NCBI RefSeq assembly: GCF_002770725.1
Contig: NZ_NQVN01000011.1
Coordinates: 1 to 64,000, forward strand
DNA: 64,000 bases
Source: Pleomorphomonas carboxyditropha
Lineage (GTDB): Bacteria > Pseudomonadota > Alphaproteobacteria > Rhizobiales > Pleomorphomonadaceae
Direction of reading: 5' to 3'
Positions 1 to 64,000 of this stretch are shown here, piece after piece (position 1 is the first letter of the stretch; the number at the start of each line of letters is the position of its first letter). The position numbers were made by a program, and so were the translations under genes. Below the pieces are notes generated by a model that saw only the letters and a program-made list of their open reading frames with translations, was not told the DNA's origin and did no database searches.

Positions 1-125
1 TTGGCGGTCTTCACCGTGTAGCCGTCGACGTCGGCGTTGGCGATGTTGGCCGACGACACGCTGAGGCCGACCTGCGCCGCCCGGAGCGCCGACAGGGCGA
101 TGGAACTGGCGACCGACACCGACAT
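1..125 (-). CDS. flgK: Flagellar hook-associated protein FlgK, N-terminal fragment
   Basis: Only the first 41 codons lie in the window; the gene runs off the left edge. The ATG is at 125. The peptide has the amphipathic N-terminus shared by rod, hook and junction proteins: a hydrophobic helix (ALSALRAAQVGLSV) followed by the motif SANIANADVDGYTVK at about residues 25-39. This matches the SNNIANANTxGYxRK pattern of FlgK better than FlgE or FlgG. FlgK forms the first hook-filament junction ring and is secreted by the flagellar export apparatus. Its position directly after an FlgN-like chaperone gene (12 bases away) supports FlgK, because FlgN serves FlgK and FlgL. FlgL cannot be excluded from so short a piece. 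Confidence 0.8.
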   Translation of the reverse strand, partial: MSVSVASSIALSALRAAQVGLSVSSANIANADVDGYTVKTA

Positions 126-137
126 GAGCCGTTTCCC

Positions 138-593
138 CTAGGCGAGGCGATCGGGAAGGAGCGAGGCCGGGGACTTCGAGCCCCCCGAAGAGCGGGAACC
201 GGTACGCCCGTAGACCGGCGCCGCCGACAGCCCATCGTCGCGGACAGCGGCGACGACCGCCGCAATGCGCCGGCGGGACGCTCCGATGGCGCCGGCGAGC
301 CGCGACAAATTCTCCTGGGCGAGGCGCTGGACGAGCCCGACCCGCTTGTCGAGGTAGGCGCGCTCGGCCTCGGTGACCGGCCCCGCGGCGCCGATCGCCT
401 TCAGCGAAGCCTCGATGCCGGCGGCAAGATTGCTCTTCCTGCCGGTCGTGGCGGCGAGCGAGGCCGGCATGCCGCTGGCCAACAGGGCGTTCTCGTCGTC
501 GATGACGGCGATCAGTTCGTCGATGAGCGCATCGAGCTCGTCGATGTTCGGATTGCCCGAGGGCCGGCGCTCAATGGTTGCTTCGGCGCGCAT
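138..593 (-). CDS. flgN: FlgN-like flagellar export chaperone
   Basis: A 151-residue, mostly helical protein with the acidic N-terminal pattern IDELDALIDELIAVIDDENALLASG (residues about 18-42; given here as its key residues D, E, L and I). This is typical of FlgN-family chaperones, which keep FlgK and FlgL monomers soluble in the cytoplasm and dock them to the export gate. The middle section (about 75-115) is a second predicted helical stretch. The C-terminal 30 residues are basic and Ser/Gly-rich and look disordered. It overlaps the preceding unknown gene by 23 bases and is followed 12 bases later by flgK, its expected client. The family call rests on helix pattern, size and context rather than strong sequence identity. 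Confidence 0.65.
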   Translation of the reverse strand: MRAEATIERRPSGNPNIDELDALIDELIAVIDDENALLASGMPASLAATTGRKSNLAAGIEASLKAIGAAGPVTEAERAYLDKRVGLVQRLAQENLSRLAGAIGASRRRIAAVVAAVRDDGLSAAPVYGRTGSRSSGGSKSPASLLPDRLA

Positions 594-903
594 GGCTCTT
601 GTTCCTGTTCTTGTCGAAGGAGAGGATTTTGGCGGACTCGGTCGACGCGGCCAGCTTGCCGACCGCGAGATAGGCGCGGCTGACCGCGTAGCCGGTATTG
701 GCGTTGGCGATCGCCGCCGCCGTCTCGGCGCGATAGCGCTCCAGATCGGCGATCACTTCGGACACCTCGCCTTTGAACAGGCCGAGGAGGCGCGGATCGC
801 ATCCCTCTTCCTGCCGCTGGATGTCGAGCCGAATGCGATCGAGGCGCCGGGTCAGCAGCTCGATGGCGTCCTGGATTTCGTCCCTGTCGGTTTTCTTCGC
901 CAT
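571..903 (-). CDS. Unknown small helical protein in flagellar operon
   Basis: A 110-residue protein that I do not recognise. It starts with ATG two bases beyond the flgE stop codon and overlaps the flgN-like gene by 23 bases, so the three genes are translationally packed. The first 55 residues are strongly charged and helical (DEIQDAIELLTRRLDRIRL), followed by a Cys-Asp-Pro turn (GCDPRLLGLFKGEV), another helix, and a basic C-terminal tail rich in Lys, Arg and Asn. There is no signal peptide or membrane segment, so it should be cytoplasmic. Context suggests a flagellar assembly accessory such as a second chaperone or a hook-length factor, but nothing in the sequence fixes a function. Confidence 0.7.
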   Translation of the reverse strand: MAKKTDRDEIQDAIELLTRRLDRIRLDIQRQEEGCDPRLLGLFKGEVSEVIADLERYRAETAAAIANANTGYAVSRAYLAVGKLAASTESAKILSFDKNRNKSHARRSNH

Positions 904-904
904 T

Positions 905-2170
905 TCAACGCACCGCCGACAGCAGGGAATCGAACATGTCCTTGGCCGTGGAAATGACCTGCGAGGCCGCCGAATAGGCCTGCTGGGCGGCGATCATCGA
1001 CGAAAACTCGGTATTCGTGTCGGTGGTGGATTCTTCCAGTTCGGAAGACTGGATCGATCCGACACCGTCCGAATTGGCGAAGTGATAGGACGCGCCGGAC
1101 GAATTGCTGGAAGCGGAGTAAACCGAATTACTCATTTCCGTCAGTCCGTTGGCGTTGGAGAAGGTGGCAAGCGGGATCTTGTAGATCGAAATGGCCTTGC
1201 CGTTGCTGTAGTTGGCGTAGACCGTGCCGTCCTCGTCGATGGTGACGCCGGACAGCGTGCCGTAGGCGCAGCCGTTGCCGGTGCAGGCAATATCGACCGT
1301 CGTACTGCTGCTGCTGTCGTCGGGCGTATACTGCGAAAGACCGTCCGAGGCATTGGCCGTGCCGAAATCGAGGCTGACCGACATGGTGCTGGCGCCATCC
1401 GACATTCCGGAGATCGACAGGGTCGCCGCTTCGGGGCTGGCAAGCGTTCCATCGCTGTTGAAGGTGATGGTGACCGTCGAGGGAGTGGTCGTTACCGATG
1501 CGCTGGAGTCGACAGTGCCGTCGCCCGTCGTCAGGTCGCCGAACGACATCGTCCAGGTATTCACGTCGGTCTTCGTCCAGGTCACGTTCATCGTATAGGC
1601 CGTGCCGAGACTGTCGTAGAGCTCGAGCTCGCTGGTGTATTCGTCTCCTACCGCGGCATTGGCCGGCAGCGTGCCGTCCAGCGAGATGCTCGTCGTGGCG
1701 GCGGCATAGCCGGCGAGCTTGTCGGTATCGATGATCTCGAGATTGGTCTCGGTGGTGCCGCCGACCACGTTGCCGTCGGCATCGGTCGGCCAGCCGAGCA
1801 GGGAATAGCCGTTGTTGGTGAGATAGCCGGTATCGTCATCGACGGTGAACGCACCATTGCGGGTGTAGTAGACCTCGCTGCCGTCACCGGACGTCACCGC
1901 AAAGAAGCCATCGCCATCGACGGCGATATTGGTGCTGACCGAAGACGATACGAGCGTGCCGCTGGCCAGGATGTTCTGCGACTTGCTGGCGGTCACGCCG
2001 CCGCTCGAGCTGGTCGTCGAGCCGGACGTCAGCAACGAGGCGAAGCTCGCCGAACTGGCCTTGTAGCCGGTGGTCGAGACATTCGCGAGGTTGTTGGAGA
2101 TGATCGACAGCGCCGTCGACTGGGCCTGCATTGCCGAAACGGCAGCATTCATCGCACCCGTCAGAGACAT
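905..2170 (-). CDS. flgE: Flagellar hook protein FlgE
   Basis: A 421-residue hook structural subunit. The N-terminus has the conserved rod/hook motif around residues 24-40 (ISNNLANVSTTGYKA). The C-terminus ends in the matching D0 helix (SSMIAAQQAYSAASQVIST... MFDSLL), as in FlgE. Around residues 75-140 is a typical FlgE D1 segment with NIAVDGDGFFAV and YTRNGAFTVDDDGYL-like residues. The middle is exceptionally Ser/Thr-rich, a trait shared with FlgD, FliD and FliC of this locus. The start is supported by an AAGGAG box seven bases before the ATG. It lies 11 bases downstream of flgD, the hook cap gene, and is followed at once by an unknown ORF and flgN. Confidence 0.95.
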   Translation of the reverse strand: MSLTGAMNAAVSAMQAQSTALSIISNNLANVSTTGYKASSASFASLLTSGSTTSSSGGVTASKSQNILASGTLVSSSVSTNIAVDGDGFFAVTSGDGSEVYYTRNGAFTVDDDTGYLTNNGYSLLGWPTDADGNVVGGTTETNLEIIDTDKLAGYAAATTSISLDGTLPANAAVGDEYTSELELYDSLGTAYTMNVTWTKTDVNTWTMSFGDLTTGDGTVDSSASVTTTPSTVTITFNSDGTLASPEAATLSISGMSDGASTMSVSLDFGTANASDGLSQYTPDDSSSSTTVDIACTGNGCAYGTLSGVTIDEDGTVYANYSNGKAISIYKIPLATFSNANGLTEMSNSVYSASSNSSGASYHFANSDGVGSIQSSELEESTTDTNTEFSSMIAAQQAYSAASQVISTAKDMFDSLLSAVR

Positions 2171-2181
2171 GGTTGCGCTCC

Positions 2182-2463
2182 TTAGGCAGACGTGGTGGTC
2201 AAGGCGGAGGTGATCGTGTCGACCGACTCCTGAAGCGACAGAAGCGTCGAGTTCATCTCGCTGAGCTGCGAATAGCTCGCGTAGGACATCATCTGATTCA
2301 TGAAGTCCGAAGTGTCCGTCGGGTTGAGCGGATTCTGGTTCTGGATCTCCTGGACGAGCAGTTGCAGAAACTGCGACGTATCGATGGTCGAAGAAGAAGA
2401 GGACGACGAGGTACTAGTCGTCGTCGCAGTCGACGAAGACGTCACGGAAGTCGTTGTGGTCAT
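2182..2463 (-). CDS. flgD: Minimal flagellar hook-capping protein FlgD
   Basis: Encodes about 93 residues. Residues 28-75 match the FlgD N-terminal domain: F-LQLL-QEIQNQNPLNPTD, then a second helix (MMSYASYSQLSEM). FlgD forms the scaffold cap at the growing hook tip. Most FlgD proteins are about 130-240 residues with a Tudor/Fn3-like C-terminal domain; here the reading frame stops shortly after the N-terminal domain. The first 25 residues are almost pure Ser/Thr. I chose ATG at 2463, with GAGG seven bases upstream; an in-frame GTG at 2475 would add four residues but sits too close to its GGAGG. There is no sign of a frameshift before flgE starts 11 bases later. Confidence 0.88.
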   Translation of the reverse strand: MTTTTSVTSSSTATTTSTSSSSSSSTIDTSQFLQLLVQEIQNQNPLNPTDTSDFMNQMMSYASYSQLSEMNSTLLSLQESVDTITSALTTTSA

Positions 2464-2791
2464 GATAAACCTCACGCGCCTCCGGTTCTTGTTTCCAAGG
2501 ACCAGACTTGATGAATTTGAACTGCCGTCTTGATTGGCTTCGATATTTAGACGAGCGGGCGAGGAAAATCAGGCGCGAGAACTTAACGAAAAATCGAAAT
2601 TCTATTTGTTAATGGCTGTTAATATTTGAAGTTCTGGAAACCTCTGCCGGACACCAAGCCCGGCCTTGCCGGCGGGGAAGCCTCCGGGAATGACGCCTCC
2701 GGCGGTCGCCGCTTCGTCGCGGCAGCCGTCGGCGACGAAAGCGCCGCTATGGGGGCATTCGCATTTTGCAAGGGCGGTGAGGGAGATTGGT
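2464..2791. promoter_or_regulatory. Intergenic region upstream of flgD-flgE operon
   Basis: 328 bases without a convincing gene. The half nearest flgD (about 2520-2640) is AT-rich compared with its surroundings and holds several TTAA words, so it is the likely promoter region for the flgD-flgE-flgN-flgK operon. The distal half has a stem (TTCGTCGC at 2713-2720 with GCGACGAA at 2732-2739) just downstream of the small ORF ending at 2792; this may end that transcript. No clear sigma-28 or sigma-54 promoter was found by eye. Confidence 0.4.
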
Positions 2792-3034
2792 TTACGACGA
2801 CGCGCCGTCGTCGTCGCTGGCGAGCGCCAGGATGCGCGCCGCCAAATCGCGGGGGGCGCGGATCGGACGGGCCGAGGCAAAAGCGGCCCTCAGGGCGAGC
2901 GCATCGCTCAGAATGCGGCGGGCGGGTTCCGAGACGACGAGCAGCCGCTCCGCCTCGGCACGGACCGCTTCCGGCCAACGCGTCAAGTCCTCGCCTTGGC
3001 GATCGACGAGATCCTGAAACTGGGCTTCGTCCAT
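2792..3034 (-). CDS. Small unknown protein, possibly linked to an ECF sigma factor
   Basis: An 80-residue protein from ATG at 3034; an upstream in-frame TTG at 3091 would lengthen it but has no better ribosome site. It contains the pattern FQDLVDRQGEDLTRWPE followed by AEAERLLVVSEPARRILSDA, then a helical tail. Small alphaproteobacterial proteins of this pattern (D-L-x-RWP, then LL-x-S-x-AR) are, from memory, often encoded next to ECF sigma factor genes. The nearest such gene is at 6560-7216, upstream in the same flagellar block. There is no transmembrane segment, so it is not a classical membrane anti-sigma factor. Function unknown. Confidence 0.6.
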   Translation of the reverse strand: MDEAQFQDLVDRQGEDLTRWPEAVRAEAERLLVVSEPARRILSDALALRAAFASARPIRAPRDLAARILALASDDDGASS

Positions 3035-3141
3035 TCTGGGCAATCCGATCGACTTCTGTTTCTCAAAGTATCCCTCGGGGGGCAAACACAATCAACAGAT
3101 AAAAAAAGCCAATAAAATGTCATGTGTGGAAGGGATGCGCC

Positions 3142-3177
3142 GATAAGAAAGCCCCGGAGGCACGAGGCTTCCGGGGC
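3142..3177 (-). terminator. Rho-independent terminator after fliS
   Basis: GCCCCGGA (3151-3158) pairs with TCCGGGGC (3170-3177) across an 11-base loop. Read on the minus strand, the stem is followed by TTTCTTAT (3142-3150 region). It lies 33 bases beyond the fliS stop codon and should end the fliC-fliD-fliS transcript. Confidence 0.75.
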
Positions 3178-3209
3178 GGCGATTTCGTATGGTCCGGGGA
3201 AGAACCGCC

Positions 3210-3803
3210 TCAGCCGGCGGCCGGCTGCCGTTCGGCGGAGCGGCGGGCGCGGCGGACCGGCACGCCCCGCGAAGGCGCCTCGCGGACCGCCGGCGGCGGC
3301 TCCGCCATCAACCCGAGGAACAGGTTGCTGTCGAAGGCGGCGGCGGGCGGCGGCACCATGGGCGCGGGCGACGGCGCCTCGGCGGTTGGCGCGGCCTGGG
3401 CGGCCTCGGACGTTTCCTGGTGAGGATCCATGCCGGCAATGCGCGCCCAGGCGTCGCGCAGGCCGATCAGGCTGTCGTAGAGCTTGCGATAGCGCTTCAG
3501 GACGTCCGGCTTGCCGAAGCTGAGGTGAAGCGACAGGATGTAGCTCCGGTAGACGCGGTGCAGTTGCTCGGCCACCGCTCCGCCCTTGTCGTAGTCGAGC
3601 GCCTGGTCGAGCCCCCGCAAAATGGTGGCCGCCCGCATCACCTTGTTGAAGCACTCCTCGACCTGCTTCTGTTCGCGAGCCCGCACCGCCTGCAGAATGG
3701 CCAGCAGCGTGGCATCATAGAGTTTGACGACGGCGACGGTGGGATGCACGGACGCTGCGGCCTGACGATAGGCGGCAGCGGCAAAGCCCATGCGAGAATT
3801 CAT
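3210..3803 (-). CDS. fliS: Flagellar filament chaperone FliS with long C-terminal tail
   Basis: A 197-residue protein. Residues 5-120 are the helical FliS fold: AAAAYRQAA at the start, LYDATLLAILQA in helix 2, then helices ending near LIGLRDAWARI. FliS binds the C-terminal disordered end of flagellin in the cytoplasm and prevents premature polymerisation. Typical FliS is about 120-140 residues; here about 70 extra residues rich in Pro and Ala, with a basic end (RRARRSAER), follow the fold. The start at 3803 is chosen because AGGAGG lies seven bases upstream; an earlier in-frame codon at 3827 would overlap fliD and lacks this. It sits directly after fliD, as in many fliDS operons. Confidence 0.85.
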   Translation of the reverse strand: MNSRMGFAAAAYRQAAASVHPTVAVVKLYDATLLAILQAVRAREQKQVEECFNKVMRAATILRGLDQALDYDKGGAVAEQLHRVYRSYILSLHLSFGKPDVLKRYRKLYDSLIGLRDAWARIAGMDPHQETSEAAQAAPTAEAPSPAPMVPPPAAAFDSNLFLGLMAEPPPAVREAPSRGVPVRRARRSAERQPAAG

Positions 3804-3823
3804 AGGCCGACCTCCTGGATGTG

Positions 3824-5521
3824 TCATGAATCGCTATTCTGGGCGTCGAGCAGGGCCTCGAGATAGCTGAGCACCGACTGGGCCTCGCTGATCTTGGCCT
3901 GGATGTTGGCGTAGCGCGCCGTCAGGTTGTCCTTGTAGGTCTCCGCCCGATCGGTGATGGTGTCGATCTGGTCCTGGTATTCGTCGTTCTTTTCCTCAAG
4001 ACTCGCCACGACGTTGGTAATCGAGCCGTCGTCGTCGTCGATGGCGGCTTCGGTGGCGTTGTAGATCTGCTCGGCGATGCCGGCGGCCTGCGTCACGGTG
4101 ACCGACTGGCTGGTGCTGCCGGTGAACACGAAGGTGTAGCCCTCGTAGGCGGTGCCGGCCACGCCCTTGATGCCGTGGCCGGTGCTGGTGACGGTGAACA
4201 GCCCGCTCTCGCCGTCGACGGTCACGCCGGTGATGTTGCCGTCGTCGTCGACGGTGATGTCGAGCGTGAAGGTCGACGGCGCGCTGGTGCCGCGATAGAG
4301 GATGCCGAGGTCGCTCGACGAGCTCTCGAACGAATAGGAAAACAGTTGCTGGATGATGTCCGGATCGCTGTTCAGGACATCGTTCAACGTGTCCTCGTCA
4401 TACTCGAGGTAATTGCTCTCGTCGAAGCTGAGGCCGATCGCCGACATCGAGACGTCGTCGAGCGAGAAGGTCAGCGCCGAGGCGATCTGCTGATTGATGG
4501 TGCGGATGGTGCTGTCGCCGAACAGCACCGCGTCGGCGGAAGCGCCGCCGCTCGATGACGTCTCCTGTTCCGACAGCGCCCATTCCCGGTAGGCGTTGTA
4601 GGCGTCGACGAAGGCGACCACCGCGCTCTTGATGTCGGTCAGATTCTGATCGATCTCGACCGTGACGGACTGGTCGTCGTCCGTCGTGCCGGTAAGGTAG
4701 AAGGTCAGCCCGTCGATCACATCGTCGACTTCATTGGACGACCGGGTGATGGTGACGCCGTCGATGGTGAAGATCGCCTGCTGCGAGGCTTGCAGCTCGT
4801 CGGCGAAGCCGCCGTCGTCGTCGACGATGCCGAGGCTCTGCAGGATGCCGTCATCGTCGCCGACCGAAATGGTCTGGCCGGTATCCACCGTCGTCAGGAT
4901 GAGCTCGTAGGAGGAATCGGACACCTTCAGCACGGTGGCCTTGACGCCGCTGGTGTCGCTCTCCTCGTTGATGGCGCTCGCGATATCCGAAAGCGACATA
5001 TCCTCGGTGACGTCGATGGAGACGCTGTCGCCGTCTTCGGTGCCGATGCTGAATGTGCCCGACAGCGAGAGCGCCGCCGACGACGAGGCATAGTTGCCGC
5101 TCGCCACCTTCTGCGCCGTGGCGAGCTGGCTGATCGTGATGGAATAGCTGCCCGTGTCGGTGCCGGCCTCGGCCGATACGGTAAGGACGGAACTTGCGGT
5201 GACGCCGCCGACACCGGTCAAATACGCTTCGCGTTCCAGGAAGACGTCGGTGTCGCTTGCCGAGGAATCGGTGACGGCCCTGAGGGCGTCCGCCGCATCC
5301 TGGAGGGTTTCGAGCAGATCGGCCGCGTCGTTATAGGCCGATATCTTGGACTCGTTGGTCGATATCTTGGTCTCGTAGGTGTCCGCGGCGGCAAGCTTGG
5401 CTTCGTAGAGCTCCTCGATCAGCCCGTCCCAGTCGATGGACGTGACGTCGGAGGACGCATAGCTCGACGCGGAGGTCGAACTTGTCGTCGTCGTAGAGGA
5501 GGTGCTTGAAGTCGTCGTCAT
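3824..5521 (-). CDS. fliD: Flagellar filament cap protein FliD
   Basis: A 565-residue filament cap (HAP2). It begins with a Ser/Thr-rich stretch, then the FliD N-terminal domain from about residue 27 (DVTSIDWDGLIEELYEAKLA, as key residues). Beta-rich central parts include GSYSITISQLATAQKVASG at about 130-150, a standard FliD signature. The C-terminal FliD domain contains LGLSFDESNYLEYDEDTLNDVL at about 360-385 and ends in a long coiled-coil helix (DRAETYKDNLTARYANIQAKI) before the last 25 residues. FliD caps the filament and folds flagellin at the tip. It is placed between fliC and fliS; its stop is 20 bases before the fliS start. Confidence 0.93.
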   Translation of the reverse strand: MTTTSSTSSTTTTSSTSASSYASSDVTSIDWDGLIEELYEAKLAAADTYETKISTNESKISAYNDAADLLETLQDAADALRAVTDSSASDTDVFLEREAYLTGVGGVTASSVLTVSAEAGTDTGSYSITISQLATAQKVASGNYASSSAALSLSGTFSIGTEDGDSVSIDVTEDMSLSDIASAINEESDTSGVKATVLKVSDSSYELILTTVDTGQTISVGDDDGILQSLGIVDDDGGFADELQASQQAIFTIDGVTITRSSNEVDDVIDGLTFYLTGTTDDDQSVTVEIDQNLTDIKSAVVAFVDAYNAYREWALSEQETSSSGGASADAVLFGDSTIRTINQQIASALTFSLDDVSMSAIGLSFDESNYLEYDEDTLNDVLNSDPDIIQQLFSYSFESSSSDLGILYRGTSAPSTFTLDITVDDDGNITGVTVDGESGLFTVTSTGHGIKGVAGTAYEGYTFVFTGSTSQSVTVTQAAGIAEQIYNATEAAIDDDDGSITNVVASLEEKNDEYQDQIDTITDRAETYKDNLTARYANIQAKISEAQSVLSYLEALLDAQNSDS

Positions 5522-5551
5522 GTCCCTACCCTCGACGCTGGCCGCGGAGGT

Positions 5552-5579
5552 GCGCCGGCGGCGTTCTTTCCGCCGGCGC
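5552..5579 (-). terminator. GC-rich hairpin between fliC and fliD
   Basis: A perfect 10-bp stem, GCGCCGGCGG (5552-5561) with CCGCCGGCGC (5570-5579), and an 8-base loop. It lies between the fliC stop and the fliD start. No T-run follows on the minus strand, so it may act as a partial attenuator or as a 3' stabiliser that keeps fliC mRNA far more abundant than fliD. Confidence 0.6.
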
Positions 5580-5588
5580 CGTTCGAAA

Positions 5589-6413
5589 TTACTGCATCAG
5601 CTTCAGGAGGTTCTGCGTCAGGCTGTTGGCCGACGACGCCGCCGCCACGGCGGCCTGCACCATCACCTGCGACGAGGCGAGCTTGGCTTCTTCCGCCGCG
5701 ACATCGACGTCGGCGATGGCCGAATTGGCCGCCTCGAGGTTTTCGATCTGCGTTGCGATCGATTCCGAGCTGAACTGGAACTGGCTTTCCTGGGCGCCGA
5801 TGCTGGCGCGTGCCTGCGACACGGTGCTGATGGCCGTATCGAGCGCCGTCAGCGCGTCGTTGGCGTTGGACTGGCTCGTGACATCGAGGCTGTTGACGCC
5901 GAGCGTCGTGGAGTCGAGGGCCGACAGGGTGATCGAGATGGTATCGGAGCTCGACGAGCCGACCATGACCGTGACGCCGCTGGAGAACATGTTGTTGGCG
6001 GTCAGCAGGCTCTCCGAGTTGAAGCGGGTGCCGCTGGCGATGGTGTCGATCTGATCGACCAGAGCGCCGAATTCCTCGTCGATATAGGTACGCTCGGTAT
6101 CGGTCACCGTACCGGAGGCCGACTCGGTGGCCAGCACCTTCATGCGCTGCAGGATATCGGAGATGTTGGAGGCGCCGCCGTCGGCCGTCTGCAACACGGC
6201 GATGGCGTTGGTGGCGTTGGTCGCCGCCTGGCCGAGCGTCGCGACATCGGACTGGACGCGGGTCGAGATGGCGAGGCCGGCGGCGTCGTCCGAGGCCTGG
6301 GCGATCCGGGAGCCGGACGCCAGCTTGGACAGGGACGAGGACTGGGCCGCGGCATTGATGTTGAGGTAGCGGACGGCGGAATTGGCGGCGGTGTTGGTCG
6401 CGATGACGGGCAT
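5589..6413 (-). CDS. fliC: Flagellin FliC (short type)
   Basis: A 274-residue flagellin. The N-terminal D0/D1 part shows SSLSKLASGSRIAQASDD and AAGLAIS (about residues 25-50), the hallmark of flagellins. The C-terminal D1/D0 part (ANSAIADVDVAAEEAKLASS to NSLTQNLLKLMQ, about 229-274) is equally typical. Only about 100 residues separate the conserved ends, so there is almost no D2/D3 surface domain; the filament should be thin and smooth. The central part is Ser/Thr-rich. It is secreted by the flagellar export system with help from the fliS product and heads the fliC-fliD-fliS group; an ECF sigma gene lies 146 bases upstream on the same strand. Confidence 0.95.
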   Translation of the reverse strand: MPVIATNTAANSAVRYLNINAAAQSSSLSKLASGSRIAQASDDAAGLAISTRVQSDVATLGQAATNATNAIAVLQTADGGASNISDILQRMKVLATESASGTVTDTERTYIDEEFGALVDQIDTIASGTRFNSESLLTANNMFSSGVTVMVGSSSSDTISITLSALDSTTLGVNSLDVTSQSNANDALTALDTAISTVSQARASIGAQESQFQFSSESIATQIENLEAANSAIADVDVAAEEAKLASSQVMVQAAVAAASSANSLTQNLLKLMQ

Positions 6414-6559
6414 TTCGGAACTCTCCCAATCGTTGAACGACGTCGCCCGTCTGCCGGGAAGACGTCAGCGCGAGGCGTCATCGCCCCTCGCTTCACCCCT
6501 TCAACGGACGAGCAAGAGCCAACCCGGCGAAATTCGTGCGCCGTGCCGCGTTTTTTTGG

Positions 6560-7216
6560 TTAATCCCGGGTAAACGACTGACGGATATCGTCTTCCGCCT
6601 GCGCCAAATGACGGCGCAGATGCTGCCGGCCACGCTTCAATAGCGACTCCACCGCCATCACCGTGGTCTCCATGACCTCGGCGATCTCGGCGTTCGACAT
6701 GGATTCGTGATAGCTGAGGATCACCGCGATGCGCTGCTGGTCGGGCAGCTTGGCCAGGGCCGATTCAAGCAGGCTGTTCATCGACGCCCGGTGCATCTGG
6801 GTGGGAGCGTCTTCCTGGCCGTCGGCCACTTCCGGCGTCGCGTCGAGATCGTCCATCACCGGCTTGCGCCGGAGATCGATGCAGCGGTTGGTGATGACGC
6901 GGTAGAGCCAGGTCGAGAACTTGGCCCGCCCGATCTCCATGCGCTTGCGATGCGTCCAGAGCTTCAGGAAGCTGTCCTGCACCACGTCGTCGGCGTCGTC
7001 GGCGTTCTTCAGGATGCGGAGCGCCAGGGCGAAGCCCCGGTCGGCGTGCCGCTCGACCAGCCGGGCGAAGGCGTCCCGATCGTCGTTGGCGATCCGTTCG
7101 AGAAGCCTGTCGTCCTCGTCCCTCGCGCGCCGGACCGCGGCCCCCTCGCCCTCCACGGGCGAAACGAGGGAGACAGATGCATCGACACGGAATGAACTCG
7201 CAGCAGCAGCCATCAT
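6560..7216 (-). CDS. ECF-family RNA polymerase sigma factor
   Basis: About 218 residues. Sigma region 2 is clear: DAFARLVERHADRGFALALR, then DADDVVQDSFLKLW and FSTWLYRVITNRCIDLRRK. Region 4 is also clear: LAKLPDQQRIAVILSYHE, then the helix-turn-helix SNAEIAEVMETTVMAVESLL. Regions 1.1 and 3 are absent, as in ECF (group 4) sigma factors. The first 35 residues are an extra leader of low complexity. No membrane anti-sigma gene adjoins it. Its place just upstream of fliC suggests a role in the flagellar block, where sigma-28 would be the textbook regulator, but this is inference. Start at 7216 or 7213 (tandem ATGs). Confidence 0.92.
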   Translation of the reverse strand: MMAAAASSFRVDASVSLVSPVEGEGAAVRRARDEDDRLLERIANDDRDAFARLVERHADRGFALALRILKNADDADDVVQDSFLKLWTHRKRMEIGRAKFSTWLYRVITNRCIDLRRKPVMDDLDATPEVADGQEDAPTQMHRASMNSLLESALAKLPDQQRIAVILSYHESMSNAEIAEVMETTVMAVESLLKRGRQHLRRHLAQAEDDIRQSFTRD

Positions 7217-7821
7217 CACATACCCCAACACGCCGTCGTCAACCGACCAGAACGCCCCTTACGACACTGAAACGAAGCAACCCGACAAACCAGGCGCAGA
7301 AAATCGACCAATAATAAGAATAATATAAGTATAGGCAAATAATTCCGTGGCACATGGGGCAAGTTTTACCTGCCGGCAAAACCTGCCTACCGCACATCCC
7401 GCGCCACGACCCGCCAATGCCGCAGAATTCCCGCCATTTGCCATGATTCCAGCCCCACGAAGCTCTCTGGGCAAAAATTGATCCCAGCATTCACCGCAAA
7501 GAGCTGCAAATGGCGTGCTAGTTTTCTGTTTTTCGCAATAGAAACACTTCGTTAGGCGCTCGTTGCAAATAGACGAAACACGCGGAAAAAAATGCCGGCG
7601 GCCATTACGAAAAAAATGCCGGTTTCCCGGGCGCTATTCCTCGGAAGCGCTCGTCCGCCTGCCGCGGCGCCTGAAACAATATGTATCCGACAGAAACATT
7701 TGGCAGGACTCGTTGAAATCCCGGCGCCGGAAGGCGCGAAGATTTCCCGATCGACGCGCCTGAGCTGCGCCTGAAAGCGCCGGCTCGTCCGTTTTACTTC
7801 GGAGACTGGCAAGGAGCAGAC
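7217..7821. other. 605-base intergenic region, low GC in part
   Basis: Between divergent genes (sigma factor on minus, HAD protein on plus). I see no credible coding sequence. About 7255-7350 and 7490-7610 are clearly richer in A and T than the flanks, which suits promoters. The end carries AAGGAG (about 7811-7816), five bases before the ATG of the HAD gene. No operator or RNA could be assigned. Confidence 0.5.
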
Positions 7822-10308
7822 ATGTTCATCGAAACCGACCGGATGGCCCCAACCACGGCTGATCGCATGCCGCTCGCAATCGTCAGCTTCGACGTGTTCG
7901 ACACCATGCTCCTGCGCCGATGCACCACGCCATCGGGAGTCTTCGAGCTGGCCTGCCGGTTGGCCGGCTGCGACACCGCCCGTCCCGGACTGGTGGAAAG
8001 CTTCACCCAGCACCGCAGTCTTGCCGAAGCCAAGGCGCGAAAAGCCGCCTTCAAAAAGACCGGCAACGGCGAGGTGTCCATCGAACAGATCTATGCCCGC
8101 TTTCCCCGCCAGTTGTTCGGGCTCGGCGATATCTCTCCCGAGGCGTTGGCGGAGGCCGAATTTCAGGCCGAACTGAACCTCTGCGTCGCCAACCCGGATA
8201 TCCTGTCGTTTTACCGGTCGGCGCGCGAGGCCGGAAAGCGCACCGGCTTCGTGTCGGACACCTATTGGAACGGAGAACGGCTGGGCCGGCTTCTGAGAGC
8301 CGCCATTCCCGGCCTTGCCTGGGATTTCCTGTACGCGTCCTGCGACCACGGCTCATCGAAGAGCGAAAACCTGTTTCGCAAGGTCATCGCCGCCGAGAAG
8401 CCGCTCAGCCATCGCATGCTGCACGTCGGCGACAACCCCGCCGCCGACATCGAGGCCCCGCGGCGCCTGGGCATCGAGACCCATCATCACCGCCAGGCCT
8501 CCACCTACTTCGCCGGCCTGCTGCAACGCGAGGGATCGACCTTCGCCCTCCTCTCGCCCACCGCCGCCCACGGACAGCGGCTCGACGACGGCCTCAGGTC
8601 GCTGCGCCGCTGCGTCGCCAACCGCCTTGCGACCGAAGCCGACGCTTTCGCCCTCGGTGCCACCATCCTCGGTCCGGTGATGGCCGCCTTCGACTGCTTC
8701 GTCTCCGAAGAGATCGAGAAACTGTCCGTCGACGGCCGGCAGGTGGCGGTCGCCTTTCTTGCCCGCGACGGCTTCCTGCCCTACCGGGTCTGGACGGCCC
8801 ATAGTCAGCAGCCCGTCGGCTACGCCGAAATCAACCGCCGCGCGGCGGCGCTGGCCGCTGTCGACAATACCACAGGCTTCACGCCGCTTTTCGCCGGGAT
8901 CGAGCAGATCGACCACGCGGCAACCATCGAGATGATCGGGGCCGACAGCCCGGGTCTGCGCGCTTTCTTTGCCCGCCAGCCCGGCGGCATCGTCGATGGC
9001 GAAGCGCTTTGCCTGAAACTGCCGACGTTGCTCGGCAAGGAAGCGATCGGAAAGCTGGCGCGATCGATGCGGACCGGCCTTCTCGAGCACATGCGGCAGA
9101 CCATTCCCGGTTTCGATAGCGCGACCGACCTGGTGCTGGTCGATCTGGGCTACCGCGGTTCCGTGCAGAAGGGATTGCGCCAGGCGATGAAGGCGGCGGG
9201 TCTCCGGACGCGGCTGCACGGACTTTATCTCCTGACCAAGGACGACAGCCTCGAAGCCGACGACGGCGACACGGCCCGCGGCTTCATCGACGATCTGGTC
9301 GTCTCGCCACAGACCAAGCTGACGATGCTTTCCAATATCGCCGTGCTGGAGCAGCTTTGCTCGGCTGCCGCCGGCAGCGTGCGGAGCTATCGAAACGGCG
9401 AGCCGATCCGCGAGCCGGACGTCCGCGACGCCGGCCAGATCGAGCTCAGCCGCCAGGCGCAGGCCGGCGCCATCCACTTCGTCCAGCAACTCGGCGCCTT
9501 CAAGGCGGGCGGCCTCGATCCGTTCGCCAACGCCGGAACGCGAGCCGCCTGGGCCGCCACCCTCTTGGCCCGCCTGCTGTTGATGCCGACCGACGACGAA
9601 CTGATGCTGCTCGGCAGCACCCGGCACGACATCAACCTCGGCACCAAGGCGGTCGTACCGCTCGCCGACCCGACCAAGGCGGCCGACTGGATGGTCGCCT
9701 GGACCTTCTCGGAAGCGGCCGGCATGCCCGTCCCGCCGATGTGGCCGGCCGGCAGCTTCAGCGCCATCGCCCCCGCCGACGGCTTCTCCTATCTCCTGAA
9801 GGGATGCGGACTGCTGTCGCGCGAAATCCACGACGACATTCCCTGCGGTCAGGTCGAGGTGACGCTGGTGGACAAGACGGCGGCGAGCCTTGCCAAGATC
9901 ACCTGCCGGCGAACCGGCAACAACGACCTGCGCCTGCATATTCCCCTGTCCGTTCAACAGGGCATCGAGGCGGTTGCCATTCCCCTGGGGCAGATCGCCC
10001 CGCGTGGCCTGCTGCGCGGGGTAACGCTCCAACAGCACGACAAGCTATTGCTCCAGCACAAGGAAGCGGACGTCGAGCGCCTTGGTGCCGAGCGCCTGCA
10101 CGCCGTCGATATCAGGTTCGACGGCGAGCTGTTCGCCGCCGAGGCCGACGGCAAGCTCGTGATCATGCTGCCGCCGCTCGAGGCGAAATACGGCATCGTC
10201 TCCGTGCTGCTGAGCCCGCTCACCGAAGGACGCCCGATGTCGCTGGCCATGGACAATGCCGACCACGCGCCCGCCGCATGGCCATCGCTCGATGGCATCG
10301 TCATATAA
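7822..10308 (+). CDS. Large HAD-superfamily protein, surface polysaccharide type
   Basis: An 828-residue cytoplasmic protein. The N-terminal 230 residues are a HAD hydrolase domain: motif I SFDVFDTMLL with Asp24 as the probable nucleophile, motif II around FVSDTYW (about 142), a Lys in SKSENLF, and motif IV HVGDNPAADIEA (about 200-210). The +2 position after Asp24 is Phe instead of the general-acid Asp of phosphatases, so a plain phosphatase role is uncertain. A second conserved part (about 300-480) includes VAFLARDGFLPYRVW and VLVDLGYRGSVQKGL, as in long HAD proteins of glycan gene clusters (COG5610-like). The rest is unassigned. Its neighbours are flagellin and a glycosyltransferase, so a role in building or attaching a glycan is a reasonable guess. 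Confidence 0.8.
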   Translation: MFIETDRMAPTTADRMPLAIVSFDVFDTMLLRRCTTPSGVFELACRLAGCDTARPGLVESFTQHRSLAEAKARKAAFKKTGNGEVSIEQIYARFPRQLFGLGDISPEALAEAEFQAELNLCVANPDILSFYRSAREAGKRTGFVSDTYWNGERLGRLLRAAIPGLAWDFLYASCDHGSSKSENLFRKVIAAEKPLSHRMLHVGDNPAADIEAPRRLGIETHHHRQASTYFAGLLQREGSTFALLSPTAAHGQRLDDGLRSLRRCVANRLATEADAFALGATILGPVMAAFDCFVSEEIEKLSVDGRQVAVAFLARDGFLPYRVWTAHSQQPVGYAEINRRAAALAAVDNTTGFTPLFAGIEQIDHAATIEMIGADSPGLRAFFARQPGGIVDGEALCLKLPTLLGKEAIGKLARSMRTGLLEHMRQTIPGFDSATDLVLVDLGYRGSVQKGLRQAMKAAGLRTRLHGLYLLTKDDSLEADDGDTARGFIDDLVVSPQTKLTMLSNIAVLEQLCSAAAGSVRSYRNGEPIREPDVRDAGQIELSRQAQAGAIHFVQQLGAFKAGGLDPFANAGTRAAWAATLLARLLLMPTDDELMLLGSTRHDINLGTKAVVPLADPTKAADWMVAWTFSEAAGMPVPPMWPAGSFSAIAPADGFSYLLKGCGLLSREIHDDIPCGQVEVTLVDKTAASLAKITCRRTGNNDLRLHIPLSVQQGIEAVAIPLGQIAPRGLLRGVTLQQHDKLLLQHKEADVERLGAERLHAVDIRFDGELFAAEADGKLVIMLPPLEAKYGIVSVLLSPLTEGRPMSLAMDNADHAPAAWPSLDGIVI

Positions 10309-10410
10309 TCGGTCTGGCGACTTGGATGTGTTCGGCCCGGCTTGACGCTGCCCATCTCGTCGTCCGAGCAGGCAGATAGGGATAAGGCAGCGGAGCGACT
10401 GCCCTGATCG

Positions 10411-11592
10411 TCAGTCCCCGCTGCCTGCGGCGCCCTGGGTCAGCCTGTCGATGAGCTGCCGCTGTTGCAGGCAGAGGTTTTTCAGGGCGGCGAGCTCACG
10501 ACCCATCTCTTCCGCCCGGCGCCAGTGGTAAAAGCTGTCGAAGGCCTGCACGCAAATTGTCGACAGAGCCTTGTCGAGCGCGGCAAGCCGGCGCAATTCC
10601 GCGGTCATCTCCTCGCCCGGTACGGGCTTTGGACGAACGCCGACAGTCCGCAGAAGCAATCGCACCCAGGCCCGCAAGGAATAGCGCGAACGCCGCACCG
10701 CTATCGGCGCGGCCGGCGGCCCCGCCTCGATGTCGCGTACGATCTCGGCCGACGTCTTGCGGGTCGGCGTGCAACGGCCGGAAAAATTGCGCTGCGCTGC
10801 CGCCTCGACGTTTTCCGGCGTCAGCCAGCCCGGCCCGCCGAAGTGGTCGTAACAGTAGACGGCCCGTCCGGCCATGAGCGCCATCTGCACCGTCTTGCCG
10901 ATCGAGATCACAGCGGCATAGGGCGCCAGCATATGCGGCTGGATCATGGCCTGAACGCCATCCCGCCCCAGGATATCGACGGTCCAGCCCCGCTGGATGA
11001 GCATTCGCCGCGCTCCGGCGAGCTCTGCCGGAACATGATTGGAGACGATCAGCGCCCGCCGGCCTTCGGAAGGCGGCGGCAACGGCGCAAGAAAGCCACG
11101 CGGCACTGGATTGGGCACCACGATCGTCGCGTCATAAGCCGCGCCGAACGCCCGCAGATGTGCGCGGGTCTCCTCGCTATTGGCGACGAAGACGTCGGCC
11201 AGTTCCCATTCGAGCCGGGATAGCGGCGCTTCCATCTCGATGAACGAGGAAAGATGACCGAATACGAAGAACGGCAATCCGACCTGCTGCATCGCGTCGA
11301 CGACGCCGGGCGTGATCAGCCGCGTCAGCGCATTCTGCTGGGAATAGACGACATCGAAATCGGCGACGCTGACCTCGTTGGGATTGGACGTCACCCGCCA
11401 AGCCCCCGCGGCGAGCAGCGCCTCCTGCCGGACGGCGTCCATGCAATGCGCGTAGACCGTCACGCGGACGCCCTGCGCCGCCATTTCCTCGGCAAGTTCG
11501 ACGGTCACGACTTCCGACCCGGCCCAGTCCGTCAGGCGGCCGGTAGCGATCAGGGCCGATAGGCCACGATGCGAAAAACGTTCGTCCATCAT
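10411..11592 (-). CDS. Glycosyltransferase, GT4-like
   Basis: A 393-residue protein from ATG at 11592 (a second ATG follows at 11589). The N-terminal half looks like a GT-B donor/acceptor domain with a Gly-rich start (DWAGSEVVTVELAEEMAAQG), typical of GT4 enzymes, followed by ADVFVANSEETRAHL and VVPNPVPRGFL. The C-terminal half has ALIVSNHVPAELAGARRML and a YAAVISIGKTVQMALMAGRAVYCYDHFG segment, where nucleotide-sugar binding is expected. The last 60 residues form a helical tail. It has no membrane segment. It is convergent with the HAD gene, and the pair lies next to the flagellar block. The acceptor is unknown; flagellin or cell-surface polysaccharide are both possible. Confidence 0.75.
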   Translation of the reverse strand: MMDERFSHRGLSALIATGRLTDWAGSEVVTVELAEEMAAQGVRVTVYAHCMDAVRQEALLAAGAWRVTSNPNEVSVADFDVVYSQQNALTRLITPGVVDAMQQVGLPFFVFGHLSSFIEMEAPLSRLEWELADVFVANSEETRAHLRAFGAAYDATIVVPNPVPRGFLAPLPPPSEGRRALIVSNHVPAELAGARRMLIQRGWTVDILGRDGVQAMIQPHMLAPYAAVISIGKTVQMALMAGRAVYCYDHFGGPGWLTPENVEAAAQRNFSGRCTPTRKTSAEIVRDIEAGPPAAPIAVRRSRYSLRAWVRLLLRTVGVRPKPVPGEEMTAELRRLAALDKALSTICVQAFDSFYHWRRAEEMGRELAALKNLCLQQRQLIDRLTQGAAGSGD

Positions 11593-11707
11593 TGGTCCTG
11601 AGCAGGTAGGCAAAATCGACGTCGGATACGCGTTCCACGACCGCGGAACGCCACGTCACGTCGACCGCATGGTTTCCATCAGGACTTTAACGCTCGAAAT
11701 AGAACGC

Positions 11708-12136
11708 TCAGGCGCGGAACGATTGCAGGATGAAGGCGAGGCCGGGCTCGTCGACGATGATGGCCGCGTCTTCCCGGCTCATCCACTTGCGCTGCCGCTC
11801 GTCGCACTCCGGCCAGTCGGCGAGGTTTTCCGTTACTTCCAGGCTGTAGACGTCGACGTCGACCAGCGCAAAGCAGTCCTCGAGGCGCTTCCAGTAGCGG
11901 TAGCGGCCGATCGGCGCCTTGGAGGGCTTGCCGATGACGCCGGCCTCCTCCATCGCCTCGATGGCGGCGGCCTTGCGGTCGCTCTTGCCCTTCATGCGCC
12001 AGCCCTTGGGGATCAGCGGCCGGTGGGTGTCGCGCGAGGAAACGAGCAGCACCGACACGTCGCCACCCGCTGTCCGTCGAAACGGCAGCGCGGCGACCTG
12101 ATGCTGGACCTTTCCCTTGGCGATGCTCTTACCCAT
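11708..12136 (-). CDS. NUDIX hydrolase-like protein with altered Nudix box
   Basis: A 142-residue protein starting at ATG 12136. The overall pattern fits the diphosphoinositol-polyphosphate-phosphatase-like NUDIX group: QVAALPFRR early on, LIPKGWRMKG, then AAAIEAMEEAGVIG. In the Nudix box (GX5EX7REUXEEXGU) the first Glu is Lys and the Arg is Ile, whereas the Glu, the Glu-Glu pair and the final Gly are kept. NUDIX enzymes hydrolyse nucleoside diphosphates linked to other groups, using metal bound by these glutamates. Activity may be reduced or shifted; I recall similar boxes in related alphaproteobacterial proteins, so this may be a subfamily trait. A single-gene unit with no informative neighbours. 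Confidence 0.8.
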   Translation of the reverse strand: MGKSIAKGKVQHQVAALPFRRTAGGDVSVLLVSSRDTHRPLIPKGWRMKGKSDRKAAAIEAMEEAGVIGKPSKAPIGRYRYWKRLEDCFALVDVDVYSLEVTENLADWPECDERQRKWMSREDAAIIVDEPGLAFILQSFRA

Positions 12137-12367
12137 GGCGACTCGACGGCGAATAGGGCCGAAAGCCCGACTCAATGTGACTTAACTAGAATATCGCTGA
12201 AAAGTTTCCAGTCCGTAGAGAAACGAAATCTGCGTTCTCGTCGAATTAAGGGCATTTCGACCTAAGCGAGGACCATCCACCATTCCCGAAAAGCCCGTCA
12301 TCGACACGCCGCAATTGCCGGTACACTATTGCCTCCGCCGTTATTCAATTATGGAGGGAACTCCACC

Positions 12368-12916
12368 ATGCCATTTACGACCATAGATCCCCGCACCGCC
12401 CTGATCGTCATCGACCTTCAGAAAGGCATCGCCACGCTGCCGCCGCAGGAGCTGGCGCGCCCGGCCATCGCCAATGCCGTCAAGCTGATAGAGACCTTCC
12501 GGGCCAACAGGCGGCCGGTGGTGCTGGTCAACGTCGTCGGCGGCGCGCCGGGCCGTATCGACAGGACGTCGAGCGGCGACCGGCCGGCCGATTGGGCCGA
12601 GCTGCTTCCCGAACTCGGTTTCGCGCCCGACGACATCCGCCTCAGCAAGAAGACCTGGGGTGCCTTCACCGGCACCGGCCTCGACGCCCGCCTTCGCGAT
12701 CTCGGCGTCACCGGCGTCGTCGTCTCGGGCATCGCCACCAGCCGGGGCGTCGAATCGACCGCCCGCTTCGCCCATGAGCTCGGCTACAACGTCGCCCTGC
12801 CCGTCGACGCCATGGCCGATATCGATCCGGAAGCACATCGGCGCAGCGTCGGCCTCACCTTCCCCTGGATCGCCGAGACCGGCACCACCGACGAGCTGAT
12901 CGCCCTCATCAAGTAG
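12368..12916 (+). CDS. Isochorismatase-like hydrolase lacking the cysteine
   Basis: A 182-residue alpha/beta hydrolase of the isochorismatase fold. It starts at ATG 12368 with GGAGG ten bases upstream. Asp16 (ALIVIDLQKG) and Lys94/95 (RLSKKTWGAF) fit two members of the catalytic triad. The third, normally Cys in the motif GxxTxxCVxxT, is Gly127 in GIATSRGVEST. True cysteine hydrolases (nicotinamidase, N-carbamoylsarcosine amidase) need that Cys; isochorismatases such as PhzD do not. So the enzyme is more likely to hydrolyse a vinyl ether or a similar bond than an amide. No siderophore or phenazine genes are nearby. It stands alone, convergent with the M20 gene. Confidence 0.85.
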   Translation: MPFTTIDPRTALIVIDLQKGIATLPPQELARPAIANAVKLIETFRANRRPVVLVNVVGGAPGRIDRTSSGDRPADWAELLPELGFAPDDIRLSKKTWGAFTGTGLDARLRDLGVTGVVVSGIATSRGVESTARFAHELGYNVALPVDAMADIDPEAHRRSVGLTFPWIAETGTTDELIALIK

Positions 12917-12927
12917 GATCAGTAGGA

Positions 12928-14079
12928 TCAGGCGAAGAAACGCCGCGCCAGGGCGTGCAGGAAGGCGGGGCCGCGTTCGAGCAGCGCGTCGTTGAAGTCG
13001 TAGCGGCTGCTGTGCAGTCCCGCGCTGTCGCCGTTGCCGAGGAACAGATAGGCGCCCTTCACCTTCTCCAGCATGAAGGCGAAGTCCTCGCTGCCCATCA
13101 TCGGCCGGTCGAGCGGCGCGAAGGCGTCGTCGCCGAAGGTGTCGCGGATCACCGCCGCCGCCAGCTCGACCGACGCCGCGTCATTCATGGTCACCGGATA
13201 GCCGACCTGCCAGTCGATGCGCGCCTCGGCACCGTAGCTTGCCGCCTGCAAGCGGACAATCTCCTCGAACCGCCGGCAAAGCCGCGTCCGGACGGCCGGA
13301 TCGGTGGCGCGCAGGCTCACCTCCAGCACCGCCTCGTCGGGAATGACGTTGCAGGCCGAGCCGGCGTGGAAGGCGCCGACGGTGATCACGCCGGCCTCCT
13401 GCGGCGGCACGTTGCGCGACACCGCCGTCTGCAGGGCCATGACGATGCTCGCCGCCGCCACCACCGGATCGACGGTATCCTCGGGCCGGGCGCCATGGCC
13501 GCCGGCGCCGCGCACCGTCAGCGTCGCCGCATCGATCGCCGCCATCATGGCGCCGGGCCGCGCCGAAAAGCGGCCGGCTGCGAGGCCTGGATAGTTGTGC
13601 AGCGCGAAGACGGCATCGCAGGGAAAGCGCTCGAACAGCCCGTCGCCAATCATCCGCGCCGCGCCGCCGGCCGTCTCCTCGGCCGGCTGGAAGATGAAGT
13701 GCACCCTGCCGCGGAAATCGTCGTCGTGAAGAAGACGAAAGGCGGCGCCGATCAGAATGGTCGTGTGGCCGTCGTGGCCGCAGGCATGCATCATGCCCGG
13801 CGTGCGGCTCGCATAGGCGGCGCCGGTTTCCTCGACGATCGGCAGGCCGTCCATGTCGGCCCTGAGGCCGATCGCCCGGCCGTCGCCGCCCCGGTCGAGC
13901 GTCGCCACGAGGCCGGTGGCGGCAAGGTCTCGCGTCACCTCGAGGCCCCAGCCCGACAGCAGGTCGGCGACGAAGGCCGAGGTCTGCCGCTCCTCGTAGC
14001 CGGTCTCCGGCATCTGGTGCAGGCGACGGCGGATGTCGACGAGCTCGGGCAGGAAGGCGCGGAAGACGGTCTCGGTCAT
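12928..14079 (-). CDS. M20 family amidohydrolase (hippurate-hydrolase type)
   Basis: A 383-residue metallo-amidohydrolase of the M20D group. Metal ligands are visible: Cys-Gly-His-Asp-Gly-His in MMHACGHDGHTTIL (about 97-110), Glu-Glu in QPAEETAGGA (about 131-140), His in ALHNYPGL, and a final GLHSSRYDFND. Such enzymes remove acyl or aminoacyl groups from amino acids (hippurate hydrolase, indole-acetyl-amino-acid hydrolase, carboxypeptidase). It follows two polar-amino-acid permeases on the same strand, so it may process the imported compound. A RIME-like repeat fills the space before its start. The ATG has only GGAA 11 bases upstream, from the repeat itself, so translation may be weak. Confidence 0.9.
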   Translation of the reverse strand: MTETVFRAFLPELVDIRRRLHQMPETGYEERQTSAFVADLLSGWGLEVTRDLAATGLVATLDRGGDGRAIGLRADMDGLPIVEETGAAYASRTPGMMHACGHDGHTTILIGAAFRLLHDDDFRGRVHFIFQPAEETAGGAARMIGDGLFERFPCDAVFALHNYPGLAAGRFSARPGAMMAAIDAATLTVRGAGGHGARPEDTVDPVVAAASIVMALQTAVSRNVPPQEAGVITVGAFHAGSACNVIPDEAVLEVSLRATDPAVRTRLCRRFEEIVRLQAASYGAEARIDWQVGYPVTMNDAASVELAAAVIRDTFGDDAFAPLDRPMMGSEDFAFMLEKVKGAYLFLGNGDSAGLHSSRYDFNDALLERGPAFLHALARRFFA

Positions 14080-14082
14080 GAT

Positions 14083-14189
14083 CTAGAGTATTTCCGGCGA
14101 AAACAGGTTCGCCGGAAATACTCTATCTCTTTGAGTAGGCGCAATTTCGGACGCAAAACCGGTTCCCACTTTTGCTGAAATTGCTCTAG
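14083..14189. repeat. RIME-like intergenic mosaic element, copy 1
   Basis: About 107 bases bounded by CTAGA and CTAG. The first half is a perfect palindrome: TAGAGTATTTCCGGCGAA (14084-14101), loop AACAGG, TTCGCCGGAAATACTCTA (14108-14125). The second half (about 14139-14187) has inverted ends GCAATTTC and GAAATTGC around a core reading AAAACCGGTTCCCACTTTT. Two palindromes in about 107 bases match the described RIME1 plan (108 bp) of rhizobia. The right end supplies the TAG stop codon of the upstream permease. A second copy is at 45984-46088. Confidence 0.8.
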
Positions 14190-14899
14190 CCCTGTTGCGG
14201 CCGCGCCGGCTGGCGATAGAGCGTCAGGCGGCGCTCGACCTCGGCCATGACGCGCGTCAGCACCACGACGACGGCGAAATAGAGCAGGCCGGCGGCGATC
14301 AGCGGCTCGAAGATCAGCAGCGACTGGCGTTGCAGCATGCGCGCCGTGCCCATCATCTCCATGATGGTGATGGTCGACGCCAGCGAGGTCGACTTCAGGA
14401 GGATGATGACGTCGGACGTCAGCACCGGCAGGCACAGCCGCAGCGCCTGCGGCAGCGTGATGCGCCTCAAAATGGTGAAAGGCCGCATGCCCACCGCCAT
14501 CGCCGCTTCGGTCTGCCCCTTGGGCACGGCGAGAATGGCGCCGCGGATCACCTCGGCATTGTAGGCCGCCTGGTTGAGCGACAGCGCGAACACCGCGTAC
14601 CAGAGACCGTCGCGCAGATAGGGCCACAGGAAGGAATGGCGGATGAAAGTGCCCGGCAGCACCTGCCCGAGCCCGTAGTAGATGAGGTAGAGCTGGACCA
14701 GCAGTGGCGTGCCGCGAAAGGCGAAGGTGAACGCCTTGGCCGGCCAGGCCGAGATCCGCCGGCCGTAGACCATGGCGACGGCCGTCGCCGTTCCCATCAG
14801 CAGGCCGAAGACGACGCCGGTCACCGTCAGGAACAGCGTCAGCGGCATGGCGGCCACCAGCGGCGGCAGGAAGGCGACGAGGTGGGCGAGCGACTCCAT
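14186..14899 (-). CDS. Polar amino acid ABC transporter permease (HisM-like)
   Basis: A 237-residue inner-membrane permease of the polar amino acid (PAAT/HAAT) family. About five membrane helices are visible. The cytoplasmic EAA loop that contacts the ATPase reads AAMAVGMRPFTILRRITLPQA (about 135-155, given as its key part). RGTPLLVQLYLIYYGLG near residue 62 is the family's other signature. It overlaps the partner permease by one base, so the two form a heterodimer gene pair (HisQ/HisM type). The stop codon is provided by a RIME-like repeat. No ATP-binding gene lies in the block. Confidence 0.93.
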   Translation of the reverse strand: MESLAHLVAFLPPLVAAMPLTLFLTVTGVVFGLLMGTATAVAMVYGRRISAWPAKAFTFAFRGTPLLVQLYLIYYGLGQVLPGTFIRHSFLWPYLRDGLWYAVFALSLNQAAYNAEVIRGAILAVPKGQTEAAMAVGMRPFTILRRITLPQALRLCLPVLTSDVIILLKSTSLASTITIMEMMGTARMLQRQSLLIFEPLIAAGLLYFAVVVVLTRVMAEVERRLTLYRQPARPQQG

Positions 14900-15612
14900 C
14901 AGCGATAGCCCCGCGAGAAGCGCCGCTCGATGCGGGAGATCGCCCAGACGGACACCGCGGTGATCATCAGGAACAGCACGGCGGTGAGACCGTAGAAGAA
15001 GATGTATTGCCGCGTGCCGGCCGCCGCCCGGTAGCCGACGTAGAGCAGGTCGTTGAAGGCGCCCAGCACCGAGATGATGGCGCTTTCCTTGGTCATCTCC
15101 AGCCAGAGATTGCCCATGCCGGGAATGGCGTGGCGGATCATCTGCGGCGCGACGATGCGGACGAGAATGAGCCCCCGGTGCATGCCGAGCGCCAGCCCCG
15201 CCTCGATCTGACCGAGCGGCACGGCGAGATAGGCGGCGCGCAGCACCTCGGCCATGAAGGCGCCGGAGACGAAGGCCAGCGCCACCACGGCCGCCCAGAA
15301 CGGGCTGACCTGGAACGTGTCGCCGGCAAGGCCGAGGCCCTTCACCAGCCGTTCGATGCCCGAGGCGATCGAGAAATAGAGCAGCAGGATGACCAACAGC
15401 TCCGGCAGCGCCCGCACCACCGTGGTGTAGACGCCGGCGACGAAGCGGACGGCGCGCCAGCGCGACCGCTTGCCGATGGCGCAGACGGCGCCGAACACCA
15501 GCGCGATCAGATAGGCCGACACCGACACCTTGAGCGTGGTGACGATGCCCCAGAAGAGATCGTCGCTCCAGCCCGTGTCGCCCCAGGCGAGCAATGAGAG
15601 AGTGCCGTTCAT
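14899..15612 (-). CDS. Polar amino acid ABC transporter permease (HisQ-like)
   Basis: A 237-residue permease, partner of the gene at 14186-14899. Membrane helices are visible from about residue 24 on. It shows RALPELLVILLLYF near residue 70 (family pattern R-x-P-L-x-x-L) and the EAA loop IEAGLALGMHRGLILVRIV (about 139-157). The TMD1 region is typical of HisQ/ArtQ. It follows the binding-protein gene after a 62-base gap with a strong hairpin, which may lower permease expression relative to the binding protein. Confidence 0.93.
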   Translation of the reverse strand: MNGTLSLLAWGDTGWSDDLFWGIVTTLKVSVSAYLIALVFGAVCAIGKRSRWRAVRFVAGVYTTVVRALPELLVILLLYFSIASGIERLVKGLGLAGDTFQVSPFWAAVVALAFVSGAFMAEVLRAAYLAVPLGQIEAGLALGMHRGLILVRIVAPQMIRHAIPGMGNLWLEMTKESAIISVLGAFNDLLYVGYRAAAGTRQYIFFYGLTAVLFLMITAVSVWAISRIERRFSRGYR

Positions 15613-15636
15613 CGGCGTCCGTTCCGAAAATGAAAA

Positions 15637-15667
15637 CCGCCGCCGGCCCGGTCAGGAGCGGCGGCGG
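15637..15667 (-). terminator. Intercistronic hairpin after binding-protein gene
   Basis: CCGCCGCC (15637-15644) pairs with GGCGGCGG (15660-15667), between the stop of the binding-protein gene and the HisQ-like permease. There is no T-run. Such hairpins commonly protect the upstream message and reduce read-through, giving more binding protein than permease. Confidence 0.55.
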
Positions 15668-15674
15668 GAGAGGA

Positions 15675-16475
15675 TCACTTCACCCCGTCGACCCAGCGGG
15701 CGATGCTCTTGTCGAGCGTGCCGTCGGCCTTGATCGAGGCGAGCGCGTCGTCGACCTTCTTCAGCGTCGCCGCGTCGCCCTTCTTGACCACATAGCCGAC
15801 GCCCTCGCCGAGCACCTTGTTGTCCGGCGCCGCGGCCTTGATGTCGAAGTCGGCGCCCTGCGGCGTCGCCAGGAAGGTATGGAGGTAGAGATCCGGCGAC
15901 AGCACGAAGTCGATGCGGCCGGCGGCGAGGTCGGCCATCGAGTTGTCGGCGGTGTCGTAGGCCTTCACCTCGGCATCGGGATAATACTTGGTCAGATACT
16001 GGTGCTGGACGGTCGACGCCTGCACGCCGACGATCTTGCCCTCGAAGGTCTTGGGATCGAGGATCTTGCTGCCGTCCGGCGCGTCGGCCGTGCCGACCGT
16101 GACCGCCTCCGACTTCGGGCCGACCAGCGACGTGCCCTCGGTGTAGTAGGAGGCGCTGAAGTCCACCGTCTGCTTGCGCTCGTCGGTGATCGAGAAGGCG
16201 CCGACCGCCACGTCGAGCTTGTTCTCCTTGAGGGCCGGCAGCAGGCCGTCGAAGGCCATGGCGGAAATCTCGCACTTCACCTGCATGCGCTCGCAGAGGG
16301 CGTGGGTGATATCGGCCTCGATGCCTTCCCACTCGCCGGCGGCATTGACCTGGCCGAACGGCAGATAGGGCTCCGGCGTCATGCCGATCCTCAGCACATC
16401 CTCGGCCAGCGCCGGCAGCGCCACCGACGAGGCGATGGCGAACGCCAGCGCCGTTTTGACAACGATATTCGTCAT
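15675..16475 (-). CDS. Polar amino acid ABC transporter substrate-binding protein
   Basis: A 266-residue periplasmic binding protein (family 3). The signal peptide is clear: a short basic start (MTNIVVK), a hydrophobic core (TALAFAIASSVALP) and a cleavage site after ALA (ALPALA/ED). The mature part begins DVLRIGMTPEPYLPFG, followed by the ligand-domain patterns GIEADITHALCERMQVKCE and AFDGLLPALKENKLDVAVG, then SITDERKQTVDFSASYY. It has Cys residues at ALCERMQVKC, as in the lysine/arginine/ornithine-binding group. It lies between ddaH and the permeases; this is the second binding protein in the block. Confidence 0.93.
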   Translation of the reverse strand: MTNIVVKTALAFAIASSVALPALAEDVLRIGMTPEPYLPFGQVNAAGEWEGIEADITHALCERMQVKCEISAMAFDGLLPALKENKLDVAVGAFSITDERKQTVDFSASYYTEGTSLVGPKSEAVTVGTADAPDGSKILDPKTFEGKIVGVQASTVQHQYLTKYYPDAEVKAYDTADNSMADLAAGRIDFVLSPDLYLHTFLATPQGADFDIKAAAPDNKVLGEGVGYVVKKGDAATLKKVDDALASIKADGTLDKSIARWVDGVK

Positions 16476-16530
16476 TTGGGACGTTTCCCTTTTCCTTGAC
16501 ATCAATTATCCGGTCGTGAGCCCGCGGGGC

Positions 16531-17325
16531 TCAGCCGCGCCGCCAGCGCAACGACATGCAGGAGAGGCCGGCGTCGATCTTGCCGATTTCCGTCGTCCTG
16601 AGCGGCACCACGTCATAGCCCTTGGCCGCCAGCAGTTCGGCGGTGCGCGGGTAGTCGGAGCCGACGAAAACCACGTCGTTGACGCGCAGCGCGTTGGCGG
16701 CGGCTTCCTCGCCGGCCGGCACCAGGAGCGTCCTGAAGCCCTTGAACACGCCGGAGCGCTCCAGCCGCTCGGTGGTCAGCACCGTCTCCTCGTCGAGGAG
16801 CGAGCAATCGGTCTTGAAGTGCAGCACGTCCTTGGGCGTCTCGACGATCTCGCCCTTGCGGCCGAGCCTGGCGAGACTTTCGATCAGCGCCTCGGCGCCC
16901 TCGCGGTTGGTGCGGGCGGAGAGGCCGATCATCACGCTGTTCTGCGTGGTCAGCACGTCGCCGCCGTCGGCGTAGCCGCGCGGCAGGTCGAGCACGCTCG
17001 AAAACAGGCGCTTCAGCACCGGGGCGATCTCGGCGGTCTCGCCGGCGCGGGTCGGCGCGCCCGGACGCAGCAGGATGGCGCCCTCGGGAAACACCAGCGC
17101 CGGGTCCTCGACGAAGATGGAATCGGGGAAGGCTTCGAGCGGCGGCAGCACCGTCACCTCGACGCCGGCGCGACTCACCGCGTGAATATAGGCGGCATGC
17201 TCGGCAAGAACGCCGGCATAGGTCGGATTGCCGCGGTCGTCGGCACGGAGGCCGTTCACCACCGAGGACGACGGCGTACGGACGATGAAGGAATCGAAAC
17301 GATAGACGGGATATGTGCTGGCCAT
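16531..17325 (-). CDS. Dimethylarginine dimethylaminohydrolase (DDAH)
   Basis: A 264-residue guanidino-group modifying enzyme. DDAH hydrolyses asymmetric N-methylated arginines to citrulline and a methylamine. Catalytic positions are visible: His169 in DVLHFKTDC and Cys256 in GLSCMSLRW. Their 87-residue spacing equals that of His162 and Cys249 in the Pseudomonas aeruginosa enzyme. An acidic segment YADGGDVL (about 118-125) and FVEDPALV (about 71-78) complete the site. The start is ATG 17325. It sits between two polar-amino-acid binding proteins, which suggests that the importer takes up methylated arginines or a close relative. A LacI-type palindrome lies 14 bases upstream of the start. Confidence 0.88.
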   Translation of the reverse strand: MASTYPVYRFDSFIVRTPSSSVVNGLRADDRGNPTYAGVLAEHAAYIHAVSRAGVEVTVLPPLEAFPDSIFVEDPALVFPEGAILLRPGAPTRAGETAEIAPVLKRLFSSVLDLPRGYADGGDVLTTQNSVMIGLSARTNREGAEALIESLARLGRKGEIVETPKDVLHFKTDCSLLDEETVLTTERLERSGVFKGFRTLLVPAGEEAAANALRVNDVVFVGSDYPRTAELLAAKGYDVVPLRTTEIGKIDAGLSCMSLRWRRG

Positions 17326-17339
17326 TCGGACACCTTGAT

Positions 17340-17355
17340 GGAAAGCGCTTTCATA
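17340..17355. promoter_or_regulatory. LacI-type operator palindrome before ddaH
   Basis: The sequence TGGAAAGCGCTTTCAT contains the perfect 12-base palindrome GAAAGCGCTTTC (17341-17352). This is the usual form of a LacI/PurR-family operator with a central CG. It lies 15 bases before the ddaH ATG. No LacI-family gene is in the window, so the regulator would be encoded elsewhere. Confidence 0.55.
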
Positions 17356-17418
17356 GACGAACCGTCCGTCAAGGTGCAACAACCGGATGGGGCAATGTCC
17401 TTCGTGAGAAGACGGATA

Positions 17419-17443
17419 CCGGCCGGAAAGCCATCCCGGCCGG
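17419..17443 (-). terminator. Hairpin downstream of first binding-protein gene
   Basis: CCGGCCGG (17419-17426) pairs with CCGGCCGG (17436-17443) around a 9-base loop. It stands 44 bases after the stop of the 17487-18266 gene, with no T-run. Likely a partial terminator or 3' stabiliser between the binding-protein gene and ddaH. Confidence 0.5.
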
Positions 17444-17486
17444 CGTGGGATCGGTCGGTGCAGGCGGCAAACGGCCTGCCCGAACC

Positions 17487-18266
17487 TCACTTCAGAGAGT
17501 AGAGGTTGATCTTGAAATACTTGTCGTTGATCGTCTTGTAGGTGCCGTCGGCCACCACCTCGTCGATCGCCTTGTTGATCGCCTCCTTGAGCACGCCATC
17601 CTCCTTGCGGACGGCGATGCCGACGCCCTCGCCGACGAAGGCGGGATCGGTGATCGGCTCGCCGGCCAGCTTGCAGCAGGCGCCCGCCTCCTTGCCCACC
17701 CAGTCGAACATCGGCAGGAAGTCGCCGACCTGCAGGTCGAGGCGGCCGGCGGCGAGGTCGAGATTGGCCTCGTCCTGCGTCGGATAGGTCTTCAGCGTGG
17801 CGCTCGGGTAGGTCTTCTCGATGTACTCGGCCTGCGTCGTGCCGGCCTGCGCGCCGATAATCTTGCCGGACAGCGCCGCGTCGGAGAACTCGGTGATGTC
17901 GCTGTCCTTCGGGATGACGTGAGTCATCGCCGCCTTGTAGTAGGGCTTGGTGAAGTCGACGACCTTCTTGCGCTCCTCGGTGATGAACATCGAGGCGATG
18001 ATCATGTCGTATTTCTTGGCGAGCAGCGCCGGGATGATGCCGTCCCAGTCCTGGGCCACCACCTCGCACTTGACCTTCATCTTCTCGCAGAGGGCAAGGC
18101 CGATCTCGACGTCGAAGCCCTTGATGGAGCCGTCGGTGTCCACGTAGTTGAAGGGCGGATAGGCGCCCTCGGTGCCGATCTTCAGCGTCTCCTCGGCATG
18201 GACGGCGACAGCCGAGGCAGCGAGAAGCGCGGCGGCGGCAAGGCCGCGGAGGATGCGGTTGGTCAT
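17487..18266 (-). CDS. Lysine/arginine/ornithine-type ABC substrate-binding protein
   Basis: A 259-residue periplasmic protein. The signal peptide has a basic start (MTNRILR), a hydrophobic core and AHA/EE cleavage near residue 24. The mature start LKIGTEGAYPPFNYVD and the following GFDVEIGLALCEKMKVKCE are classic HisJ/ArgT motifs, including the disulphide Cys pair. Further family patterns are DWDGIIPALLAKKYDMIIA, ITEERKKVVDFTKPYY and AGTTQAEYI. The C-terminal part contains an extra Cys-Cys (GACCKLAGE). It is the first gene of the minus-strand amino-acid block and likely the most highly expressed. The ligand is probably a basic amino acid or its methylated form, based on motif and the neighbouring ddaH. 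Confidence 0.94.
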   Translation of the reverse strand: MTNRILRGLAAAALLAASAVAVHAEETLKIGTEGAYPPFNYVDTDGSIKGFDVEIGLALCEKMKVKCEVVAQDWDGIIPALLAKKYDMIIASMFITEERKKVVDFTKPYYKAAMTHVIPKDSDITEFSDAALSGKIIGAQAGTTQAEYIEKTYPSATLKTYPTQDEANLDLAAGRLDLQVGDFLPMFDWVGKEAGACCKLAGEPITDPAFVGEGVGIAVRKEDGVLKEAINKAIDEVVADGTYKTINDKYFKINLYSLK

Positions 18267-18391
18267 GGTGCTTGGTTCCCCTGGAAGTGCGATGGGCCGG
18301 TTTTTCTCTATGCCCGTAACGCTGAAAGATTAGCGGCAAACAACAGGGGATGACAATTCTCTGTCAGGAAATTTGTTGGCCCGACGCCCCA

Positions 18392-19600
18392 TCATTCTCC
18401 CTGCCGCTTCAGGATCGCCGAGAAGCTGGGATCGAAGGCACGCCGGATGGGATCGGCGGCGGCGCCGATCGCCACCGCCCAGGGGTCGGTCATGCCGAGC
18501 CGGAGGCGGGGAATGGCGCGGCCGGCCGTCGGCGACAGGGAGGGGCGCAGCGGCTCGATGGCCGCCATCAGCCTGGGCATCAGCGAACCGGGCACGCTGC
18601 TCGACAGGATGACGGTCTGCGGATCGAACAGCGTCTCCGCCGTGTGAACGGCCAGCCTGAGATCGTGCGCCGCCCGGTCGATCCAGGCGGCGACGCGCCG
18701 GTCGCCGGTCTGGACGAGGGTTTCCAGCTTGGCGAACTGCCCGGGATCGGCCGGGTCGATATCGACCATGGCATAGAGCGAGGCGATGGATGCGCGATGC
18801 TCGAGCGGCGTCGGATCGTCCGGCCCGCCGAGCAACACCATGCCGATCTCGCCGGCGTTGCCATTGGCGCCGCCATAGAGTTCGCCGCCGAGGATCAGCC
18901 CGGCGCCGATGCCGTAGCCGACGTAGATGCAGACGACGTGATCGAGGCCATGGGCGGCGCCGACCATGCGCTCGGCGGTGGCGCAGGCGGCGGCGTCGTT
19001 CTGCAGGCTGACGGCAAGGCCGGTGCCGGCGGCCAGCCGGTCGAGCAGGGGAAAGCTCTGCCAGGCCTGCATCAGCCAGAGGCTGTCGTCGGCGATCTCG
19101 ACGCCGAACGGGCCGGGCATGGCGACGCCGATGCCGGCGATGCGCGCCTCGGCGTCCGGTCGCCTGGCGGAAAATTCCGTCCTGACGCCGGCCAGAAGGT
19201 CGAGCACCACCTCGGCGCCTTCCTCCGGGGAACGCGGCGGCACCCTGGCGGTGGCGCGGGCCAGGATATTGCCGACGAGGTCCACCACGATGACGCGGCT
19301 GACGTGGCGGTCGATCTGCAAGCCGATGGCATAGGCGCCGTTCGCCACCAGGCGATAGGGCGTGGACGGCTGCCCCCTGCCCTTGCGCACCAGGTCTTCG
19401 GACGCGACCAGGCCCTCGCTCTCCAGCGTTTCGATAAGATTGGACACCGCCTGCTTGGTGAGGCCGGTGGCGCGGGCGAGATCGGCACGCGACAGGGCGC
19501 CGTTCACCCGCAGCGCGTCGATGATGACGCGCCGGTTGTGGGCGCTGGTCCCCTCCTGGTTGGCGCCGCTCTTGGCGCGGATCGGCCGCTGTTCGTTCAT
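18392..19600 (-). CDS. ROK-family transcriptional regulator
   Basis: About 402 residues. The N-terminal winged helix (about 20-80) reads NRRVIIDALRVNGALSRADLAR, TGLTKQAVSNLIETLESEGL, with recognition helix TKQAVSNLIETL. The ROK sugar-kinase-like body follows: GIGVAMPG near 155, NDAAACATAE near 200 and GYGIGAGLILGGELYGGANGNAGEIG near 225-250, the ROK signature. The usual zinc-binding CxCGxxGC segment is absent; LLGGPDDPTPLEHRASIA stands in that place. Such proteins are sugar-responsive repressors (NagC, XylR, Mlc). It is divergent from the sugar ABC operon at 19820-25872 and probably controls it through the palindrome at 19644-19662. The start could also be 19612. Confidence 0.92.
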   Translation of the reverse strand: MNEQRPIRAKSGANQEGTSAHNRRVIIDALRVNGALSRADLARATGLTKQAVSNLIETLESEGLVASEDLVRKGRGQPSTPYRLVANGAYAIGLQIDRHVSRVIVVDLVGNILARATARVPPRSPEEGAEVVLDLLAGVRTEFSARRPDAEARIAGIGVAMPGPFGVEIADDSLWLMQAWQSFPLLDRLAAGTGLAVSLQNDAAACATAERMVGAAHGLDHVVCIYVGYGIGAGLILGGELYGGANGNAGEIGMVLLGGPDDPTPLEHRASIASLYAMVDIDPADPGQFAKLETLVQTGDRRVAAWIDRAAHDLRLAVHTAETLFDPQTVILSSSVPGSLMPRLMAAIEPLRPSLSPTAGRAIPRLRLGMTDPWAVAIGAAADPIRRAFDPSFSAILKRQGE

Positions 19601-19643
19601 GCCCAAATCCATCTTGACAGCACTTGATATTTCCCCCACGAAT

Positions 19644-19662
19644 AAGTCAAGCAATTTGACTT
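19644..19662. promoter_or_regulatory. Candidate ROK operator (7-5-7 inverted repeat)
   Basis: AAGTCAA (19644-19650), GCAAT, TTGACTT (19656-19662): a perfect inverted repeat in the AT-rich part of the divergent gap between the ROK gene and the sugar-binding-protein gene. Position and symmetry fit an operator for the ROK product acting on both promoters. Confidence 0.6.
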
Positions 19663-19819
19663 AATAAGGAACCGACAGAGTTCCGGGGAACGCTAGTCCG
19701 CCCCAAAGGTGTGACGACGCTCCATCCAGCGGCCCTTCCGGGCCACCAAATGACCGGTCGTGGCGGCAGTCTGCCGCCGCGATCCCTTCCGCGTAGTCAC
19801 CGACCAAAGGGAGCCCACG

Positions 19820-21058
19820 ATGAACAGGTTTTTCAGCAGGACACTTCTCTCGGCGACGCTGCTGACGGCACCGCTCGCCGTTCCGGCCTTCGCCGAAACC
19901 CAGATCAATGCGCTGTTCATGGCCCAGGCCGCCTATAGCGAAGCCGACGTTCGCGCCATGACCGAGGCCTTCACCAAGGCCAATCCGGACATCAAGGTCA
20001 ATCTGGAGTTCGTTCCCTACGAGGGCCTGCACGACAAGACCGTGCTCGCGCAGGGCGCCGGCAACGCCTATGACGTCGTGCTGTTCGACGTGATCTGGCC
20101 GGCCGAATTCGCCGCCAACAACGTGCTGGTCGACGTCACCTCCAAGATCACCGACGAGATGAAGGCCGGCGTGCTGCCCGGCGCCTGGACCACCGTCAAG
20201 TATGACGACAAGTTCTACGGCATGCCGTGGATTCTCGACACCAAGTACCTGTTCTACAACAAGGAAATCCTGGAGAAGGCCGGCATCGCCAATCCGCCCA
20301 GGACCTGGGAGGAACTGGCCGCCGACGCCAAGATCATCAAGGACAAGGGCATCCTCGCCTCGCCGATCGCCTGGAGCTGGGCGCAGGCGGAGGCCGCCAT
20401 CTGCGACTACACCACGCTGGTCAGCGCCTTCGGCGGCGACTTCCTGAAGGACGGCAAGCCGGCCTTCCAGGAGGGCGGCGGCCTCGACGCGCTGAAGTAC
20501 ATGGTCGACACCTACACCTCCGGCGTCACCAACCCGAATTCCAAGGAATTCCTGGAGGAAGACGTCCGCAAGGTGTTCGAGAACGGCGACGCCGCCTTCG
20601 CCCTCAACTGGACCTACATGTACAACATGGCCAACGACCCGAAGGATTCGAAGGTCGCCGGCAAGGTCGGCGTGGTGCCGGCGCCGGGCGTTGCCGGCAA
20701 GAGCGAGGCGTCGGCCGTCAACGGCTCGATGGGCCTCGGCATCACCACCGCCAGCAAGCACCAGGACGAGGCGTGGAAGTACATCGTGTTCATGACGTCG
20801 CAGGCGACGCAGAACGCCTATGCCAAGCTCAGCCTGCCGATCTGGGCGTCGTCCTACGAGGATCCGGCCGTCACCACCGGCCAGGAAGAGCTGATCGCCG
20901 CCGCCAAGGTCGGTCTCGCCGCCATGTATCCGCGCCCGACCACGCCGAAGTATCAGGAGATCTCGGTCGCCCTGCAGCAGGCGATCCAGGAAGCCCTGCT
21001 CGGCCAGTCGAGCCCCGAGGACGCGCTGAAGACCGCCGCCGACAACAGCGGCCTCTGA
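19820..21058 (+). CDS. CUT1-type sugar ABC transporter substrate-binding protein
   Basis: A 412-residue family 1 periplasmic binding protein. The ATG at 19820 has AAAGGGAG just upstream. The signal peptide is MNRFFSRTLLSATLL... with cleavage after AFA (PAFA/ET). The mature protein has the CUT1 pattern: FTKANPDIKVNLEFVPYEGL, DVVLFDVIWPAEFA, YGMPWILDTKYLFYNKEIL (given in part) and PPRTWEELAADAKII. The C-terminal region holds SMGLGITTASKHQDEAWKYI. It heads an operon with two permeases, a SIS protein, a PfkB kinase and an ATPase. Gene order resembles frlO-frlN-frlM of Bacillus subtilis, which carries fructosamines; the ligand is inferred. Confidence 0.94.
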   Translation: MNRFFSRTLLSATLLTAPLAVPAFAETQINALFMAQAAYSEADVRAMTEAFTKANPDIKVNLEFVPYEGLHDKTVLAQGAGNAYDVVLFDVIWPAEFAANNVLVDVTSKITDEMKAGVLPGAWTTVKYDDKFYGMPWILDTKYLFYNKEILEKAGIANPPRTWEELAADAKIIKDKGILASPIAWSWAQAEAAICDYTTLVSAFGGDFLKDGKPAFQEGGGLDALKYMVDTYTSGVTNPNSKEFLEEDVRKVFENGDAAFALNWTYMYNMANDPKDSKVAGKVGVVPAPGVAGKSEASAVNGSMGLGITTASKHQDEAWKYIVFMTSQATQNAYAKLSLPIWASSYEDPAVTTGQEELIAAAKVGLAAMYPRPTTPKYQEISVALQQAIQEALLGQSSPEDALKTAADNSGL

Positions 21059-21128
21059 GCGCCCGACCATGCCGGGCGCCCTGCGGCGCCCGGTCCCCCG
21101 CTTCGTGATCATCCGACGAGGACACCGC

Positions 21129-22013
21129 ATGTCCGGCACCTGGATCACCACCCGGGCGTGGCTGCTCATGCTGCCGCTCCTCATCGTCATGGTGGCCGTC
21201 ATCGGCTGGCCTCTGGCCGACACCGTGCAGCTCTCCTTCACCGACGCCAGGCTGGTCGGCACCTCCGGCAGCTACGTCGGCTTCGACAACTACGTCCGCC
21301 TCGTCTCCGGCAATGCCTTCGGCCGCACGCTGTTCACGACCACCTTTTTCGCCCTGGTGGTGGTAACGACGGAAATGGTGTTCGGCGTGCTCGCCGCCCT
21401 GCTCCTGAACCAGCAGTTCCGCGGCCGCACCCTGCTCAGGGCCTTGATGATCCTGCCCTGGGCGCTGCCGACCGTCGTCAACGCCACGCTGTGGCGGCTG
21501 ATCTACAATCCCGAATACGGCGCGCTCAACGCCGCCCTGACCCAGCTCGGCCTCATCTCCGGCTATCGCTCCTGGCTCGGTGAGCCCGGCACCGCCCTGG
21601 CGGCGCTGATCGTCGCCGACTGCTGGAAGAATTTCCCGCTGGTTGCGCTGATCGCGCTGGCCGCCCTGCAGGCGGTGCCGCGCGACGTCGTCGCCGCCTC
21701 CTTCGTCGACGGCGCCGGCGCCTTCGCCCGCTTCCGCTTCGTGACGCTGCCCTATCTCGCCGGCCCCTTGATGGTGGCGCTGGTGCTGCGCACCATCGAG
21801 GCCTTCAAGGTGTTCGACATCATCTGGGTGATGACGCGCGGCGGCCCCGCCAACTCGACGCGCACCATGTCGATCCTCGTCTACCAGGAAGCCTTTTCCT
21901 TCCAGCGGGCCGGCTCGGGCGCCTCGCTTGCCCTGATCGTCACGTTGATCATCACGGTGCTCGCCGTCGCCTACGGCACCATGGTGAAGAAGGTTGCCGG
22001 GAGCGCTGCCTGA
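21129..22013 (+). CDS. CUT1 sugar ABC transporter permease, MalF-type
   Basis: A 294-residue inner-membrane permease. The ATG at 21129 has GAGG seven bases upstream. Six membrane helices are visible, the first at about residues 10-32 (AWLLMLPLLIVMVAVIGWPL). The EAA motif that docks the ATPase reads AASFVDGAGAFARFRFVTLP (about 196-215). The MalF-like P-loop-like section LMILPWALPTVVNATLW sits near residue 110. It overlaps the next permease gene by one base (TGATGG), so the two are translated in a coupled way. Confidence 0.94.
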   Translation: MSGTWITTRAWLLMLPLLIVMVAVIGWPLADTVQLSFTDARLVGTSGSYVGFDNYVRLVSGNAFGRTLFTTTFFALVVVTTEMVFGVLAALLLNQQFRGRTLLRALMILPWALPTVVNATLWRLIYNPEYGALNAALTQLGLISGYRSWLGEPGTALAALIVADCWKNFPLVALIALAALQAVPRDVVAASFVDGAGAFARFRFVTLPYLAGPLMVALVLRTIEAFKVFDIIWVMTRGGPANSTRTMSILVYQEAFSFQRAGSGASLALIVTLIITVLAVAYGTMVKKVAGSAA

Positions 22014-22858
22014 TGGAACGTCAGAATCCCCTGTTCCGCCTGTTCCTGCACGTCGCAGCGCTGCTGCTGGCCGCCGTCATCCTGGCGCCGCTTCTCTGGC
22101 TGTTCGTCATGAGCATCTCGCCGGCCGCCGACCTCGCCGCCAAGCCGCTCCGCTGGTGGCCGGCCACAATGGACTTCTCCCGCTACGCCACCCTCCTCTC
22201 CACGCTGGAGAACAGCGCCGGCGCCGCCTTCACGGCCAGCCTCCGGAACTCGCTGATGGTGGCGGGCATGGCCACGGTCGCCGCCGTGGCGCTCGCCGTG
22301 CCGGCCGGCTGGGCGGTATCGCGCACGCCGTCCGTCGGCTGGTCGCTGTCGCTAGTCATCGCCACCTACATGCTGCCGCCGGTGGCGCTGGCCGTGCCGC
22401 TCTACATGGCGCTCGCCAAATTCGGCCTGCTCAACAACGTGTTCGGCCTGGCGCTCGTCTACCTCACCATTCTCGCCCCGTTCACCACCTGGCTGATGAA
22501 ATCCGGCTTCGACGGCATTCCGCGCGAGATCGAGCAGGCGGCGGTCATCGACGGCGCCAGCCTGTGGCAGACGCTGAGGATCATCACGCTGCCGCTTGCC
22601 ATGCCGGTGGTGGCGACGTCGGCGCTGTTCGCCTTCCTGCTGGGCTGGGACGAATTCTTCTACGCCCTGCTGTTCACCTCCGACCAGCGGGCCAAGACGC
22701 TGACCGTCGCCATCGCCGACCTCGCCGGCGGCCGCGTCTCCGACTACGGCCTGATCGCCACGGCCGGCGTGCTCGCCGCGCTGCCGCCGGTGCTCATCGG
22801 CCTCGTCATGCAGCGGGCGCTGATCTCCGGCCTCACCGCCGGCGGCGTCAAGGGCTGA
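22013..22858 (+). CDS. CUT1 sugar ABC transporter permease, MalG-type
   Basis: A 281-residue partner permease. Membrane helices start with residues 13-35 (VAALLLAAVILAPLLWLFVM). The EAA loop is EQAAVIDGASLWQTLRIITL (about 179-198), followed by PLAMPVVATSALFAFLLGWDEFF, typical of MalG/UgpE-type subunits. It forms the membrane channel with the upstream permease. Eighteen bases separate it from the SIS gene. Confidence 0.94.
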   Translation: MERQNPLFRLFLHVAALLLAAVILAPLLWLFVMSISPAADLAAKPLRWWPATMDFSRYATLLSTLENSAGAAFTASLRNSLMVAGMATVAAVALAVPAGWAVSRTPSVGWSLSLVIATYMLPPVALAVPLYMALAKFGLLNNVFGLALVYLTILAPFTTWLMKSGFDGIPREIEQAAVIDGASLWQTLRIITLPLAMPVVATSALFAFLLGWDEFFYALLFTSDQRAKTLTVAIADLAGGRVSDYGLIATAGVLAALPPVLIGLVMQRALISGLTAGGVKG

Positions 22859-22876
22859 ACCCGAAAGGATAACGAC

Positions 22877-23887
22877 ATGACCGCTTCCCGCCCCGAAAGC
22901 CTGCTCGCCATCGACCGCGAGATGGCCCGCCAGCACGCCGACGCCCTCGCCTCCTTTACGGCCAACCGCGAGGTGGCCGCCCGCGCCGCCGCCTCTCTGA
23001 AGAAGACCGGCCGCCTGTTGATGCTCGGCATGGGCGGCAGCCACGCCGTCGCCCGCGCCGTCGAGCCCTATTACCGCGCCCTCGGCATCGACGCGGTGTC
23101 GCTGCCGGTGTCCGAGCAGTTGGCCGCGCCGCTGCCGCTCGCCGGCCGCACCGTCTTCGTCACCTCCCAGTCGGGAGAAAGCGTCGAGGTGGTCCGCTGG
23201 TTCAAGGAGACCGGCGGCAATGCCGACACCTTCGCCCTGACGCTGGAAGGCGGCTCCTTCCTCGGCAAGGCCGCCCCGGCGCTGGTCGCCGCCGGCGGCT
23301 CGGAACTGGCCTTCGCCGCGACGCGCAGCCTGACGCTGACCTTTGCCCTGCATCTCGCCATCCTCGCCGCGCTCGGCGCCGATCCCGAACCGGCGCTGGC
23401 CGTGCTGCAGGCGCCGGAGGCGCCCGACGTATCCGCCGCGCTGGCCGCCCTGAAGGGCGTCCGCAACGTCGTCACCTCCGGCCGCAGCCTGCAGGGCGTC
23501 GCCGAGGCCATCGCCCTCGGCTTCACCGAGCTGTCGCGCCGGCCCTGCTTCTCGCACGAGGGCGGCCAGCTTAGGCATGGACCGATGGAGATGCTGTCGC
23601 CGGAGATCGGCGCCGTACTGTTCCGCGCCAAGGACCCGACGTCGCCGCTGATCGCCGGCATGGCCGGCGAGATCCTCGCCGCCGGCGCGCCGGTGGTGAT
23701 CTTCGACGCCTCCGGCGAGGCGCCGATCAATGGCGCCGTCACCATCGCCGTCAGGCCGGCCGCCGGCATGGCCGCCGTCTTCGCGTTGCTGCCGGCCGCC
23801 CAGACGCTGATGGTCGCCTTCGCCGCCGAGCGTGTCGAGAACGCCGGCACGCCCGTCCGTTCGAACAAGATCACCCGGAGCGAATAA
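22877..23887 (+). CDS. Double SIS-domain protein (FrlB/AgaS-like deglycase or deaminase)
   Basis: A 336-residue cytoplasmic protein with two sugar-isomerase (SIS) domains. Domain 1 (about 35-170) has LLMLGMGGSHAVARA and FVTSQSGESVEVV, the phosphosugar-binding loops. Domain 2 (about 190-330) has VVTSGRSLQGVAEAIALGF, and SHEGGQLRHGPMEML, which resembles the C-terminal isomerase half of GlmS. There is no glutamine amidotransferase domain. Proteins of this build cleave fructosamine-6-phosphates (FrlB) or deaminate amino-sugar phosphates (AgaS, NagB-II). With a PfkB kinase next to it and a CUT1 importer upstream, a fructosamine pathway is the best guess. Confidence 0.9.
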   Translation: MTASRPESLLAIDREMARQHADALASFTANREVAARAAASLKKTGRLLMLGMGGSHAVARAVEPYYRALGIDAVSLPVSEQLAAPLPLAGRTVFVTSQSGESVEVVRWFKETGGNADTFALTLEGGSFLGKAAPALVAAGGSELAFAATRSLTLTFALHLAILAALGADPEPALAVLQAPEAPDVSAALAALKGVRNVVTSGRSLQGVAEAIALGFTELSRRPCFSHEGGQLRHGPMEMLSPEIGAVLFRAKDPTSPLIAGMAGEILAAGAPVVIFDASGEAPINGAVTIAVRPAAGMAAVFALLPAAQTLMVAFAAERVENAGTPVRSNKITRSE

Positions 23888-24802
23888 GTGAAGCCGATCG
23901 CCGTCATTGGAAACGTCAACGTCGACCTGATCCTCGGTCCGGCCGCGCCCTGGCCGCAGCCGGGCACCGAGATCATCGTCGACCACGACGAACTGCGGGT
24001 CGGCGGCTGCGCCGGCAATTCGGCGCTGACGTTGAAGGCGCTCGGCGTGCCTTTCGCGCTGGCCGCCAGCATCGGCAACGATCGCTTCGGCGCCTGGCTG
24101 GCGAGCGAATTCGGCGAACAGTCCGGGCATTGGCGGGTTCATGAGGAGAACACCACCATTTCCGTCGGCATCACCCATCCCGACGGCGAACGCACCTTCT
24201 TCACCACGCTCGGCCACCTGCCGCATTATGGCGCCGCCGACGTGCTGGCGGCCCTCGACGGCGAGGCGCATCGCGGCGGTTACGCGCTGTTCGCCGGCCC
24301 GTTCCTGATGCCGCGGCTGTCGAGCGAATACGGCCAGCTCTACGACTGGGCCGACAGGTTCGGCATCCGCGTCGCCCTCGACACCGGCTGGCCGCCGGCC
24401 GGCTGGACGCCGGATGTCGTCGCGGCGGCCAGGGGCTGGCTCGCCCGCTCCGCCGTCGCCCTGTTCAACGAGGTGGAAACCACCTCGATCACCGGCCGGG
24501 CCGACGTGCGCGACGCCGCCCGCACCATGCTCGATTTTATGCCCGAGGGCGCCGTCGCCGTCGTCAAGCGCGGCCCGCACGGCGCCCTGGCGGCGTCGGG
24601 CGGCGGCCTCGTCGAGGTGGCGGCCCCGAAGGTCGAGGTGATCGACACCATCGGCGCCGGCGACGTGTTCAATGCCGGCTTCCTGGCGGCGCTGGCCGCC
24701 GGCAAGCCGCTCGAGGCAAGCCTCGCGGCCGGCACGGCCACCGCCTCGCTCGCCGTCTCCACCTATCCGCGCCGCTACGCCCCGCCGGAGTCCCGTTCAT
24801 GA
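23888..24802 (+). CDS. PfkB-family sugar kinase (FrlD-like)
   Basis: A 304-residue ribokinase-family kinase. It starts with GTG at 23888, directly after the SIS stop codon. The N-terminus IAVIGNVNVDLIL is followed by the first PfkB pattern RVGGCAGNSALTLKALG (about 38-54). The second signature DTIGAGDVFNAGFLAAL (about 256-272) carries the catalytic Asp in GAGD. PfkB kinases phosphorylate sugars or sugar derivatives using ATP. In the frl pathway FrlD phosphorylates fructoselysine on O6, then FrlB cleaves it; the same two enzyme types sit together here. It overlaps the ATPase gene by four bases (ATGA). Confidence 0.92.
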   Translation: MKPIAVIGNVNVDLILGPAAPWPQPGTEIIVDHDELRVGGCAGNSALTLKALGVPFALAASIGNDRFGAWLASEFGEQSGHWRVHEENTTISVGITHPDGERTFFTTLGHLPHYGAADVLAALDGEAHRGGYALFAGPFLMPRLSSEYGQLYDWADRFGIRVALDTGWPPAGWTPDVVAAARGWLARSAVALFNEVETTSITGRADVRDAARTMLDFMPEGAVAVVKRGPHGALAASGGGLVEVAAPKVEVIDTIGAGDVFNAGFLAALAAGKPLEASLAAGTATASLAVSTYPRRYAPPESRS

Positions 24803-25872
24803 GCGCCCTCGTCGTCGACAACATCCGCAAGTCCTTCGGCGACGTCGAGACGCTGAAGGGCATCGACATCTCCCTGGAAAGCGGCGAATTCCTGGTGCTG
24901 CTGGGCGCCTCCGGCTGCGGCAAGTCGACGCTGCTCAACATCATCGCCGGCCTCGCCGAGCCCTCGGGCGGCGATGTCCGGCTCGATGGCCGCTCGCTGA
25001 TCGGCGTCCATCCCAAGGACCGCGACATCGCCATGGTGTTCCAGTCCTATGCGCTCTATCCCAACCTTTCGGTGCGGCGGAACATCGGCTTCGGCCTGGA
25101 AATGCGAAAAGTTCCGGTTGCCGAGCGGGAAAAGGCCGTCGCCGAGGCGGCGCGGCTGTTGCAGATCGAGCCGCTGCTCGACCGCCGGCCGAGCCAGCTC
25201 TCCGGCGGCCAGCGCCAGCGCGTCGCCATCGGCCGGGCGCTGGTGCGCCATCCCAAGCTGTTCCTGTTCGACGAGCCGCTATCCAACCTCGACGCCAAGC
25301 TCCGCATGGAGATGCGCACCGAGCTGAAGCGGCTGCACCAGATGATGAAGACCACCGTGGTCCACGTCACCCACGATCAGATCGAGGCGATGACGCTGGC
25401 CACCCGCATCGCCGTGATGCGCAACGGCCAGATCGAGCAGTTCGGCACGCCGGAGGAAATCTACAACCGGCCGGCCACGCTCTACGTCGCCACCTTCGTC
25501 GGCGCGCCGCCGATGAACCTGCTCGACGTAGTCGCCACCGGCCATGGCCTGCTGATCGCCGGCAGCGACACGGTGATCCCGGCTCCCGCCTCGCTTCTGG
25601 CCGGTCTGCCGGCCGGCGGCCTCAAGCTCGGCATCCGGCCCGAATCTTTCCGTGCCGAGGCCGGCGGCCTGCCGCTGACGCTTCGCTGCGACGTGACCGA
25701 ACTCACCGGCCCCGAGCTGATCCTCTCCGGCAGCATCGGCGGCCAGCGCCTCGTCGCCACCCTGCCGCCGCGCATCCGCGCCGCCGTCGGCAGCGACGTG
25801 ACGCTGTCGCTCGACGTCGAGGCGCTGCACGTTTTCGACGGCGAGACCGGCAAGCGCATCGAGACCGTCTGA
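24799..25872 (+). CDS. CUT1 sugar ABC transporter ATP-binding protein (UgpC/MsmK family)
   Basis: A 357-residue ATPase. Walker A is GASGCGKSTLL (about 36-46), the Q-loop lies in MVFQSYALYPN, the signature is LSGGQRQRVAIGRAL (about 134-148), Walker B is LFLFDEPLSNLD (about 154-165), and the switch His is in THDQIEAMTL. Residues 240-357 form the OB-type TOBE domain of MalK-like proteins. It powers the importer formed by the two upstream permeases. The Bacillus frl operon instead relies on a shared ATPase (MsmX) encoded elsewhere, so this locus is self-contained. Confidence 0.95.
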   Translation: MSALVVDNIRKSFGDVETLKGIDISLESGEFLVLLGASGCGKSTLLNIIAGLAEPSGGDVRLDGRSLIGVHPKDRDIAMVFQSYALYPNLSVRRNIGFGLEMRKVPVAEREKAVAEAARLLQIEPLLDRRPSQLSGGQRQRVAIGRALVRHPKLFLFDEPLSNLDAKLRMEMRTELKRLHQMMKTTVVHVTHDQIEAMTLATRIAVMRNGQIEQFGTPEEIYNRPATLYVATFVGAPPMNLLDVVATGHGLLIAGSDTVIPAPASLLAGLPAGGLKLGIRPESFRAEAGGLPLTLRCDVTELTGPELILSGSIGGQRLVATLPPRIRAAVGSDVTLSLDVEALHVFDGETGKRIETV

Positions 25873-25883
25873 CGGCCTTTCGG

Positions 25884-27104
25884 CTACTTCAGCCGCGACC
25901 GTTCGATATTCGGCAGGAATACCGTCAGCAGGCCGAAAGCCGGCAGGAACGCGCAGACGTGATAGACGAAGTCGATGCCCTTGACGTCGGCGACCTGGCC
26001 GAGCACGGCGGCGCCGATGCCGCCGATGCCGAAGGAAAATCCGAAGAAAAAGCCGGCGATCATGCCGACCTTGCCGGGCACCAGCTCCTGGGCGAACACG
26101 ATGATCGCCGAGAAGGCCGAGGCGAGCACCAGGCCGATGATCACGGTGAGCACCACGGTCCAGACCAGGCCGACATAGGGCAGCGCCAGCGAAAAGGGCA
26201 GCACGCCGAGGATCGACACCCAGATGACCGGCTTGCGACCGATGCGATCGCCGATCGGCCCGCCGATGACCGTGCCGGCCGCCACCGCGCCGAGGAACAC
26301 GAACAGCAGCATCTGCGACTGTTGGACGCTGACGCCGAATTTGTGCATCAGATAGAAGGTGTAGTAGCTCGAAAGGCTGGCGAGATAGATATATTTCGAG
26401 AACACCAGACAGCCGAGCACGGCCAGCGCGGTGATGACGCGCCAGCGCGGCAGCGAGACATGGGGCGTCGCGATCGCGCGCCTGGCGGCCGTCTTGCGGT
26501 GGCGGCCATACCAGTTGCCGACCTGCCATAGCACGATCATCGCCAGCAGCGCGGCGGCCGAGAACCAGGCGACGCTCTTCTGCCCGTGCGGCAGCACGAT
26601 GAAGGCGGCGAGCAGCGGCCCCAGCGCCGAGCCGAAATTGCCGCCGACCTGGAACAGCGACTGTGCCAAGCCATAGCGGCCGCCCGACGCCATGCGGGCG
26701 ACGCGCGACGATTCCGGATGGAACACCGACGAGCCCATGCCGATCAGCGCGCAGGCGACGAGCAGCAGATGGTAGCTGTGGACGTTGGCGAGCAGCAGCA
26801 GGCCGAGAAGGGTGAAGCCCATGCCGATCGCCAGCGAATAGGGCTGCGGATGCCGGTCGGTGTAGCTGCCGACCAAGGGCTGAAGCAGCGAGGCGGTGAA
26901 CTGGAAGGTCAGCGTCATCAGGCCGATCTGGCCGAAATCGAGCGCATAATTCTCTTTCAGCATCGGATAGAGGCCGGTCAGCAGCGACTGCATCATGTCG
27001 TTGAGCATGTGGCAGAAGCTGATGGCGAAGATCACGGAAAAGGCGGTTGTCGTCGCGGACGGAACGGCGGCCGGTGCTGTGGTATCGGTCAACTGGCACT
27101 CCAT
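25884..27104 (-). CDS. MFS efflux transporter, fosmidomycin-resistance (Fsr) type
   Basis: A 406-residue, 12-helix major facilitator, close to the length of E. coli Fsr. Family features are SFCHMLNDMMQSLLTGLYPML in the first helix, QFTASLLQPLVGSYTDRHP (the loop 2-3 motif region), GMGSSVFHPESSRVARMAS, and SSYYTFYLMHKFGVSVQQSQ in the second half. Fsr proteins export fosmidomycin and related small molecules. It is divergent from an AraC-type regulator with a cupin domain, which probably controls it. The N-terminus before the first helix is low in complexity (TTAPAAVPSATTT). Confidence 0.88.
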   Translation of the reverse strand: MECQLTDTTAPAAVPSATTTAFSVIFAISFCHMLNDMMQSLLTGLYPMLKENYALDFGQIGLMTLTFQFTASLLQPLVGSYTDRHPQPYSLAIGMGFTLLGLLLLANVHSYHLLLVACALIGMGSSVFHPESSRVARMASGGRYGLAQSLFQVGGNFGSALGPLLAAFIVLPHGQKSVAWFSAAALLAMIVLWQVGNWYGRHRKTAARRAIATPHVSLPRWRVITALAVLGCLVFSKYIYLASLSSYYTFYLMHKFGVSVQQSQMLLFVFLGAVAAGTVIGGPIGDRIGRKPVIWVSILGVLPFSLALPYVGLVWTVVLTVIIGLVLASAFSAIIVFAQELVPGKVGMIAGFFFGFSFGIGGIGAAVLGQVADVKGIDFVYHVCAFLPAFGLLTVFLPNIERSRLK

Positions 27105-27214
27105 GGCGCAGCCGGCGGTGTGCTCGGACGCCGGCAGGCTGCGACAATACCGGTTTCGGCGCTTCCTGCCTTCGTGATATGGTCCAATTCTTCTTCGACT
27201 GGGCCAACTTCACC

Positions 27215-28072
27215 ATGGATCTCAACTTCTCTCCAGCCATAGCCGAGCAGGCGAACCGCTCGGTCGCCCCGTGGTCGGAGGAGCCGCAGGCAAAATGCGT
27301 CGAATGGCTGGAGCGGGCGGTCGGACCGATCGTCGCCAAGGCCAGCGAATATGCCGACGGGCACGTCGTTCCACCCCATCGGCACAGCCGCGCCCAGATG
27401 ATCTACGCGCTGTCCGGCGTGGTGACGGTGGCGATGCCCGGCGAGCGCTGGATGGTGCCGCCCGACCACGCCCTCTGGGTGCCGGCCGGCACCCAGCATT
27501 CGGTCACCGCCAGCGGCCACGTCAGTATGCGCTCGATCTACGTGAAGCCCGGCGCCGTCGCCGACCTGCCGACCCGCGGCCGGGTTGTGGAGCTGACCGG
27601 CCTGATGCGCAGCCTGATGCTGGAAGCGGTGACCCTGCCGCAGTGCTACGAGCCGACCAGCCGGGCGGGCCTGGTGATGGCGCTGATTCTGGAGGAAATT
27701 CCTCGCCTGCCGGTGCGTCCGCTCGGCCTGCCGTTTCCCGCCGATCCCCGCATGGCCGCCCTGTGCCACCGTTTCCTGGAAGCGCCGACGCCCCGGGCGA
27801 ACATCGACGATTGGGCGGACGGCCTGGCCATGAGCCGCCGCACCTTCACTCGGGCCTTCCGCCGCGAGACCGGGCTCAGCCTGTCCGAATGGCGCCAGCA
27901 GGCCTGCCTGTTCGCCGCATTGCCGCGCCTTGCCGGCGGCGAAAGCGTCACCAGCGTCGCGCTCGACCTCGGCTACGACAGCTCGTCGGCCTTTTCGACC
28001 ATGTTCAAGCGCATGACCGGCGCGACGCCGGGGCGCTACCTGCGCGAGGCGACAAGCCTCAACGCGGGCTGA
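27215..28072 (+). CDS. AraC-family regulator with N-terminal cupin domain
   Basis: About 285 residues from ATG 27215; an in-frame ATG at 27179 would add 12. The N-terminal cupin carries HVVPPHRHSRAQMIYALSG with metal-type His residues, then MVPPDHALWVPAGTQHSV. The C-terminal AraC DNA-binding domain has MSRRTFTRAFRRETGLSLSEW and, as second helix-turn-helix, SVTSVALDLGYDSSSAFSTMF. The pattern fits the NimR/YdeC-like AraC group, which controls a neighbouring drug exporter. It is divergent from the Fsr-like MFS gene. Its 3' end overlaps the aldose dehydrogenase gene on the other strand by 14 bases. Confidence 0.9.
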   Translation: MDLNFSPAIAEQANRSVAPWSEEPQAKCVEWLERAVGPIVAKASEYADGHVVPPHRHSRAQMIYALSGVVTVAMPGERWMVPPDHALWVPAGTQHSVTASGHVSMRSIYVKPGAVADLPTRGRVVELTGLMRSLMLEAVTLPQCYEPTSRAGLVMALILEEIPRLPVRPLGLPFPADPRMAALCHRFLEAPTPRANIDDWADGLAMSRRTFTRAFRRETGLSLSEWRQQACLFAALPRLAGGESVTSVALDLGYDSSSAFSTMFKRMTGATPGRYLREATSLNAG

Positions 28073-29201
28073 GCCGCAGCAGCCGCCCCGGGCTCGCGTC
28101 CTCGATGACCCACACCGCGCCGTCGGGCGCCACCGCCACGTCGCGGATGCGTCCTTCCATGGAAAAGCGCTCGTCCTCGTGCGCGCTGTCGCCATGAACG
28201 GTCACCCGCGACAGCGACTGGGTCTTGAGGCCGCCGATCAGCAGCGATCCCTTCCAGGCGGGGAACAGGTCGCCCTCGTAGAAGGCAAGGCCGGCCGGCG
28301 CGATCACCGGGTTCCAGTAAAGCGCCGGCTCGCGGAATTCCGGCCGGGTCGGCGGCTTGGGGATCGGCGTTCCGTTGTAATTGTCGCCGTAGGACACCTC
28401 CGGCCAGCCGTAGTTGACGCCCGGCTCGATCAGGTTCAGTTCGTCGCCGCCCTTCGGCCCCATCTCGTGCAGCCAGAGGCGACCGTCGGGGGCAAACGCC
28501 AGGCCGTAGGGGTTGCGGTGGCCGGTGGTCCAGGTCTCGGCGCGCACACCGCCGGCGCCCGCCTCCGGATTGCCCGGCGCCGGCTTGCCGTCGAGCGTCA
28601 GGTGCAGCACCTTGCCGAGCGCGAGATCGGGATCCTGCGCCGTATTCGGCCGCATGCGGTCGCCGGAGGTGAGGAACAGCGACTTGCCGTCCGGCGCGAA
28701 GGCGATGATGCCGCCCGGCTGGCCGCCCTTGCCCTTCGGCATCTGCCGCCAGATCACCTCGAGGCCGTCGAGCCGCGCCGCGCCCTGCTGTTCGGCCAGC
28801 GTCGCGCGGGCGAGCGCCAGCGAGCTGCCGCCGTCGCCCGGCTCGACATAGGTGAAGTAGATGCGCCGGCTGTCGGCGAAATCCGGGGCGAGCGCCACGT
28901 CGAGCAGGCCGTTCTGGCCGGCATGCTCGACTTTCGGCACGCCCGACACTTCGACCGGATCGCCGCCCTGGCGATTGACGAGGAATATCTCGCCGGGCTT
29001 GGTGGTGACGATCAGTCGGTCGGCATCGATGACGGCGATCGCCCACGGCAAATCGAAGCGCGCCACCGTCTGGGCCTGGAAAGGCAGCTTGGTCGTCGCC
29101 TTGTTGGGGCCGGCGTTTTCCGGCGCGGCGGCGGCCGGCGTTGCGGCAACGGCGGCGATAGCGGCCGCCGCGAGCATGGTCTGTCGGAAAAAGGCGGGCA
29201 T
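28059..29201 (-). CDS. PQQ-dependent soluble aldose sugar dehydrogenase
   Basis: A 380-residue protein from ATG 29201, with GGAGGAG eight bases upstream. A signal peptide (MPAFFRQTMLAAAAIAAVAA to PAAAA) sends it to the periplasm. The six-bladed propeller of the GDH-B/YliI group is seen in LPWAIAVIDADRLIVTTKPG, HAGQNGLLDVALAPDF, PGGIIAFAPDGKSLFLTSGD, WTTGHRNPYGLAFAPDGRLW and HEMGPKGGDELNLIEPGVNYGWP. Such enzymes oxidise aldoses to lactones with PQQ and calcium. No PQQ synthesis genes are in the window. It is convergent with the AraC gene and has a 14-base overlap at the ends. Confidence 0.9.
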   Translation of the reverse strand: MPAFFRQTMLAAAAIAAVAATPAAAAPENAGPNKATTKLPFQAQTVARFDLPWAIAVIDADRLIVTTKPGEIFLVNRQGGDPVEVSGVPKVEHAGQNGLLDVALAPDFADSRRIYFTYVEPGDGGSSLALARATLAEQQGAARLDGLEVIWRQMPKGKGGQPGGIIAFAPDGKSLFLTSGDRMRPNTAQDPDLALGKVLHLTLDGKPAPGNPEAGAGGVRAETWTTGHRNPYGLAFAPDGRLWLHEMGPKGGDELNLIEPGVNYGWPEVSYGDNYNGTPIPKPPTRPEFREPALYWNPVIAPAGLAFYEGDLFPAWKGSLLIGGLKTQSLSRVTVHGDSAHEDERFSMEGRIRDVAVAPDGAVWVIEDASPGRLLRLSPR

Positions 29202-29285
29202 GTCCGTGTCTCCTCCGGCTGAGCCGGCATGCCGGCACCTCTGGAAGATTTGGGAAGCCGTCACCTGTTCTCAAGGGGCGAAGGC

Positions 29286-30695
29286 CTACAACCAGCCGAG
29301 CAGCTTCCACCACAGGAAGTCGATCGGCACCAGCAGGACGAGCGTGATCAGCGCCAGCGGCACCGTCACCCTGACGAGATGGTCGAGCTTTTCGCCGGAA
29401 AGCTGCATCGCCACCACCAGCGGCCCGACCTGGTAGGGAAACAGCACCGTCGAGAAGCCGACCACCTGGGTCATCAGCACGGTCATGGCGCCGTAGCCGG
29501 TGAGCGCCGCGAGGTCGCCGGTCATCGGCGTCAATACGGCCGGCGCGCTCGGCACCGTCGTGAACATGCCGGTGACGAAGGACAGGAAGGTCAGCGAGAA
29601 GAAGTTGGCGGCGTCATGCCCCGGCGCCAGCGGCAGCACCGAGGTGAGAAAGGCGCCGAGCTTGCTACCGAGGCCGGAGGCGCCCACCACCGCGCCGAGC
29701 GCCAGCGCGCCGGCAACGAACAGCAACAGGCCGAAATCGACCGATTGCCGGAAGGCCGGCGGGCTCACCACGCCGATGCGGGGAGCCAGCAGCAGCACGG
29801 CGGCGCCGAGGCCGACCCAGGCGGCGTTGATGCCGTGCAGGCTGTCGGTCATCCAGAACGCCAGCGTCAACAGCAGGATGGCGATCACCTTGCCCTGCCC
29901 CGCCTTGCCGGTCGCGGCGGCCGCCGCCGTCGTGCCGAGCGGCTCGCCGACCTTGGCCGGAAACAGCGCGAGCACCAGCGCCACGGTAAGGACCGACTTG
30001 ACGATGCCGAGCACCGGATAGTGCAGGAGGAGATAGTCGGTATAGGTGAAATGGATGCCGAGGATGGTTTCGGCCGAGCCGGCCAGCACCATGTTCGGGA
30101 TGTTGGCCGGCAGGATGGCGAAGCTCGGCATGTTGCAGCCGATGGCCAGGATGGCGGCGATGCCGATGCGGCCGTTCGAGCCCTTGCCGAAGCCGCAGCG
30201 GTCGGCGAGCGCCATGCCGATCGGCACCATCACCACGGCACGCCCCACCGACGACGGCATCAGGAAGCCGAGGATCATGCAGGCGAGCATCAGCCCGCCG
30301 ATCAGGCGCGGATAGCTTCGCGTCAAAAGCGGCGCGATGAAACCGGCGAGACGGCCATCGAGACCGGTGGCGCTGACCGCCGCGCCGATCACGAAGCCGG
30401 AGATGATCAGCCACACCGCCGCCGAGGCAAAGCCGGAGAACACCAGCGGCGCCGGCTGCAGGCCGGCGATCAGCACCGATGCAAACAAGAGCAGGCTGGC
30501 GAAATATCCCGGCACCAGAGCCGTCGCCCACAGCCCGAGCGTGACGAGCACGATGGCGAGCGTGATGCCGCCGGACGGACCGAGCGCCGCCGGCGACCAC
30601 AAGGCGATGATAGCGGCAAGCAGCAGAACCGCCGCGAGAACGGCGTGGCGGATGGTGAACGCTTGGCTGGTGACCATGAACGGACTCTCGGACAT
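29286..30695 (-). CDS. DASS/SLC13-family anion transporter
   Basis: A 469-residue membrane protein with about 12 hydrophobic segments. Family marks include LIISGFVIGAAVSATGLDGRLA, FLMPSSVGRAVVMVPIGMALAD (conserved SNT-like position after helix 5 is SSVGR here), and FTTVPSAPAVLTPMTGDLA (the second repeat's SxPA-type motif). DASS carriers import dicarboxylates, citrate or sulphate with sodium; here the usual Ser-Asn-Thr signature is not obvious, so the substrate is open. The start at 30695 is possible; an internal ATG at 30677 is an alternative. The gene is divergent from a GNAT gene. Confidence 0.85.
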   Translation of the reverse strand: MSESPFMVTSQAFTIRHAVLAAVLLLAAIIALWSPAALGPSGGITLAIVLVTLGLWATALVPGYFASLLLFASVLIAGLQPAPLVFSGFASAAVWLIISGFVIGAAVSATGLDGRLAGFIAPLLTRSYPRLIGGLMLACMILGFLMPSSVGRAVVMVPIGMALADRCGFGKGSNGRIGIAAILAIGCNMPSFAILPANIPNMVLAGSAETILGIHFTYTDYLLLHYPVLGIVKSVLTVALVLALFPAKVGEPLGTTAAAAATGKAGQGKVIAILLLTLAFWMTDSLHGINAAWVGLGAAVLLLAPRIGVVSPPAFRQSVDFGLLLFVAGALALGAVVGASGLGSKLGAFLTSVLPLAPGHDAANFFSLTFLSFVTGMFTTVPSAPAVLTPMTGDLAALTGYGAMTVLMTQVVGFSTVLFPYQVGPLVVAMQLSGEKLDHLVRVTVPLALITLVLLVPIDFLWWKLLGWL

Positions 30696-30795
30696 CGGGG
30701 CGATTCTGAAGATGCCGCCGCAGCCTATCCGAAGCGCAGCTTTGAGTTTAGTGTGTCATGCAAAGAGCAGGCGGCCAGCGAGACGGGTTTTCCCA

Positions 30796-31287
30796 ATGGA
30801 CCTTCTGGTGAAGCTTTACGACGTCGAGCCCGATGCCGATCTCGATCGCCGGCTGAAGGAAAGCGGCGTCGTCATCCGCCGGGCGCTGGCGCCCGAGCTC
30901 GACACCATCCGCGCCTTCATCGCGACCCGCTTCAGCGCCGGCTGGGTGAGCGAGGCGCAGGTCGCCTTTTCGCGCGATCCCAACGCCTGCCTGATTGCCG
31001 TCAGGGACGGCAAGCTGCTGGGCTTTGCCTGCTACGACGCCGTCGCCCTCGGCTTCTTCGGGCCGACCGGCGTCGACGAGGCGGCGCGCGGCCTCGGCAT
31101 CGGCAAGGCGCTGCTCATCCGCACGCTGCTCGCCATGCGCGAGCGCGGCTACGGCTACGCCGCCATCGGCTGGGCCGGCCCGGTGGAGTTCTACGCCCGC
31201 GCCGTCGGCGCCATGCCGATCCCCGGTTCGGAGAAAAGCGTCTACGCCGGCCTGCTCGATCCGCTGGTACACGTGCCGACCGGATAG
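30796..31287 (+). CDS. GNAT-family N-acetyltransferase
   Basis: A 163-residue acetyltransferase starting at ATG 30796. The acetyl-CoA site is seen in VDEAARGLGIGKALLIRTLLA (about 97-117; key motif RGLGIGKAL). Beta-strand 4 is CLIAVRDGKLLGFACYD, and YGYAAIGWAGPVEFYARAVGAMPI carries the usual C-terminal beta-alpha unit. The acceptor amine is unknown. It lies between the DASS carrier and the GH20 gene, with which it is convergent. Confidence 0.88.
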   Translation: MDLLVKLYDVEPDADLDRRLKESGVVIRRALAPELDTIRAFIATRFSAGWVSEAQVAFSRDPNACLIAVRDGKLLGFACYDAVALGFFGPTGVDEAARGLGIGKALLIRTLLAMRERGYGYAAIGWAGPVEFYARAVGAMPIPGSEKSVYAGLLDPLVHVPTG

Positions 31288-31291
31288 AACG

Positions 31292-33208
31292 TCACAAGGT
31301 CGGGCAGAATCGGACCAGCCCTTGAAACCGTGACCAATCCTTGCGCGCGGTTGGCGTCCAGCCCGCCTCGGCGACGGCGGCGAGCCGAGGGAATACCAGA
31401 TGATTGAAGTGGGCGCGGCTGGCGATCAGCTCGGTCCAGATGCAGGCCTGGATGCCCTTCAGCTTCGGCAGCAGGTCGGCCGGAATGTCGTCGCCCACCT
31501 CGTAGGCGTAGGCCGCTTCCAGCGAGGTGGCCCCAGCCCAGCTCATGCCGGCCTCGTCCCAATCGGATGAGCGGGCCATGTCGAGATAGTAGGCTTCGGC
31601 CGGCGCCATGACGATGTCGTAGCCGCGCCGGGCAAGGCCGGCGCCGATCGCCGCCTTCTGCCAGACGGTGAGGAGCGTGCCCTCCGTCTCGACGCCATCG
31701 CCGTTGCCCACCTCGTTCCAGCCGGCGAGCTTGCGGCCGCGTTGCCCAAGCATCGCCTGCACCTTGCGCATGAAATGCGACTGCAGCGCCTCGGCGCCGT
31801 CGACGCCGAGATCGGCCATCAGCCGGCGCGCCAGCGGCGAGAACAGCCAGGCTCCCTCGGCCACCTCGTCGCCGCCGACGTGCAGGTAAGGCGACGGGAA
31901 CAGCTCGGCGAGGTCGTCGAACACCGCGCCGAGCACCGTCCAGGTAAGGCCGACGGCCGGGTTGAGGGCATTGTTGGCGAAGCCCTGCACCGAGGCATAG
32001 GCGCCGGCCGGCTCGTCGGGGTCGGCGAGCGCCGGCAGGGCGGCCAGCGCGGCAGTGCCGTGACCGGGAATGTCGATCTCCGGCACGATCCCGATATTGA
32101 GACGCGCGGCTTGGGCGACCAATGCTCGGACGTCGGCATGACTGTAGAAGCCGCCGCTCGAATGGTGGCCGTCGCCGAGCTGCGGCGGCAGCGCCGCCTC
32201 AGGCCCGCGCTGCGAGCCGATGGACGTCAGTTCCGGATAGCCGCGAATTTCCAGCCGCCAGGCCTCGTCGTCGCTGAGGTGCCAGTGGAAAATATTGAGC
32301 CGGAGATAGGCGAGGATGTCGAGGAAGCGGGCGACATCGGCCACGGAAAAGAAGCGGCGGGCGGTGTCGAGATGGCAGCCGCGCCAGGCAAAGCGCGCGG
32401 CGTCGGCGATATGGCCGTGCGCCGGAAAGCGGCAGCCGGCGCGGGCGCCGCGCGAGAGTTGGCCGAGCGCCGTCAACCCGTATTGCCGACCGGCAGGGCC
32501 AGCAGCGGTGAGCAGGACATCGTCGTCGCGGAAATCGAGGCGATACGCCTCCCGCCCGAGCGCGGCATCGCTGGCAAAGCGCAACAAACGGTCGCCGGGC
32601 AATGCCATCAGCGAAAAGGGGACCGGCTCCAGCGGAAACAACCGCCGAAACAGCGCCGTCATCGTCGAGACGGCGGACAATTCGTCGGCGGTCGCGCCGT
32701 CGGCCGGCACGAGATAGCCGGGAAGCCGGTCGGACGGCGTAAGCTCCGCCTCGGCCGGCCAGGGCGTCAGCGCGTAGACGGCCGGCCCTGCCGCCGCGCC
32801 TTGCCCGGACGCTTCGTGCCGCAGGTCACCAACCGTCACCGGCCACCGCGCCCCGTCGGCCAGCGTCATATAGGCCGAGACGATCCCCTCCCCGCGATGC
32901 TGCGGCGCGCCGGCGATATCGCCGAGCGAGAAGCGCCAGACGTCGCCGGGCGCCAGCCGCAAGCCGTCCGGCGGCGCCACCTCGTGGAAATAGCCGCGCC
33001 GGTCGAGGAGGCGCGCGTTGTCGGCGGCCGGATCGTGGCCGGCGAAGCGCAGCGTCGTGAAGGCAAGACGAAAGCTCTCAACCGGCGTGGCGCCGAGGTT
33101 CCAGAGCTCGAACAGCAGGCGGCCTGCCGGATCGGCATCGGCCGGTTGCCAGCGGCAATCGAGGTGAAACCGGGTTGCCTCGGGAACGGTCGCATATCGG
33201 TCGGTCAT
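31292..33208 (-). CDS. GH20 beta-N-acetylhexosaminidase
   Basis: A 638-residue glycoside hydrolase family 20 enzyme, which removes terminal GlcNAc or GalNAc. The catalytic Asp-Glu pair is in LHVGGDEVAEGAW (about 445-450). Other GH20 marks are FAWRGCHLDTARRFFS, LNIFHWHLSDDEAWRLEI, YPELTSIGSQRG and IVPEIDIPGHGTAAL. The N-terminal 180 residues are a beta-rich domain of the HexNAc type. There is no signal peptide, so it probably acts in the cytoplasm on imported saccharides. GGAGGG lies six bases before the ATG. The upstream gap contains a short relic of an araC gene (33230-33261). Confidence 0.93.
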   Translation of the reverse strand: MTDRYATVPEATRFHLDCRWQPADADPAGRLLFELWNLGATPVESFRLAFTTLRFAGHDPAADNARLLDRRGYFHEVAPPDGLRLAPGDVWRFSLGDIAGAPQHRGEGIVSAYMTLADGARWPVTVGDLRHEASGQGAAAGPAVYALTPWPAEAELTPSDRLPGYLVPADGATADELSAVSTMTALFRRLFPLEPVPFSLMALPGDRLLRFASDAALGREAYRLDFRDDDVLLTAAGPAGRQYGLTALGQLSRGARAGCRFPAHGHIADAARFAWRGCHLDTARRFFSVADVARFLDILAYLRLNIFHWHLSDDEAWRLEIRGYPELTSIGSQRGPEAALPPQLGDGHHSSGGFYSHADVRALVAQAARLNIGIVPEIDIPGHGTAALAALPALADPDEPAGAYASVQGFANNALNPAVGLTWTVLGAVFDDLAELFPSPYLHVGGDEVAEGAWLFSPLARRLMADLGVDGAEALQSHFMRKVQAMLGQRGRKLAGWNEVGNGDGVETEGTLLTVWQKAAIGAGLARRGYDIVMAPAEAYYLDMARSSDWDEAGMSWAGATSLEAAYAYEVGDDIPADLLPKLKGIQACIWTELIASRAHFNHLVFPRLAAVAEAGWTPTARKDWSRFQGLVRFCPTL

Positions 33209-33229
33209 CGAAAACCCTCCCCCGGAACC

Positions 33230-33261
33230 TCACCCCTTGCACAACGCCCCGTATTGCGTCG
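33230..33261 (-). pseudogene. Relic of an araC 3' end, direct repeat with 35631-35662
   Basis: The 32 bases match the 3' end of the intact araC gene at 35631-35662 at about 29 of 32 positions. Read on the minus strand it would encode SSTQYGALCKG followed by a TGA, against SSPTQYRALRKG-stop for the real gene (one residue is missing). No more of the gene is recognisable. The two copies bracket the MFS-lysR module. Confidence 0.7.
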
Positions 33262-33290
33262 ACGACCGCCTTCAGCGAGTCACTGCGTCA

Positions 33291-33324
33291 ACCCGCCGCC
33301 AGCCATTCTAAATGGCGGGCGGGT
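33291..33324 (-). terminator. Hairpin downstream of AraJ-like MFS gene
   Basis: GCCATT (33302-33307) and AATGGC (33311-33316) form the tip of a longer, imperfect stem whose arms are ACCCGCC and GGGCGGGT. It stands about 40 bases past the MFS stop codon. No strong T-run follows. Confidence 0.5.
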
Positions 33325-33362
33325 GAACGCACTAAAACAAAGAGATAAGGCGGGAAGCCCGT

Positions 33363-34583
33363 TCAGACCGTCGGCTGACACGGTCGCATGTCGTCGTCGC
33401 CGGTCCGCCCCTTCCTGTCGAGAAGCAGCGAGATGACGAACATGCAGGAGCCGACCAACCCAAGCAGCACGCCGACCCAGCCGGTGGACGTCCAGCCGAA
33501 GCCGGCGGCGATCGCCACGCCGCCCAGCCAGGCGCCAAGCGCATTGGCGATGTTGAAGGCGGAGTGATTGAGGGCGGCGGCCAGCGTCTGCGCGTCCTTG
33601 CCGACGTCCATCAGGCGGGTCTGCAGCGTCGGCACCACGGCAAAGCCGGTGCCGATCAGGAACACTCCCACCACCGACGTGGCGGGGTGCCGCGCCGCCA
33701 CGGTGAACAGCGCCAACACCACAACGTTCCAGGCGAGCAGGCCGGCAATGGTCGGCAGCAGCGCGCGGTCGGCCAGCTTCGGCCCGACGATGTTGCCGGC
33801 GATCATGCCGGCGCCGAAGACGCAGAGGACGAAAGGCACGCCGCCTTGCGGAATGCCCGACACCTCGATCAGCGTCGGCGTGATATAGCTGAAAACGGCG
33901 AACATGCCGCCGAACCCGGTGGCGCCGATGGCCAGCGTCAGCCAGACCTGCGGCTCGCGCAACGCGCCCAGTTCCCTGAGCGGGCTGGCGCCGGGCCTCG
34001 GCTGATCGCGCGGCACGCAGACGAAGACCAGCGCCACGGTCAACAGGCCCAGCGAGCCGACTACGCCAAAAGCGGTGCGCCAGCCAAGCGTCTGTCCCGC
34101 CCAGGTGGCGACCGGCGTTCCGACCAGCGTCGCCACCGTCAGGCCCAGCATGACGCGGCCGATGGCGCGGGCGCGGCCATCCGGTGGCGCCATGCCGGCG
34201 GCCACCAGCGCCGCGACGCCGAAGTAAGCACCGTGCGGCAGGGCGGTGATGAAACGCAACACCACCAAACCGGTAAAACTGGGTGCCATTGCACTGGCAA
34301 GGTTTCCCGCCGCGAAAAGCCCCATCAGCACCAGCAACAGCCGAAGCCGCGACAGCCGGGCGCCGACGACGGCGATCAACGGCGCCCCGACCACCACGCC
34401 GAGGGCGTAGGCGCTGATGATCCGGCCGGCCTCGGGCATGGTGACCTGCCAGGCGGAGGCGACGTCGGGAAGGAAGCCCATGGCGGCGAATTCGCCGGTG
34501 CCGATGGCGAAACTGCCGATCGCCAGCGCGAATTCGGCGATCGTGGCGGCGCTGAAGGGAAAGGGCTTGGCGGCGATGCTCAT
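33363..34583 (-). CDS. MFS transporter, AraJ/DHA1 type
   Basis: A 406-residue 12-helix exporter. Typical DHA1 features are FAIGTGEFAAMGFLPDVAS in helix 1 (the AraJ/PbuE pattern G-x-x-E-F), ISAYALGVVVGAPLIAVVGAR (motif A region), PHGAYFGVAALVAAGMAP and MLGLTVATLVGTPVATWAGQTLGWR (motif C-like), with a second half beginning at about residue 205. It likely exports sugars or drugs. It is divergent from a LysR-type gene, probably its regulator. The pair lies between two copies of an araC 3' end. Confidence 0.88.
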   Translation of the reverse strand: MSIAAKPFPFSAATIAEFALAIGSFAIGTGEFAAMGFLPDVASAWQVTMPEAGRIISAYALGVVVGAPLIAVVGARLSRLRLLLVLMGLFAAGNLASAMAPSFTGLVVLRFITALPHGAYFGVAALVAAGMAPPDGRARAIGRVMLGLTVATLVGTPVATWAGQTLGWRTAFGVVGSLGLLTVALVFVCVPRDQPRPGASPLRELGALREPQVWLTLAIGATGFGGMFAVFSYITPTLIEVSGIPQGGVPFVLCVFGAGMIAGNIVGPKLADRALLPTIAGLLAWNVVVLALFTVAARHPATSVVGVFLIGTGFAVVPTLQTRLMDVGKDAQTLAAALNHSAFNIANALGAWLGGVAIAAGFGWTSTGWVGVLLGLVGSCMFVISLLLDRKGRTGDDDMRPCQPTV

Positions 34584-34710
34584 GGCGCTCCGATCGTCGG
34601 GGCGATCCGGGCGACGGCGCGGATCGATAAATCGACCGCAGCCTAGATTTGATTGCGTCGCCGATAAACATATGGTTTCGGAAGGAGCTTTCGGAAAAGG
34701 CGGAAGATAG

Positions 34711-35610
34711 ATGCGAACGGATCAGGAAACGGCGATGCTTTCCGCCATCGTGCGACATGGTGGCCTATCGGCGGCGGCTCGGCATCTCGGCCTGTCGGTC
34801 TCGGTTGTGGCCGACCGCCTGGCCGGCCTTGAAAAACGCCTCGGCGTGCGGCTGATCGCCCGCACCACTCGCCGCCAATCGCTGACCGAAGCCGGCAAGC
34901 TCTACCTTGCGGAGATGGAGCCGATCCTCGCGGCCATCAACGCGGTGGAAGCGCGCGTCCGCGACCTGTCGTCGGTGCCGCAGGGCACCCTCAGGATCTC
35001 CGCGCCGCTGCCGGTCGGCCGCCGCTGGATCGCCCCGTTCGTGGGGCAGTTCGCCACGCGCTACCCGGACATTCGCCTCCAGCTTCTGCTCGAGGATCGC
35101 TACGTCGACATCGTCGGCGAGGGATTCGACGTTGCCATCCGCGGCGGCCCCGCCGTGGAATCGGAATTCTCCGGCCGCTACCTGTTCTCGACCCGCCGCG
35201 TCGTCGTCGCCAGCCCGGACTATGTCGCAAGGCATGGCGCGCCCACGCGGCCCGAGGATCTTGCGGCACATACCTGCCTGGTGTTCAACGGCGGCGGCCA
35301 TTTCCACGCCGACTGGCGGTTCGGCCGCGGTGAGGCCGAACAGATGGTGCGGGTATCGGCGCGGCTGGCGACCACCAATTCCGAATTGCCGGTGGTCTGG
35401 GCGGCAGCCGGGCTGGGGCTGACGCAGAAATCACTGTGGGAGGTGCAGCCCCAGCTTGACGACGGCAGGCTTGTCACCGTGCTCGACGCCTTCGAGCCCG
35501 ACCCGGCGTCCTTCTTCGCCATCCACCCGGTCAGCCGGACTCAGTCTCGCCTGCTGTCGCTGTTCGTCGGCGAACTGTCCGCCTACCTGCGGGAAAACCT
35601 TCCGGCGTGA
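34711..35610 (+). CDS. LysR-family transcriptional regulator
   Basis: A 299-residue protein of normal LTTR length. The N-terminal winged helix is DQETAMLSAIVRHGGLSAAAR, then HLGLSVSVVADRLAGLEKRLGVRLIARTTRR. The effector domain follows, with LRISAPLPVGRRWIAPFV and FDVAIRGG near residue 145. GGAAG lies five bases before the ATG. It is read away from the MFS gene at 33363-34583, the normal layout for LTTR control of a divergent exporter. Confidence 0.92.
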   Translation: MRTDQETAMLSAIVRHGGLSAAARHLGLSVSVVADRLAGLEKRLGVRLIARTTRRQSLTEAGKLYLAEMEPILAAINAVEARVRDLSSVPQGTLRISAPLPVGRRWIAPFVGQFATRYPDIRLQLLLEDRYVDIVGEGFDVAIRGGPAVESEFSGRYLFSTRRVVVASPDYVARHGAPTRPEDLAAHTCLVFNGGGHFHADWRFGRGEAEQMVRVSARLATTNSELPVVWAAAGLGLTQKSLWEVQPQLDDGRLVTVLDAFEPDPASFFAIHPVSRTQSRLLSLFVGELSAYLRENLPA

Positions 35611-35630
35611 GAGCGCCATGCCGGTCCCCA

Positions 35631-36527
35631 TCACCCCTTGCGCAGCGCCCGGTATTGCGTCGGCGAACTATCGTGCACCCGCCGGAAGCAGCGGGAGAAA
35701 TACAGGGGATCGTCGAAGCCGAGATCGGCGGCGATCGCCTTCACCGACTGGTCGGTGGTATCGAGCAGGAAACAGGCGCGCTGGATCTTCAGGCGGATGA
35801 AGAAGTCGAGCACCGTGAAGCCGGTGCGCTTCTTGAACACCGCGGCGAGATGCGACGACGACAGGTTGGCCTCGCGCGCCAGCTCGTCGACTTTCAGCGA
35901 CCGGCCGAGGTTGCCCTGCATCACGTCGATCACCCGGCGGATCCGCTGGTCGAGATTGTCGTCGCGGTTGGGCGAGCGGTGGCGCAGCACCACCAGATGG
36001 GTGACGAGCTGGCCGAGCGCCATCGACGCCGACAGCAGGTTATCCGGCGTGTAGCCGCGGCCGAGGATCGACAGCATCTTCTCGAACAGCGTCGGGATGG
36101 CCGGGTCGCGGCCCGGATGCAACAGCGGTTCCTCCGGATCGAGCTCCAGCAGTTCCGGCAGCAGCGCCACCTTGGCGCCGTCGAGGTGCACCCAGTAGAT
36201 CGTCCATGGGTCGTCGGGATCGGCGCCATAGGCATGCGGCGCGCCGGCCGGCGTCACCAGCGCCTGGCCGGGCCGGATGCGCAAGGTCGCATCGCCCACC
36301 CGCGCCCAGCCGCAGCCGTCGGTGCAATAGATCAGCACCGACTGCGAAATGCCCTCCGGCCGCTCGACGAAGTGCCATTGGGCGCGCGGATAGTGGCCGA
36401 CGTCGCTCGGCAACAGTTCGATCAGCGGCTGGCCATCCAGCCAGCCGGACACCACCGGGCGCGGCAATACGATCGACCGCTGCCCCGGAAAGCCCTCCCT
36501 GATCCGCTGTTCGCCCTCCTCCGTCAT
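35631..36527 (-). CDS. AraC-family regulator, sugar-sensing type
   Basis: A 298-residue AraC/XylS protein. The N-terminal cupin-like sensor has GWARVGDATLRIRPGQALVTPAGAPHAYG, followed by DPWTIYWVHLDG, as in arabinose- or melibiose-type regulators. The two C-terminal helix-turn-helix units are KVDELAREANLSSSHLAAVFKK and KAIAADLGFDDPLYFSRCFRRVH. It is divergent from the DUF5107/TPR and mutarotase pair, which it may regulate. Its last 32 bases are repeated at 33230-33261. It may once have lain directly upstream of the GH20 gene. Confidence 0.93.
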   Translation of the reverse strand: MTEEGEQRIREGFPGQRSIVLPRPVVSGWLDGQPLIELLPSDVGHYPRAQWHFVERPEGISQSVLIYCTDGCGWARVGDATLRIRPGQALVTPAGAPHAYGADPDDPWTIYWVHLDGAKVALLPELLELDPEEPLLHPGRDPAIPTLFEKMLSILGRGYTPDNLLSASMALGQLVTHLVVLRHRSPNRDDNLDQRIRRVIDVMQGNLGRSLKVDELAREANLSSSHLAAVFKKRTGFTVLDFFIRLKIQRACFLLDTTDQSVKAIAADLGFDDPLYFSRCFRRVHDSSPTQYRALRKG

Positions 36528-36650
36528 GCACCGATGCTATCAGAGGATCCTCCATGATGTCCATCGTTCCCGCTATTCACCCCGGAGAGGCCGGCGCCTA
36601 GCGTTCCGATAACGACAAATCCCCGGCTCCGGGATGGGAAGGAACGCGCC

Positions 36651-39600
36651 ATGAAACAAGTCGAACTCCCCGCAGCGCCGGCGACGCTGGCCGGACCGGT
36701 CAAGGCATGGTCGGCGCCGCTCGTCATTCCCACCTACGAGCCGGCGCCGGCCGAGCGCAACCCGATGTTCCTGGAAAAGCGCGTCTTCCAGGGATCGAGC
36801 GGCCGCGTCTATCCGCTACCGGTCGTCGACCGCATCGGCCCGGAGCTCCGCGACAAGAGCTGGGCGGCGCTGCACATCGAGAACGAATACCTGCGCGTCA
36901 CCGTGCTGCCGGAGCTCGGCGGCCGCATCTATGCCGTCGTCGACAAGATCAACGGCTACGACCTCGTCTACCGCAACCGCGTCATCAAGCCGGCGCTGGT
37001 CGGCCTCGCCGGCCCCTGGCTGTCCGGCGGCATCGAGTTCAACTGGCCGCAGCACCACCGCCCCAGCACCTACATGCCCTCGGCCTGGGAAATCGTCGGG
37101 GAATCAGATGGTTCGCGCGTCATCTGGCTTTCCGAGCACGAGCCGATGAACCGCATGAAGGGCATGCACGGCGTGCGCCTCAGCCCCGGCAAGGCCTGCC
37201 TGGAGCTCGCCGTGCGCCTGCACAACCGCACCGAGCTGACCCAGACGTTCCTCTGGTGGGCCAACGTCGCCACCGAGGTGCACGAGGACTACCAGAGTTT
37301 CTTCCCCGAGGATGTCCACTTCATCGCCGACCATGCCAAGCGCGCCACCTCCGCCTTTCCCGGCTGCGAGGGCCGCTATTACGGCGTCGACTATGCCGCT
37401 CGCGCCAGGGACGGCGTGCCGCCCGAGGAGGCGCCGGCGCAGTTCGTGCCGAAGCGCGGCTATGCGCCTAACGACCTCCGCTGGTACGCCAACATTCCCG
37501 TGCCGACCAGCTACATGTGCCTCGGCTCGCGCGACGATTTCTTCGGCGGCTACGACCACGCCGTGGAGGCGGGAATCGTCCATGTCGCCAACCATCACAT
37601 ATCCCCCGGCAAGAAGCAGTGGACCTGGGGCAACCACGATTTCGGTTACGCCTGGGACCGCAATCTGACCGAGCCGGACGAGAACGGCGTCTATTGGCCC
37701 TATGTCGAGATCATGGCCGGCGTCTACACCGACAACCAGCCGGACTTCTCCTTTCTCGCGCCCGGCGAGACCAAGACCTTCTCGCAGTACTGGTACCCGA
37801 TCCGCGAGATCGGCGCCGCCGCCGCGGCCACCCTCAAGGCGGCCATCGGCCTGAAGCTCGCGGGTACCCGGCTGACGGTCGGCGTGCAGGCGACCGAGGC
37901 CGTCGCCGGCGCCCGCGTCATCGTCTCGGCCGGCGGCAGGCTGCTGGCCGACGCCGGGACGGATCTCGATCCGGCCAGGCCGTTCTTCATCCCCGTCGAT
38001 CTCGCCCAAGGCATCGAAAGCGACGATGTCCGCGTCGTCGTCGAACAGGACGGCGCCGTGCTGGTCGAGCGCCGGCCGGCCGACCGGGGCGAGATGACCA
38101 TCCCGCCGCCGGCCACCGAGCCGCCGCCGCCCGAGGAGATCGACAGCGCCGACGAACTCTGGATGACCGGCGTCCATCTCGACCAGTACCGCCACGCCAC
38201 CCGGCCGGCCGATATCTACTGGCGCGAGGCGATCCGCCGCGATCCGGGCGACAGCCGCTGCAACACCGCCCTCGGCATCTGGCACCTCCGGCGCGGCGAA
38301 TTCGCGATGGCCGAAGCCTGCTTCCGCCAGGCGATCGAGCGGCTGACCCGCCGCAATCCCAATCCGCCGACCGGCGAGGCGCATTACCACCTCGGCCTCG
38401 CGCTGCGCTACCTCGGCCGGCCGGCCGCCGCCTATGACGCGCTTTACAAGGCGACCTGGAACGCCGCCTGGCGTGGCCCGGCACACCTGGCGCTGGCCGA
38501 GATCGACGGCACACGCGGCGCCTTCGCCGAAGCCCTTGATCATGTCGAGGAGTCGCTCCGCCACGACGTCGAGAACGCGCTCGCCCGCAATCTCAAGGCA
38601 GCGCTGCTGATCAGGCTCGGCCGCAAAGCCGAGGCCGATGCCCTCCTCGCCGAGACGCTGGCCCGCGACCCGCTCGACGCCCGCGCCCGCGCGCTGAAGG
38701 GCCTGCCGCTCGACGGCGACGACCAGCTTTTCCTCGACGTCGCCATCGAGGCGGCGCGGGGCGGCTTCGTCGAGGATGCCCTCGCCCTCCTCGAAACGCG
38801 CATTGCCACGGTCGGCGCCGCCGCCTCGCCGCTCCTCCACTACCATGCCGCCGCGCTTGCGGGTCGCCTCGGCAAGCCGGTCGCGCCGCATCTCGATGCC
38901 GCCGCCAAAGCGCTACCGGATTACTGCTTCCCATCGCGCCTCGAAGACATCGCCGTGCTGGAAGCGGCGATCGCCGCCAACCCGGCCGACGGCCGCGCGC
39001 CCTGCTACCTCGGCAACCTCCTCTACGACCGCCGTCGCCATGCCGAGGCGATCGTCCTGTGGGAAAAGGCGGTCGCCGTCGATCCCTCGTGGTCGATCCC
39101 CTGGCGCAACCTCGGCATCGGTTCTTTCAACGTCGAGGGCTCGCCGGAAAAGGCCGTCGCCGCCTATGACAAGGCGCTCGCCGCCGCTCCACAGGACGCC
39201 CGCCTCGTCTACGAGCGCGACCAGCTCTGGAAGCGCATCGGCCGGTCGCCGGCCGAGCGGCTCGCCGAGTTGGAAAGCCGGCTCGACCTCGTCGCGAGCC
39301 GCGACGACCTCAGCGTCGAGCTGTCCGCCCTCTACAATCAGCTCGGCCAGCCGGAAAAATCGGCGCCGCTGATCGCCGGCCGCGCCTTCCAGCCCTGGGA
39401 AGGCGGCGAGGGGCTTGCCCTCGACCAGTGGGTGCGCAGCCATCTCGGCCTCGGCCGCCGGGCGCTCGCCGCCGGCAACGCCGCCGCGGCGGTGGCCGAA
39501 TTCGAGGCCGCGCTCAACCCGCCGCAGTCCCTTGGCGAGGCGCGCCATCTCCTCGCCAACCAGAGCGACGTGCATTACTGGCTCGGCAAGGCGCTCAAGG

Positions 39601-40022
39601 CGGCCGGCCGGGACGACGAGGCCAAGCGCTGGTTCACGCTGGCCGCCGAATTCGCCGGCGACTTCCTCGGCATGGAAGTGCGCGCCTATTCGGAAAAGAC
39701 CTTCTTCTCGGCCCTGTCGCTCCTTGCGCTCGGCCGCAAGGCGGAGGCGGAGAAGCTGCTCGGCGAACTCCGCGCCTATGCCGAGGAGACGATGACGAGC
39801 CCGGCGAAGATCGACTATTTCGCCACCTCGCTGCCGACCATGCTGCTGTTCGACGACGACCTGCAACTGCGCCGGCGCGTCTCCGCCCACGTCATGCTCG
39901 CCGAGGCGGCCATCGGCCTGGGCGACCCCGCAACCGGCCGCGAGCATCTTCAGGCAGCCCTGAAACTGGACCCCAACCACGCGCTCGCCGCCGACCTCCT
40001 CGGCGATCTTCCCAATCGCTGA
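36651..40022 (+). CDS. Large DUF5107 and TPR-repeat protein
   Basis: A 1123-residue cytoplasmic protein. Residues about 40-390 match the DUF5107 region, a beta-sandwich of galactose-mutarotase type: LHIENEYLRVTVLPELGGRIYAVV, SGGIEFNWPQHHRPSTYMP, and WTWGNHDFGYAWDRNLTEPD. From about 500 come TPR units such as GDSRCNTALGIWHLRRGEFAMA, GEAHYHLGLALRYLGRPAAAY, GRAPCYLGNLLYDRRRHAEAI, WSIPWRNLGIGSFN and HALAADLLGDL near the end. The enzyme activity of such proteins is not known to me; the fold suggests carbohydrate binding or conversion. The next gene, 10 bases away, is an aldose 1-epimerase. GGAAGGAA precedes the ATG. Confidence 0.85.
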   Translation: MKQVELPAAPATLAGPVKAWSAPLVIPTYEPAPAERNPMFLEKRVFQGSSGRVYPLPVVDRIGPELRDKSWAALHIENEYLRVTVLPELGGRIYAVVDKINGYDLVYRNRVIKPALVGLAGPWLSGGIEFNWPQHHRPSTYMPSAWEIVGESDGSRVIWLSEHEPMNRMKGMHGVRLSPGKACLELAVRLHNRTELTQTFLWWANVATEVHEDYQSFFPEDVHFIADHAKRATSAFPGCEGRYYGVDYAARARDGVPPEEAPAQFVPKRGYAPNDLRWYANIPVPTSYMCLGSRDDFFGGYDHAVEAGIVHVANHHISPGKKQWTWGNHDFGYAWDRNLTEPDENGVYWPYVEIMAGVYTDNQPDFSFLAPGETKTFSQYWYPIREIGAAAAATLKAAIGLKLAGTRLTVGVQATEAVAGARVIVSAGGRLLADAGTDLDPARPFFIPVDLAQGIESDDVRVVVEQDGAVLVERRPADRGEMTIPPPATEPPPPEEIDSADELWMTGVHLDQYRHATRPADIYWREAIRRDPGDSRCNTALGIWHLRRGEFAMAEACFRQAIERLTRRNPNPPTGEAHYHLGLALRYLGRPAAAYDALYKATWNAAWRGPAHLALAEIDGTRGAFAEALDHVEESLRHDVENALARNLKAALLIRLGRKAEADALLAETLARDPLDARARALKGLPLDGDDQLFLDVAIEAARGGFVEDALALLETRIATVGAAASPLLHYHAAALAGRLGKPVAPHLDAAAKALPDYCFPSRLEDIAVLEAAIAANPADGRAPCYLGNLLYDRRRHAEAIVLWEKAVAVDPSWSIPWRNLGIGSFNVEGSPEKAVAAYDKALAAAPQDARLVYERDQLWKRIGRSPAERLAELESRLDLVASRDDLSVELSALYNQLGQPEKSAPLIAGRAFQPWEGGEGLALDQWVRSHLGLGRRALAAGNAAAAVAEFEAALNPPQSLGEARHLLANQSDVHYWLGKALKAAGRDDEAKRWFTLAAEFAGDFLGMEVRAYSEKTFFSALSLLALGRKAEAEKLLGELRAYAEETMTSPAKIDYFATSLPTMLLFDDDLQLRRRVSAHVMLAEAAIGLGDPATGREHLQAALKLDPNHALAADLLGDLPNR

Positions 40023-40032
40023 GGAGGGCCCA

Positions 40033-40926
40033 ATGACCGTCCTGCGCCTCGGGACCGACCTTGCCGAGCTGACGCTCTCCACCTGGGGCGCCGCCGTCCT
40101 CGGCTGGAGCCTCAAGGCCAGCGTCGGCGGCGTGCCGCTGCTGCGGCCGGCCCGCCATGGCGGCGACGGCGCGCCCGACGAGACGGCCGCCTTCCCGCTG
40201 GTGCCCTACGGCAACCGCATCGGCGGCAACGCCTTCTCCTTCGCCGGCCATCCGTATCGCGTCGCGCCCAACGCCGTCGACCGCTATCGCCTGCACGGCG
40301 ACGGCTGGCTGTCCGACTGGACCGTCGAAGCGGCGACCGGCAGCAGCGCAACGCTCGTCCTGCGCCATCGGGCCGACACAGCCGCCCCCTGGGACTATCT
40401 CGCCCGGCAAACCATAACCCTCGACGGTCGCGAACTGACGCTGACGCTATCGGTCGAGAACACCGGCCGCGACACCCTGCCCTTCGGTCTCGGCTGGCAT
40501 CCCTATTTCCCGTTGACCCGGCGCACACGGCTGACGGCGCCGGCCTCCTCCGTCTGGCTGGAAGGCCCCGACCATCTCCCCACCGAGGAAGTGCCGCTGC
40601 CCGCCGATCTCGATTTCCGAAAAGCTGCGCCGCTGCCCAACCGCTGGATCAACAACGGCTTCGAAGGCTGGAACGGCTGCGCCCGCATCGACTGGCCGGA
40701 GCGCGGCCTGACGCTGCTGATCGACGCCGACCCGATCTTTTCCCGCTACGTCCTCTACCGCCCCGACACCGCCCGTGATCCTTCCTACGCCGGCGAATGG
40801 TTTTGCCTCGAACCGATGACGCACGCCATCGACGCCTTCCATCGGAACAACCTCGGCGGATTGAGGCCTCTCGCCCCGGGGGATAGGATCGAAGGAACGG
40901 TGCGGCTGACGGCGGTGGTGAAGTAA
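40033..40926 (+). CDS. Aldose 1-epimerase (GalM-like)
   Basis: A 297-residue mutarotase-fold enzyme that interconverts alpha and beta anomers of aldoses. The pattern includes FPLVPYGNRIGGNAFSFAG (GNR motif of the family), NAVDRYRLHGDGW with the catalytic-type His, LPFGLGWHPYFPL with a second conserved His, and a C-terminal FCLEPMTHAID carrying the acidic catalytic residue (Glu). There is no signal peptide. It follows the DUF5107/TPR gene and may act on the same sugar. AraFGH genes on the other strand are 1.5 kb away. Confidence 0.9.
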   Translation: MTVLRLGTDLAELTLSTWGAAVLGWSLKASVGGVPLLRPARHGGDGAPDETAAFPLVPYGNRIGGNAFSFAGHPYRVAPNAVDRYRLHGDGWLSDWTVEAATGSSATLVLRHRADTAAPWDYLARQTITLDGRELTLTLSVENTGRDTLPFGLGWHPYFPLTRRTRLTAPASSVWLEGPDHLPTEEVPLPADLDFRKAAPLPNRWINNGFEGWNGCARIDWPERGLTLLIDADPIFSRYVLYRPDTARDPSYAGEWFCLEPMTHAIDAFHRNNLGGLRPLAPGDRIEGTVRLTAVVK

Positions 40927-40953
40927 GGGTTTGCCGGCGAGACCGATTGTCCC

Positions 40954-40991
40954 TTGAGGATAAGCCAGCCCGATGTTATATTCCTGTATAA
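40954..40991 (+). promoter_or_regulatory. mazEF promoter and candidate operator
   Basis: TTGAGG (40954-40959), a 17-base spacer and TATATT (40977-40982) make a good sigma-70 promoter; TATAAT also occurs at 40987-40992. The inverted repeat TTATA (40976-40980), six bases, TATAA (40987-40991) overlaps the -10 region and fits an autorepression site for the antitoxin complex. Confidence 0.55.
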
Positions 40992-41008
40992 TATTCGGAG
41001 TTTGCCCC

Positions 41009-41266
41009 ATGCACACAACCAATCTCCGCAAGGTCGGCGGCTCGGTCATGCTGGCCGTTCCGCCGGCGCTGCTCGATGTCCTTCAGCTAGCAGCCGGCTC
41101 CAAGGTCGGGCTGGTCGTCGACAACGGCCGGCTGGTGGTGGAGCCGCAGGCGCGGCCGCGCTACACGATGGCCGAGTTGCTGGCCGCCTCCGACTATTCC
41201 GAGCCGCAGCCGCCGGAAGAACGCGAATGGGTGGACACGCCGGCCGTCGGCAAGGAGCCGCTATGA
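41009..41266 (+). CDS. mazE: MazE-type antitoxin (AbrB fold)
   Basis: An 85-residue antitoxin. Residues 3-45 form the swapped-hairpin AbrB/MazE DNA-binding domain: LRKVGGSVMLAVPPALLDVL and KVGLVVDNGRLVVEP. The acidic, flexible tail (about 50-85) should wrap around the toxin. The ATG at 41009 is favoured because the promoter-like box ends just upstream. Its stop overlaps the toxin start (ATGA), so synthesis is coupled. The complex probably represses its own promoter. Confidence 0.88.
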   Translation: MHTTNLRKVGGSVMLAVPPALLDVLQLAAGSKVGLVVDNGRLVVEPQARPRYTMAELLAASDYSEPQPPEEREWVDTPAVGKEPL

Positions 41267-41589
41267 ATCGCGGCGACGTCTATATGGTCGACCTGGAGCC
41301 GACCCAGGGCCGGGAACAGCGCGGCCATCGCCCGGTGGTCATCGTCTCGCCCGACGAGTTCAATCGGGCGACCAATCTGCCGGTCATCGCGCCGATCACC
41401 AACGGCGGCGATTTCGCCCGCCGCATCGGCTTCGCCGTGCCGCTTGCCGGAACCAGGACAACCGGTGTGGTGCGCTGCGATCAGCCCCGCGTGCTCGACC
41501 TCGCCGCCCGCAACGGCCGCAAGGTGGAAAGCCTGCCGGCGGCCATCATGGACGAGGTGCTGGCCCGGATGGCGACGCTGTTCGAGTAA
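41263..41589 (+). CDS. mazF: MazF/PemK-type mRNA endonuclease toxin
   Basis: A 108-residue toxin of the MazF/PemK fold. Signature segments are NRGDVYMVDLEPTQGREQRGHRPVV (RGD-x-x-x-V-D-x-x-P-x-x-G-x-E) at the N-terminus, IAPITNG near residue 45, and TGVVRCDQPRVLDL near residue 67. MazF toxins cut mRNA at short sequence motifs when the labile antitoxin is degraded. The gene starts inside the antitoxin stop codon. No transposon or phage genes are adjacent, so it looks like a stable chromosomal pair. Confidence 0.93.
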   Translation: MNRGDVYMVDLEPTQGREQRGHRPVVIVSPDEFNRATNLPVIAPITNGGDFARRIGFAVPLAGTRTTGVVRCDQPRVLDLAARNGRKVESLPAAIMDEVLARMATLFE

Positions 41590-41632
41590 TCGCCAAAGAC
41601 GCCGGCCCGAAAACGATCGATTGGAATCCGCC

Positions 41633-42379
41633 ATGCAGAAGATCGGCCGCCGGCTCGGCGCCGGCAAGGAGGCCGAGGTCTACGAATACGGCGAGCTGGC
41701 GCTGAAGCTCTACCCGTCGCCGGCATCGAAGGCCGCCGTCTTCCGGGAGGCCGCCAATCTCGCCCTCATCGAGCAGTTCGCCCTGCCGACGCCGCGCGTC
41801 CACGCCGCCGGCGACTACGACGGCCGCTGGGGCCTGCTGATGGACCGGGCGCGAGGTCCAAGCTTCGCCGACCGGATGGCGGCCGGCGCCCGCATGGCCT
41901 GCCTCGAGGAAATGGTGCGGCTGCACCGCGACCTTCACCAACGGTCCGTCGGCGGCCTGCCGTCGCTGAAGGCGCGGCTCGCCGCCAATATCCGCCGCAC
42001 CGACCACCTGGACGAACTATCCCGCCGCCGGCTTCTCTCGCAGCTCGCCGCGCTGCCGGACGGTGACCGGCTGTGCCACGGCGACTTTCACCCCTGGAAC
42101 ATCCACGGCGAGGCCGGCGAGGTGATGATCCTCGACTGGCTCGACGCCTGCGCCGGCCCTCCGGCGGCCGACATCTGCCGCAGCTACGTGCTGATCCGCC
42201 ACGTCGATCCCGTCACCGCCACCGACTATGTCGACGCCTATGCCCGGCTGACCGGCCTTTCGGCCGCCGACATCCTGGCCTGGCTGCCGCCGACCGCCGC
42301 CGCCCGCCTGGCGGAAGGCGTGCCGGCCGAAACCGATGAGCTGCGGCGCCTCGCCGGCCTGACGCCGGAGGATCGCTGA
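41633..42379 (+). CDS. Aminoglycoside phosphotransferase/choline-kinase-like protein
   Basis: A 248-residue protein kinase-like enzyme of the APH group. Gly-rich start LGAGKEAEVYEYG (8-20) and Lys25 fit ATP binding; the catalytic Brenner motif is HGDFHPWN (149-156); the metal Asp168 is in ILDWLD. The substrate cannot be told; such enzymes phosphorylate aminoglycosides, choline, fructosamines, homoserine or others. It is 44 bases downstream of mazF on the same strand. There is no export signal. Confidence 0.85.
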   Translation: MQKIGRRLGAGKEAEVYEYGELALKLYPSPASKAAVFREAANLALIEQFALPTPRVHAAGDYDGRWGLLMDRARGPSFADRMAAGARMACLEEMVRLHRDLHQRSVGGLPSLKARLAANIRRTDHLDELSRRRLLSQLAALPDGDRLCHGDFHPWNIHGEAGEVMILDWLDACAGPPAADICRSYVLIRHVDPVTATDYVDAYARLTGLSAADILAWLPPTAAARLAEGVPAETDELRRLAGLTPEDR

Positions 42380-42386
42380 GCGGTCC

Positions 42387-43334
42387 TTACTTCCTGCCCA
42401 ACCCGGTGCTCCTGACGTTGTCGAGCAGCACGGCGAGCAGCAGGATCAGGCCGCGCACCAGATACTGGTAGAAGGCCTGGATGTTGAGGAGATTCATGGC
42501 GTTCTCGGCGATGCCGAGGATCAGCACGCCGACGATGACGCCGGTCATCGCCGCCCGGCCGCCGGCCAGCGACACGCCGCCGAGCACGCAGGCCGAGATG
42601 GCGGAAAGCTCGAGGCCGGTCGCCGCGTTGGGCTGGCCGGAGGTGATGCGCGAGGCGAGCAGGATGCCGGCCACGGCGCAGACGAGGCCCTGGATGGTGA
42701 AGATCCAGATGCGCATGCCGTCGACATTGACGCCGGCGAGGCGCGACGCCTCCGGGTTGCCGCCGATGGCCAGCGTGTTGCGGCCGAACACCGAGCGGTT
42801 GAGCACGAAGCCGAACACGCAGAACAGGGCGACCATGATCCAGATCGGCGTGGGTATGCCGAGAAAGCGCGACAGGGCCAACTGGTAGAAGCCGGGATCG
42901 TTGATGCCCACCGCCCGGCCGTCCGACGAGATCAGCGCCAGGCCGCGCACGATCTGCATGGTGGCGAGCGTGGTGATCAGCGCGTTGATCCTGAGCTTGG
43001 CGATGATCACGCCGTTGACGAAGCCGACGAACGTGCCGCAGGCGAGCGCCGTGATCAGGCCGATGACGATCGAGCCGGAGGCGTTGGAGGCCATCACCGC
43101 CACCATGCCGGTAAAGGCGACGATGGAACCGACGGACAGGTCGAAGTCGCGCGATGCGAGGCAGAACATCATCGTGCAGGCGACGATGCCGATGGTCACC
43201 ACCGACTGGAACAGGCCGAGCATGTTGCGCTCGGTGAGGAAGCTCGGCACGAAGATCGACACGGCTGCGAAGGCGACGACGAAGATGACGAGGAGACCCT
43301 GCTCGCCGAGCAGGAGACGTTTCAGGAAGGCCAT
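42387..43334 (-). CDS. araH: L-arabinose ABC transporter permease AraH
   Basis: A 315-residue CUT2 permease with about 9-10 membrane helices. The start at 43334 overlaps the araG stop codon. RbsC/AraH patterns include MMFCLASRDFDLSVGSIVAFTG, ALACGTFVGFVNGVIIAKLRIN and FTIQGLVCAVAGILLASRI, with RLAGVNVDGMRIWIF before it. It is the last gene of araFGH. The specific ligand rests on AraF. Confidence 0.9.
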   Translation of the reverse strand: MAFLKRLLLGEQGLLVIFVVAFAAVSIFVPSFLTERNMLGLFQSVVTIGIVACTMMFCLASRDFDLSVGSIVAFTGMVAVMASNASGSIVIGLITALACGTFVGFVNGVIIAKLRINALITTLATMQIVRGLALISSDGRAVGINDPGFYQLALSRFLGIPTPIWIMVALFCVFGFVLNRSVFGRNTLAIGGNPEASRLAGVNVDGMRIWIFTIQGLVCAVAGILLASRITSGQPNAATGLELSAISACVLGGVSLAGGRAAMTGVIVGVLILGIAENAMNLLNIQAFYQYLVRGLILLLAVLLDNVRSTGLGRK

Positions 43335-44854
43335 CACGATGCTTTCTTGTTCGGCTCGCCGGCGGTCCGGTCCGGCAGGGCCGAGGCGAGAATGGCGTGT
43401 TCGTTGAATTGGGCGCGGTCGTAGCGGGCGGCGATCCGCCCCTCGCACATGACGAGGATGCGGTCGGAAATGCCCATCACCTCCGGCAATTCGCTGGAGA
43501 CCACGACGATGGCCAGCCCCTTCTCGGCGAGGTGGTAGAGCAACTCGTAGATCTCGGCCTTGGCGCCGACGTCGATGCCGCGCGTCGGCTCGTCGACGAT
43601 CAGCACCTTGACGCCGGTCTCGGCCAGCCAGCGGGCCAGCAGCACCTTCTGCTGGTTGCCGCCGGAGAGGTTGACGATATTCTGCCTGGCCGACGGCGTG
43701 CGGATCCTCAACTGCCTGATGAACTCGGCGGCGGTGTCCGCCTCGCGCCTGAGGCTCAGCACGCCGAAGGGCGAGAAATGCCGGCGGGCCGAGATGACGA
43801 TGTTCTCGCCCACCGAAAGGCCCTGGACGATGCCGTCGAACTTGCGATCCTCCGAGCAGAGCACCAGCCCCTCGCGGATGGAGCGGCGCGGGCTGGCGCC
43901 CGAGCTGTCGGCGCCGTCGATGGCGACCTTGCCGGAATGGCGGGGATCGGCGCCGTAGACGAGGCGCATCAGCTCGGAACGGCCGGAGCCGACCAGCCCG
44001 AAGAAACCGACGATCTCGCCGGCCCGCGCCTCGAAATCGATGGGGCGCGGCAGCTTGGCGCCGGTGATGCCTTCGACCTTGAGGCGCACCTCGCCGGCCG
44101 GCCGGCCGCGCCAGCCCCAGATGTCCGAGATCTCGCGGCCGACCATCTCGGCGACCAGGCTGTCGCGCGTCACCTCGGCCATCGACGGATGGTGGGCGGC
44201 GAGCTTGCCGTCGCGCAGCACGGTGCAGCCGTCACACAGGCGGAAGATCTCGTCGAGGCGATGCGAGATGTAGATGATCACCTTGCCGGCGGCGCTGAGC
44301 TCGCCGATGATCCGGAACAGCACCTCGCTCTCCTGCGACGACAGCGACGACGTCGGCTCGTCGAGAGCAATAATACGGGCGTCGAGCATGATCGCCTTGG
44401 CGATCTCGATCATCTGCCGCTCGCCGAGCGACAGCCTCGCTACCTTGGTGTCGGCGTCGATGGAAAGGCCGATCTCCTGGAGGCGCCGGTTCACCTCGGC
44501 CTTGAGCGACCGGAAATCGATGATGCCGGCCCGGTTGGGAAAGCGGCCGAGGCGCAGGTTCTCGGCCACCGTCAGACCGGGAACGAGCTGGAGTTCCTGG
44601 TGCACCACCACCACGCCGGCCGCGAAGGCGTCGCGGGTGGAGGAAAAATGCTGCGTCACGCCGTCGATGGCGATCTCGCCCGTGTCGGCGGCGGTGTCGC
44701 CGGAGAGGATGCGGATCAGCGTCGACTTGCCGGCGCCGTTTTCGCCGATCAGCCCGTGCACGGAGCCCTTTCCCACCCCGAAGGAGACATCCGACAGCGC
44801 CTTGACGCCGGGATAGGTCTTGGACATGTGGGAGAAGCTCAGAAAGTCGGCCAT
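43334..44854 (-). CDS. araG: L-arabinose ABC transporter ATP-binding protein AraG
   Basis: A 506-residue ATPase with two ABC domains, typical of CUT2. Domain 1: Walker A GENGAGKSTLI (about 37-47), signature LSLGERQMIEIAKA (altered LSGGQ), Walker B ARIIALDEPTSSL. Domain 2: degenerate Walker A GLVGSGRSELMRLVYG (about 285-300), signature LSGGNQQKVLLARWL, Walker B VLIVDEPTRGIDVGAKAEIY. This pair is the standard form of RbsA/AraG/XylG. It overlaps araH by one base and follows araF. Confidence 0.93.
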   Translation of the reverse strand: MADFLSFSHMSKTYPGVKALSDVSFGVGKGSVHGLIGENGAGKSTLIRILSGDTAADTGEIAIDGVTQHFSSTRDAFAAGVVVVHQELQLVPGLTVAENLRLGRFPNRAGIIDFRSLKAEVNRRLQEIGLSIDADTKVARLSLGERQMIEIAKAIMLDARIIALDEPTSSLSSQESEVLFRIIGELSAAGKVIIYISHRLDEIFRLCDGCTVLRDGKLAAHHPSMAEVTRDSLVAEMVGREISDIWGWRGRPAGEVRLKVEGITGAKLPRPIDFEARAGEIVGFFGLVGSGRSELMRLVYGADPRHSGKVAIDGADSSGASPRRSIREGLVLCSEDRKFDGIVQGLSVGENIVISARRHFSPFGVLSLRREADTAAEFIRQLRIRTPSARQNIVNLSGGNQQKVLLARWLAETGVKVLIVDEPTRGIDVGAKAEIYELLYHLAEKGLAIVVVSSELPEVMGISDRILVMCEGRIAARYDRAQFNEHAILASALPDRTAGEPNKKAS

Positions 44855-44937
44855 AAGTGCGCGCGCCTCGTCTTGGGTGACCGGCGGCTCGCCGCCGCCG
44901 GCCGGTTGTCGAGCGGTCCATCAGCTAGTTCGGCAGC

Positions 44938-45924
44938 TTATTCGATGCCGAGGCTCTTGCGGACGTCGACATAGGTGTCGCGCAGCGCCAGCTCGCCGGC
45001 GGTCAGCGTCAGCGCCGGCGGTTCCTTGCCGTTGGCGACCCAGTCGTACATGTTGAGCGCCGTCTCGTAGCCATGGCGCTTCGGCGAGATGATCACGGTG
45101 CCGAAGAAGCCGGTGGCGGCGGGCTTCTTGAACTCGTTGATCGCCGAATCCGCGCCGCCGATGCCGACGCCGATGAAGTTGTCCGGCGTGATGCCGACGG
45201 TCTCGGAGGCGCGGACCGCGCCGAGCACCGCCTCGTCGTTGAGGCCGAAGGCCACCCAATGCTTCACGTCCGGATGCTTGTTGAGCACCACGGTGGCGGC
45301 GTTCAGCGCCGCCTCGGTGTCGGTCTTGGCCTGCGGCGCGTCGAAGATGTTGGCCTCCGGGAAACCGGCCGCCTTCAGCGAGGTGATGGCGCCCTCGACG
45401 CGGTCGACGGCCGTCGGAAGCTGGTCGTAGGAGACGCGGACGGCGCCGACCGTGGCGATGTCCCAGCCGCGCTTCTTGATCTCGTCGGCGATGGCGGTGC
45501 CCACGGCCTCGCCGATCTTCAGCGCCGAGATGCCCATGTGCGGCACGCTGTCGATCGGCGAGCCGTCGGCGTTGACCAGGCGGTCGTCGACGGTCATCAG
45601 CTTGAGACCGTTGGCTTCCGCCTTGGCGACGATGCCCGGTCCGAGCTTGACGTCCGGCGTGCAGATGATGAAGCCCTGCGCGCCCTGGGCGCCGAGGTTG
45701 TCGATGGCCGACTGAACCTTCTCGCCGTCCTCGGCGCCGATCTTCACCAGCGTGAAGCCCTTCTCCTTGGCGGCGATGTCGGCGAACTTCCACTCGTCCT
45801 GGAACCAGGGTTCCTCCGGCTGCTTGACCACGAAGCCGATCTTGACGTCGGCCGCGTGGGCCGCCGCCGTCAGCGCACCGACGGCGATGCCGACGGCGGC
45901 GAAGCTCTTCAGAATGCGAAGCAT
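44938..45924 (-). CDS. araF: L-arabinose-binding protein AraF
   Basis: A 328-residue periplasmic protein. The signal peptide MLRILKSFAAVGIAVGALTAAAHA is cut near residue 24. The mature sequence is close to E. coli AraF: KIGFVVKQPEEPWFQDEWKF, KGFTLVKIGAEDGEKVQSAID, GFIICTPDVKLGPGIVAKA, KKRGWDIATVGA, HPDVKHWVAFGLNDEAVLG and GIGIGGADSAINEF. These segments include the residues that form the arabinose pocket. It is the first gene of araFGH; a RIME-like repeat lies 59 bases upstream. Arabinose breakdown genes are not in the window. Confidence 0.95.
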   Translation of the reverse strand: MLRILKSFAAVGIAVGALTAAAHAADVKIGFVVKQPEEPWFQDEWKFADIAAKEKGFTLVKIGAEDGEKVQSAIDNLGAQGAQGFIICTPDVKLGPGIVAKAEANGLKLMTVDDRLVNADGSPIDSVPHMGISALKIGEAVGTAIADEIKKRGWDIATVGAVRVSYDQLPTAVDRVEGAITSLKAAGFPEANIFDAPQAKTDTEAALNAATVVLNKHPDVKHWVAFGLNDEAVLGAVRASETVGITPDNFIGVGIGGADSAINEFKKPAATGFFGTVIISPKRHGYETALNMYDWVANGKEPPALTLTAGELALRDTYVDVRKSLGIE

Positions 45925-45983
45925 GGCGTTTCCTCCATTTTCTCTTCAACGATCGCTCGCCGATGCGGCGCGCCTTTCGCTAC

Positions 45984-46088
45984 CTAGATCGTCGTGCGTC
46001 CTGGCGGACGCAGAGTGACGATCTAGTTTTTGTTATCGCATCGGATTTTTCCGAAAACCGGATTCCACTTTTCGGTCCGATGCCCTAG
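45984..46088. repeat. RIME-like intergenic mosaic element, copy 2
   Basis: 105 bases bounded by CTAGA and CTAG, as in copy 1. The first part is a palindrome: TAGATCGTC (45985-45993) and TGCGTCC (45995-46001), then a short loop, then GGACGCA (46006-46012) and GACGATCTA (46017-46025). The second part has inverted ends GCATCGGA and TCCGATGC around a core AAAACCGGATTCCACTTTT that matches the core of copy 1. Confidence 0.8.
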
Positions 46089-46678
46089 GCGACCTTCCGG
46101 CGGAACCGGCCGACATCCGCCATGGACGATTCCCGGCCTTTGCCATCGCGGGCTGGCCTGGACTTTCCATGCCGGCGGGACGCACGGCGGCCATGCGCCT
46201 CGGAAAACGGCGATGAATCGGATAAAGATCGCGGCCGGACGCGTCCGACGATCCCGGACGAACCGGCCGAAAGCCTCCTCCAGATACCGTCCTTCTCCCG
46301 TCCCGCCGCCTTTTCGGCTGGCACGCTTCCTTCCGGCGGCCATCCTACCGCCGGCCGGACCGGTCGCGCCGCGCCTTTCGCCCGACAAGCAGGGACGATC
46401 GTGTGCGGCGAAAAACAGCCTAGGTGGCGGATGTCCTCGCGGGAATGGCTGCATCCACGAATTCCATGGACGAAACTCTTAAGACATCGACGGATTCTAC
46501 CTTCGGCTGACGGCACGGCGGACGAAACCGCCGGCCCTTCCGGACGGGCGATTGCGAGGACGGCGACATCGCCCTCCTACGCAGTTCACCGGAGCGTCTC
46601 GAGCCTCGCCGCCGTTGACCGGGCCGGCGCAACTGCCTACCCTTCGCCGGCAAGGACTTGCAGCCCGGAGAACCCATC
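46089..46678. other. 590-base region without a recognisable gene
   Basis: Between the RIME-like element and a small HTH gene. Open frames exist on both strands, but their products are Arg/Pro/Ser-rich, lack any known pattern and begin inside the repeat or with no ribosome site. Its left part could contain the araF promoter region; no other feature is visible. It may be a decayed gene. Confidence 0.45.
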
Positions 46679-46852
46679 TTGACCGAACAGGCAACCGTCA
46701 CCGTCGGCGTCATCGCCAAGGAGCTCGGCGTTTCCGATGCCAAGGTGAAAAAGGCGATCGAGGCGCTGAAGATCGAGCCGGTCGCCAAGCGTGGCGTCTG
46801 CAAGCTCTACGCGACCGACGTCGTCGACGCGGTGAAGAAGACGCTCGCCTGA
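46679..46852 (+). CDS. Small helix-turn-helix protein
   Basis: A 57-residue protein starting with TTG at 46679; GGAG lies eight bases upstream. The core VGVIAKELGVSDAKVKKAIEALKIEPVAKRG is a helix-turn-helix with a following wing (KLYATDVVDAVKKTLA), like small MerR- or excisionase-type DNA-binding domains. Short proteins of this shape (VAKELGVSxxKVKKAIKEL) are common in bacteria, with no known role. It stands alone, 238 bases before lexA. An upstream TTG at 46658 is a weaker start. Confidence 0.65.
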   Translation: MTEQATVTVGVIAKELGVSDAKVKKAIEALKIEPVAKRGVCKLYATDVVDAVKKTLA

Positions 46853-46996
46853 CCACCGCCGCAGCGGCATTGTTTTCCGCTTGTCCGGCCGGCGCCTCGC
46901 CGGTGACACCCTTTTTGGTGTTGCCGGCCCAGTATCCCTACGATTTCCGCGCTTTCCCGGCCGATCCGGGATCCGATCCGGCAATCCCCCATTGCG

Positions 46997-47011
46997 GAAC
47001 ACACACGGAAC
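46997..47011. promoter_or_regulatory. LexA (SOS) box, alphaproteobacterial type
   Basis: GAAC (46997-47000), seven bases ACACACG, GAAC (47008-47011). Read on the other strand this is GTTC-N7-GTTC, the direct-repeat SOS box of alphaproteobacteria. It lies 79 bases before lexA and should give autorepression. Confidence 0.85.
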
Positions 47012-47090
47012 ATGTTAACTCTGTTCGTGATTTGTACCGAATCGCGTTTGGGCGCCACCGACGCGCCGGCCGACCAGCGGGGACCAGACG

Positions 47091-47804
47091 ATGCTCACGC
47101 GCAAACAGCTCGAACTCCTGATGTTCATTCATGAGCGTCTGAAGGAATCGGGCGTGCCACCGTCCTTCGACGAAATGAAGGACGCGCTGGATCTCAAGTC
47201 CAAATCCGGCATCCACCGCCTGATCACCGCGCTCGAGGAACGTGGCTTCATCCGCCGCCTGCCCAACCGGGCGCGGGCGCTCGAAGTGATCAAGCTGCCG
47301 GAAACCATGCAGCCGGGCATCGGTCGCGGCCGCAAGGGCTTCGCGCCGGCGGTCATCGAAGGCGACGGCGGCCGCAAGGCGCCGCCGGCCAACGTGTCCG
47401 CGCCGTCGCTCGACAGCCGCGACACCGTGCCGGTGCCGGTGATGGGCCGCATCGCCGCCGGCGTGCCGATCGCCGCCATCCAGAACCAGTCGCATATCCT
47501 GCATGTGCCGATCGACCTCGTGGCCGGCGGCGAGCATTACGCGCTCGAAGTGCGCGGCGACTCGATGATCGAGGCGGGCATCCTCGACGGCGATACCGTC
47601 GTCATCAAGAAGTCCGACACCGCCGATTCCGGCGACATCATCGTGGCGCTGGTGGACGACGAGGAGGCGACGCTGAAGCGCCTGCGCCGCAAGGGCGCCT
47701 CGGTCGCCCTCGAGGCGGCCAATCCGGCCTACGAGACGCGCATCTTCGGCCCCGACCGGGTGCGCATCCAGGGCCGCCTGGTGGCGTTGATGCGCCGCTA
47801 CTGA
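47091..47804 (+). CDS. lexA: LexA repressor, SOS regulator and autoprotease
   Basis: A 237-residue LexA of the longer alphaproteobacterial form. The N-terminal winged helix (1-65) reads [20 protein letters not shown] and [18 protein letters not shown]. The cleavage site is Ala123-Gly124 in GRIAAGVPI. The catalytic dyad is Ser158 in [11 protein letters not shown] and Lys196 in EEATLKRL. A linker of about 50 residues rich in Gly, Ala and Pro joins the two domains. RecA filaments promote self-cleavage after DNA damage. A GAAC-N7-GAAC operator lies 79 bases upstream. Confidence 0.97.
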
Positions 47805-47812
47805 TCTTTCCG

Positions 47813-47845
47813 GCCGGCTGCGTCAGCTATTCTTCGTCAGCCGGC
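47813..47845. terminator. Hairpin between convergent lexA and queA
   Basis: GCCGGCTG (47813-47820) pairs with CAGCCGGC (47838-47845), followed on the plus strand by TTTCC. It overlaps the end of queA. The 17-base loop is large, so confidence as a terminator for lexA is moderate. Confidence 0.5.
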
Positions 47846-48917
47846 TTTCCTCCGACGGGTGAAGCAGCGACGTATCGCCATAGGAGTAGAAGCGATAGCC
47901 GCCGGCAATCGCATGGGCGTAGGCGGCGCGCATGGTGTCGAGGCCGGAAAAGGCCGACACCAGCATGAACAGCGTCGACTTCGGCAGATGGAAGTTGGTC
48001 ATCAACAGGTCGACGGCGCGGAAGCGGTAGCCCGGCGTGATGAAGATGTCGGTCGCCCCGGCGAACGGCCGAACGAGGCCGTCTTCGCCGGCCGCGCTTT
48101 CCAGAAGGCGCAGCGACGTCGTGCCGACGGCCACCACCCTGCCCCCGCGCGCCCGGACCGCGTTGAGCGCTTCGGCCGTCTCCGGCGACACATGGCCGAT
48201 CTCGGCGTGCATCTTGTGCGCCTCGGTATCGTCCACCTTCATCGGCAGGAAGGTGCCGGCGCCGACGTGCAGCGTCACGAAATGCCGACCGATGCCGCGC
48301 GCATCGAGGCGTTCGAAGAGCTCCGGCGTGAAGTGGAGCCCGGCGGTCGGCGCGGCGACCGCGCCGCTCTCGCGGGCATAGACCGTCTGGTAATCGGCGC
48401 GGTCGTGTTCGTCCTCGGCCCGGCGGGCCGCGATATAGGGCGGCAGCGGGATGTGGCCAACCGTCATCAAGGCCACGTCGAGATCGGGGCCGGCGCGGTC
48501 GAAGGCCAGCACAATCTCGCCATCCTCGCCCTTTTCCGCCACCACGGCACCGAGGGCAGCAGCGGCCGGATCGGCACCGGAAAACCGCACGCGGTCGCCG
48601 GCGCGCAGCTTGCGGGCGCCCTTGACGAAAGCCCGCCAGCGATCCGGCGCCTCGCGCATGTGCAGCGTCGCCGAAAAGCGCACCGGTTCGGCGCCGTAAC
48701 GGTCGCGCCGCCCCTCGAGCTGGGCGGGGATCACCTTGGTGTCGTTGAACACCAGCGCGTCGCCCGGCGACAGCAGGTCGGCGAGATCGAGCGCCTGCCT
48801 GTCCTCGAAAGGCTGGCCGGGCTTTACCACCAACAGGCGCGACGCATCGCGCGGAACGGCGGGACGCAGGGCGATCCGCTCGGGCGGCAGATCGAAATCG
48901 AAAGCTGAAACTTGCAT
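47823..48917 (-). CDS. queA: tRNA S-adenosylmethionine ribosyltransferase-isomerase QueA
   Basis: A 364-residue enzyme that moves the ribosyl part of SAM onto 7-aminomethyl-7-deazaguanine in tRNA to make epoxyqueuosine. The start [25 protein letters not shown] is the standard QueA N-terminus; [47 protein letters not shown] (in part), [12 protein letters not shown]-like [17 protein letters not shown] and [17 protein letters not shown] are family signatures. It is convergent with lexA. The cyclophilin genes, often near queA in rhizobia, are about 2 kb away. Confidence 0.96.
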
Positions 48918-49208
48918 GCCCCTCCCTTAGGCACGACAAGGCGGGAAAGGCAACGGCGATTGCCGGAGAAGCCCGAACCTGGCGCGGTTGACGGACGACA
49001 GGCCGGGCGTAACGCCGCTGTCGGCTTTTGCGAGGGCCGCCGAAGATTGCCCGTCCAATCGGTCGCAAAATGCAGATCAGCCCGCCCCGGCGCGCAGAAC
49101 TCGAAGGATAACCGGCTAAAAACTCGTCCCCCACGGGAACTGCGACTAGCGCCTGCGGGACTCATCGGATAAACCGCGAGCCGAAAAGTCCAAAAACAAG
49201 GACCAACC

Positions 49209-49850
49209 ATGCTCGAGTGGTTCCGCAAGCTCCTTCCGCACGAAGAGCAGTTCTTCGATTTGTTTGCCCAGCATTCCGAAACCGTGGTCGCCGCCGCCCA
49301 CTCGCTGAACGCCCTTCTGTCCGGCGACGACCGCGACGCGCGCATCGCCGAGATCGTCGCCCTCGAGGACAAGGCCGACGGCATCACCCGCGAAGTGCTG
49401 CTGGCCGTCCGGCGGAGCTTCATCACGCCCTTCGACCGCAACGACATCAAGGATCTCATCCAGTCGATGGACGACACCATCGACACCATGAACCGCGTGG
49501 TGAAGACCATCCTGCTGTTCGAGCAGCGCGCCTTCGATCCCGGCATGCGCGACATGGGGCTCGACATCATCCAGGCGGCCAAGCTGGTCGCCGAGGCGAT
49601 ACCGCTGCTGAAGAACGTCGGCAACAATGCCCCCCGCCTGACGACGCTGTCCGAAGAAGTGACCCGCGTCGAAGGCCATTCCGACTTCCTGCATGAGAAC
49701 GGCCTGAAAGACCTCTACCGCCGCCATGGCACCGGCAACGCCATGGGCTACATCATCGGCAGCCAGATCTATGGCGAACTCGAGAAGGTGCTCGACCGCT
49801 TCGAGGATGTCGCCAAGGAAATCAGCGGCATCGTGATCGAGAACGTCTGA
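49209..49850 (+). CDS. DUF47 (PhoU-like) phosphate transport accessory protein
   Basis: A 213-residue, all-helical cytoplasmic protein of the DUF47 family. It has the PhoU-like repeats of two three-helix bundles: LFAQHSETVVAAAHSLNALL, IVALEDKADGITREVLLAVRRSFITPFDR (given as parts), and DIKDLIQSMDDTIDTMNRVVK. E-x-x-A-D-x-x metal-binding patterns are visible in LEDKADG and VEGHSD. The stop codon overlaps the PiT start (TGATGG), the usual operon for low-affinity phosphate uptake. It is thought to tune the transporter. Confidence 0.94.
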   Translation: MLEWFRKLLPHEEQFFDLFAQHSETVVAAAHSLNALLSGDDRDARIAEIVALEDKADGITREVLLAVRRSFITPFDRNDIKDLIQSMDDTIDTMNRVVKTILLFEQRAFDPGMRDMGLDIIQAAKLVAEAIPLLKNVGNNAPRLTTLSEEVTRVEGHSDFLHENGLKDLYRRHGTGNAMGYIIGSQIYGELEKVLDRFEDVAKEISGIVIENV

Positions 49851-50851
49851 TGGAGACGCTCGCCTTTCCGTTGCTCGTCGGCCTGGTCGGCATCGCGTTG
49901 CTGTTCGATTTCCTGAACGGCCTGCATGACGCGGCCAATTCGATCGCCACCATCGTGTCGACGCGCGTGTTGAGACCGCAATACGCGGTGTTCTGGGCGG
50001 CCTTCTTCAACTTCATCGCCTTCCTGTTCTTCGGCCTCCACGTGGCGACGACGCTCGGCAAGGGCATCATCGACCCGTCCATCGTCACGCCGCACGTGGT
50101 GTTCGCGGCCTTGATGGGCGCCATCGTCTGGAACGTCGTCACCTGGCTGGCCGGCATTCCCTCGTCGTCCTCGCACGCCCTCGTCGGCGGCCTGGTCGGC
50201 GCCGGCCTCGCCAAGACCGGCTTCAGCGCCGTCGTCTGGTCGGGCCTGATCAAGACGGCGGGCGCCATCTTCCTGTCGCCGGCCTTCGGCTTCTTCCTGG
50301 CGCTGATGCTGGTGCTGGCGGTGTCCTGGACCTTCGTCAAGCGCACGCCCTTTGCCGTCGACAAGACCTTCCGGCACCTGCAGTTCGTCTCCGCGTCGCT
50401 CTACTCGCTGGGCCACGGCGGCAACGACGCGCAGAAGACCATGGGCATCATCGCCGTGCTGCTCTATTCGCAGGGCTATCTCGGCGGCGAATTCCACGTG
50501 CCCTTCTGGGTGGTGATCGCCTGCCAGTCGGCCATGGCGCTCGGCACGCTGATGGGCGGCTGGCGCATCGTCCACACCATGGGCTCGAAGATCACCCGCC
50601 TCAACCCGATGCAGGGCTTCTGCGCCGAGACCGGCGGCGCCATCACCCTGTTCATCGCCACGCACTTCGGCATACCGGTGTCGACCACCCATACGATCAC
50701 CGGCGCCATCGTCGGCGTCGGCGCGGCGCGGCGCGTGTCGGCGGTGCGCTGGGGCATCGCCGGCAACATCGTCATCGCCTGGATCATCACCATGCCGGCC
50801 GGCGCCGCCATCGCCGCCTGCGCCTACTGGCTGGTCGACCTGTTCGTCTGA
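49850..50851 (+). CDS. pit: PiT-family inorganic phosphate transporter
   Basis: A 333-residue membrane carrier with about 9-10 helices. PiT signature repeats are FDFLNGLHDAANSIATIVSTRVL (about 19-41; key motif GxxDAxNxxA) and SLGHGGNDAQKTMGIIAVLL near 183-202 (second GANDxxN-type motif). Further family patterns are WLAGIPSSSSHALVGGLVGAGLA and FGIPVSTTHTITGAIVGVG. It moves metal-phosphate with protons. It follows the DUF47 gene and is closed by a strong bidirectional terminator. Confidence 0.95.
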   Translation: METLAFPLLVGLVGIALLFDFLNGLHDAANSIATIVSTRVLRPQYAVFWAAFFNFIAFLFFGLHVATTLGKGIIDPSIVTPHVVFAALMGAIVWNVVTWLAGIPSSSSHALVGGLVGAGLAKTGFSAVVWSGLIKTAGAIFLSPAFGFFLALMLVLAVSWTFVKRTPFAVDKTFRHLQFVSASLYSLGHGGNDAQKTMGIIAVLLYSQGYLGGEFHVPFWVVIACQSAMALGTLMGGWRIVHTMGSKITRLNPMQGFCAETGGAITLFIATHFGIPVSTTHTITGAIVGVGAARRVSAVRWGIAGNIVIAWIITMPAGAAIAACAYWLVDLFV

Positions 50852-50879
50852 CCGGAAACACCGCTTCGCGCATGAAAAA

Positions 50880-50905
50880 GCCCGCGCCGACTTACCGGCG
50901 CGGGC
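50880..50905. terminator. Bidirectional rho-independent terminator
   Basis: GCCCGCGCCG (50880-50889), loop ACTTAC, CGGCGCGGGC (50896-50905), with five A before (50875-50879) and TTT after. It serves the pit gene and, on the other strand, the cyclophilin gene ending at 50930. Confidence 0.85.
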
Positions 50906-50929
50906 TTTCCTGTTCGAAAAAGGCGAGGA

Positions 50930-51406
50930 TCAGGCCGCGTCGGCCGCCACGACGATCGAGACGATCTTGTCGGGATCGCGCACCGGCTCGCCGCGCTTGA
51001 TCTTGTCGACGTTGTCCATGCCCTCGATGACCTTGCCCCACACCGTGTACTGCTTGTCCAGGAAGCGGGCGTCGTCGAAGCAGATGAAGAACTGCGAGTT
51101 GGCCGAATTGGGATTCATGGCGCGGGCCATGGACACCGTACCGCGCACATGCGGCTCGGCGTTGAACTCCTGCTTGAGATCCGGATACTGCGAGCCGCCG
51201 GTGCCGGTGCCGTGCGGGCAGCCGGTCTGGGCCATGAAGCCGTCGATCACCCGGTGGAAGACGATGCCGTCGTAGAACTTCTCGCGCACCAGCTTCTTGA
51301 TGTGGGCCACATGGTTGGGCGCCAGGTCGGGCCGCATCTCGATGACGACGGTTCCCTTGGTGGTTTCCATGACGAGGGTGTTCTCGGGATCCTTGATATC
51401 GGCCAC
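50930..51406 (-). CDS. ppiB: Cytoplasmic cyclophilin, peptidyl-prolyl isomerase
   Basis: A 158-residue cyclophilin without a signal peptide. It starts with GTG at 51406; AAGGAGG lies five bases upstream. The active site is clear in FYDGIVFHRVIDGFMAQTGCP (key FHRVI-x-x-F-x-x-Q), GTVSMARAMNPNSANSQFFI and FLDKQYTVWGKVIEGMD. Cyclophilins speed up proline cis-trans isomerisation during folding. It follows a second, exported cyclophilin and is likely in one operon with it and coaD. Confidence 0.94.
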   Translation of the reverse strand: MADIKDPENTLVMETTKGTVVIEMRPDLAPNHVAHIKKLVREKFYDGIVFHRVIDGFMAQTGCPHGTGTGGSQYPDLKQEFNAEPHVRGTVSMARAMNPNSANSQFFICFDDARFLDKQYTVWGKVIEGMDNVDKIKRGEPVRDPDKIVSIVVAADAA

Positions 51407-51473
51407 GCGGGCCTCCTTTCGGGTCTGTTTGCCGGCAGTGCTCTTATCACGGCCGGCCGGGAAGTTCGACCGG

Positions 51474-52022
51474 TCAGTTCGGATCGGAAGCGAGGCGCGC
51501 CTTGACGATCTTGTCCGGATTGGCCGGCGGCTCGCCGCGGTTGATCTTGTCGACCACCTCCATGCCGTCGGTGACCTCGCCCCAGACGGTGTACTGGCCG
51601 TCGAGGAAGCTGCCGTCGTCGAACATGATGAAGAACTGCGAGTTGGCGCTGTTGGGATCCTGGGCGCGCGCCATGCCGACGGTGCCGCGCCCGAAATGCG
51701 TCTTGGAGAACTCGGCGGGAATGTCGGGCAGGTCGGAGCCGCCCATGCCGGTGCCGGTGGGGTCGCCCGTCTGGGCCATGAAGCCGTCGATCACCCGGTG
51801 GAAGATGATGCCGTCGTAGAAGTGCTTGCCGACCAGCGTCTTGATCTGCGCCACGTGCTTGGGCGCGAGATCGGGCCTGAGCTCGATGGTCACCTTGCCC
51901 TTGCTGGTCTCGAGGATCAGCGTGTTGTCCGGCGAGGCCGCCCAGACACGAGTGGACAGACCGCCGCTGGCCAATACGAGGCCGGTGGCGGCAAGCGCCG
52001 CGAGAAAGGTTCTGCGGATCAC
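51474..52022 (-). CDS. ppiA: Exported cyclophilin, peptidyl-prolyl isomerase
   Basis: A 182-residue cyclophilin with an N-terminal signal (MIRRTFLAALAATGLVLASG to VWA/AS), so periplasmic. GTG start at 52022, with AGGGAG six bases before. Active-site segments FYDGIIFHRVIDGFMAQTGDP, GTVGMARAQDPNSANSQFFI and FLDGQYTVWGEVTDGME match the paralogue at 50930-51406; the two genes are probably an old tandem duplication. It helps fold secreted proteins. Confidence 0.94.
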   Translation of the reverse strand: MIRRTFLAALAATGLVLASGGLSTRVWAASPDNTLILETSKGKVTIELRPDLAPKHVAQIKTLVGKHFYDGIIFHRVIDGFMAQTGDPTGTGMGGSDLPDIPAEFSKTHFGRGTVGMARAQDPNSANSQFFIMFDDGSFLDGQYTVWGEVTDGMEVVDKINRGEPPANPDKIVKARLASDPN

Positions 52023-52055
52023 ATCGATCTCCCTGTCTATTGTTGTCGTAACCGC

Positions 52056-52553
52056 TCAGCGGATCGGGTAGCGGGCGCGGAGTTTCTCCGCCACCTGCGG
52101 CGGAACAAAGGCAGCGACGTCGCCGCCCAGCCGGGCGATCTGCTTGACGAGGCTCGACGCCACGTGACGGACGCCCGACGAGGCGCCGAAGTAGATGGTA
52201 TCGATCTCCGGCGCTAGCGCCGCGTTCATGCCGGCCATGCCCACCTCGACGTCGAGGTCGGAGCTGTTGCGGATGCCGCGCACGATGACGCGCGCGCCAT
52301 GCTGGCGGGCGATGTCGACGACGAGACAGGTGAAGGTGACCACCTCGATCTGGCCGCCGGTGCGGGCGGCGATCGGCACCACCAGCTCGCGCAGCATGGC
52401 CTCGCGCTCGGCGGCGTCGAACTCTCCCTTCTTCTCATGGTGGACGCCAACGGCCACCACCAGCCTGTCGAACAGGCGCGAGGCGCGCTCGATCACGTCG
52501 AGATGGCCATAGGTGGCCGGGTCGAAGGAGCCGGCATAAAGGGCTGTCGTCAT
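52056..52553 (-). CDS. coaD: Phosphopantetheine adenylyltransferase CoaD
   Basis: A 165-residue nucleotidyltransferase for the fourth step of CoA synthesis. The ATG at 52553 starts ALYAGSFDPATYGHLDVIER with the T/HxGH motif (TYGHLD). Other sites are VAVGVHHEKKGEF, VRGIRNSSDLDVEVGMAGMN and SSGVRHVASSLVK with the ISST-like end. The length is normal for bacterial CoaD. It lies just upstream of the two cyclophilin genes on the same strand. A CtrA-like box lies about 100 bases upstream. Confidence 0.96.
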   Translation of the reverse strand: MTTALYAGSFDPATYGHLDVIERASRLFDRLVVAVGVHHEKKGEFDAAEREAMLRELVVPIAARTGGQIEVVTFTCLVVDIARQHGARVIVRGIRNSSDLDVEVGMAGMNAALAPEIDTIYFGASSGVRHVASSLVKQIARLGGDVAAFVPPQVAEKLRARYPIR

Positions 52554-52651
52554 GGCCACCTGAATAGCCGTTTCGCCCGCCGTTAACAACCGCGCCGCGC
52601 CGGAGCGATCGCGATATGGCAATGTCCGGCAACCCCGGGCATTTGGTTGCA

Positions 52652-52673
52652 TTAACCGGTCATTAAGCATTAA
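52652..52673. promoter_or_regulatory. CtrA-like binding site TTAA-N7-TTAA
   Basis: TTAA (52652-52655), seven bases CCGGTCA, TTAA (52663-52666), with another TTAAC at 52670. This fits the CtrA consensus of alphaproteobacteria. It lies in the divergent gap between coaD (start 52553) and a small secreted protein (start 52775), about 100 bases from each. Confidence 0.55.
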
Positions 52674-52774
52674 CCCCGATGCGTCCAATCATCAGGATCA
52701 CGTTAACTGCTGCGTAACGATCCCGCCCGAAACTTGTTCCTCACAGCAGGTCTCGCACAGGAAGGCGGACTGAC

Positions 52775-53023
52775 ATGACGAAGCATCGTGTACTGCGTTT
52801 GAGGAAGATGGCCCTCGTCATGGCCGGGCTTTCGGCTGCCGTTCTGTCGATCGGCGCCACGGAGCCCATCTATCCGGACGTCGGACGGGGCGACCAGGTG
52901 TCGGACATCGGCCACTGCGCCGTCGAAACGCTCGACGGCCTCAAGGTGTGCGCCCGGGAGGCGCAGACCGGCGCCGTCGTCACGGTTACCACCGTGGCGG
53001 CCGGTCTCACCATCGTCGACTGA
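52775..53023 (+). CDS. Small exported protein of unknown function
   Basis: An 82-residue protein with an AGGAAGG box before its ATG. Residues 1-28 form a signal peptide (basic MTKHRVLRLRK, then MALVMAGLSAAVLSIGA). The mature part has two Cys (GHCAVETLDGLKVC) and a hydrophobic, Val/Thr-rich end (GAVVTVTTVAAGLTIVD). I do not recognise a family. The real gene status is supported by a ribosome site, a signal peptide and a perfect terminator 56 bases after its stop codon. A CtrA-like site in the promoter suggests cell-cycle or envelope control. Confidence 0.7.
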   Translation: MTKHRVLRLRKMALVMAGLSAAVLSIGATEPIYPDVGRGDQVSDIGHCAVETLDGLKVCAREAQTGAVVTVTTVAAGLTIVD

Positions 53024-53078
53024 CGCCGAAAGCGGCGGACAAACGAGGCTCCCGCGCGCCTCGCTCAAGATGCGGCAA

Positions 53079-53120
53079 GGGCGCAAGACGTTTGGCCAAC
53101 GTCTTGCGCCCTAACTTTTT
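53079..53120 (+). terminator. Strong rho-independent terminator
   Basis: A perfect 14-bp stem: GGGCGCAAGACGTT (53079-53092), loop TGGCC, AACGTCTTGCGCCC (53098-53111), then TAACTTTTT. It ends the small secreted-protein gene and protects gyrA, which ends at 53147 on the other strand. Confidence 0.88.
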
Positions 53121-53146
53121 CGAATAGAGCCGTGCCGGCGCCGGGA

Positions 53147-55903
<2,757 letters not shown>

Positions 55904-56241
55904 TGGCTTCAACTTCCTGAACTACTCCGCCGTCCGGCCGAATGACCTGAAGGTGGCGGGGATTGTCTTCAAGGCCGCGTCGTCCGATCGGACAACGCGC
56001 GGTCCTATGCGACCGGGTCTTCCAGATATGCTTCGTTCTAGCCGATTCTGGCGGCGGAAGCCATGCAATGGAACGCCCGTCAACAGGCATCGCCCGGAAC
56101 AAATTTATCTTTTTCCATCAACAGATTATTCGGGCTTTTTGTGGGCGTTCCCCGGCCGTCCGGAAAGCTTTGCAAAACTTCGCCCGAAAACGAAGCGCCC
56201 GCCCTCCGAAAGAGGGACGGGCGCCGCCATTTACGATCGCG
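55904..56241. promoter_or_regulatory. gyrA upstream region with nitroreductase terminator
   Basis: 338 bases between gyrA and the gene ending at 56242. The gyrA promoter must lie here. The AT-rich part at about 56098-56150 is the best place for it. No protein gene was seen. The terminator of the nitroreductase is at 56195-56224. Confidence 0.5.
56195..56224 (-). terminator. Terminator after nitroreductase gene
   Basis: GCGCCCG-CCCTC (56195-56206), loop CGAAA, GAGGG-A-CGGGCGC (56212-56224), a 12-bp stem with one bulge. On the minus strand it is followed by TTCGTTTTCG. It lies 18 bases after the stop codon. Confidence 0.75.
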
Positions 56242-56883
56242 TCAGCGAATCTCGGTCACGAACTTTTCCTTCGGCCGGCGCACCTTCTTGAGGTTCACCA
56301 GCCAGTCCTTGTCGGCCTGACGATAGCCGAGCGGCAGGATGGTGACCGACCTGAGACCGCGCGCCCCGAGGCCCAGCAACGCGTCGAGCGCCTCGGCGTC
56401 GAAGCCTTCCATCGGCGTCGCATCCACGTCCAGCATGGCCGCCTCGGCGATGGCGAGGCCGAAGCCGATGTAGGCCTGGCGGGCGGCGTGCTCGAAGTTG
56501 GTGCGGGCGTCGCGCGGCACATAGGCCGTCAGCAGGCGCTGCCGGTAGGCGTTCCAGTTGGCGAGCGGTTCGCCGTCGAGCTTCCGCTCGGCGATCACGA
56601 AGTCGAACGCGTCGTTGATGCGGTCGGCCGTGTAGGTGTCCCAGGCGGCGAAGACCAGGAGATGCGAGGCGTCGACCACCTGCGCCTGGCCGCTGGCGAT
56701 CGGCAGGATCTTCGCCTTGACGTCCGGATTGGTGATGACGAACAGCTCGTAGGGCTGCAGGCCGCTCGACGTGGGAGCGAGGCGGGCCGCCTCGACGATC
56801 AGGTCGACCTTGTCCTGCGGCACGGCGCGCGCCGGATCGAACTTCTTGGTGGCGTAGCGCCAGTTGAGCTTTTCAAGCAGCAT
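56242..56883 (-). CDS. NfsB-like NAD(P)H nitroreductase
   Basis: A 213-residue flavoprotein of the nitroreductase family. The N-terminal FMN-binding pattern RYATKKFDPARAVPQDKV and ARLAPTSSGLQPYELFVI (about 29-60) are diagnostic; GFGLAIAEAAMLDVDATPMEGFD and VTILPLGYRQADKDW complete the fold. It reduces nitro or quinone compounds. The ATG at 56883 gives the normal length; no strong ribosome site is visible. It is a single-gene unit between gyrA and der. Confidence 0.92.
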   Translation of the reverse strand: MLLEKLNWRYATKKFDPARAVPQDKVDLIVEAARLAPTSSGLQPYELFVITNPDVKAKILPIASGQAQVVDASHLLVFAAWDTYTADRINDAFDFVIAERKLDGEPLANWNAYRQRLLTAYVPRDARTNFEHAARQAYIGFGLAIAEAAMLDVDATPMEGFDAEALDALLGLGARGLRSVTILPLGYRQADKDWLVNLKKVRRPKEKFVTEIR

Positions 56884-57031
56884 GATGGGAATCCCCGGGG
56901 AGAAGCAACACCCGCGGCGAAGCCGGCACTCGCAAGTGTCGGAAACGCCCGGGACGAGCCACGACACTCGCTCGGCATCGATAGGGATTTCAACGGTCTC
57001 GCATCGATGTCACCGAGAAGTGACCGCCCGG

Positions 57032-58438
57032 CTAATCCTTCTTGTCATAGGGGTTGTCGCCGCCCGAGCGCATCTGCACGCGGATCGGCGTGCCCGGCAT
57101 GTCGAAGGTCTGCCGGAGGCCGTTGGCGAGATAACGGATGTAGCTCTCCGGCATCGCCTCGGGGCGCGAGCCGAAGATGACGAACATCGGCGGCCGCGTC
57201 TTGGCCTGGGTGATGTAGCGGATCTTCAGGCGGCGGCCGGCGACGGCCGGCGGCGGGTGATGCTCGATGAGGCCGGTCAGCCAGCGGTTGAGCCGGCCGG
57301 TGGAGATGCGGGTGTTCCAGACGTCGTAGGCGCGCGCCACCGCCTGCATCAGCTTGTCGATGCCCTGGCCGTTGAGGCCGGACAGCGTCACCAGCTCGAC
57401 GCCGCGCACCTGCGGCAACAGCCGCTCGCATTCCTCGCGCAGCTCCCTGAGCTTGGCGGCGCGATCCTCGACCAGATCCCACTTGTTGAGGCCGATCACC
57501 AGCGCCCTGCCCTCGCGGACGATCAGGTCGACGATGTGCAGGTCCTGCTTCTCGAAGGGAATGGTGGCGTCGAGCAGCACCACCACCACCTCGGCGAACT
57601 TGATGGCCCTGAGCGCATCGGCCACCGACAGCTTTTCGAGCTTTTCCTGCACGCGTGCTTTGCGGCGGAGGCCGGCCGTGTCGAACAGCTTCACCTCCCG
57701 GTCGCGCCACACCCAGTCGACCGAGATGGAGTCGCGGGTGATGCCGGCCTCGGGGCCGGTGAGCAGCCGGTCCTCGCCGATCATGCGGTTGATCAGCGTC
57801 GACTTGCCGGCGTTGGGCCGGCCGGTGACGGCGACGCGCAAGGGCCGCTGCTCCTGCGGCCGGACGAGATTGCCCTCCTCGTCGACGTCGAGGTTGACCA
57901 CCGCCTCCTCGCTCTCCGGCTCGGCGAAGCCTAGACGCCCCTCCAGCGCCTCGCGCAACGCGTCGTAGAGGTCGGCCATGCCCTCGCCGTGCTCGGCCGA
58001 GACCGCGATCGCCTCGCCGAGGCCGAGCTCGTAGGCCTCCATCAGACCCGGTTCGACGCCACGCCCCTCGGCCTTGTTGGCGACCAGAATCACCTCGCGG
58101 TCCATGCGACGGATCATGTCGGAGAAATGCTTGTCGAGCGGCGTGATGCCGGCCCGAGCATCGTAAAGGAACAGGATGGCGTCGGCGTCGCGGATCGCCG
58201 TTTCCGTCTGGGCGCGCATGCGGCCCGCCAGCGAATCCGGATCGGCCTCCTCAAGGCCGGCGGTATCGATCACCTGGAAGGTGAGATCGCCGAGGCGGCC
58301 GTTGCCGACGCGGCGGTCGCGCGTCACGCCGGGCGTGTCGTCGACCAGCGCCAGTTTCTTGCCGACGAGGCGATTGAACAGCGTGGACTTGCCGACATTC
58401 GGGCGGCCGACGAGGGCGACGGTCGGTTGCGCGGACAT
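57032..58438 (-). CDS. der: Ribosome biogenesis GTPase Der (EngA)
   Basis: A 468-residue GTPase with two G domains and a C-terminal KH-like domain. The ATG at 58438 has AAGGAAG eight bases upstream. G domain 1: [14 protein letters not shown] (P-loop), [15 protein letters not shown] domain 2: [30 protein letters not shown]. The end contains [16 protein letters not shown] and [20 protein letters not shown], typical of Der. It helps mature the 50S subunit. It lies downstream of bamB and the YfgM-like gene, the same grouping (yfgM-bamB-der) as in E. coli. Confidence 0.97.
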
Positions 58439-58520
58439 GGTCGAGACTTCCTTCAATAGACGTTGCGGCGCCGGATCAGCCGATCCGCCGCCGCCCGTCC
58501 GTTTTCTTATGGCGCCGTGT

Positions 58521-59894
58521 TCAGTTCACGGCGATGAGCGTACCGTCTCCGGCCAGAACCATCATCTTGCCGGAGCTCAGGATCGGCGCGATGGCGCCGC
58601 TGAAGCCGATTTCCGTATTGACGCCGAGCGCGCCGGTCACCGCGTCCACCGAGGCGATGCGGCCGTCGTTGGACGTCGCCCACAGCGTGCCGGCGGCCAT
58701 CACCGGCCCGGCCCACGACCCCTTGCGGCTCGACGACGGCTTGAGCGGCAGCGTCTGCGCCCAGATCACCTTGCCGGTCTTGAGGTCGACGGCGATCATC
58801 CGGTTCTCGAGGTCGATCAGGAACAGGCTGCCGCCGGAGACGATGGGCGTCTCGGCACTGCCGATCGGCTGCTGCCAGCGGACGTCGCCGGTCTTGAGGT
58901 CGAGAGCGACCAGCGCGCCGCCGATGCCGGTGGCATAGACGGCGTCGCCATGGATCACCGGGCTTGCCGAGGCGTCGCGCAGACCGGTGATCGCCGAGAT
59001 CGAGCTGCCGCCGGTGATCGACGCCTGCCATTTCTGGCTGCCGGTCGCCATGTCGAAGGCCTGGATCTGGCCGGCCGAACCGGCGACCACCACCGTGTCG
59101 CCGGAGATCGCCGCGCTGCCGGCGCCGAGCAGCGCCGCCCCCGAGACCTCGGTCGAGGCCCGCCAGCCGGCGGCGCCCGTTGCGGCGTCGAAGGCCTGCA
59201 CGACGCCCGACTGGGCGGTGACGACAACCTTGCCGCCGCCGACGGCGGGCGCCGAGCGGGCCGGCGCGTCGAGTTTTACCCGCCAGGCGATCGAACTGGT
59301 GGCGACATCGATGGCGAGCAGTTCACCGTAACCGGTCGCCGCGTAGACGCGGCCGCCCGTCACCGCGAGGCCGCCGCCGCCCACCGAAGCGCGCGCACCG
59401 GCCGGATAGACGCCGACGTGCCAGGTGGCGCCGCTGTTGGCCACCTTGAAGCCGGAAACGACACCGGCGGCATCATAGACGTAGACCACGCCGTCGGCCG
59501 CCACCGGCCGCGCCGAGATGCCGCGTCCCTTGCTGGTGGAAAGGCCCATCATGCCGCTGCCGAAGCCCGATTGTCCGCCCTTCATCGACCAGTAGTGCAC
59601 GCCCTGCAGGGCGCCGGCGACGTTGCCGGGATCGTTGGTCGCCGTGCCGCCGGGCTGCGACCAGGCGGCCAGTGCGGTGGCCGCACCGATGGTCGCCCGG
59701 CCGTTGGTGATGCCGCGCGTCGGATCGGAGACCGCCAGAATCGAGGTGCGGTTGCCCTCGGCCACCGGCTGGTCCTTCTTGAAGGGATTGAGCGACGACA
59801 GCGAATCCATCGCCGAATCCGAGCCGCAGCCGCTGAGCGCCGCGGCGACGGCCAGCGCGAATGCCGCCGAGGAAAGACGCAGGAGAGCGGTCAT
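58521..59894 (-). CDS. bamB: BamB-like outer-membrane assembly lipoprotein
   Basis: A 457-residue lipoprotein with an eight-bladed beta-propeller. The N-terminal lipobox is LSGC near residue 23 ([14 protein letters not shown]). Repeats have the PQQ-like pattern: [70 protein letters not shown] and [18 protein letters not shown]. BamB binds BamA in the complex that inserts outer-membrane proteins. The start overlaps the stop of the YfgM-like gene by four bases, and der follows; this order supports the call. Confidence 0.92.
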
Positions 59895-60568
59895 CCGGCC
59901 GCTCCATTGTCGAGGTCGCCGGCCTCGGAGATCGCGAGGTCGCGCAGGATGCGCGCCCGGGCGCGCACGTCCGACGGCGTCGCCGGATCGTCGGTCAGCT
60001 TGCGGGCCTCCTCGCTGACGCCTTTCCAGTCCTCGGCGCGGACGGACGCGAGCGCGATAATCTCGCGCGCCGCGTGGCGCCAGGGCGAAATGTCGTTGTT
60101 GTAGCCGGAAACGCGCGCCTTGATCTGATCGAGATTCTCCCGGTCGACGGCGATCAGCGCGGCGCGGACGGCGGCGAGATCGCGGAAGGCCCGGTCGACG
60201 CCCGACGCCTTGGAGAGATCCTCGAAGGCGGCGAGCGCGTTGTCGGTCTCGCCCATCGCCGCGTGCTCGGAGGCGGCGCGGAAGCGGGCGAGCACCTGAT
60301 ACTGCGACGGCGCGCCGCCGGCGTAGACGGCGAGCGACTCGGCCAGCGCCTTGTGGTCGCCGGCCTTGGCCGAGGCCAGCACCTGCGAATAGGCGTCGCC
60401 CGCCGCGTTGGCGCGGCTGGTCGCCCAATAGTCATACCCGCGCCAGGCGGCCGTGCCGGCGACGATGAGACCCGCCGCCACATACAGGACCCAGCCATAG
60501 CGCTTCCACAGGCCCGTCAACCGGTCGCGGCGCAGATCATCGCCGACTTCGTCGAAAATATCAGGCAT
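59891..60568 (-). CDS. YfgM-like TPR membrane protein
   Basis: A 225-residue protein anchored by one N-terminal helix (about 26-45: GWVLYVAAGLIVAGTAAW), with a periplasmic TPR-like part (DAYSQVLASAKAGDHKAL, SQYQVLARFRAASEHAAMG, LAAFEDLSKASGV, LAAVRAALIAVDRENLDQI). The cytoplasmic N-terminus MPDIFDEVGDDLRRDRLTGLWKRYG is typical of the alphaproteobacterial family. In E. coli YfgM joins the Sec-PpiD system and sits upstream of bamB, as here. ATG start 60568. Confidence 0.88.
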   Translation of the reverse strand: MPDIFDEVGDDLRRDRLTGLWKRYGWVLYVAAGLIVAGTAAWRGYDYWATSRANAAGDAYSQVLASAKAGDHKALAESLAVYAGGAPSQYQVLARFRAASEHAAMGETDNALAAFEDLSKASGVDRAFRDLAAVRAALIAVDRENLDQIKARVSGYNNDISPWRHAAREIIALASVRAEDWKGVSEEARKLTDDPATPSDVRARARILRDLAISEAGDLDNGAAG

Positions 60569-60714
60569 CTTCCATCCAACTATCGGCCGGCGATCGCGTC
60601 GATCGCAGCCCATGGGCACGGCTTGCGCCAACCCGGGCCGGCGCATTTCATTGACGCCGTTTACAGCCTTTTTTGCCACGGCGCCACCTCTTCATGCAGG
60701 CGCCGCGAGCCCCT

Positions 60715-61290
60715 TCACAGAAGCGGCGTGCCAATCAGCCAGTCGTGCAGCCCGAACAGCAACGCCGCCCAGATGGCGAGACCGATCGCCACGGCGATCC
60801 AGTCGCTCGTCGGTTCGGGCGGAGCCGCCGTCGCCGCCGTCATCGGCCGGGCGATCAGCGAAAAACGGGCCGCCAGCGTCCATACGAAGAATACGGCGCT
60901 GAGCAGCACGCCGGCGAGCGTCCCGACGGCCAGCGCATGGGCGAGCGACCAGAGCGTCACCGACATCAGCATCGGGTGGCGGACGAAACGGCCGATGCGC
61001 GTCGGCACCGGAAAGAAGGAGGCGACGAGCAACGGCAGAGCCACCGCCATCAGCACGAAGGCGAAATCGCGCGCCCAGGGCGGCGGCGCAAACAGCGGCA
61101 CCGGATCCTGCCGGGCGAGACCATACCCGTAGATCGTCAGGACGAGCCCGGTGAGCGAGACCAGCGAGTAGAGGCCGCGCCAGGGGTTGTGGCCGATACG
61201 GGCGATCGCCGCGCTCCGCACGCCGGGAAGCAGGATGTAGATCGAATGCATGCCGATGAACAGGACGAGACCTGCGAGAAAAATGGACAT
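60715..61290 (-). CDS. NnrU-family membrane protein
   Basis: A 191-residue inner-membrane protein with about five helices; the ATG at 61290 has GGGAG six bases upstream. NnrU features are FIGMHSIYILLPGVRSAAIARIG near the N-terminus, RGLYSLVSLTGLVLTIYGYGLAR, and RIGRFVRHPMLMSVTLWSLAHALAVG (helical with HP and HA motifs). NnrU was linked to nitric oxide metabolism in rhodobacters but homologues are widespread and the role is unclear. It lies upstream of the YfgM-like gene on the same strand. Confidence 0.85.
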   Translation of the reverse strand: MSIFLAGLVLFIGMHSIYILLPGVRSAAIARIGHNPWRGLYSLVSLTGLVLTIYGYGLARQDPVPLFAPPPWARDFAFVLMAVALPLLVASFFPVPTRIGRFVRHPMLMSVTLWSLAHALAVGTLAGVLLSAVFFVWTLAARFSLIARPMTAATAAPPEPTSDWIAVAIGLAIWAALLFGLHDWLIGTPLL

Positions 61291-61491
61291 TCCCGGCTCC
61301 CTGGATGACCGGTGGCGGCCGAATGCCGACGCTGGAGACGAGCAGTGGCGGATCGGAGAGCCGACGAGGCCATGCCGGCATCCGGCCCTCGATAACTTTG
61401 CTAAAAAGCCCTGAAATCCGCGAAAACGATGATAACCATAATCAATTAACGCTTGCGTGCAATAGTGGGCGGCATCTTTACGGGGGATGTC

Positions 61492-62070
61492 ATGTATCGC
61501 GTCTTCACCCTGTTGGGACTGTCCCTGTGCCTGGCCGCCGCCTTGCCGGCCCAAGCGGCCACCAGCGGCGACCCGAGTTTCGACAACGTCCCGATGCGGC
61601 CATCGCTGCCGGCGGGCGGGCACGCCGGCGAATTGGCGATGACGCTGCCGCCGGCCGCCGACATTGCCGAAGCCCTCGGCAGCGGTCCCGCGACGCGCCA
61701 GGCCCTCGGCCCCAAAGTCATGGTGCGGGTCAATCTCTCCAGGCAAAGGATGACCGTGCTGGTGCGTGGCAAGGTCGCCCATGTCTGGAAGGTCTCGACC
61801 GCCAGGAGCGGCTACAAGACGCCGACCGGCTTCTGGACGCCCTATCGCATGCACGTCATGTGGCACTCGCGGAAATACGACAACGCGCCGATGCCGCACT
61901 CCATCTTCTTCTACGAGGGCTACGCCATCCATGCGACGCCCTATGTGGCGCGGCTCGGCAAGCCGGCCTCGCATGGCTGCGTCCGCCTGCACCCCGACAA
62001 CGCCAAGCTGCTGTTCGCCCTGGTCCGGCAATACGGCCCGTCGGCGGTACGCGTCTCCGTCGAGAAATAA
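61492..62070 (+). CDS. L,D-transpeptidase (YkuD family)
   Basis: A 192-residue envelope enzyme. Start ATG 61492 with GGGGGA upstream; signal peptide MYRVFTLLGLSLCLAAALPA with cleavage near AQA/AT (residues 22-23). The YkuD catalytic motif is at 147-166: His147, then Ser160-His161-Gly162-Cys163-Val-Arg (ASHGCVRLHP), with Cys163 as nucleophile. Such enzymes make 3-3 cross-links in peptidoglycan or anchor proteins to it. It has no peptidoglycan-binding domain. It is divergent from nnrU. Confidence 0.92.
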   Translation: MYRVFTLLGLSLCLAAALPAQAATSGDPSFDNVPMRPSLPAGGHAGELAMTLPPAADIAEALGSGPATRQALGPKVMVRVNLSRQRMTVLVRGKVAHVWKVSTARSGYKTPTGFWTPYRMHVMWHSRKYDNAPMPHSIFFYEGYAIHATPYVARLGKPASHGCVRLHPDNAKLLFALVRQYGPSAVRVSVEK

Positions 62071-62706
62071 GCCGCCGATTTCAGGCAGCGCCCCGACCTG
62101 GAAGGAACACGGGCGGCGCCGGCATCGGCCAAGCGCGCCGGCCCTGCTCCCGCCCTCCTTGTCGTCAACGGCATCATCCATGACATCGCTGTCAAAACCG
62201 GGCGATCGTCCATGGCGGCGCGGGCCGACGCGGAAAACGATTCAAGCGCGATCCGCCGACCAAGGACGCCCCGGGCAAAACCGATTCAGGACCATTGGGG
62301 CATCTACGTAGAGATTTTTGAGACCTTCCAAACTCAAACCCTCCCCGCATAACCATCCCATGGCATTCAAAATTTCTTTCGGTGGGTTTTAGCGCAGGTT
62401 TATGCTGCAATGCATCATTGGCTGATTTATGATTATATCACCTCAAAAAATCCCTCATCTACCCCAAATAGCGGCAAATCGGCGACCGACCCATCGTCTA
62501 AAGTCGTATTTTAGCCGCATTTCGACGTCGAAGGGGATGGCTCTCCAGGGCACAAATGCTGCCGCGCGAAAACTGCATTCCTGACATGCAGGACCCCCTC
62601 TAGCCCCGCATGGCTCGTTCGCCTAAATGTCTGGGTGTCGAGAGCGAAGCGCAGCAGACGAAAGACTGAAGAGCGCAGCGCCTCACAACCCGAATGGATG
62701 AACGAA
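62071..62706. promoter_or_regulatory. 636-base non-coding region upstream of DUF1127 gene
   Basis: No convincing gene. About 62300-62520 is strikingly AT-rich for this genome, with stretches such as TTTATGATTATATCACC, which suits a regulated promoter for the DUF1127 gene and RNA array. I could not define -35 and -10 boxes of the RpoH type by eye. A further ORF frame at 62635 would extend the DUF1127 protein N-terminally but lacks homology. Confidence 0.5.
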
Positions 62707-62856
62707 ATGCTGGATACCGTTGTCAACAAGCTCCGCTCCTACCGCAAGTACCAGGAGACCTATCGCGAGCTCTCCCGTCTGAGCACCCGCGAGCTTGCCG
62801 ACCTGGGCATCTCCCGCGGTGAAATCTCGAACGTCGCCCGCAAGGCCACGCTCTGA
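62707..62856 (+). CDS. DUF1127 small protein (CcaF1-like)
   Basis: A 49-residue basic protein starting MLDTVVNKLRSYRKYQ; an in-frame ATG at 62698 adds three residues. The DUF1127 motif RELSRLSTRELADLGISRGEI (about 20-41, key LSxRxLxDLGIxRxxI) is complete, followed by ARKATL. In Rhodobacter sphaeroides a DUF1127 protein (CcaF1) is encoded directly before the CcsR1-4 small RNAs and binds RNA. The present gene is followed after 16 bases by nine hairpins bearing the same CCTCCTCCC motif. Co-transcription is probable. Confidence 0.93.
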   Translation: MLDTVVNKLRSYRKYQETYRELSRLSTRELADLGISRGEISNVARKATL

Positions 62857-62872
62857 ACCCACGAGATTAGGC

Positions 62873-63225
62873 TCGCCCGCCGAACTTTCCTCCTCCCAGT
62901 TCCGCGGCGACCCTGATAGACACCCTGCCGGTTCCTCCTCCCTCCGGCCGGTGTCTTGGAAAGATGGTCCTCCTCCCCCATCTTTCCCTTAGGCGATGAT
63001 GGTCCTCTCCTCCTCCCTGGACCATTTCGCCGCTTTTGTGAGTACCGACCTGCCCTTCCTCCTCCCTGGGCAACGTCGGTTTGGTCGCAGCAATCCTCCT
63101 CCCTTGCTGTGACCGTCCTGCGATGCTCCTCCTCCCGCATCGCAGGTTAGCTGTAGCGGCATACCTCCTCCCATGCCGTCTACAGAAAATTGCAGCGCCC
63201 ACCGGATCTCCTCCCCCGGTGGGCG
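62873..63225 (+). ncRNA. Tandem 'cuckoo'/CcsR-type small RNA array, nine hairpins
   Basis: Nine consecutive stem-loops: 62873-62910, 62918-62956, 62958-62987, 62992-63031, 63044-63080, 63083-63114, 63117-63146, 63151-63185 and 63196-63225. The first eight show CCTCCTCCC in the loop; the ninth shows TCTCCTCCC. Stems differ in sequence yet pair well: for example GGAAAGATGG with CCATCTTTCC (62958-62987), and CCTGCGATGC with GCATCGCAGG (63117-63146). The loops would be anti-Shine-Dalgarno sequences. This is the defining pattern of cuckoo/CcsR small RNAs of alphaproteobacteria, where they are stress-induced and processed from a DUF1127 transcript. Linkers of 7, 12 and 9 bases after hairpins 1, 4 and 8 are A/T-rich or longest and may be cleavage sites. 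Confidence 0.9.
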
Positions 63226-63234
63226 TTTGCATTT
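63196..63234 (+). terminator. Terminator of the DUF1127-sRNA transcript
   Basis: CGCCCACCGG (63196-63205) pairs with CCGGTGGGCG (63216-63225), a perfect 10-bp stem, followed by TTTGCATTTT. It is at once the ninth array hairpin (loop ATCTCCTCCC) and the rho-independent end of the transcript, 90 bases before trmFO. Confidence 0.88.
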
Positions 63235-63323
63235 TCGGGATATGCCGATCGGTCGCCCGCCTCTCCCGCCGAGCATCGGGAAAAGCGCTGCACGCGGCGG
63301 CGGGACGTGCTATCCCCCCCGCC

Positions 63324-64000
63324 ATGAGCCAACAGACCCCCGCCCCCATTCACGTCGTCGGCGCCGGCCTCGCCGGTTCGGAAGCCGCCTGGCAGATCGT
63401 CTCCCGCGGCATTCCGGTCGTGCTTCACGAGATGCGGCCGCGTCGCGGCACCGAAGCGCACAAGACCGGCGGCTTCGCCGAGCTGGTCTGCTCCAACTCC
63501 TTCCGCTCCGACGACCATGAGAACAACGCCGTCGGCTTGCTGCACGAGGAGATGCGCCGCGCCGGTTCGCTGGTCATGAGCTCGGCGGACGCCAACAAGG
63601 TGCCGGCCGGCGGCGCGCTGGCCGTCGACCGCGACGGCTTCTCGGACAACGTCACCCAGACGCTGCGCGCCCATCCGCTGGTCACCGTCGTCGAGGACGA
63701 GGTCGACGGCCTGCCGCCCGAGGAATGGGGCAGCGTGATCGTCGCCACCGGCCCGCTGACCTCGCCGGCGCTCGCCGAGGCCATCCGCTCCAGGACCGGC
63801 GCCGCGTCGCTCGCCTTCTTCGACGCCATCGCGCCGATCGTCCATTTCGACAGCATCGACATGGACAAGGCCTGGTTCCAGTCGCGCTACGACAAGCCCG
63901 GTCCCGGCGGCACCGGCGCCGACTACATCAATTGCCCGCTGGACCGCGATGAGTACGAGGCCTTCGTCGACGCGCTCATCGCCGGCGACAAGACCGAATT
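63324..64000 (+). CDS. trmFO: TrmFO, folate-dependent tRNA uridine-54 methyltransferase, N-terminal part
   Basis: The gene runs off the right edge; about 225 codons are present, starting at ATG 63324 (GCCATGAGC). The N-terminal FAD-binding dinucleotide fold reads [18 protein letters not shown]. TrmFO signatures follow: [32 protein letters not shown] (given as key residues) and [14 protein letters not shown] with [15 protein letters not shown]. The enzyme makes 5-methyluridine-54 in tRNA using methylene-tetrahydrofolate and FADH2. It is found in most alphaproteobacteria in place of TrmA. Full length is expected to be about 470 residues. Confidence 0.95.

What the first reader, a model, noticed from the sequence alone, without database searches (positions are those of the whole stretch)
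62873..63225. Nine-hairpin anti-Shine-Dalgarno RNA array downstream of a DUF1127 gene
Nine consecutive stem-loops have divergent stems but nearly constant loops (CCTCCTCCC in eight, TCTCCTCCC in the ninth). Stems differ at almost every position while keeping base pairing, which is strong evidence of selection on structure. The loops can pair with ribosome-binding sites or mimic the 16S rRNA 3' end. The layout equals the Rhodobacter sphaeroides ccaF1-CcsR1-4 locus and the cuckoo RNA family, but with more hairpins than the four two-hairpin RNAs there. The array could be a titratable set of translation regulators released by RNA cleavage.
Basis: partly seen in the sequence, partly recalled or inferred. 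Interest (0 to 1): 0.95.

Follow-up and report, generated by a model that had tools for sequence, protein, structure and literature searches.

The report
Nine-loop anti-ribosome-binding-site RNA array
Behind a tiny DUF1127 gene, this bacterium (genus Pleomorphomonas) carries nine RNA hairpins that show the same loop, complementary to the ribosome-binding sites of many of its mRNAs; it is a long version of a known alphaproteobacterial small-RNA family, probably switched on by a redox-sensing regulator.

Summary
Nine stem-loops (62866-63230, + strand) carry CCUCCUCCC (eight) or UCUCCUCCC (ninth). The fold has z = -15, 30 of 109 stem pairs show changes on both sides, and G-U outnumbers A-C in relatives' stems (23 to 6), which fits a + strand RNA. 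The last three hairpins match Rfam ar14 above threshold, and gene order matches the published DUF1127/CcsR "CIN1" arrangement. It belongs to the known ar14/cuckoo/CcsR kind.

(1) Nine loops is no record: 7 of 53 DUF1127-anchored loci have 10-14 exact motifs. Distinctive is one unbroken run with one terminal hairpin, nine loops in 11 of 14 genomes of the genus. (2) The promoter carries the published LsrB/VtlR box, not a recognisable RpoH promoter; the box keeps its place in other genera, and the genome has an lsrB orthologue beside trxB. (3) The loop complements strong Shine-Dalgarno sites; ABC-transporter binding-protein genes are enriched among them, but this cannot be separated from their having strong sites generally. 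Transcription, processing and repression are inferred.

The parts
62575..62587 (+). LsrB/VtlR (LysR-type) box GCATTCCTGACAT = GCAT-N3-TG-N3-T, 132 nt before the DUF1127 start; inside TGCATTCCTGACATGCA
   Evidence: 4 matches of the pattern in 64 kb, both strands; at -130 to -150 in 19 of 53 DUF1127 loci against 0, 0, 1 and 0 of 52 in four control windows; consensus from PMC8844928 and PMC7486931 (passages)
62596..62602 (+). CCCTCTA, invariant in 10 of 10 aligned loci, where a -35 would lie
   Evidence: function inferred
62622..62628 (+). -10-like CCTAAAT; predicted transcription start near 62636, which puts the box at -61 to -49
   Evidence: start chosen by analogy with the abcR1 promoter, not measured
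62707..62856 (+). DUF1127 gene, 49 aa
   Evidence: PF06568 E 1.4e-14
62866..62917 (+). hairpin 1, loop CCTCCTCCC at 62889-62897
62919..62955 (+). hairpin 2, loop motif at 62934
62958..62987 (+). hairpin 3, loop motif at 62969
62992..63031 (+). hairpin 4, loop motif at 63009
63032..63043 (+). longest linker (GCTTTTGTGAGT), single-stranded in the model; possible processing site
   Evidence: function inferred
63045..63080 (+). hairpin 5, loop motif at 63058
63083..63114 (+). hairpin 6, loop motif at 63095
63117..63146 (+). hairpin 7, loop motif at 63128
63151..63185 (+). hairpin 8, loop motif at 63164
63192..63230 (+). hairpin 9, loop TCTCCTCCC at 63207; terminal hairpin, stem followed by TTTGCATTTT; probable terminator
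   Evidence: the only hairpin whose stem sequence is clearly shared with Chthonobacter and Stappia; the terminator scan did not list it (which allows loops of 3-8 only)
63111..63231 (+). match to Rfam RF02344 ar14 over hairpins 7-9
   Evidence: 81.1 bits, gathering 58.8, E 4.8e-13

Best explanation
This is an ar14/CcsR-type ('cuckoo') small-RNA locus: one transcript, starting near 62636, encodes a 49-aa DUF1127 protein and then nine hairpins that each present an anti-Shine-Dalgarno loop. Inferred mechanism: LsrB/VtlR binds the box at 62575-62587 and activates transcription under oxidative or nutrient stress. The 3' part is left as one or several stable RNAs. Each loop pairs with GGGAGGA/GGAGG-type ribosome-binding sites, above all of ABC-transporter genes and some metabolic enzymes, and blocks their translation. 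The nearly identical loops act redundantly and raise the dose of binding sites per transcript; the varied stems hold each loop open without making the array a recombining repeat. Shown: anatomy, structure, family match, box conservation, regulator orthologue; strand supported. Inferred: transcription, processing, targets, repression.
For: Family: ar14 81.1 bits; in the own genome four ar14 matches at E <= 0.001, all in this array, two over the cut-off, and all eight motif pairs of the genome lie in it. Structure. Strand: at the 105 pairs that are Watson-Crick in the window, the other nine rows show 23 G-U cells against 6 A-C. Locus type: 37 of 53 DUF1127 loci found by protein similarity have at least two CTCCTCCC within 1.2 kb downstream. 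Regulator: box at -130 to -150 in 19 of 53 loci against 0-1 of 52 in control windows; the LysR protein beside trxB on contig C25 matches A. tumefaciens LsrB (PDB 9hh1) with 449 bits; LsrB activates NfeR1, the founding ar14 RNA, in S. meliloti (PMC10746234, passages). Targets: GGGAGGA-N5-11-ATG occurs 103 times in the genome against 10 for the reversed pattern; of 63 SBP_bac_1 genes 13 have a 7-nt loop complement before an in-frame ATG against 4 of 285 background ORFs, OR 18, p 1e-7; the single GGGAGGAGG-N3-10-ATG site of the genome opens a frame with an ABC-transporter ATPase start; NfeR1's tested targets include two binding-protein mRNAs and ntrB.
Against: No expression data. The target test is confounded: binding-protein genes have strong GGAGG sites in general (23 of 63 against 11 of 285), and among genes with such a site the loop-7 share is not clearly different (13 of 23 against 4 of 11). 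The full 9-nt complement before ATG occurs only once. The consensus scan found no sigma-70 promoter and no terminator in 62071-63330. The LsrB box is missing from 20 of the 37 loci with an array, most of them Rhodobacterales by name, so the regulator is not a property of the whole family.
Confidence: 0.75

Rival explanations
1. The array acts mainly on the DUF1127 protein: the hairpins are a binding platform or sponge for the DUF1127 (CcaF1-like) RNA-binding protein encoded beside them, as CsrB is for CsrA, and the anti-SD loops are secondary.
For: DUF1127 and loops are linked in 37 of 53 loci; CcaF1 of R. sphaeroides binds RNA and promotes CcsR maturation (PMC10253847, passages); repeated identical loops resemble a sponge.
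Against: The ar14 RNA NfeR1 works by base pairing with redundant aSD loops; loops match SD sites of the genome; not every DUF1127 protein is known to bind RNA (PMC12501420, passages: no evidence for Salmonella YjiS, and protein-protein action on PhoR in A. tumefaciens).
Confidence: 0.12
2. Global ribosome-level effect: the excess of anti-SD loops competes with the 16S tail for all strong SD sites and lowers translation of SD-dependent mRNAs in general rather than of a chosen set.
For: The loop complements common strong SD sites of the genome; the enrichment holds for GGAGG cores in general.
Against: The known ar14 member has defined targets; in five example sites the loop beats the 16S tail at three (GGGAGGA, GGAGGAG types) and loses at two.
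Confidence: 0.1
3. The hairpins are cis elements only: an mRNA 3' stabiliser and terminator for the DUF1127 gene that insulates it from trmFO, with no trans function.
For: Position between the DUF1127 stop and trmFO; terminal hairpin shared across genera.
Against: Loop sequence is more conserved than stems (99% against 92%), which a stabiliser does not need; Stappia repeats gene plus hairpins three times; CcsR and NfeR1 act in trans (literature passages).
Confidence: 0.03

Closest known systems
ar14 family / NfeR1 of Sinorhizobium meliloti (Rfam RF02344; PMC10746234, PMC8844928, passages)
   Same: CCUCCUCCC in hairpin loops, divergent stems, similar last hairpin (Rfam alignment), LsrB-type box in the promoter, binding-protein mRNAs as targets (there tested for two, here predicted).
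   Different: Three hairpins, 115-123 nt, there; nine in one run behind a DUF1127 gene here.
ccaF1-CcsR1-4 of Rhodobacter sphaeroides and the 'CIN1' DUF1127/cuckoo locus (PMC10253847, passages; Reinkensmeier and Giegerich 2015 not held, known only through citations)
   Same: Short DUF1127 gene followed by hairpin RNAs of the same kind, same strand, hairpin terminator at the 3' end.
   Different: R. sphaeroides: RpoHI/HII promoter and four sRNAs cut out by RNase E (two hairpins each is recalled). Here: LsrB box, single run with one terminal hairpin, no clear internal unit borders.
Stappia DUF1127 locus (L048-L050)
   Same: Same box at -131 to -133 and nine exact loops in L048 and L050, eight in L049.
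   Different: Three tandem modules, each a DUF1127 gene plus hairpins; in L048, where this was compared, each module has its own terminal hairpin, instead of one gene with nine hairpins.
AbcR1/AbcR2 (ar15)
   Same: aSD motifs, ABC-transporter targets, LsrB control of AbcR1 (PMC8844928, passages).
   Different: Two distinct aSD motifs, Hfq-binding; no ar15 match at Rfam threshold in 12 kb around lsrB here.

Membership tests
ar14 (Rfam RF02344) | Covariance-model score above the gathering cut-off | tested here: met
   63111-63231, 81.1 bits against 58.8; 63040-63152 (hairpins 5-7) 64.4 bits also above; two further overlapping matches, 45.9 and 42.7, below
ar14 (Rfam RF02344) | Three hairpins with CCUCCUCCC loops | tested here: not met
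   Nine hairpins in one run. The array works like ar14 and contains ar14-scoring parts, but is longer than the defined RNA
ar14 (Rfam RF02344) | LsrB-activated transcription (known for NfeR1) | tested here: inconclusive
   Box and regulator orthologue present; binding not testable
CcsR / CIN1 (cuckoo) locus | Short DUF1127 gene directly upstream on the same strand | tested here: met
   62707-62856; first hairpin starts after a 9-nt gap
CcsR / CIN1 (cuckoo) locus | Repeated hairpins with anti-SD loop and divergent stems | tested here: met
CcsR / CIN1 (cuckoo) locus | RpoHI/RpoHII promoter (R. sphaeroides) | tested here: not met
   No match of a strict or a looser RpoH-like pattern in 450 nt; a divergent site is not excluded
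CcsR / CIN1 (cuckoo) locus | RNase E processing into separate sRNAs, helped by the DUF1127 protein | not testable with these tools
   needs RNA data
LsrB/VtlR regulon | GCAT-N3-TG-N3-T box at promoter distance | tested here: met
   62575-62587; same place in 19 of 53 loci against 0-1 of 52 in control windows
CsrB-type protein sponge | GGA motifs in the loops (recalled) | tested here: not met
   Loops are CCTCCTCCC on the strand supported as transcribed

The most novel reading that the evidence does not exclude
A polyvalent anti-SD RNA: the nine loops stay on one molecule of about 365 nt that can hold several mRNAs at once. Selection fixes the total loop dose (nine in Pleomorphomonas as 1 x 9, nine in two of three Stappia loci as 3 x 3) rather than the number of sRNAs. 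A redox-sensing LsrB switch would set a stoichiometric budget for transporter translation.
Probability: 0.12. Interest if true: 0.6.

Novelty: new member of a known kind. Interest (0 to 1): 0.36.

Why it matters
The locus joins three things often studied apart: DUF1127 small proteins, anti-SD hairpin RNAs and the LsrB/VtlR regulator of Rhizobiales. In this genome there is a single array with nine loops, so one deletion would test what loop number is for. It also suggests that DUF1127 genes under VtlR control elsewhere should be checked for overlooked hairpin RNAs behind them.

Tried and rejected
Chance or coding origin: rejected by shuffles and covariation. Minus-strand RNA: not favoured, G-U against A-C 23 to 6 in the rows other than the window; the plain count of 53 to 6 is biased, because the structure was drawn on the window with G-U allowed. 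Uniqueness of nine hairpins: rejected. RpoH promoter: not found. A second array in the genome: none seen for ar14 at E <= 0.001, where 150 of 351 first-look candidates were scored, nor by motif pairs. A single CTCCTCCC beside another DUF1127 gene on contig C44 lies inside that gene and is taken as chance. AbcR beside lsrB: no Rfam match at threshold over 12 kb; ar15 was not searched in the whole genome. A first hairpin null that counted any enclosing pairs was uninformative, and a 7-mer count before open ATGs in 464 kb was swamped by internal codons. DUF1127 against solved structures gave one short lectin match that I take as meaningless. One search also counts CTCCTCC, which counts shifted copies of one loop twice; only its CTCCTCCC counts are used. 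(30 of 63 SBP genes) is superseded (63 of 63). One search finds 6 GGGAGGA genes where one search finds 7, probably because its scan of starts ends 450 nt into an open frame.

Full report
What is there. The window lies in or next to the genus Pleomorphomonas: the closest named DUF1127 loci are seven of that genus at 98-100% protein identity (L035-L041). Between an L,D-transpeptidase gene (61453-62070, YkuD) and trmFO (from 63324) lie a promoter region, a 49-aa DUF1127 gene (62707-62856, PF06568 E 1.4e-14) and nine hairpins at 62866-63230. Eight loops read CCTCCTCCC and the last TCTCCTCCC.

Is it more than chance. CCTCCTCCC 8 against 0.9 expected. Fold of the region -167.4 against -99.5 +/- 4.5 kcal/mol in 200 dinucleotide shuffles. 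Each hairpin beats shuffled flanks (8 of 9 with 0 of 300, one with 1%). On ten loci, nine labelled Pleomorphomonas (window included) and one Oryzibacter, 30 of 109 pairs carry changes on both sides against 7.5 in shuffles and at most 13 in slid controls. The structure was derived from the window's own sequence, which favours it over slid versions on the percentage paired; the counts of double changes are the better evidence, and they count sequences, not events. Loops are 99% conserved, stems 92%, other columns 84%. At the 105 of 109 pairs that are Watson-Crick in the window, the nine other rows have 23 G-U cells at 17 pairs and 6 A-C cells at 6 pairs, which favours RNA from the + strand.

How common. 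G007 has seven exact loops in its run; L042, the same contig by its length, has the eighth hairpin with a CTCCTCCT loop and the ninth intact. G010 and G011 are 89% and 86% complete and show broken runs. Runs of three motifs occur in 18 of 20 genomes of the family, 75 of 297 of an order sample and 7 of 387 of a class sample; these samples include the own genome, and at least two of the seven (G043, G141) look like coding tandem repeats. In the order sample many listed hits are lone three-motif units, several per genome; that list was cut. Among 53 DUF1127 loci from named records, 37 have two or more exact motifs within 1.2 kb downstream; seven have 10-14, of which six are Rhodobacterales by my recollection of their genera and one (L086) is an unplaced alphaproteobacterial MAG; the highest is L081 with 14. 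So length is not a record.

How the array is built. Comparing stems, the last hairpin is clearly shared with two Chthonobacter loci and one Stappia locus (18-24 of 26 positions; shuffled maximum 15), while their other hairpins score 11-16. In Rhizobium vallis the last hairpin scores 16, the others 13-15. In Oryzibacter 8 of 9 hairpins match best in the window's order, five of them above the shuffled maximum. In Stappia L048 three tandem DUF1127 genes (Pfam) are each followed by three motifs, and hairpins 3, 6 and 9 match the window's last. Thus similar loops are packaged as 3 x 3 there and 1 x 9 here. Rfam ar14 covers hairpins 7-9 at 81.1 bits and hairpins 5-7 at 64.4; two further overlapping matches are below the cut-off.

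Promoter. The sequence GCATTCCTGACAT at 62575-62587 fits the published LsrB/VtlR box GCAT-N3-TG-N3-T (PMC8844928 and PMC7486931, passages). It is identical in nine of the ten aligned loci and differs in one free position in the tenth. Across 53 loci, 19 have the box between -165 and -110 of the DUF1127 start against 0, 0, 1 and 0 of 52 in four control windows; 17 of 37 loci with an array have it, 2 of 16 without. These loci are related, so the counts are not independent; one of the two (L045) is cut by a contig end. With a start at 62636 the box would lie at -61 to -49, the place reported for the abcR1 promoter; the start was chosen to fit this and is not independent evidence, but a -10-like CTAAAT then falls at -13 to -8. 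The genome has the regulator: the ORF after trxB on contig C25 is a LysR protein matching A. tumefaciens LsrB, PDB 9hh1, with 449 bits; lsrB forms an operon with trxB consistently in Rhizobiales (PMC11975290, passages). LsrB activates NfeR1, an ar14 RNA, in S. meliloti, and VtlR positively regulates DUF1127 genes in Brucella (passages only). A link between LsrB and a DUF1127-hairpin operon is therefore to be expected from print, though none of the passages and listings that I saw states it for such an operon.

Targets. GGGAGGA with ATG 5-11 nt downstream occurs 103 times in the genome, against 10 for the reversed pattern; other GGAGG cores (HGGAGGB) 903 against 218; AAAGGAGG 14 against 9. Of the first 30 of these 103 places, 19 open a frame of at least 100 aa. 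By Pfam, 6 of these 19 are periplasmic binding proteins, one is a MalK-type ATPase, 5 have no family, and others include sugar enzymes, a dehydrogenase E1 component and a trypsin/PDZ protease. CcsR RNAs are reported to affect the pyruvate dehydrogenase complex (title cited); whether L220 is that enzyme was not tested. The one full 9-nt site, GGGAGGAGG-N3-10-ATG, opens a frame that starts as an ABC-transporter ATPase and is cut by the contig end. Seven of 63 SBP_bac_1 genes have a GGGAGGA site directly upstream where 1.1-1.4 would be expected (gene number assumed 4800-5800, 100 of the 103 places listed). With all 63 genes, 13 have a 7-nt loop complement against 4 of 285 background ORFs from 540 kb of contig C11. 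The result against my reading: SBP genes have strong SD sites of the GGAGG kind in general (23 of 63 against 11 of 285), and given such a site the loop-7 share does not clearly differ (13 of 23 against 4 of 11). So the data say that anti-SD loops could hit these genes first, not that the two co-evolved.

Verdict. A well-supported new member of the ar14/CcsR kind with an unusual packaging. Shown: anatomy, selection on structure, family score, conserved LsrB box, presence of LsrB. Supported: strand. Inferred: transcription, processing, targets and repression. Papers PMC4615179, PMC8034643, PMC3346310 and PMC4402390, which define the family, are not held, so whether long single arrays were already described there is unknown to me. 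Checking the draft against the calls changed some counts and wordings but none of the odds.

Noticed in passing
62574-62590: The LsrB box sits inside TGCATTCCTGACATGCA, which also fits TGC-N11-GCA, the NtrC-type motif reported near the NfeR1 promoter; the second half is not kept in L038, L042, L043 and L046, so it may be incidental.
   Followed up: partly
62402-62418: A second palindrome-like stretch (ATGCTGCAATGCATCAT; perfect as ATGCTGCAATGCAGCAT in L038 and L043) lies about 300 nt before the DUF1127 gene and is recognisable in other rows of the alignment.
   Followed up: no
L268 (contig C44), 1323: Two further, longer DUF1127 genes lie side by side in the genome; an LsrB-type box GCATTGCTGCCAT lies about 55 nt before the apparent start of the first, with no hairpin array.
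   Followed up: partly
L044 (JAGSYV010000092.1): A soil MAG has hairpin 5 directly after its DUF1127 gene, as if hairpins 1-4 were lost; misassembly or loss by recombination between loops.
   Followed up: no
L048-L050, 3001-4350: Stappia carries three tandem DUF1127 genes followed by short hairpin units; in L048 only the first has the LsrB box within 250 nt.
   Followed up: partly
L166 (contig C25, 40041): The only GGGAGGAGG-N3-10-ATG site of the genome, a full 9-nt complement of the loop, precedes a frame that begins as an ABC-transporter ATPase at a contig end.
   Followed up: partly
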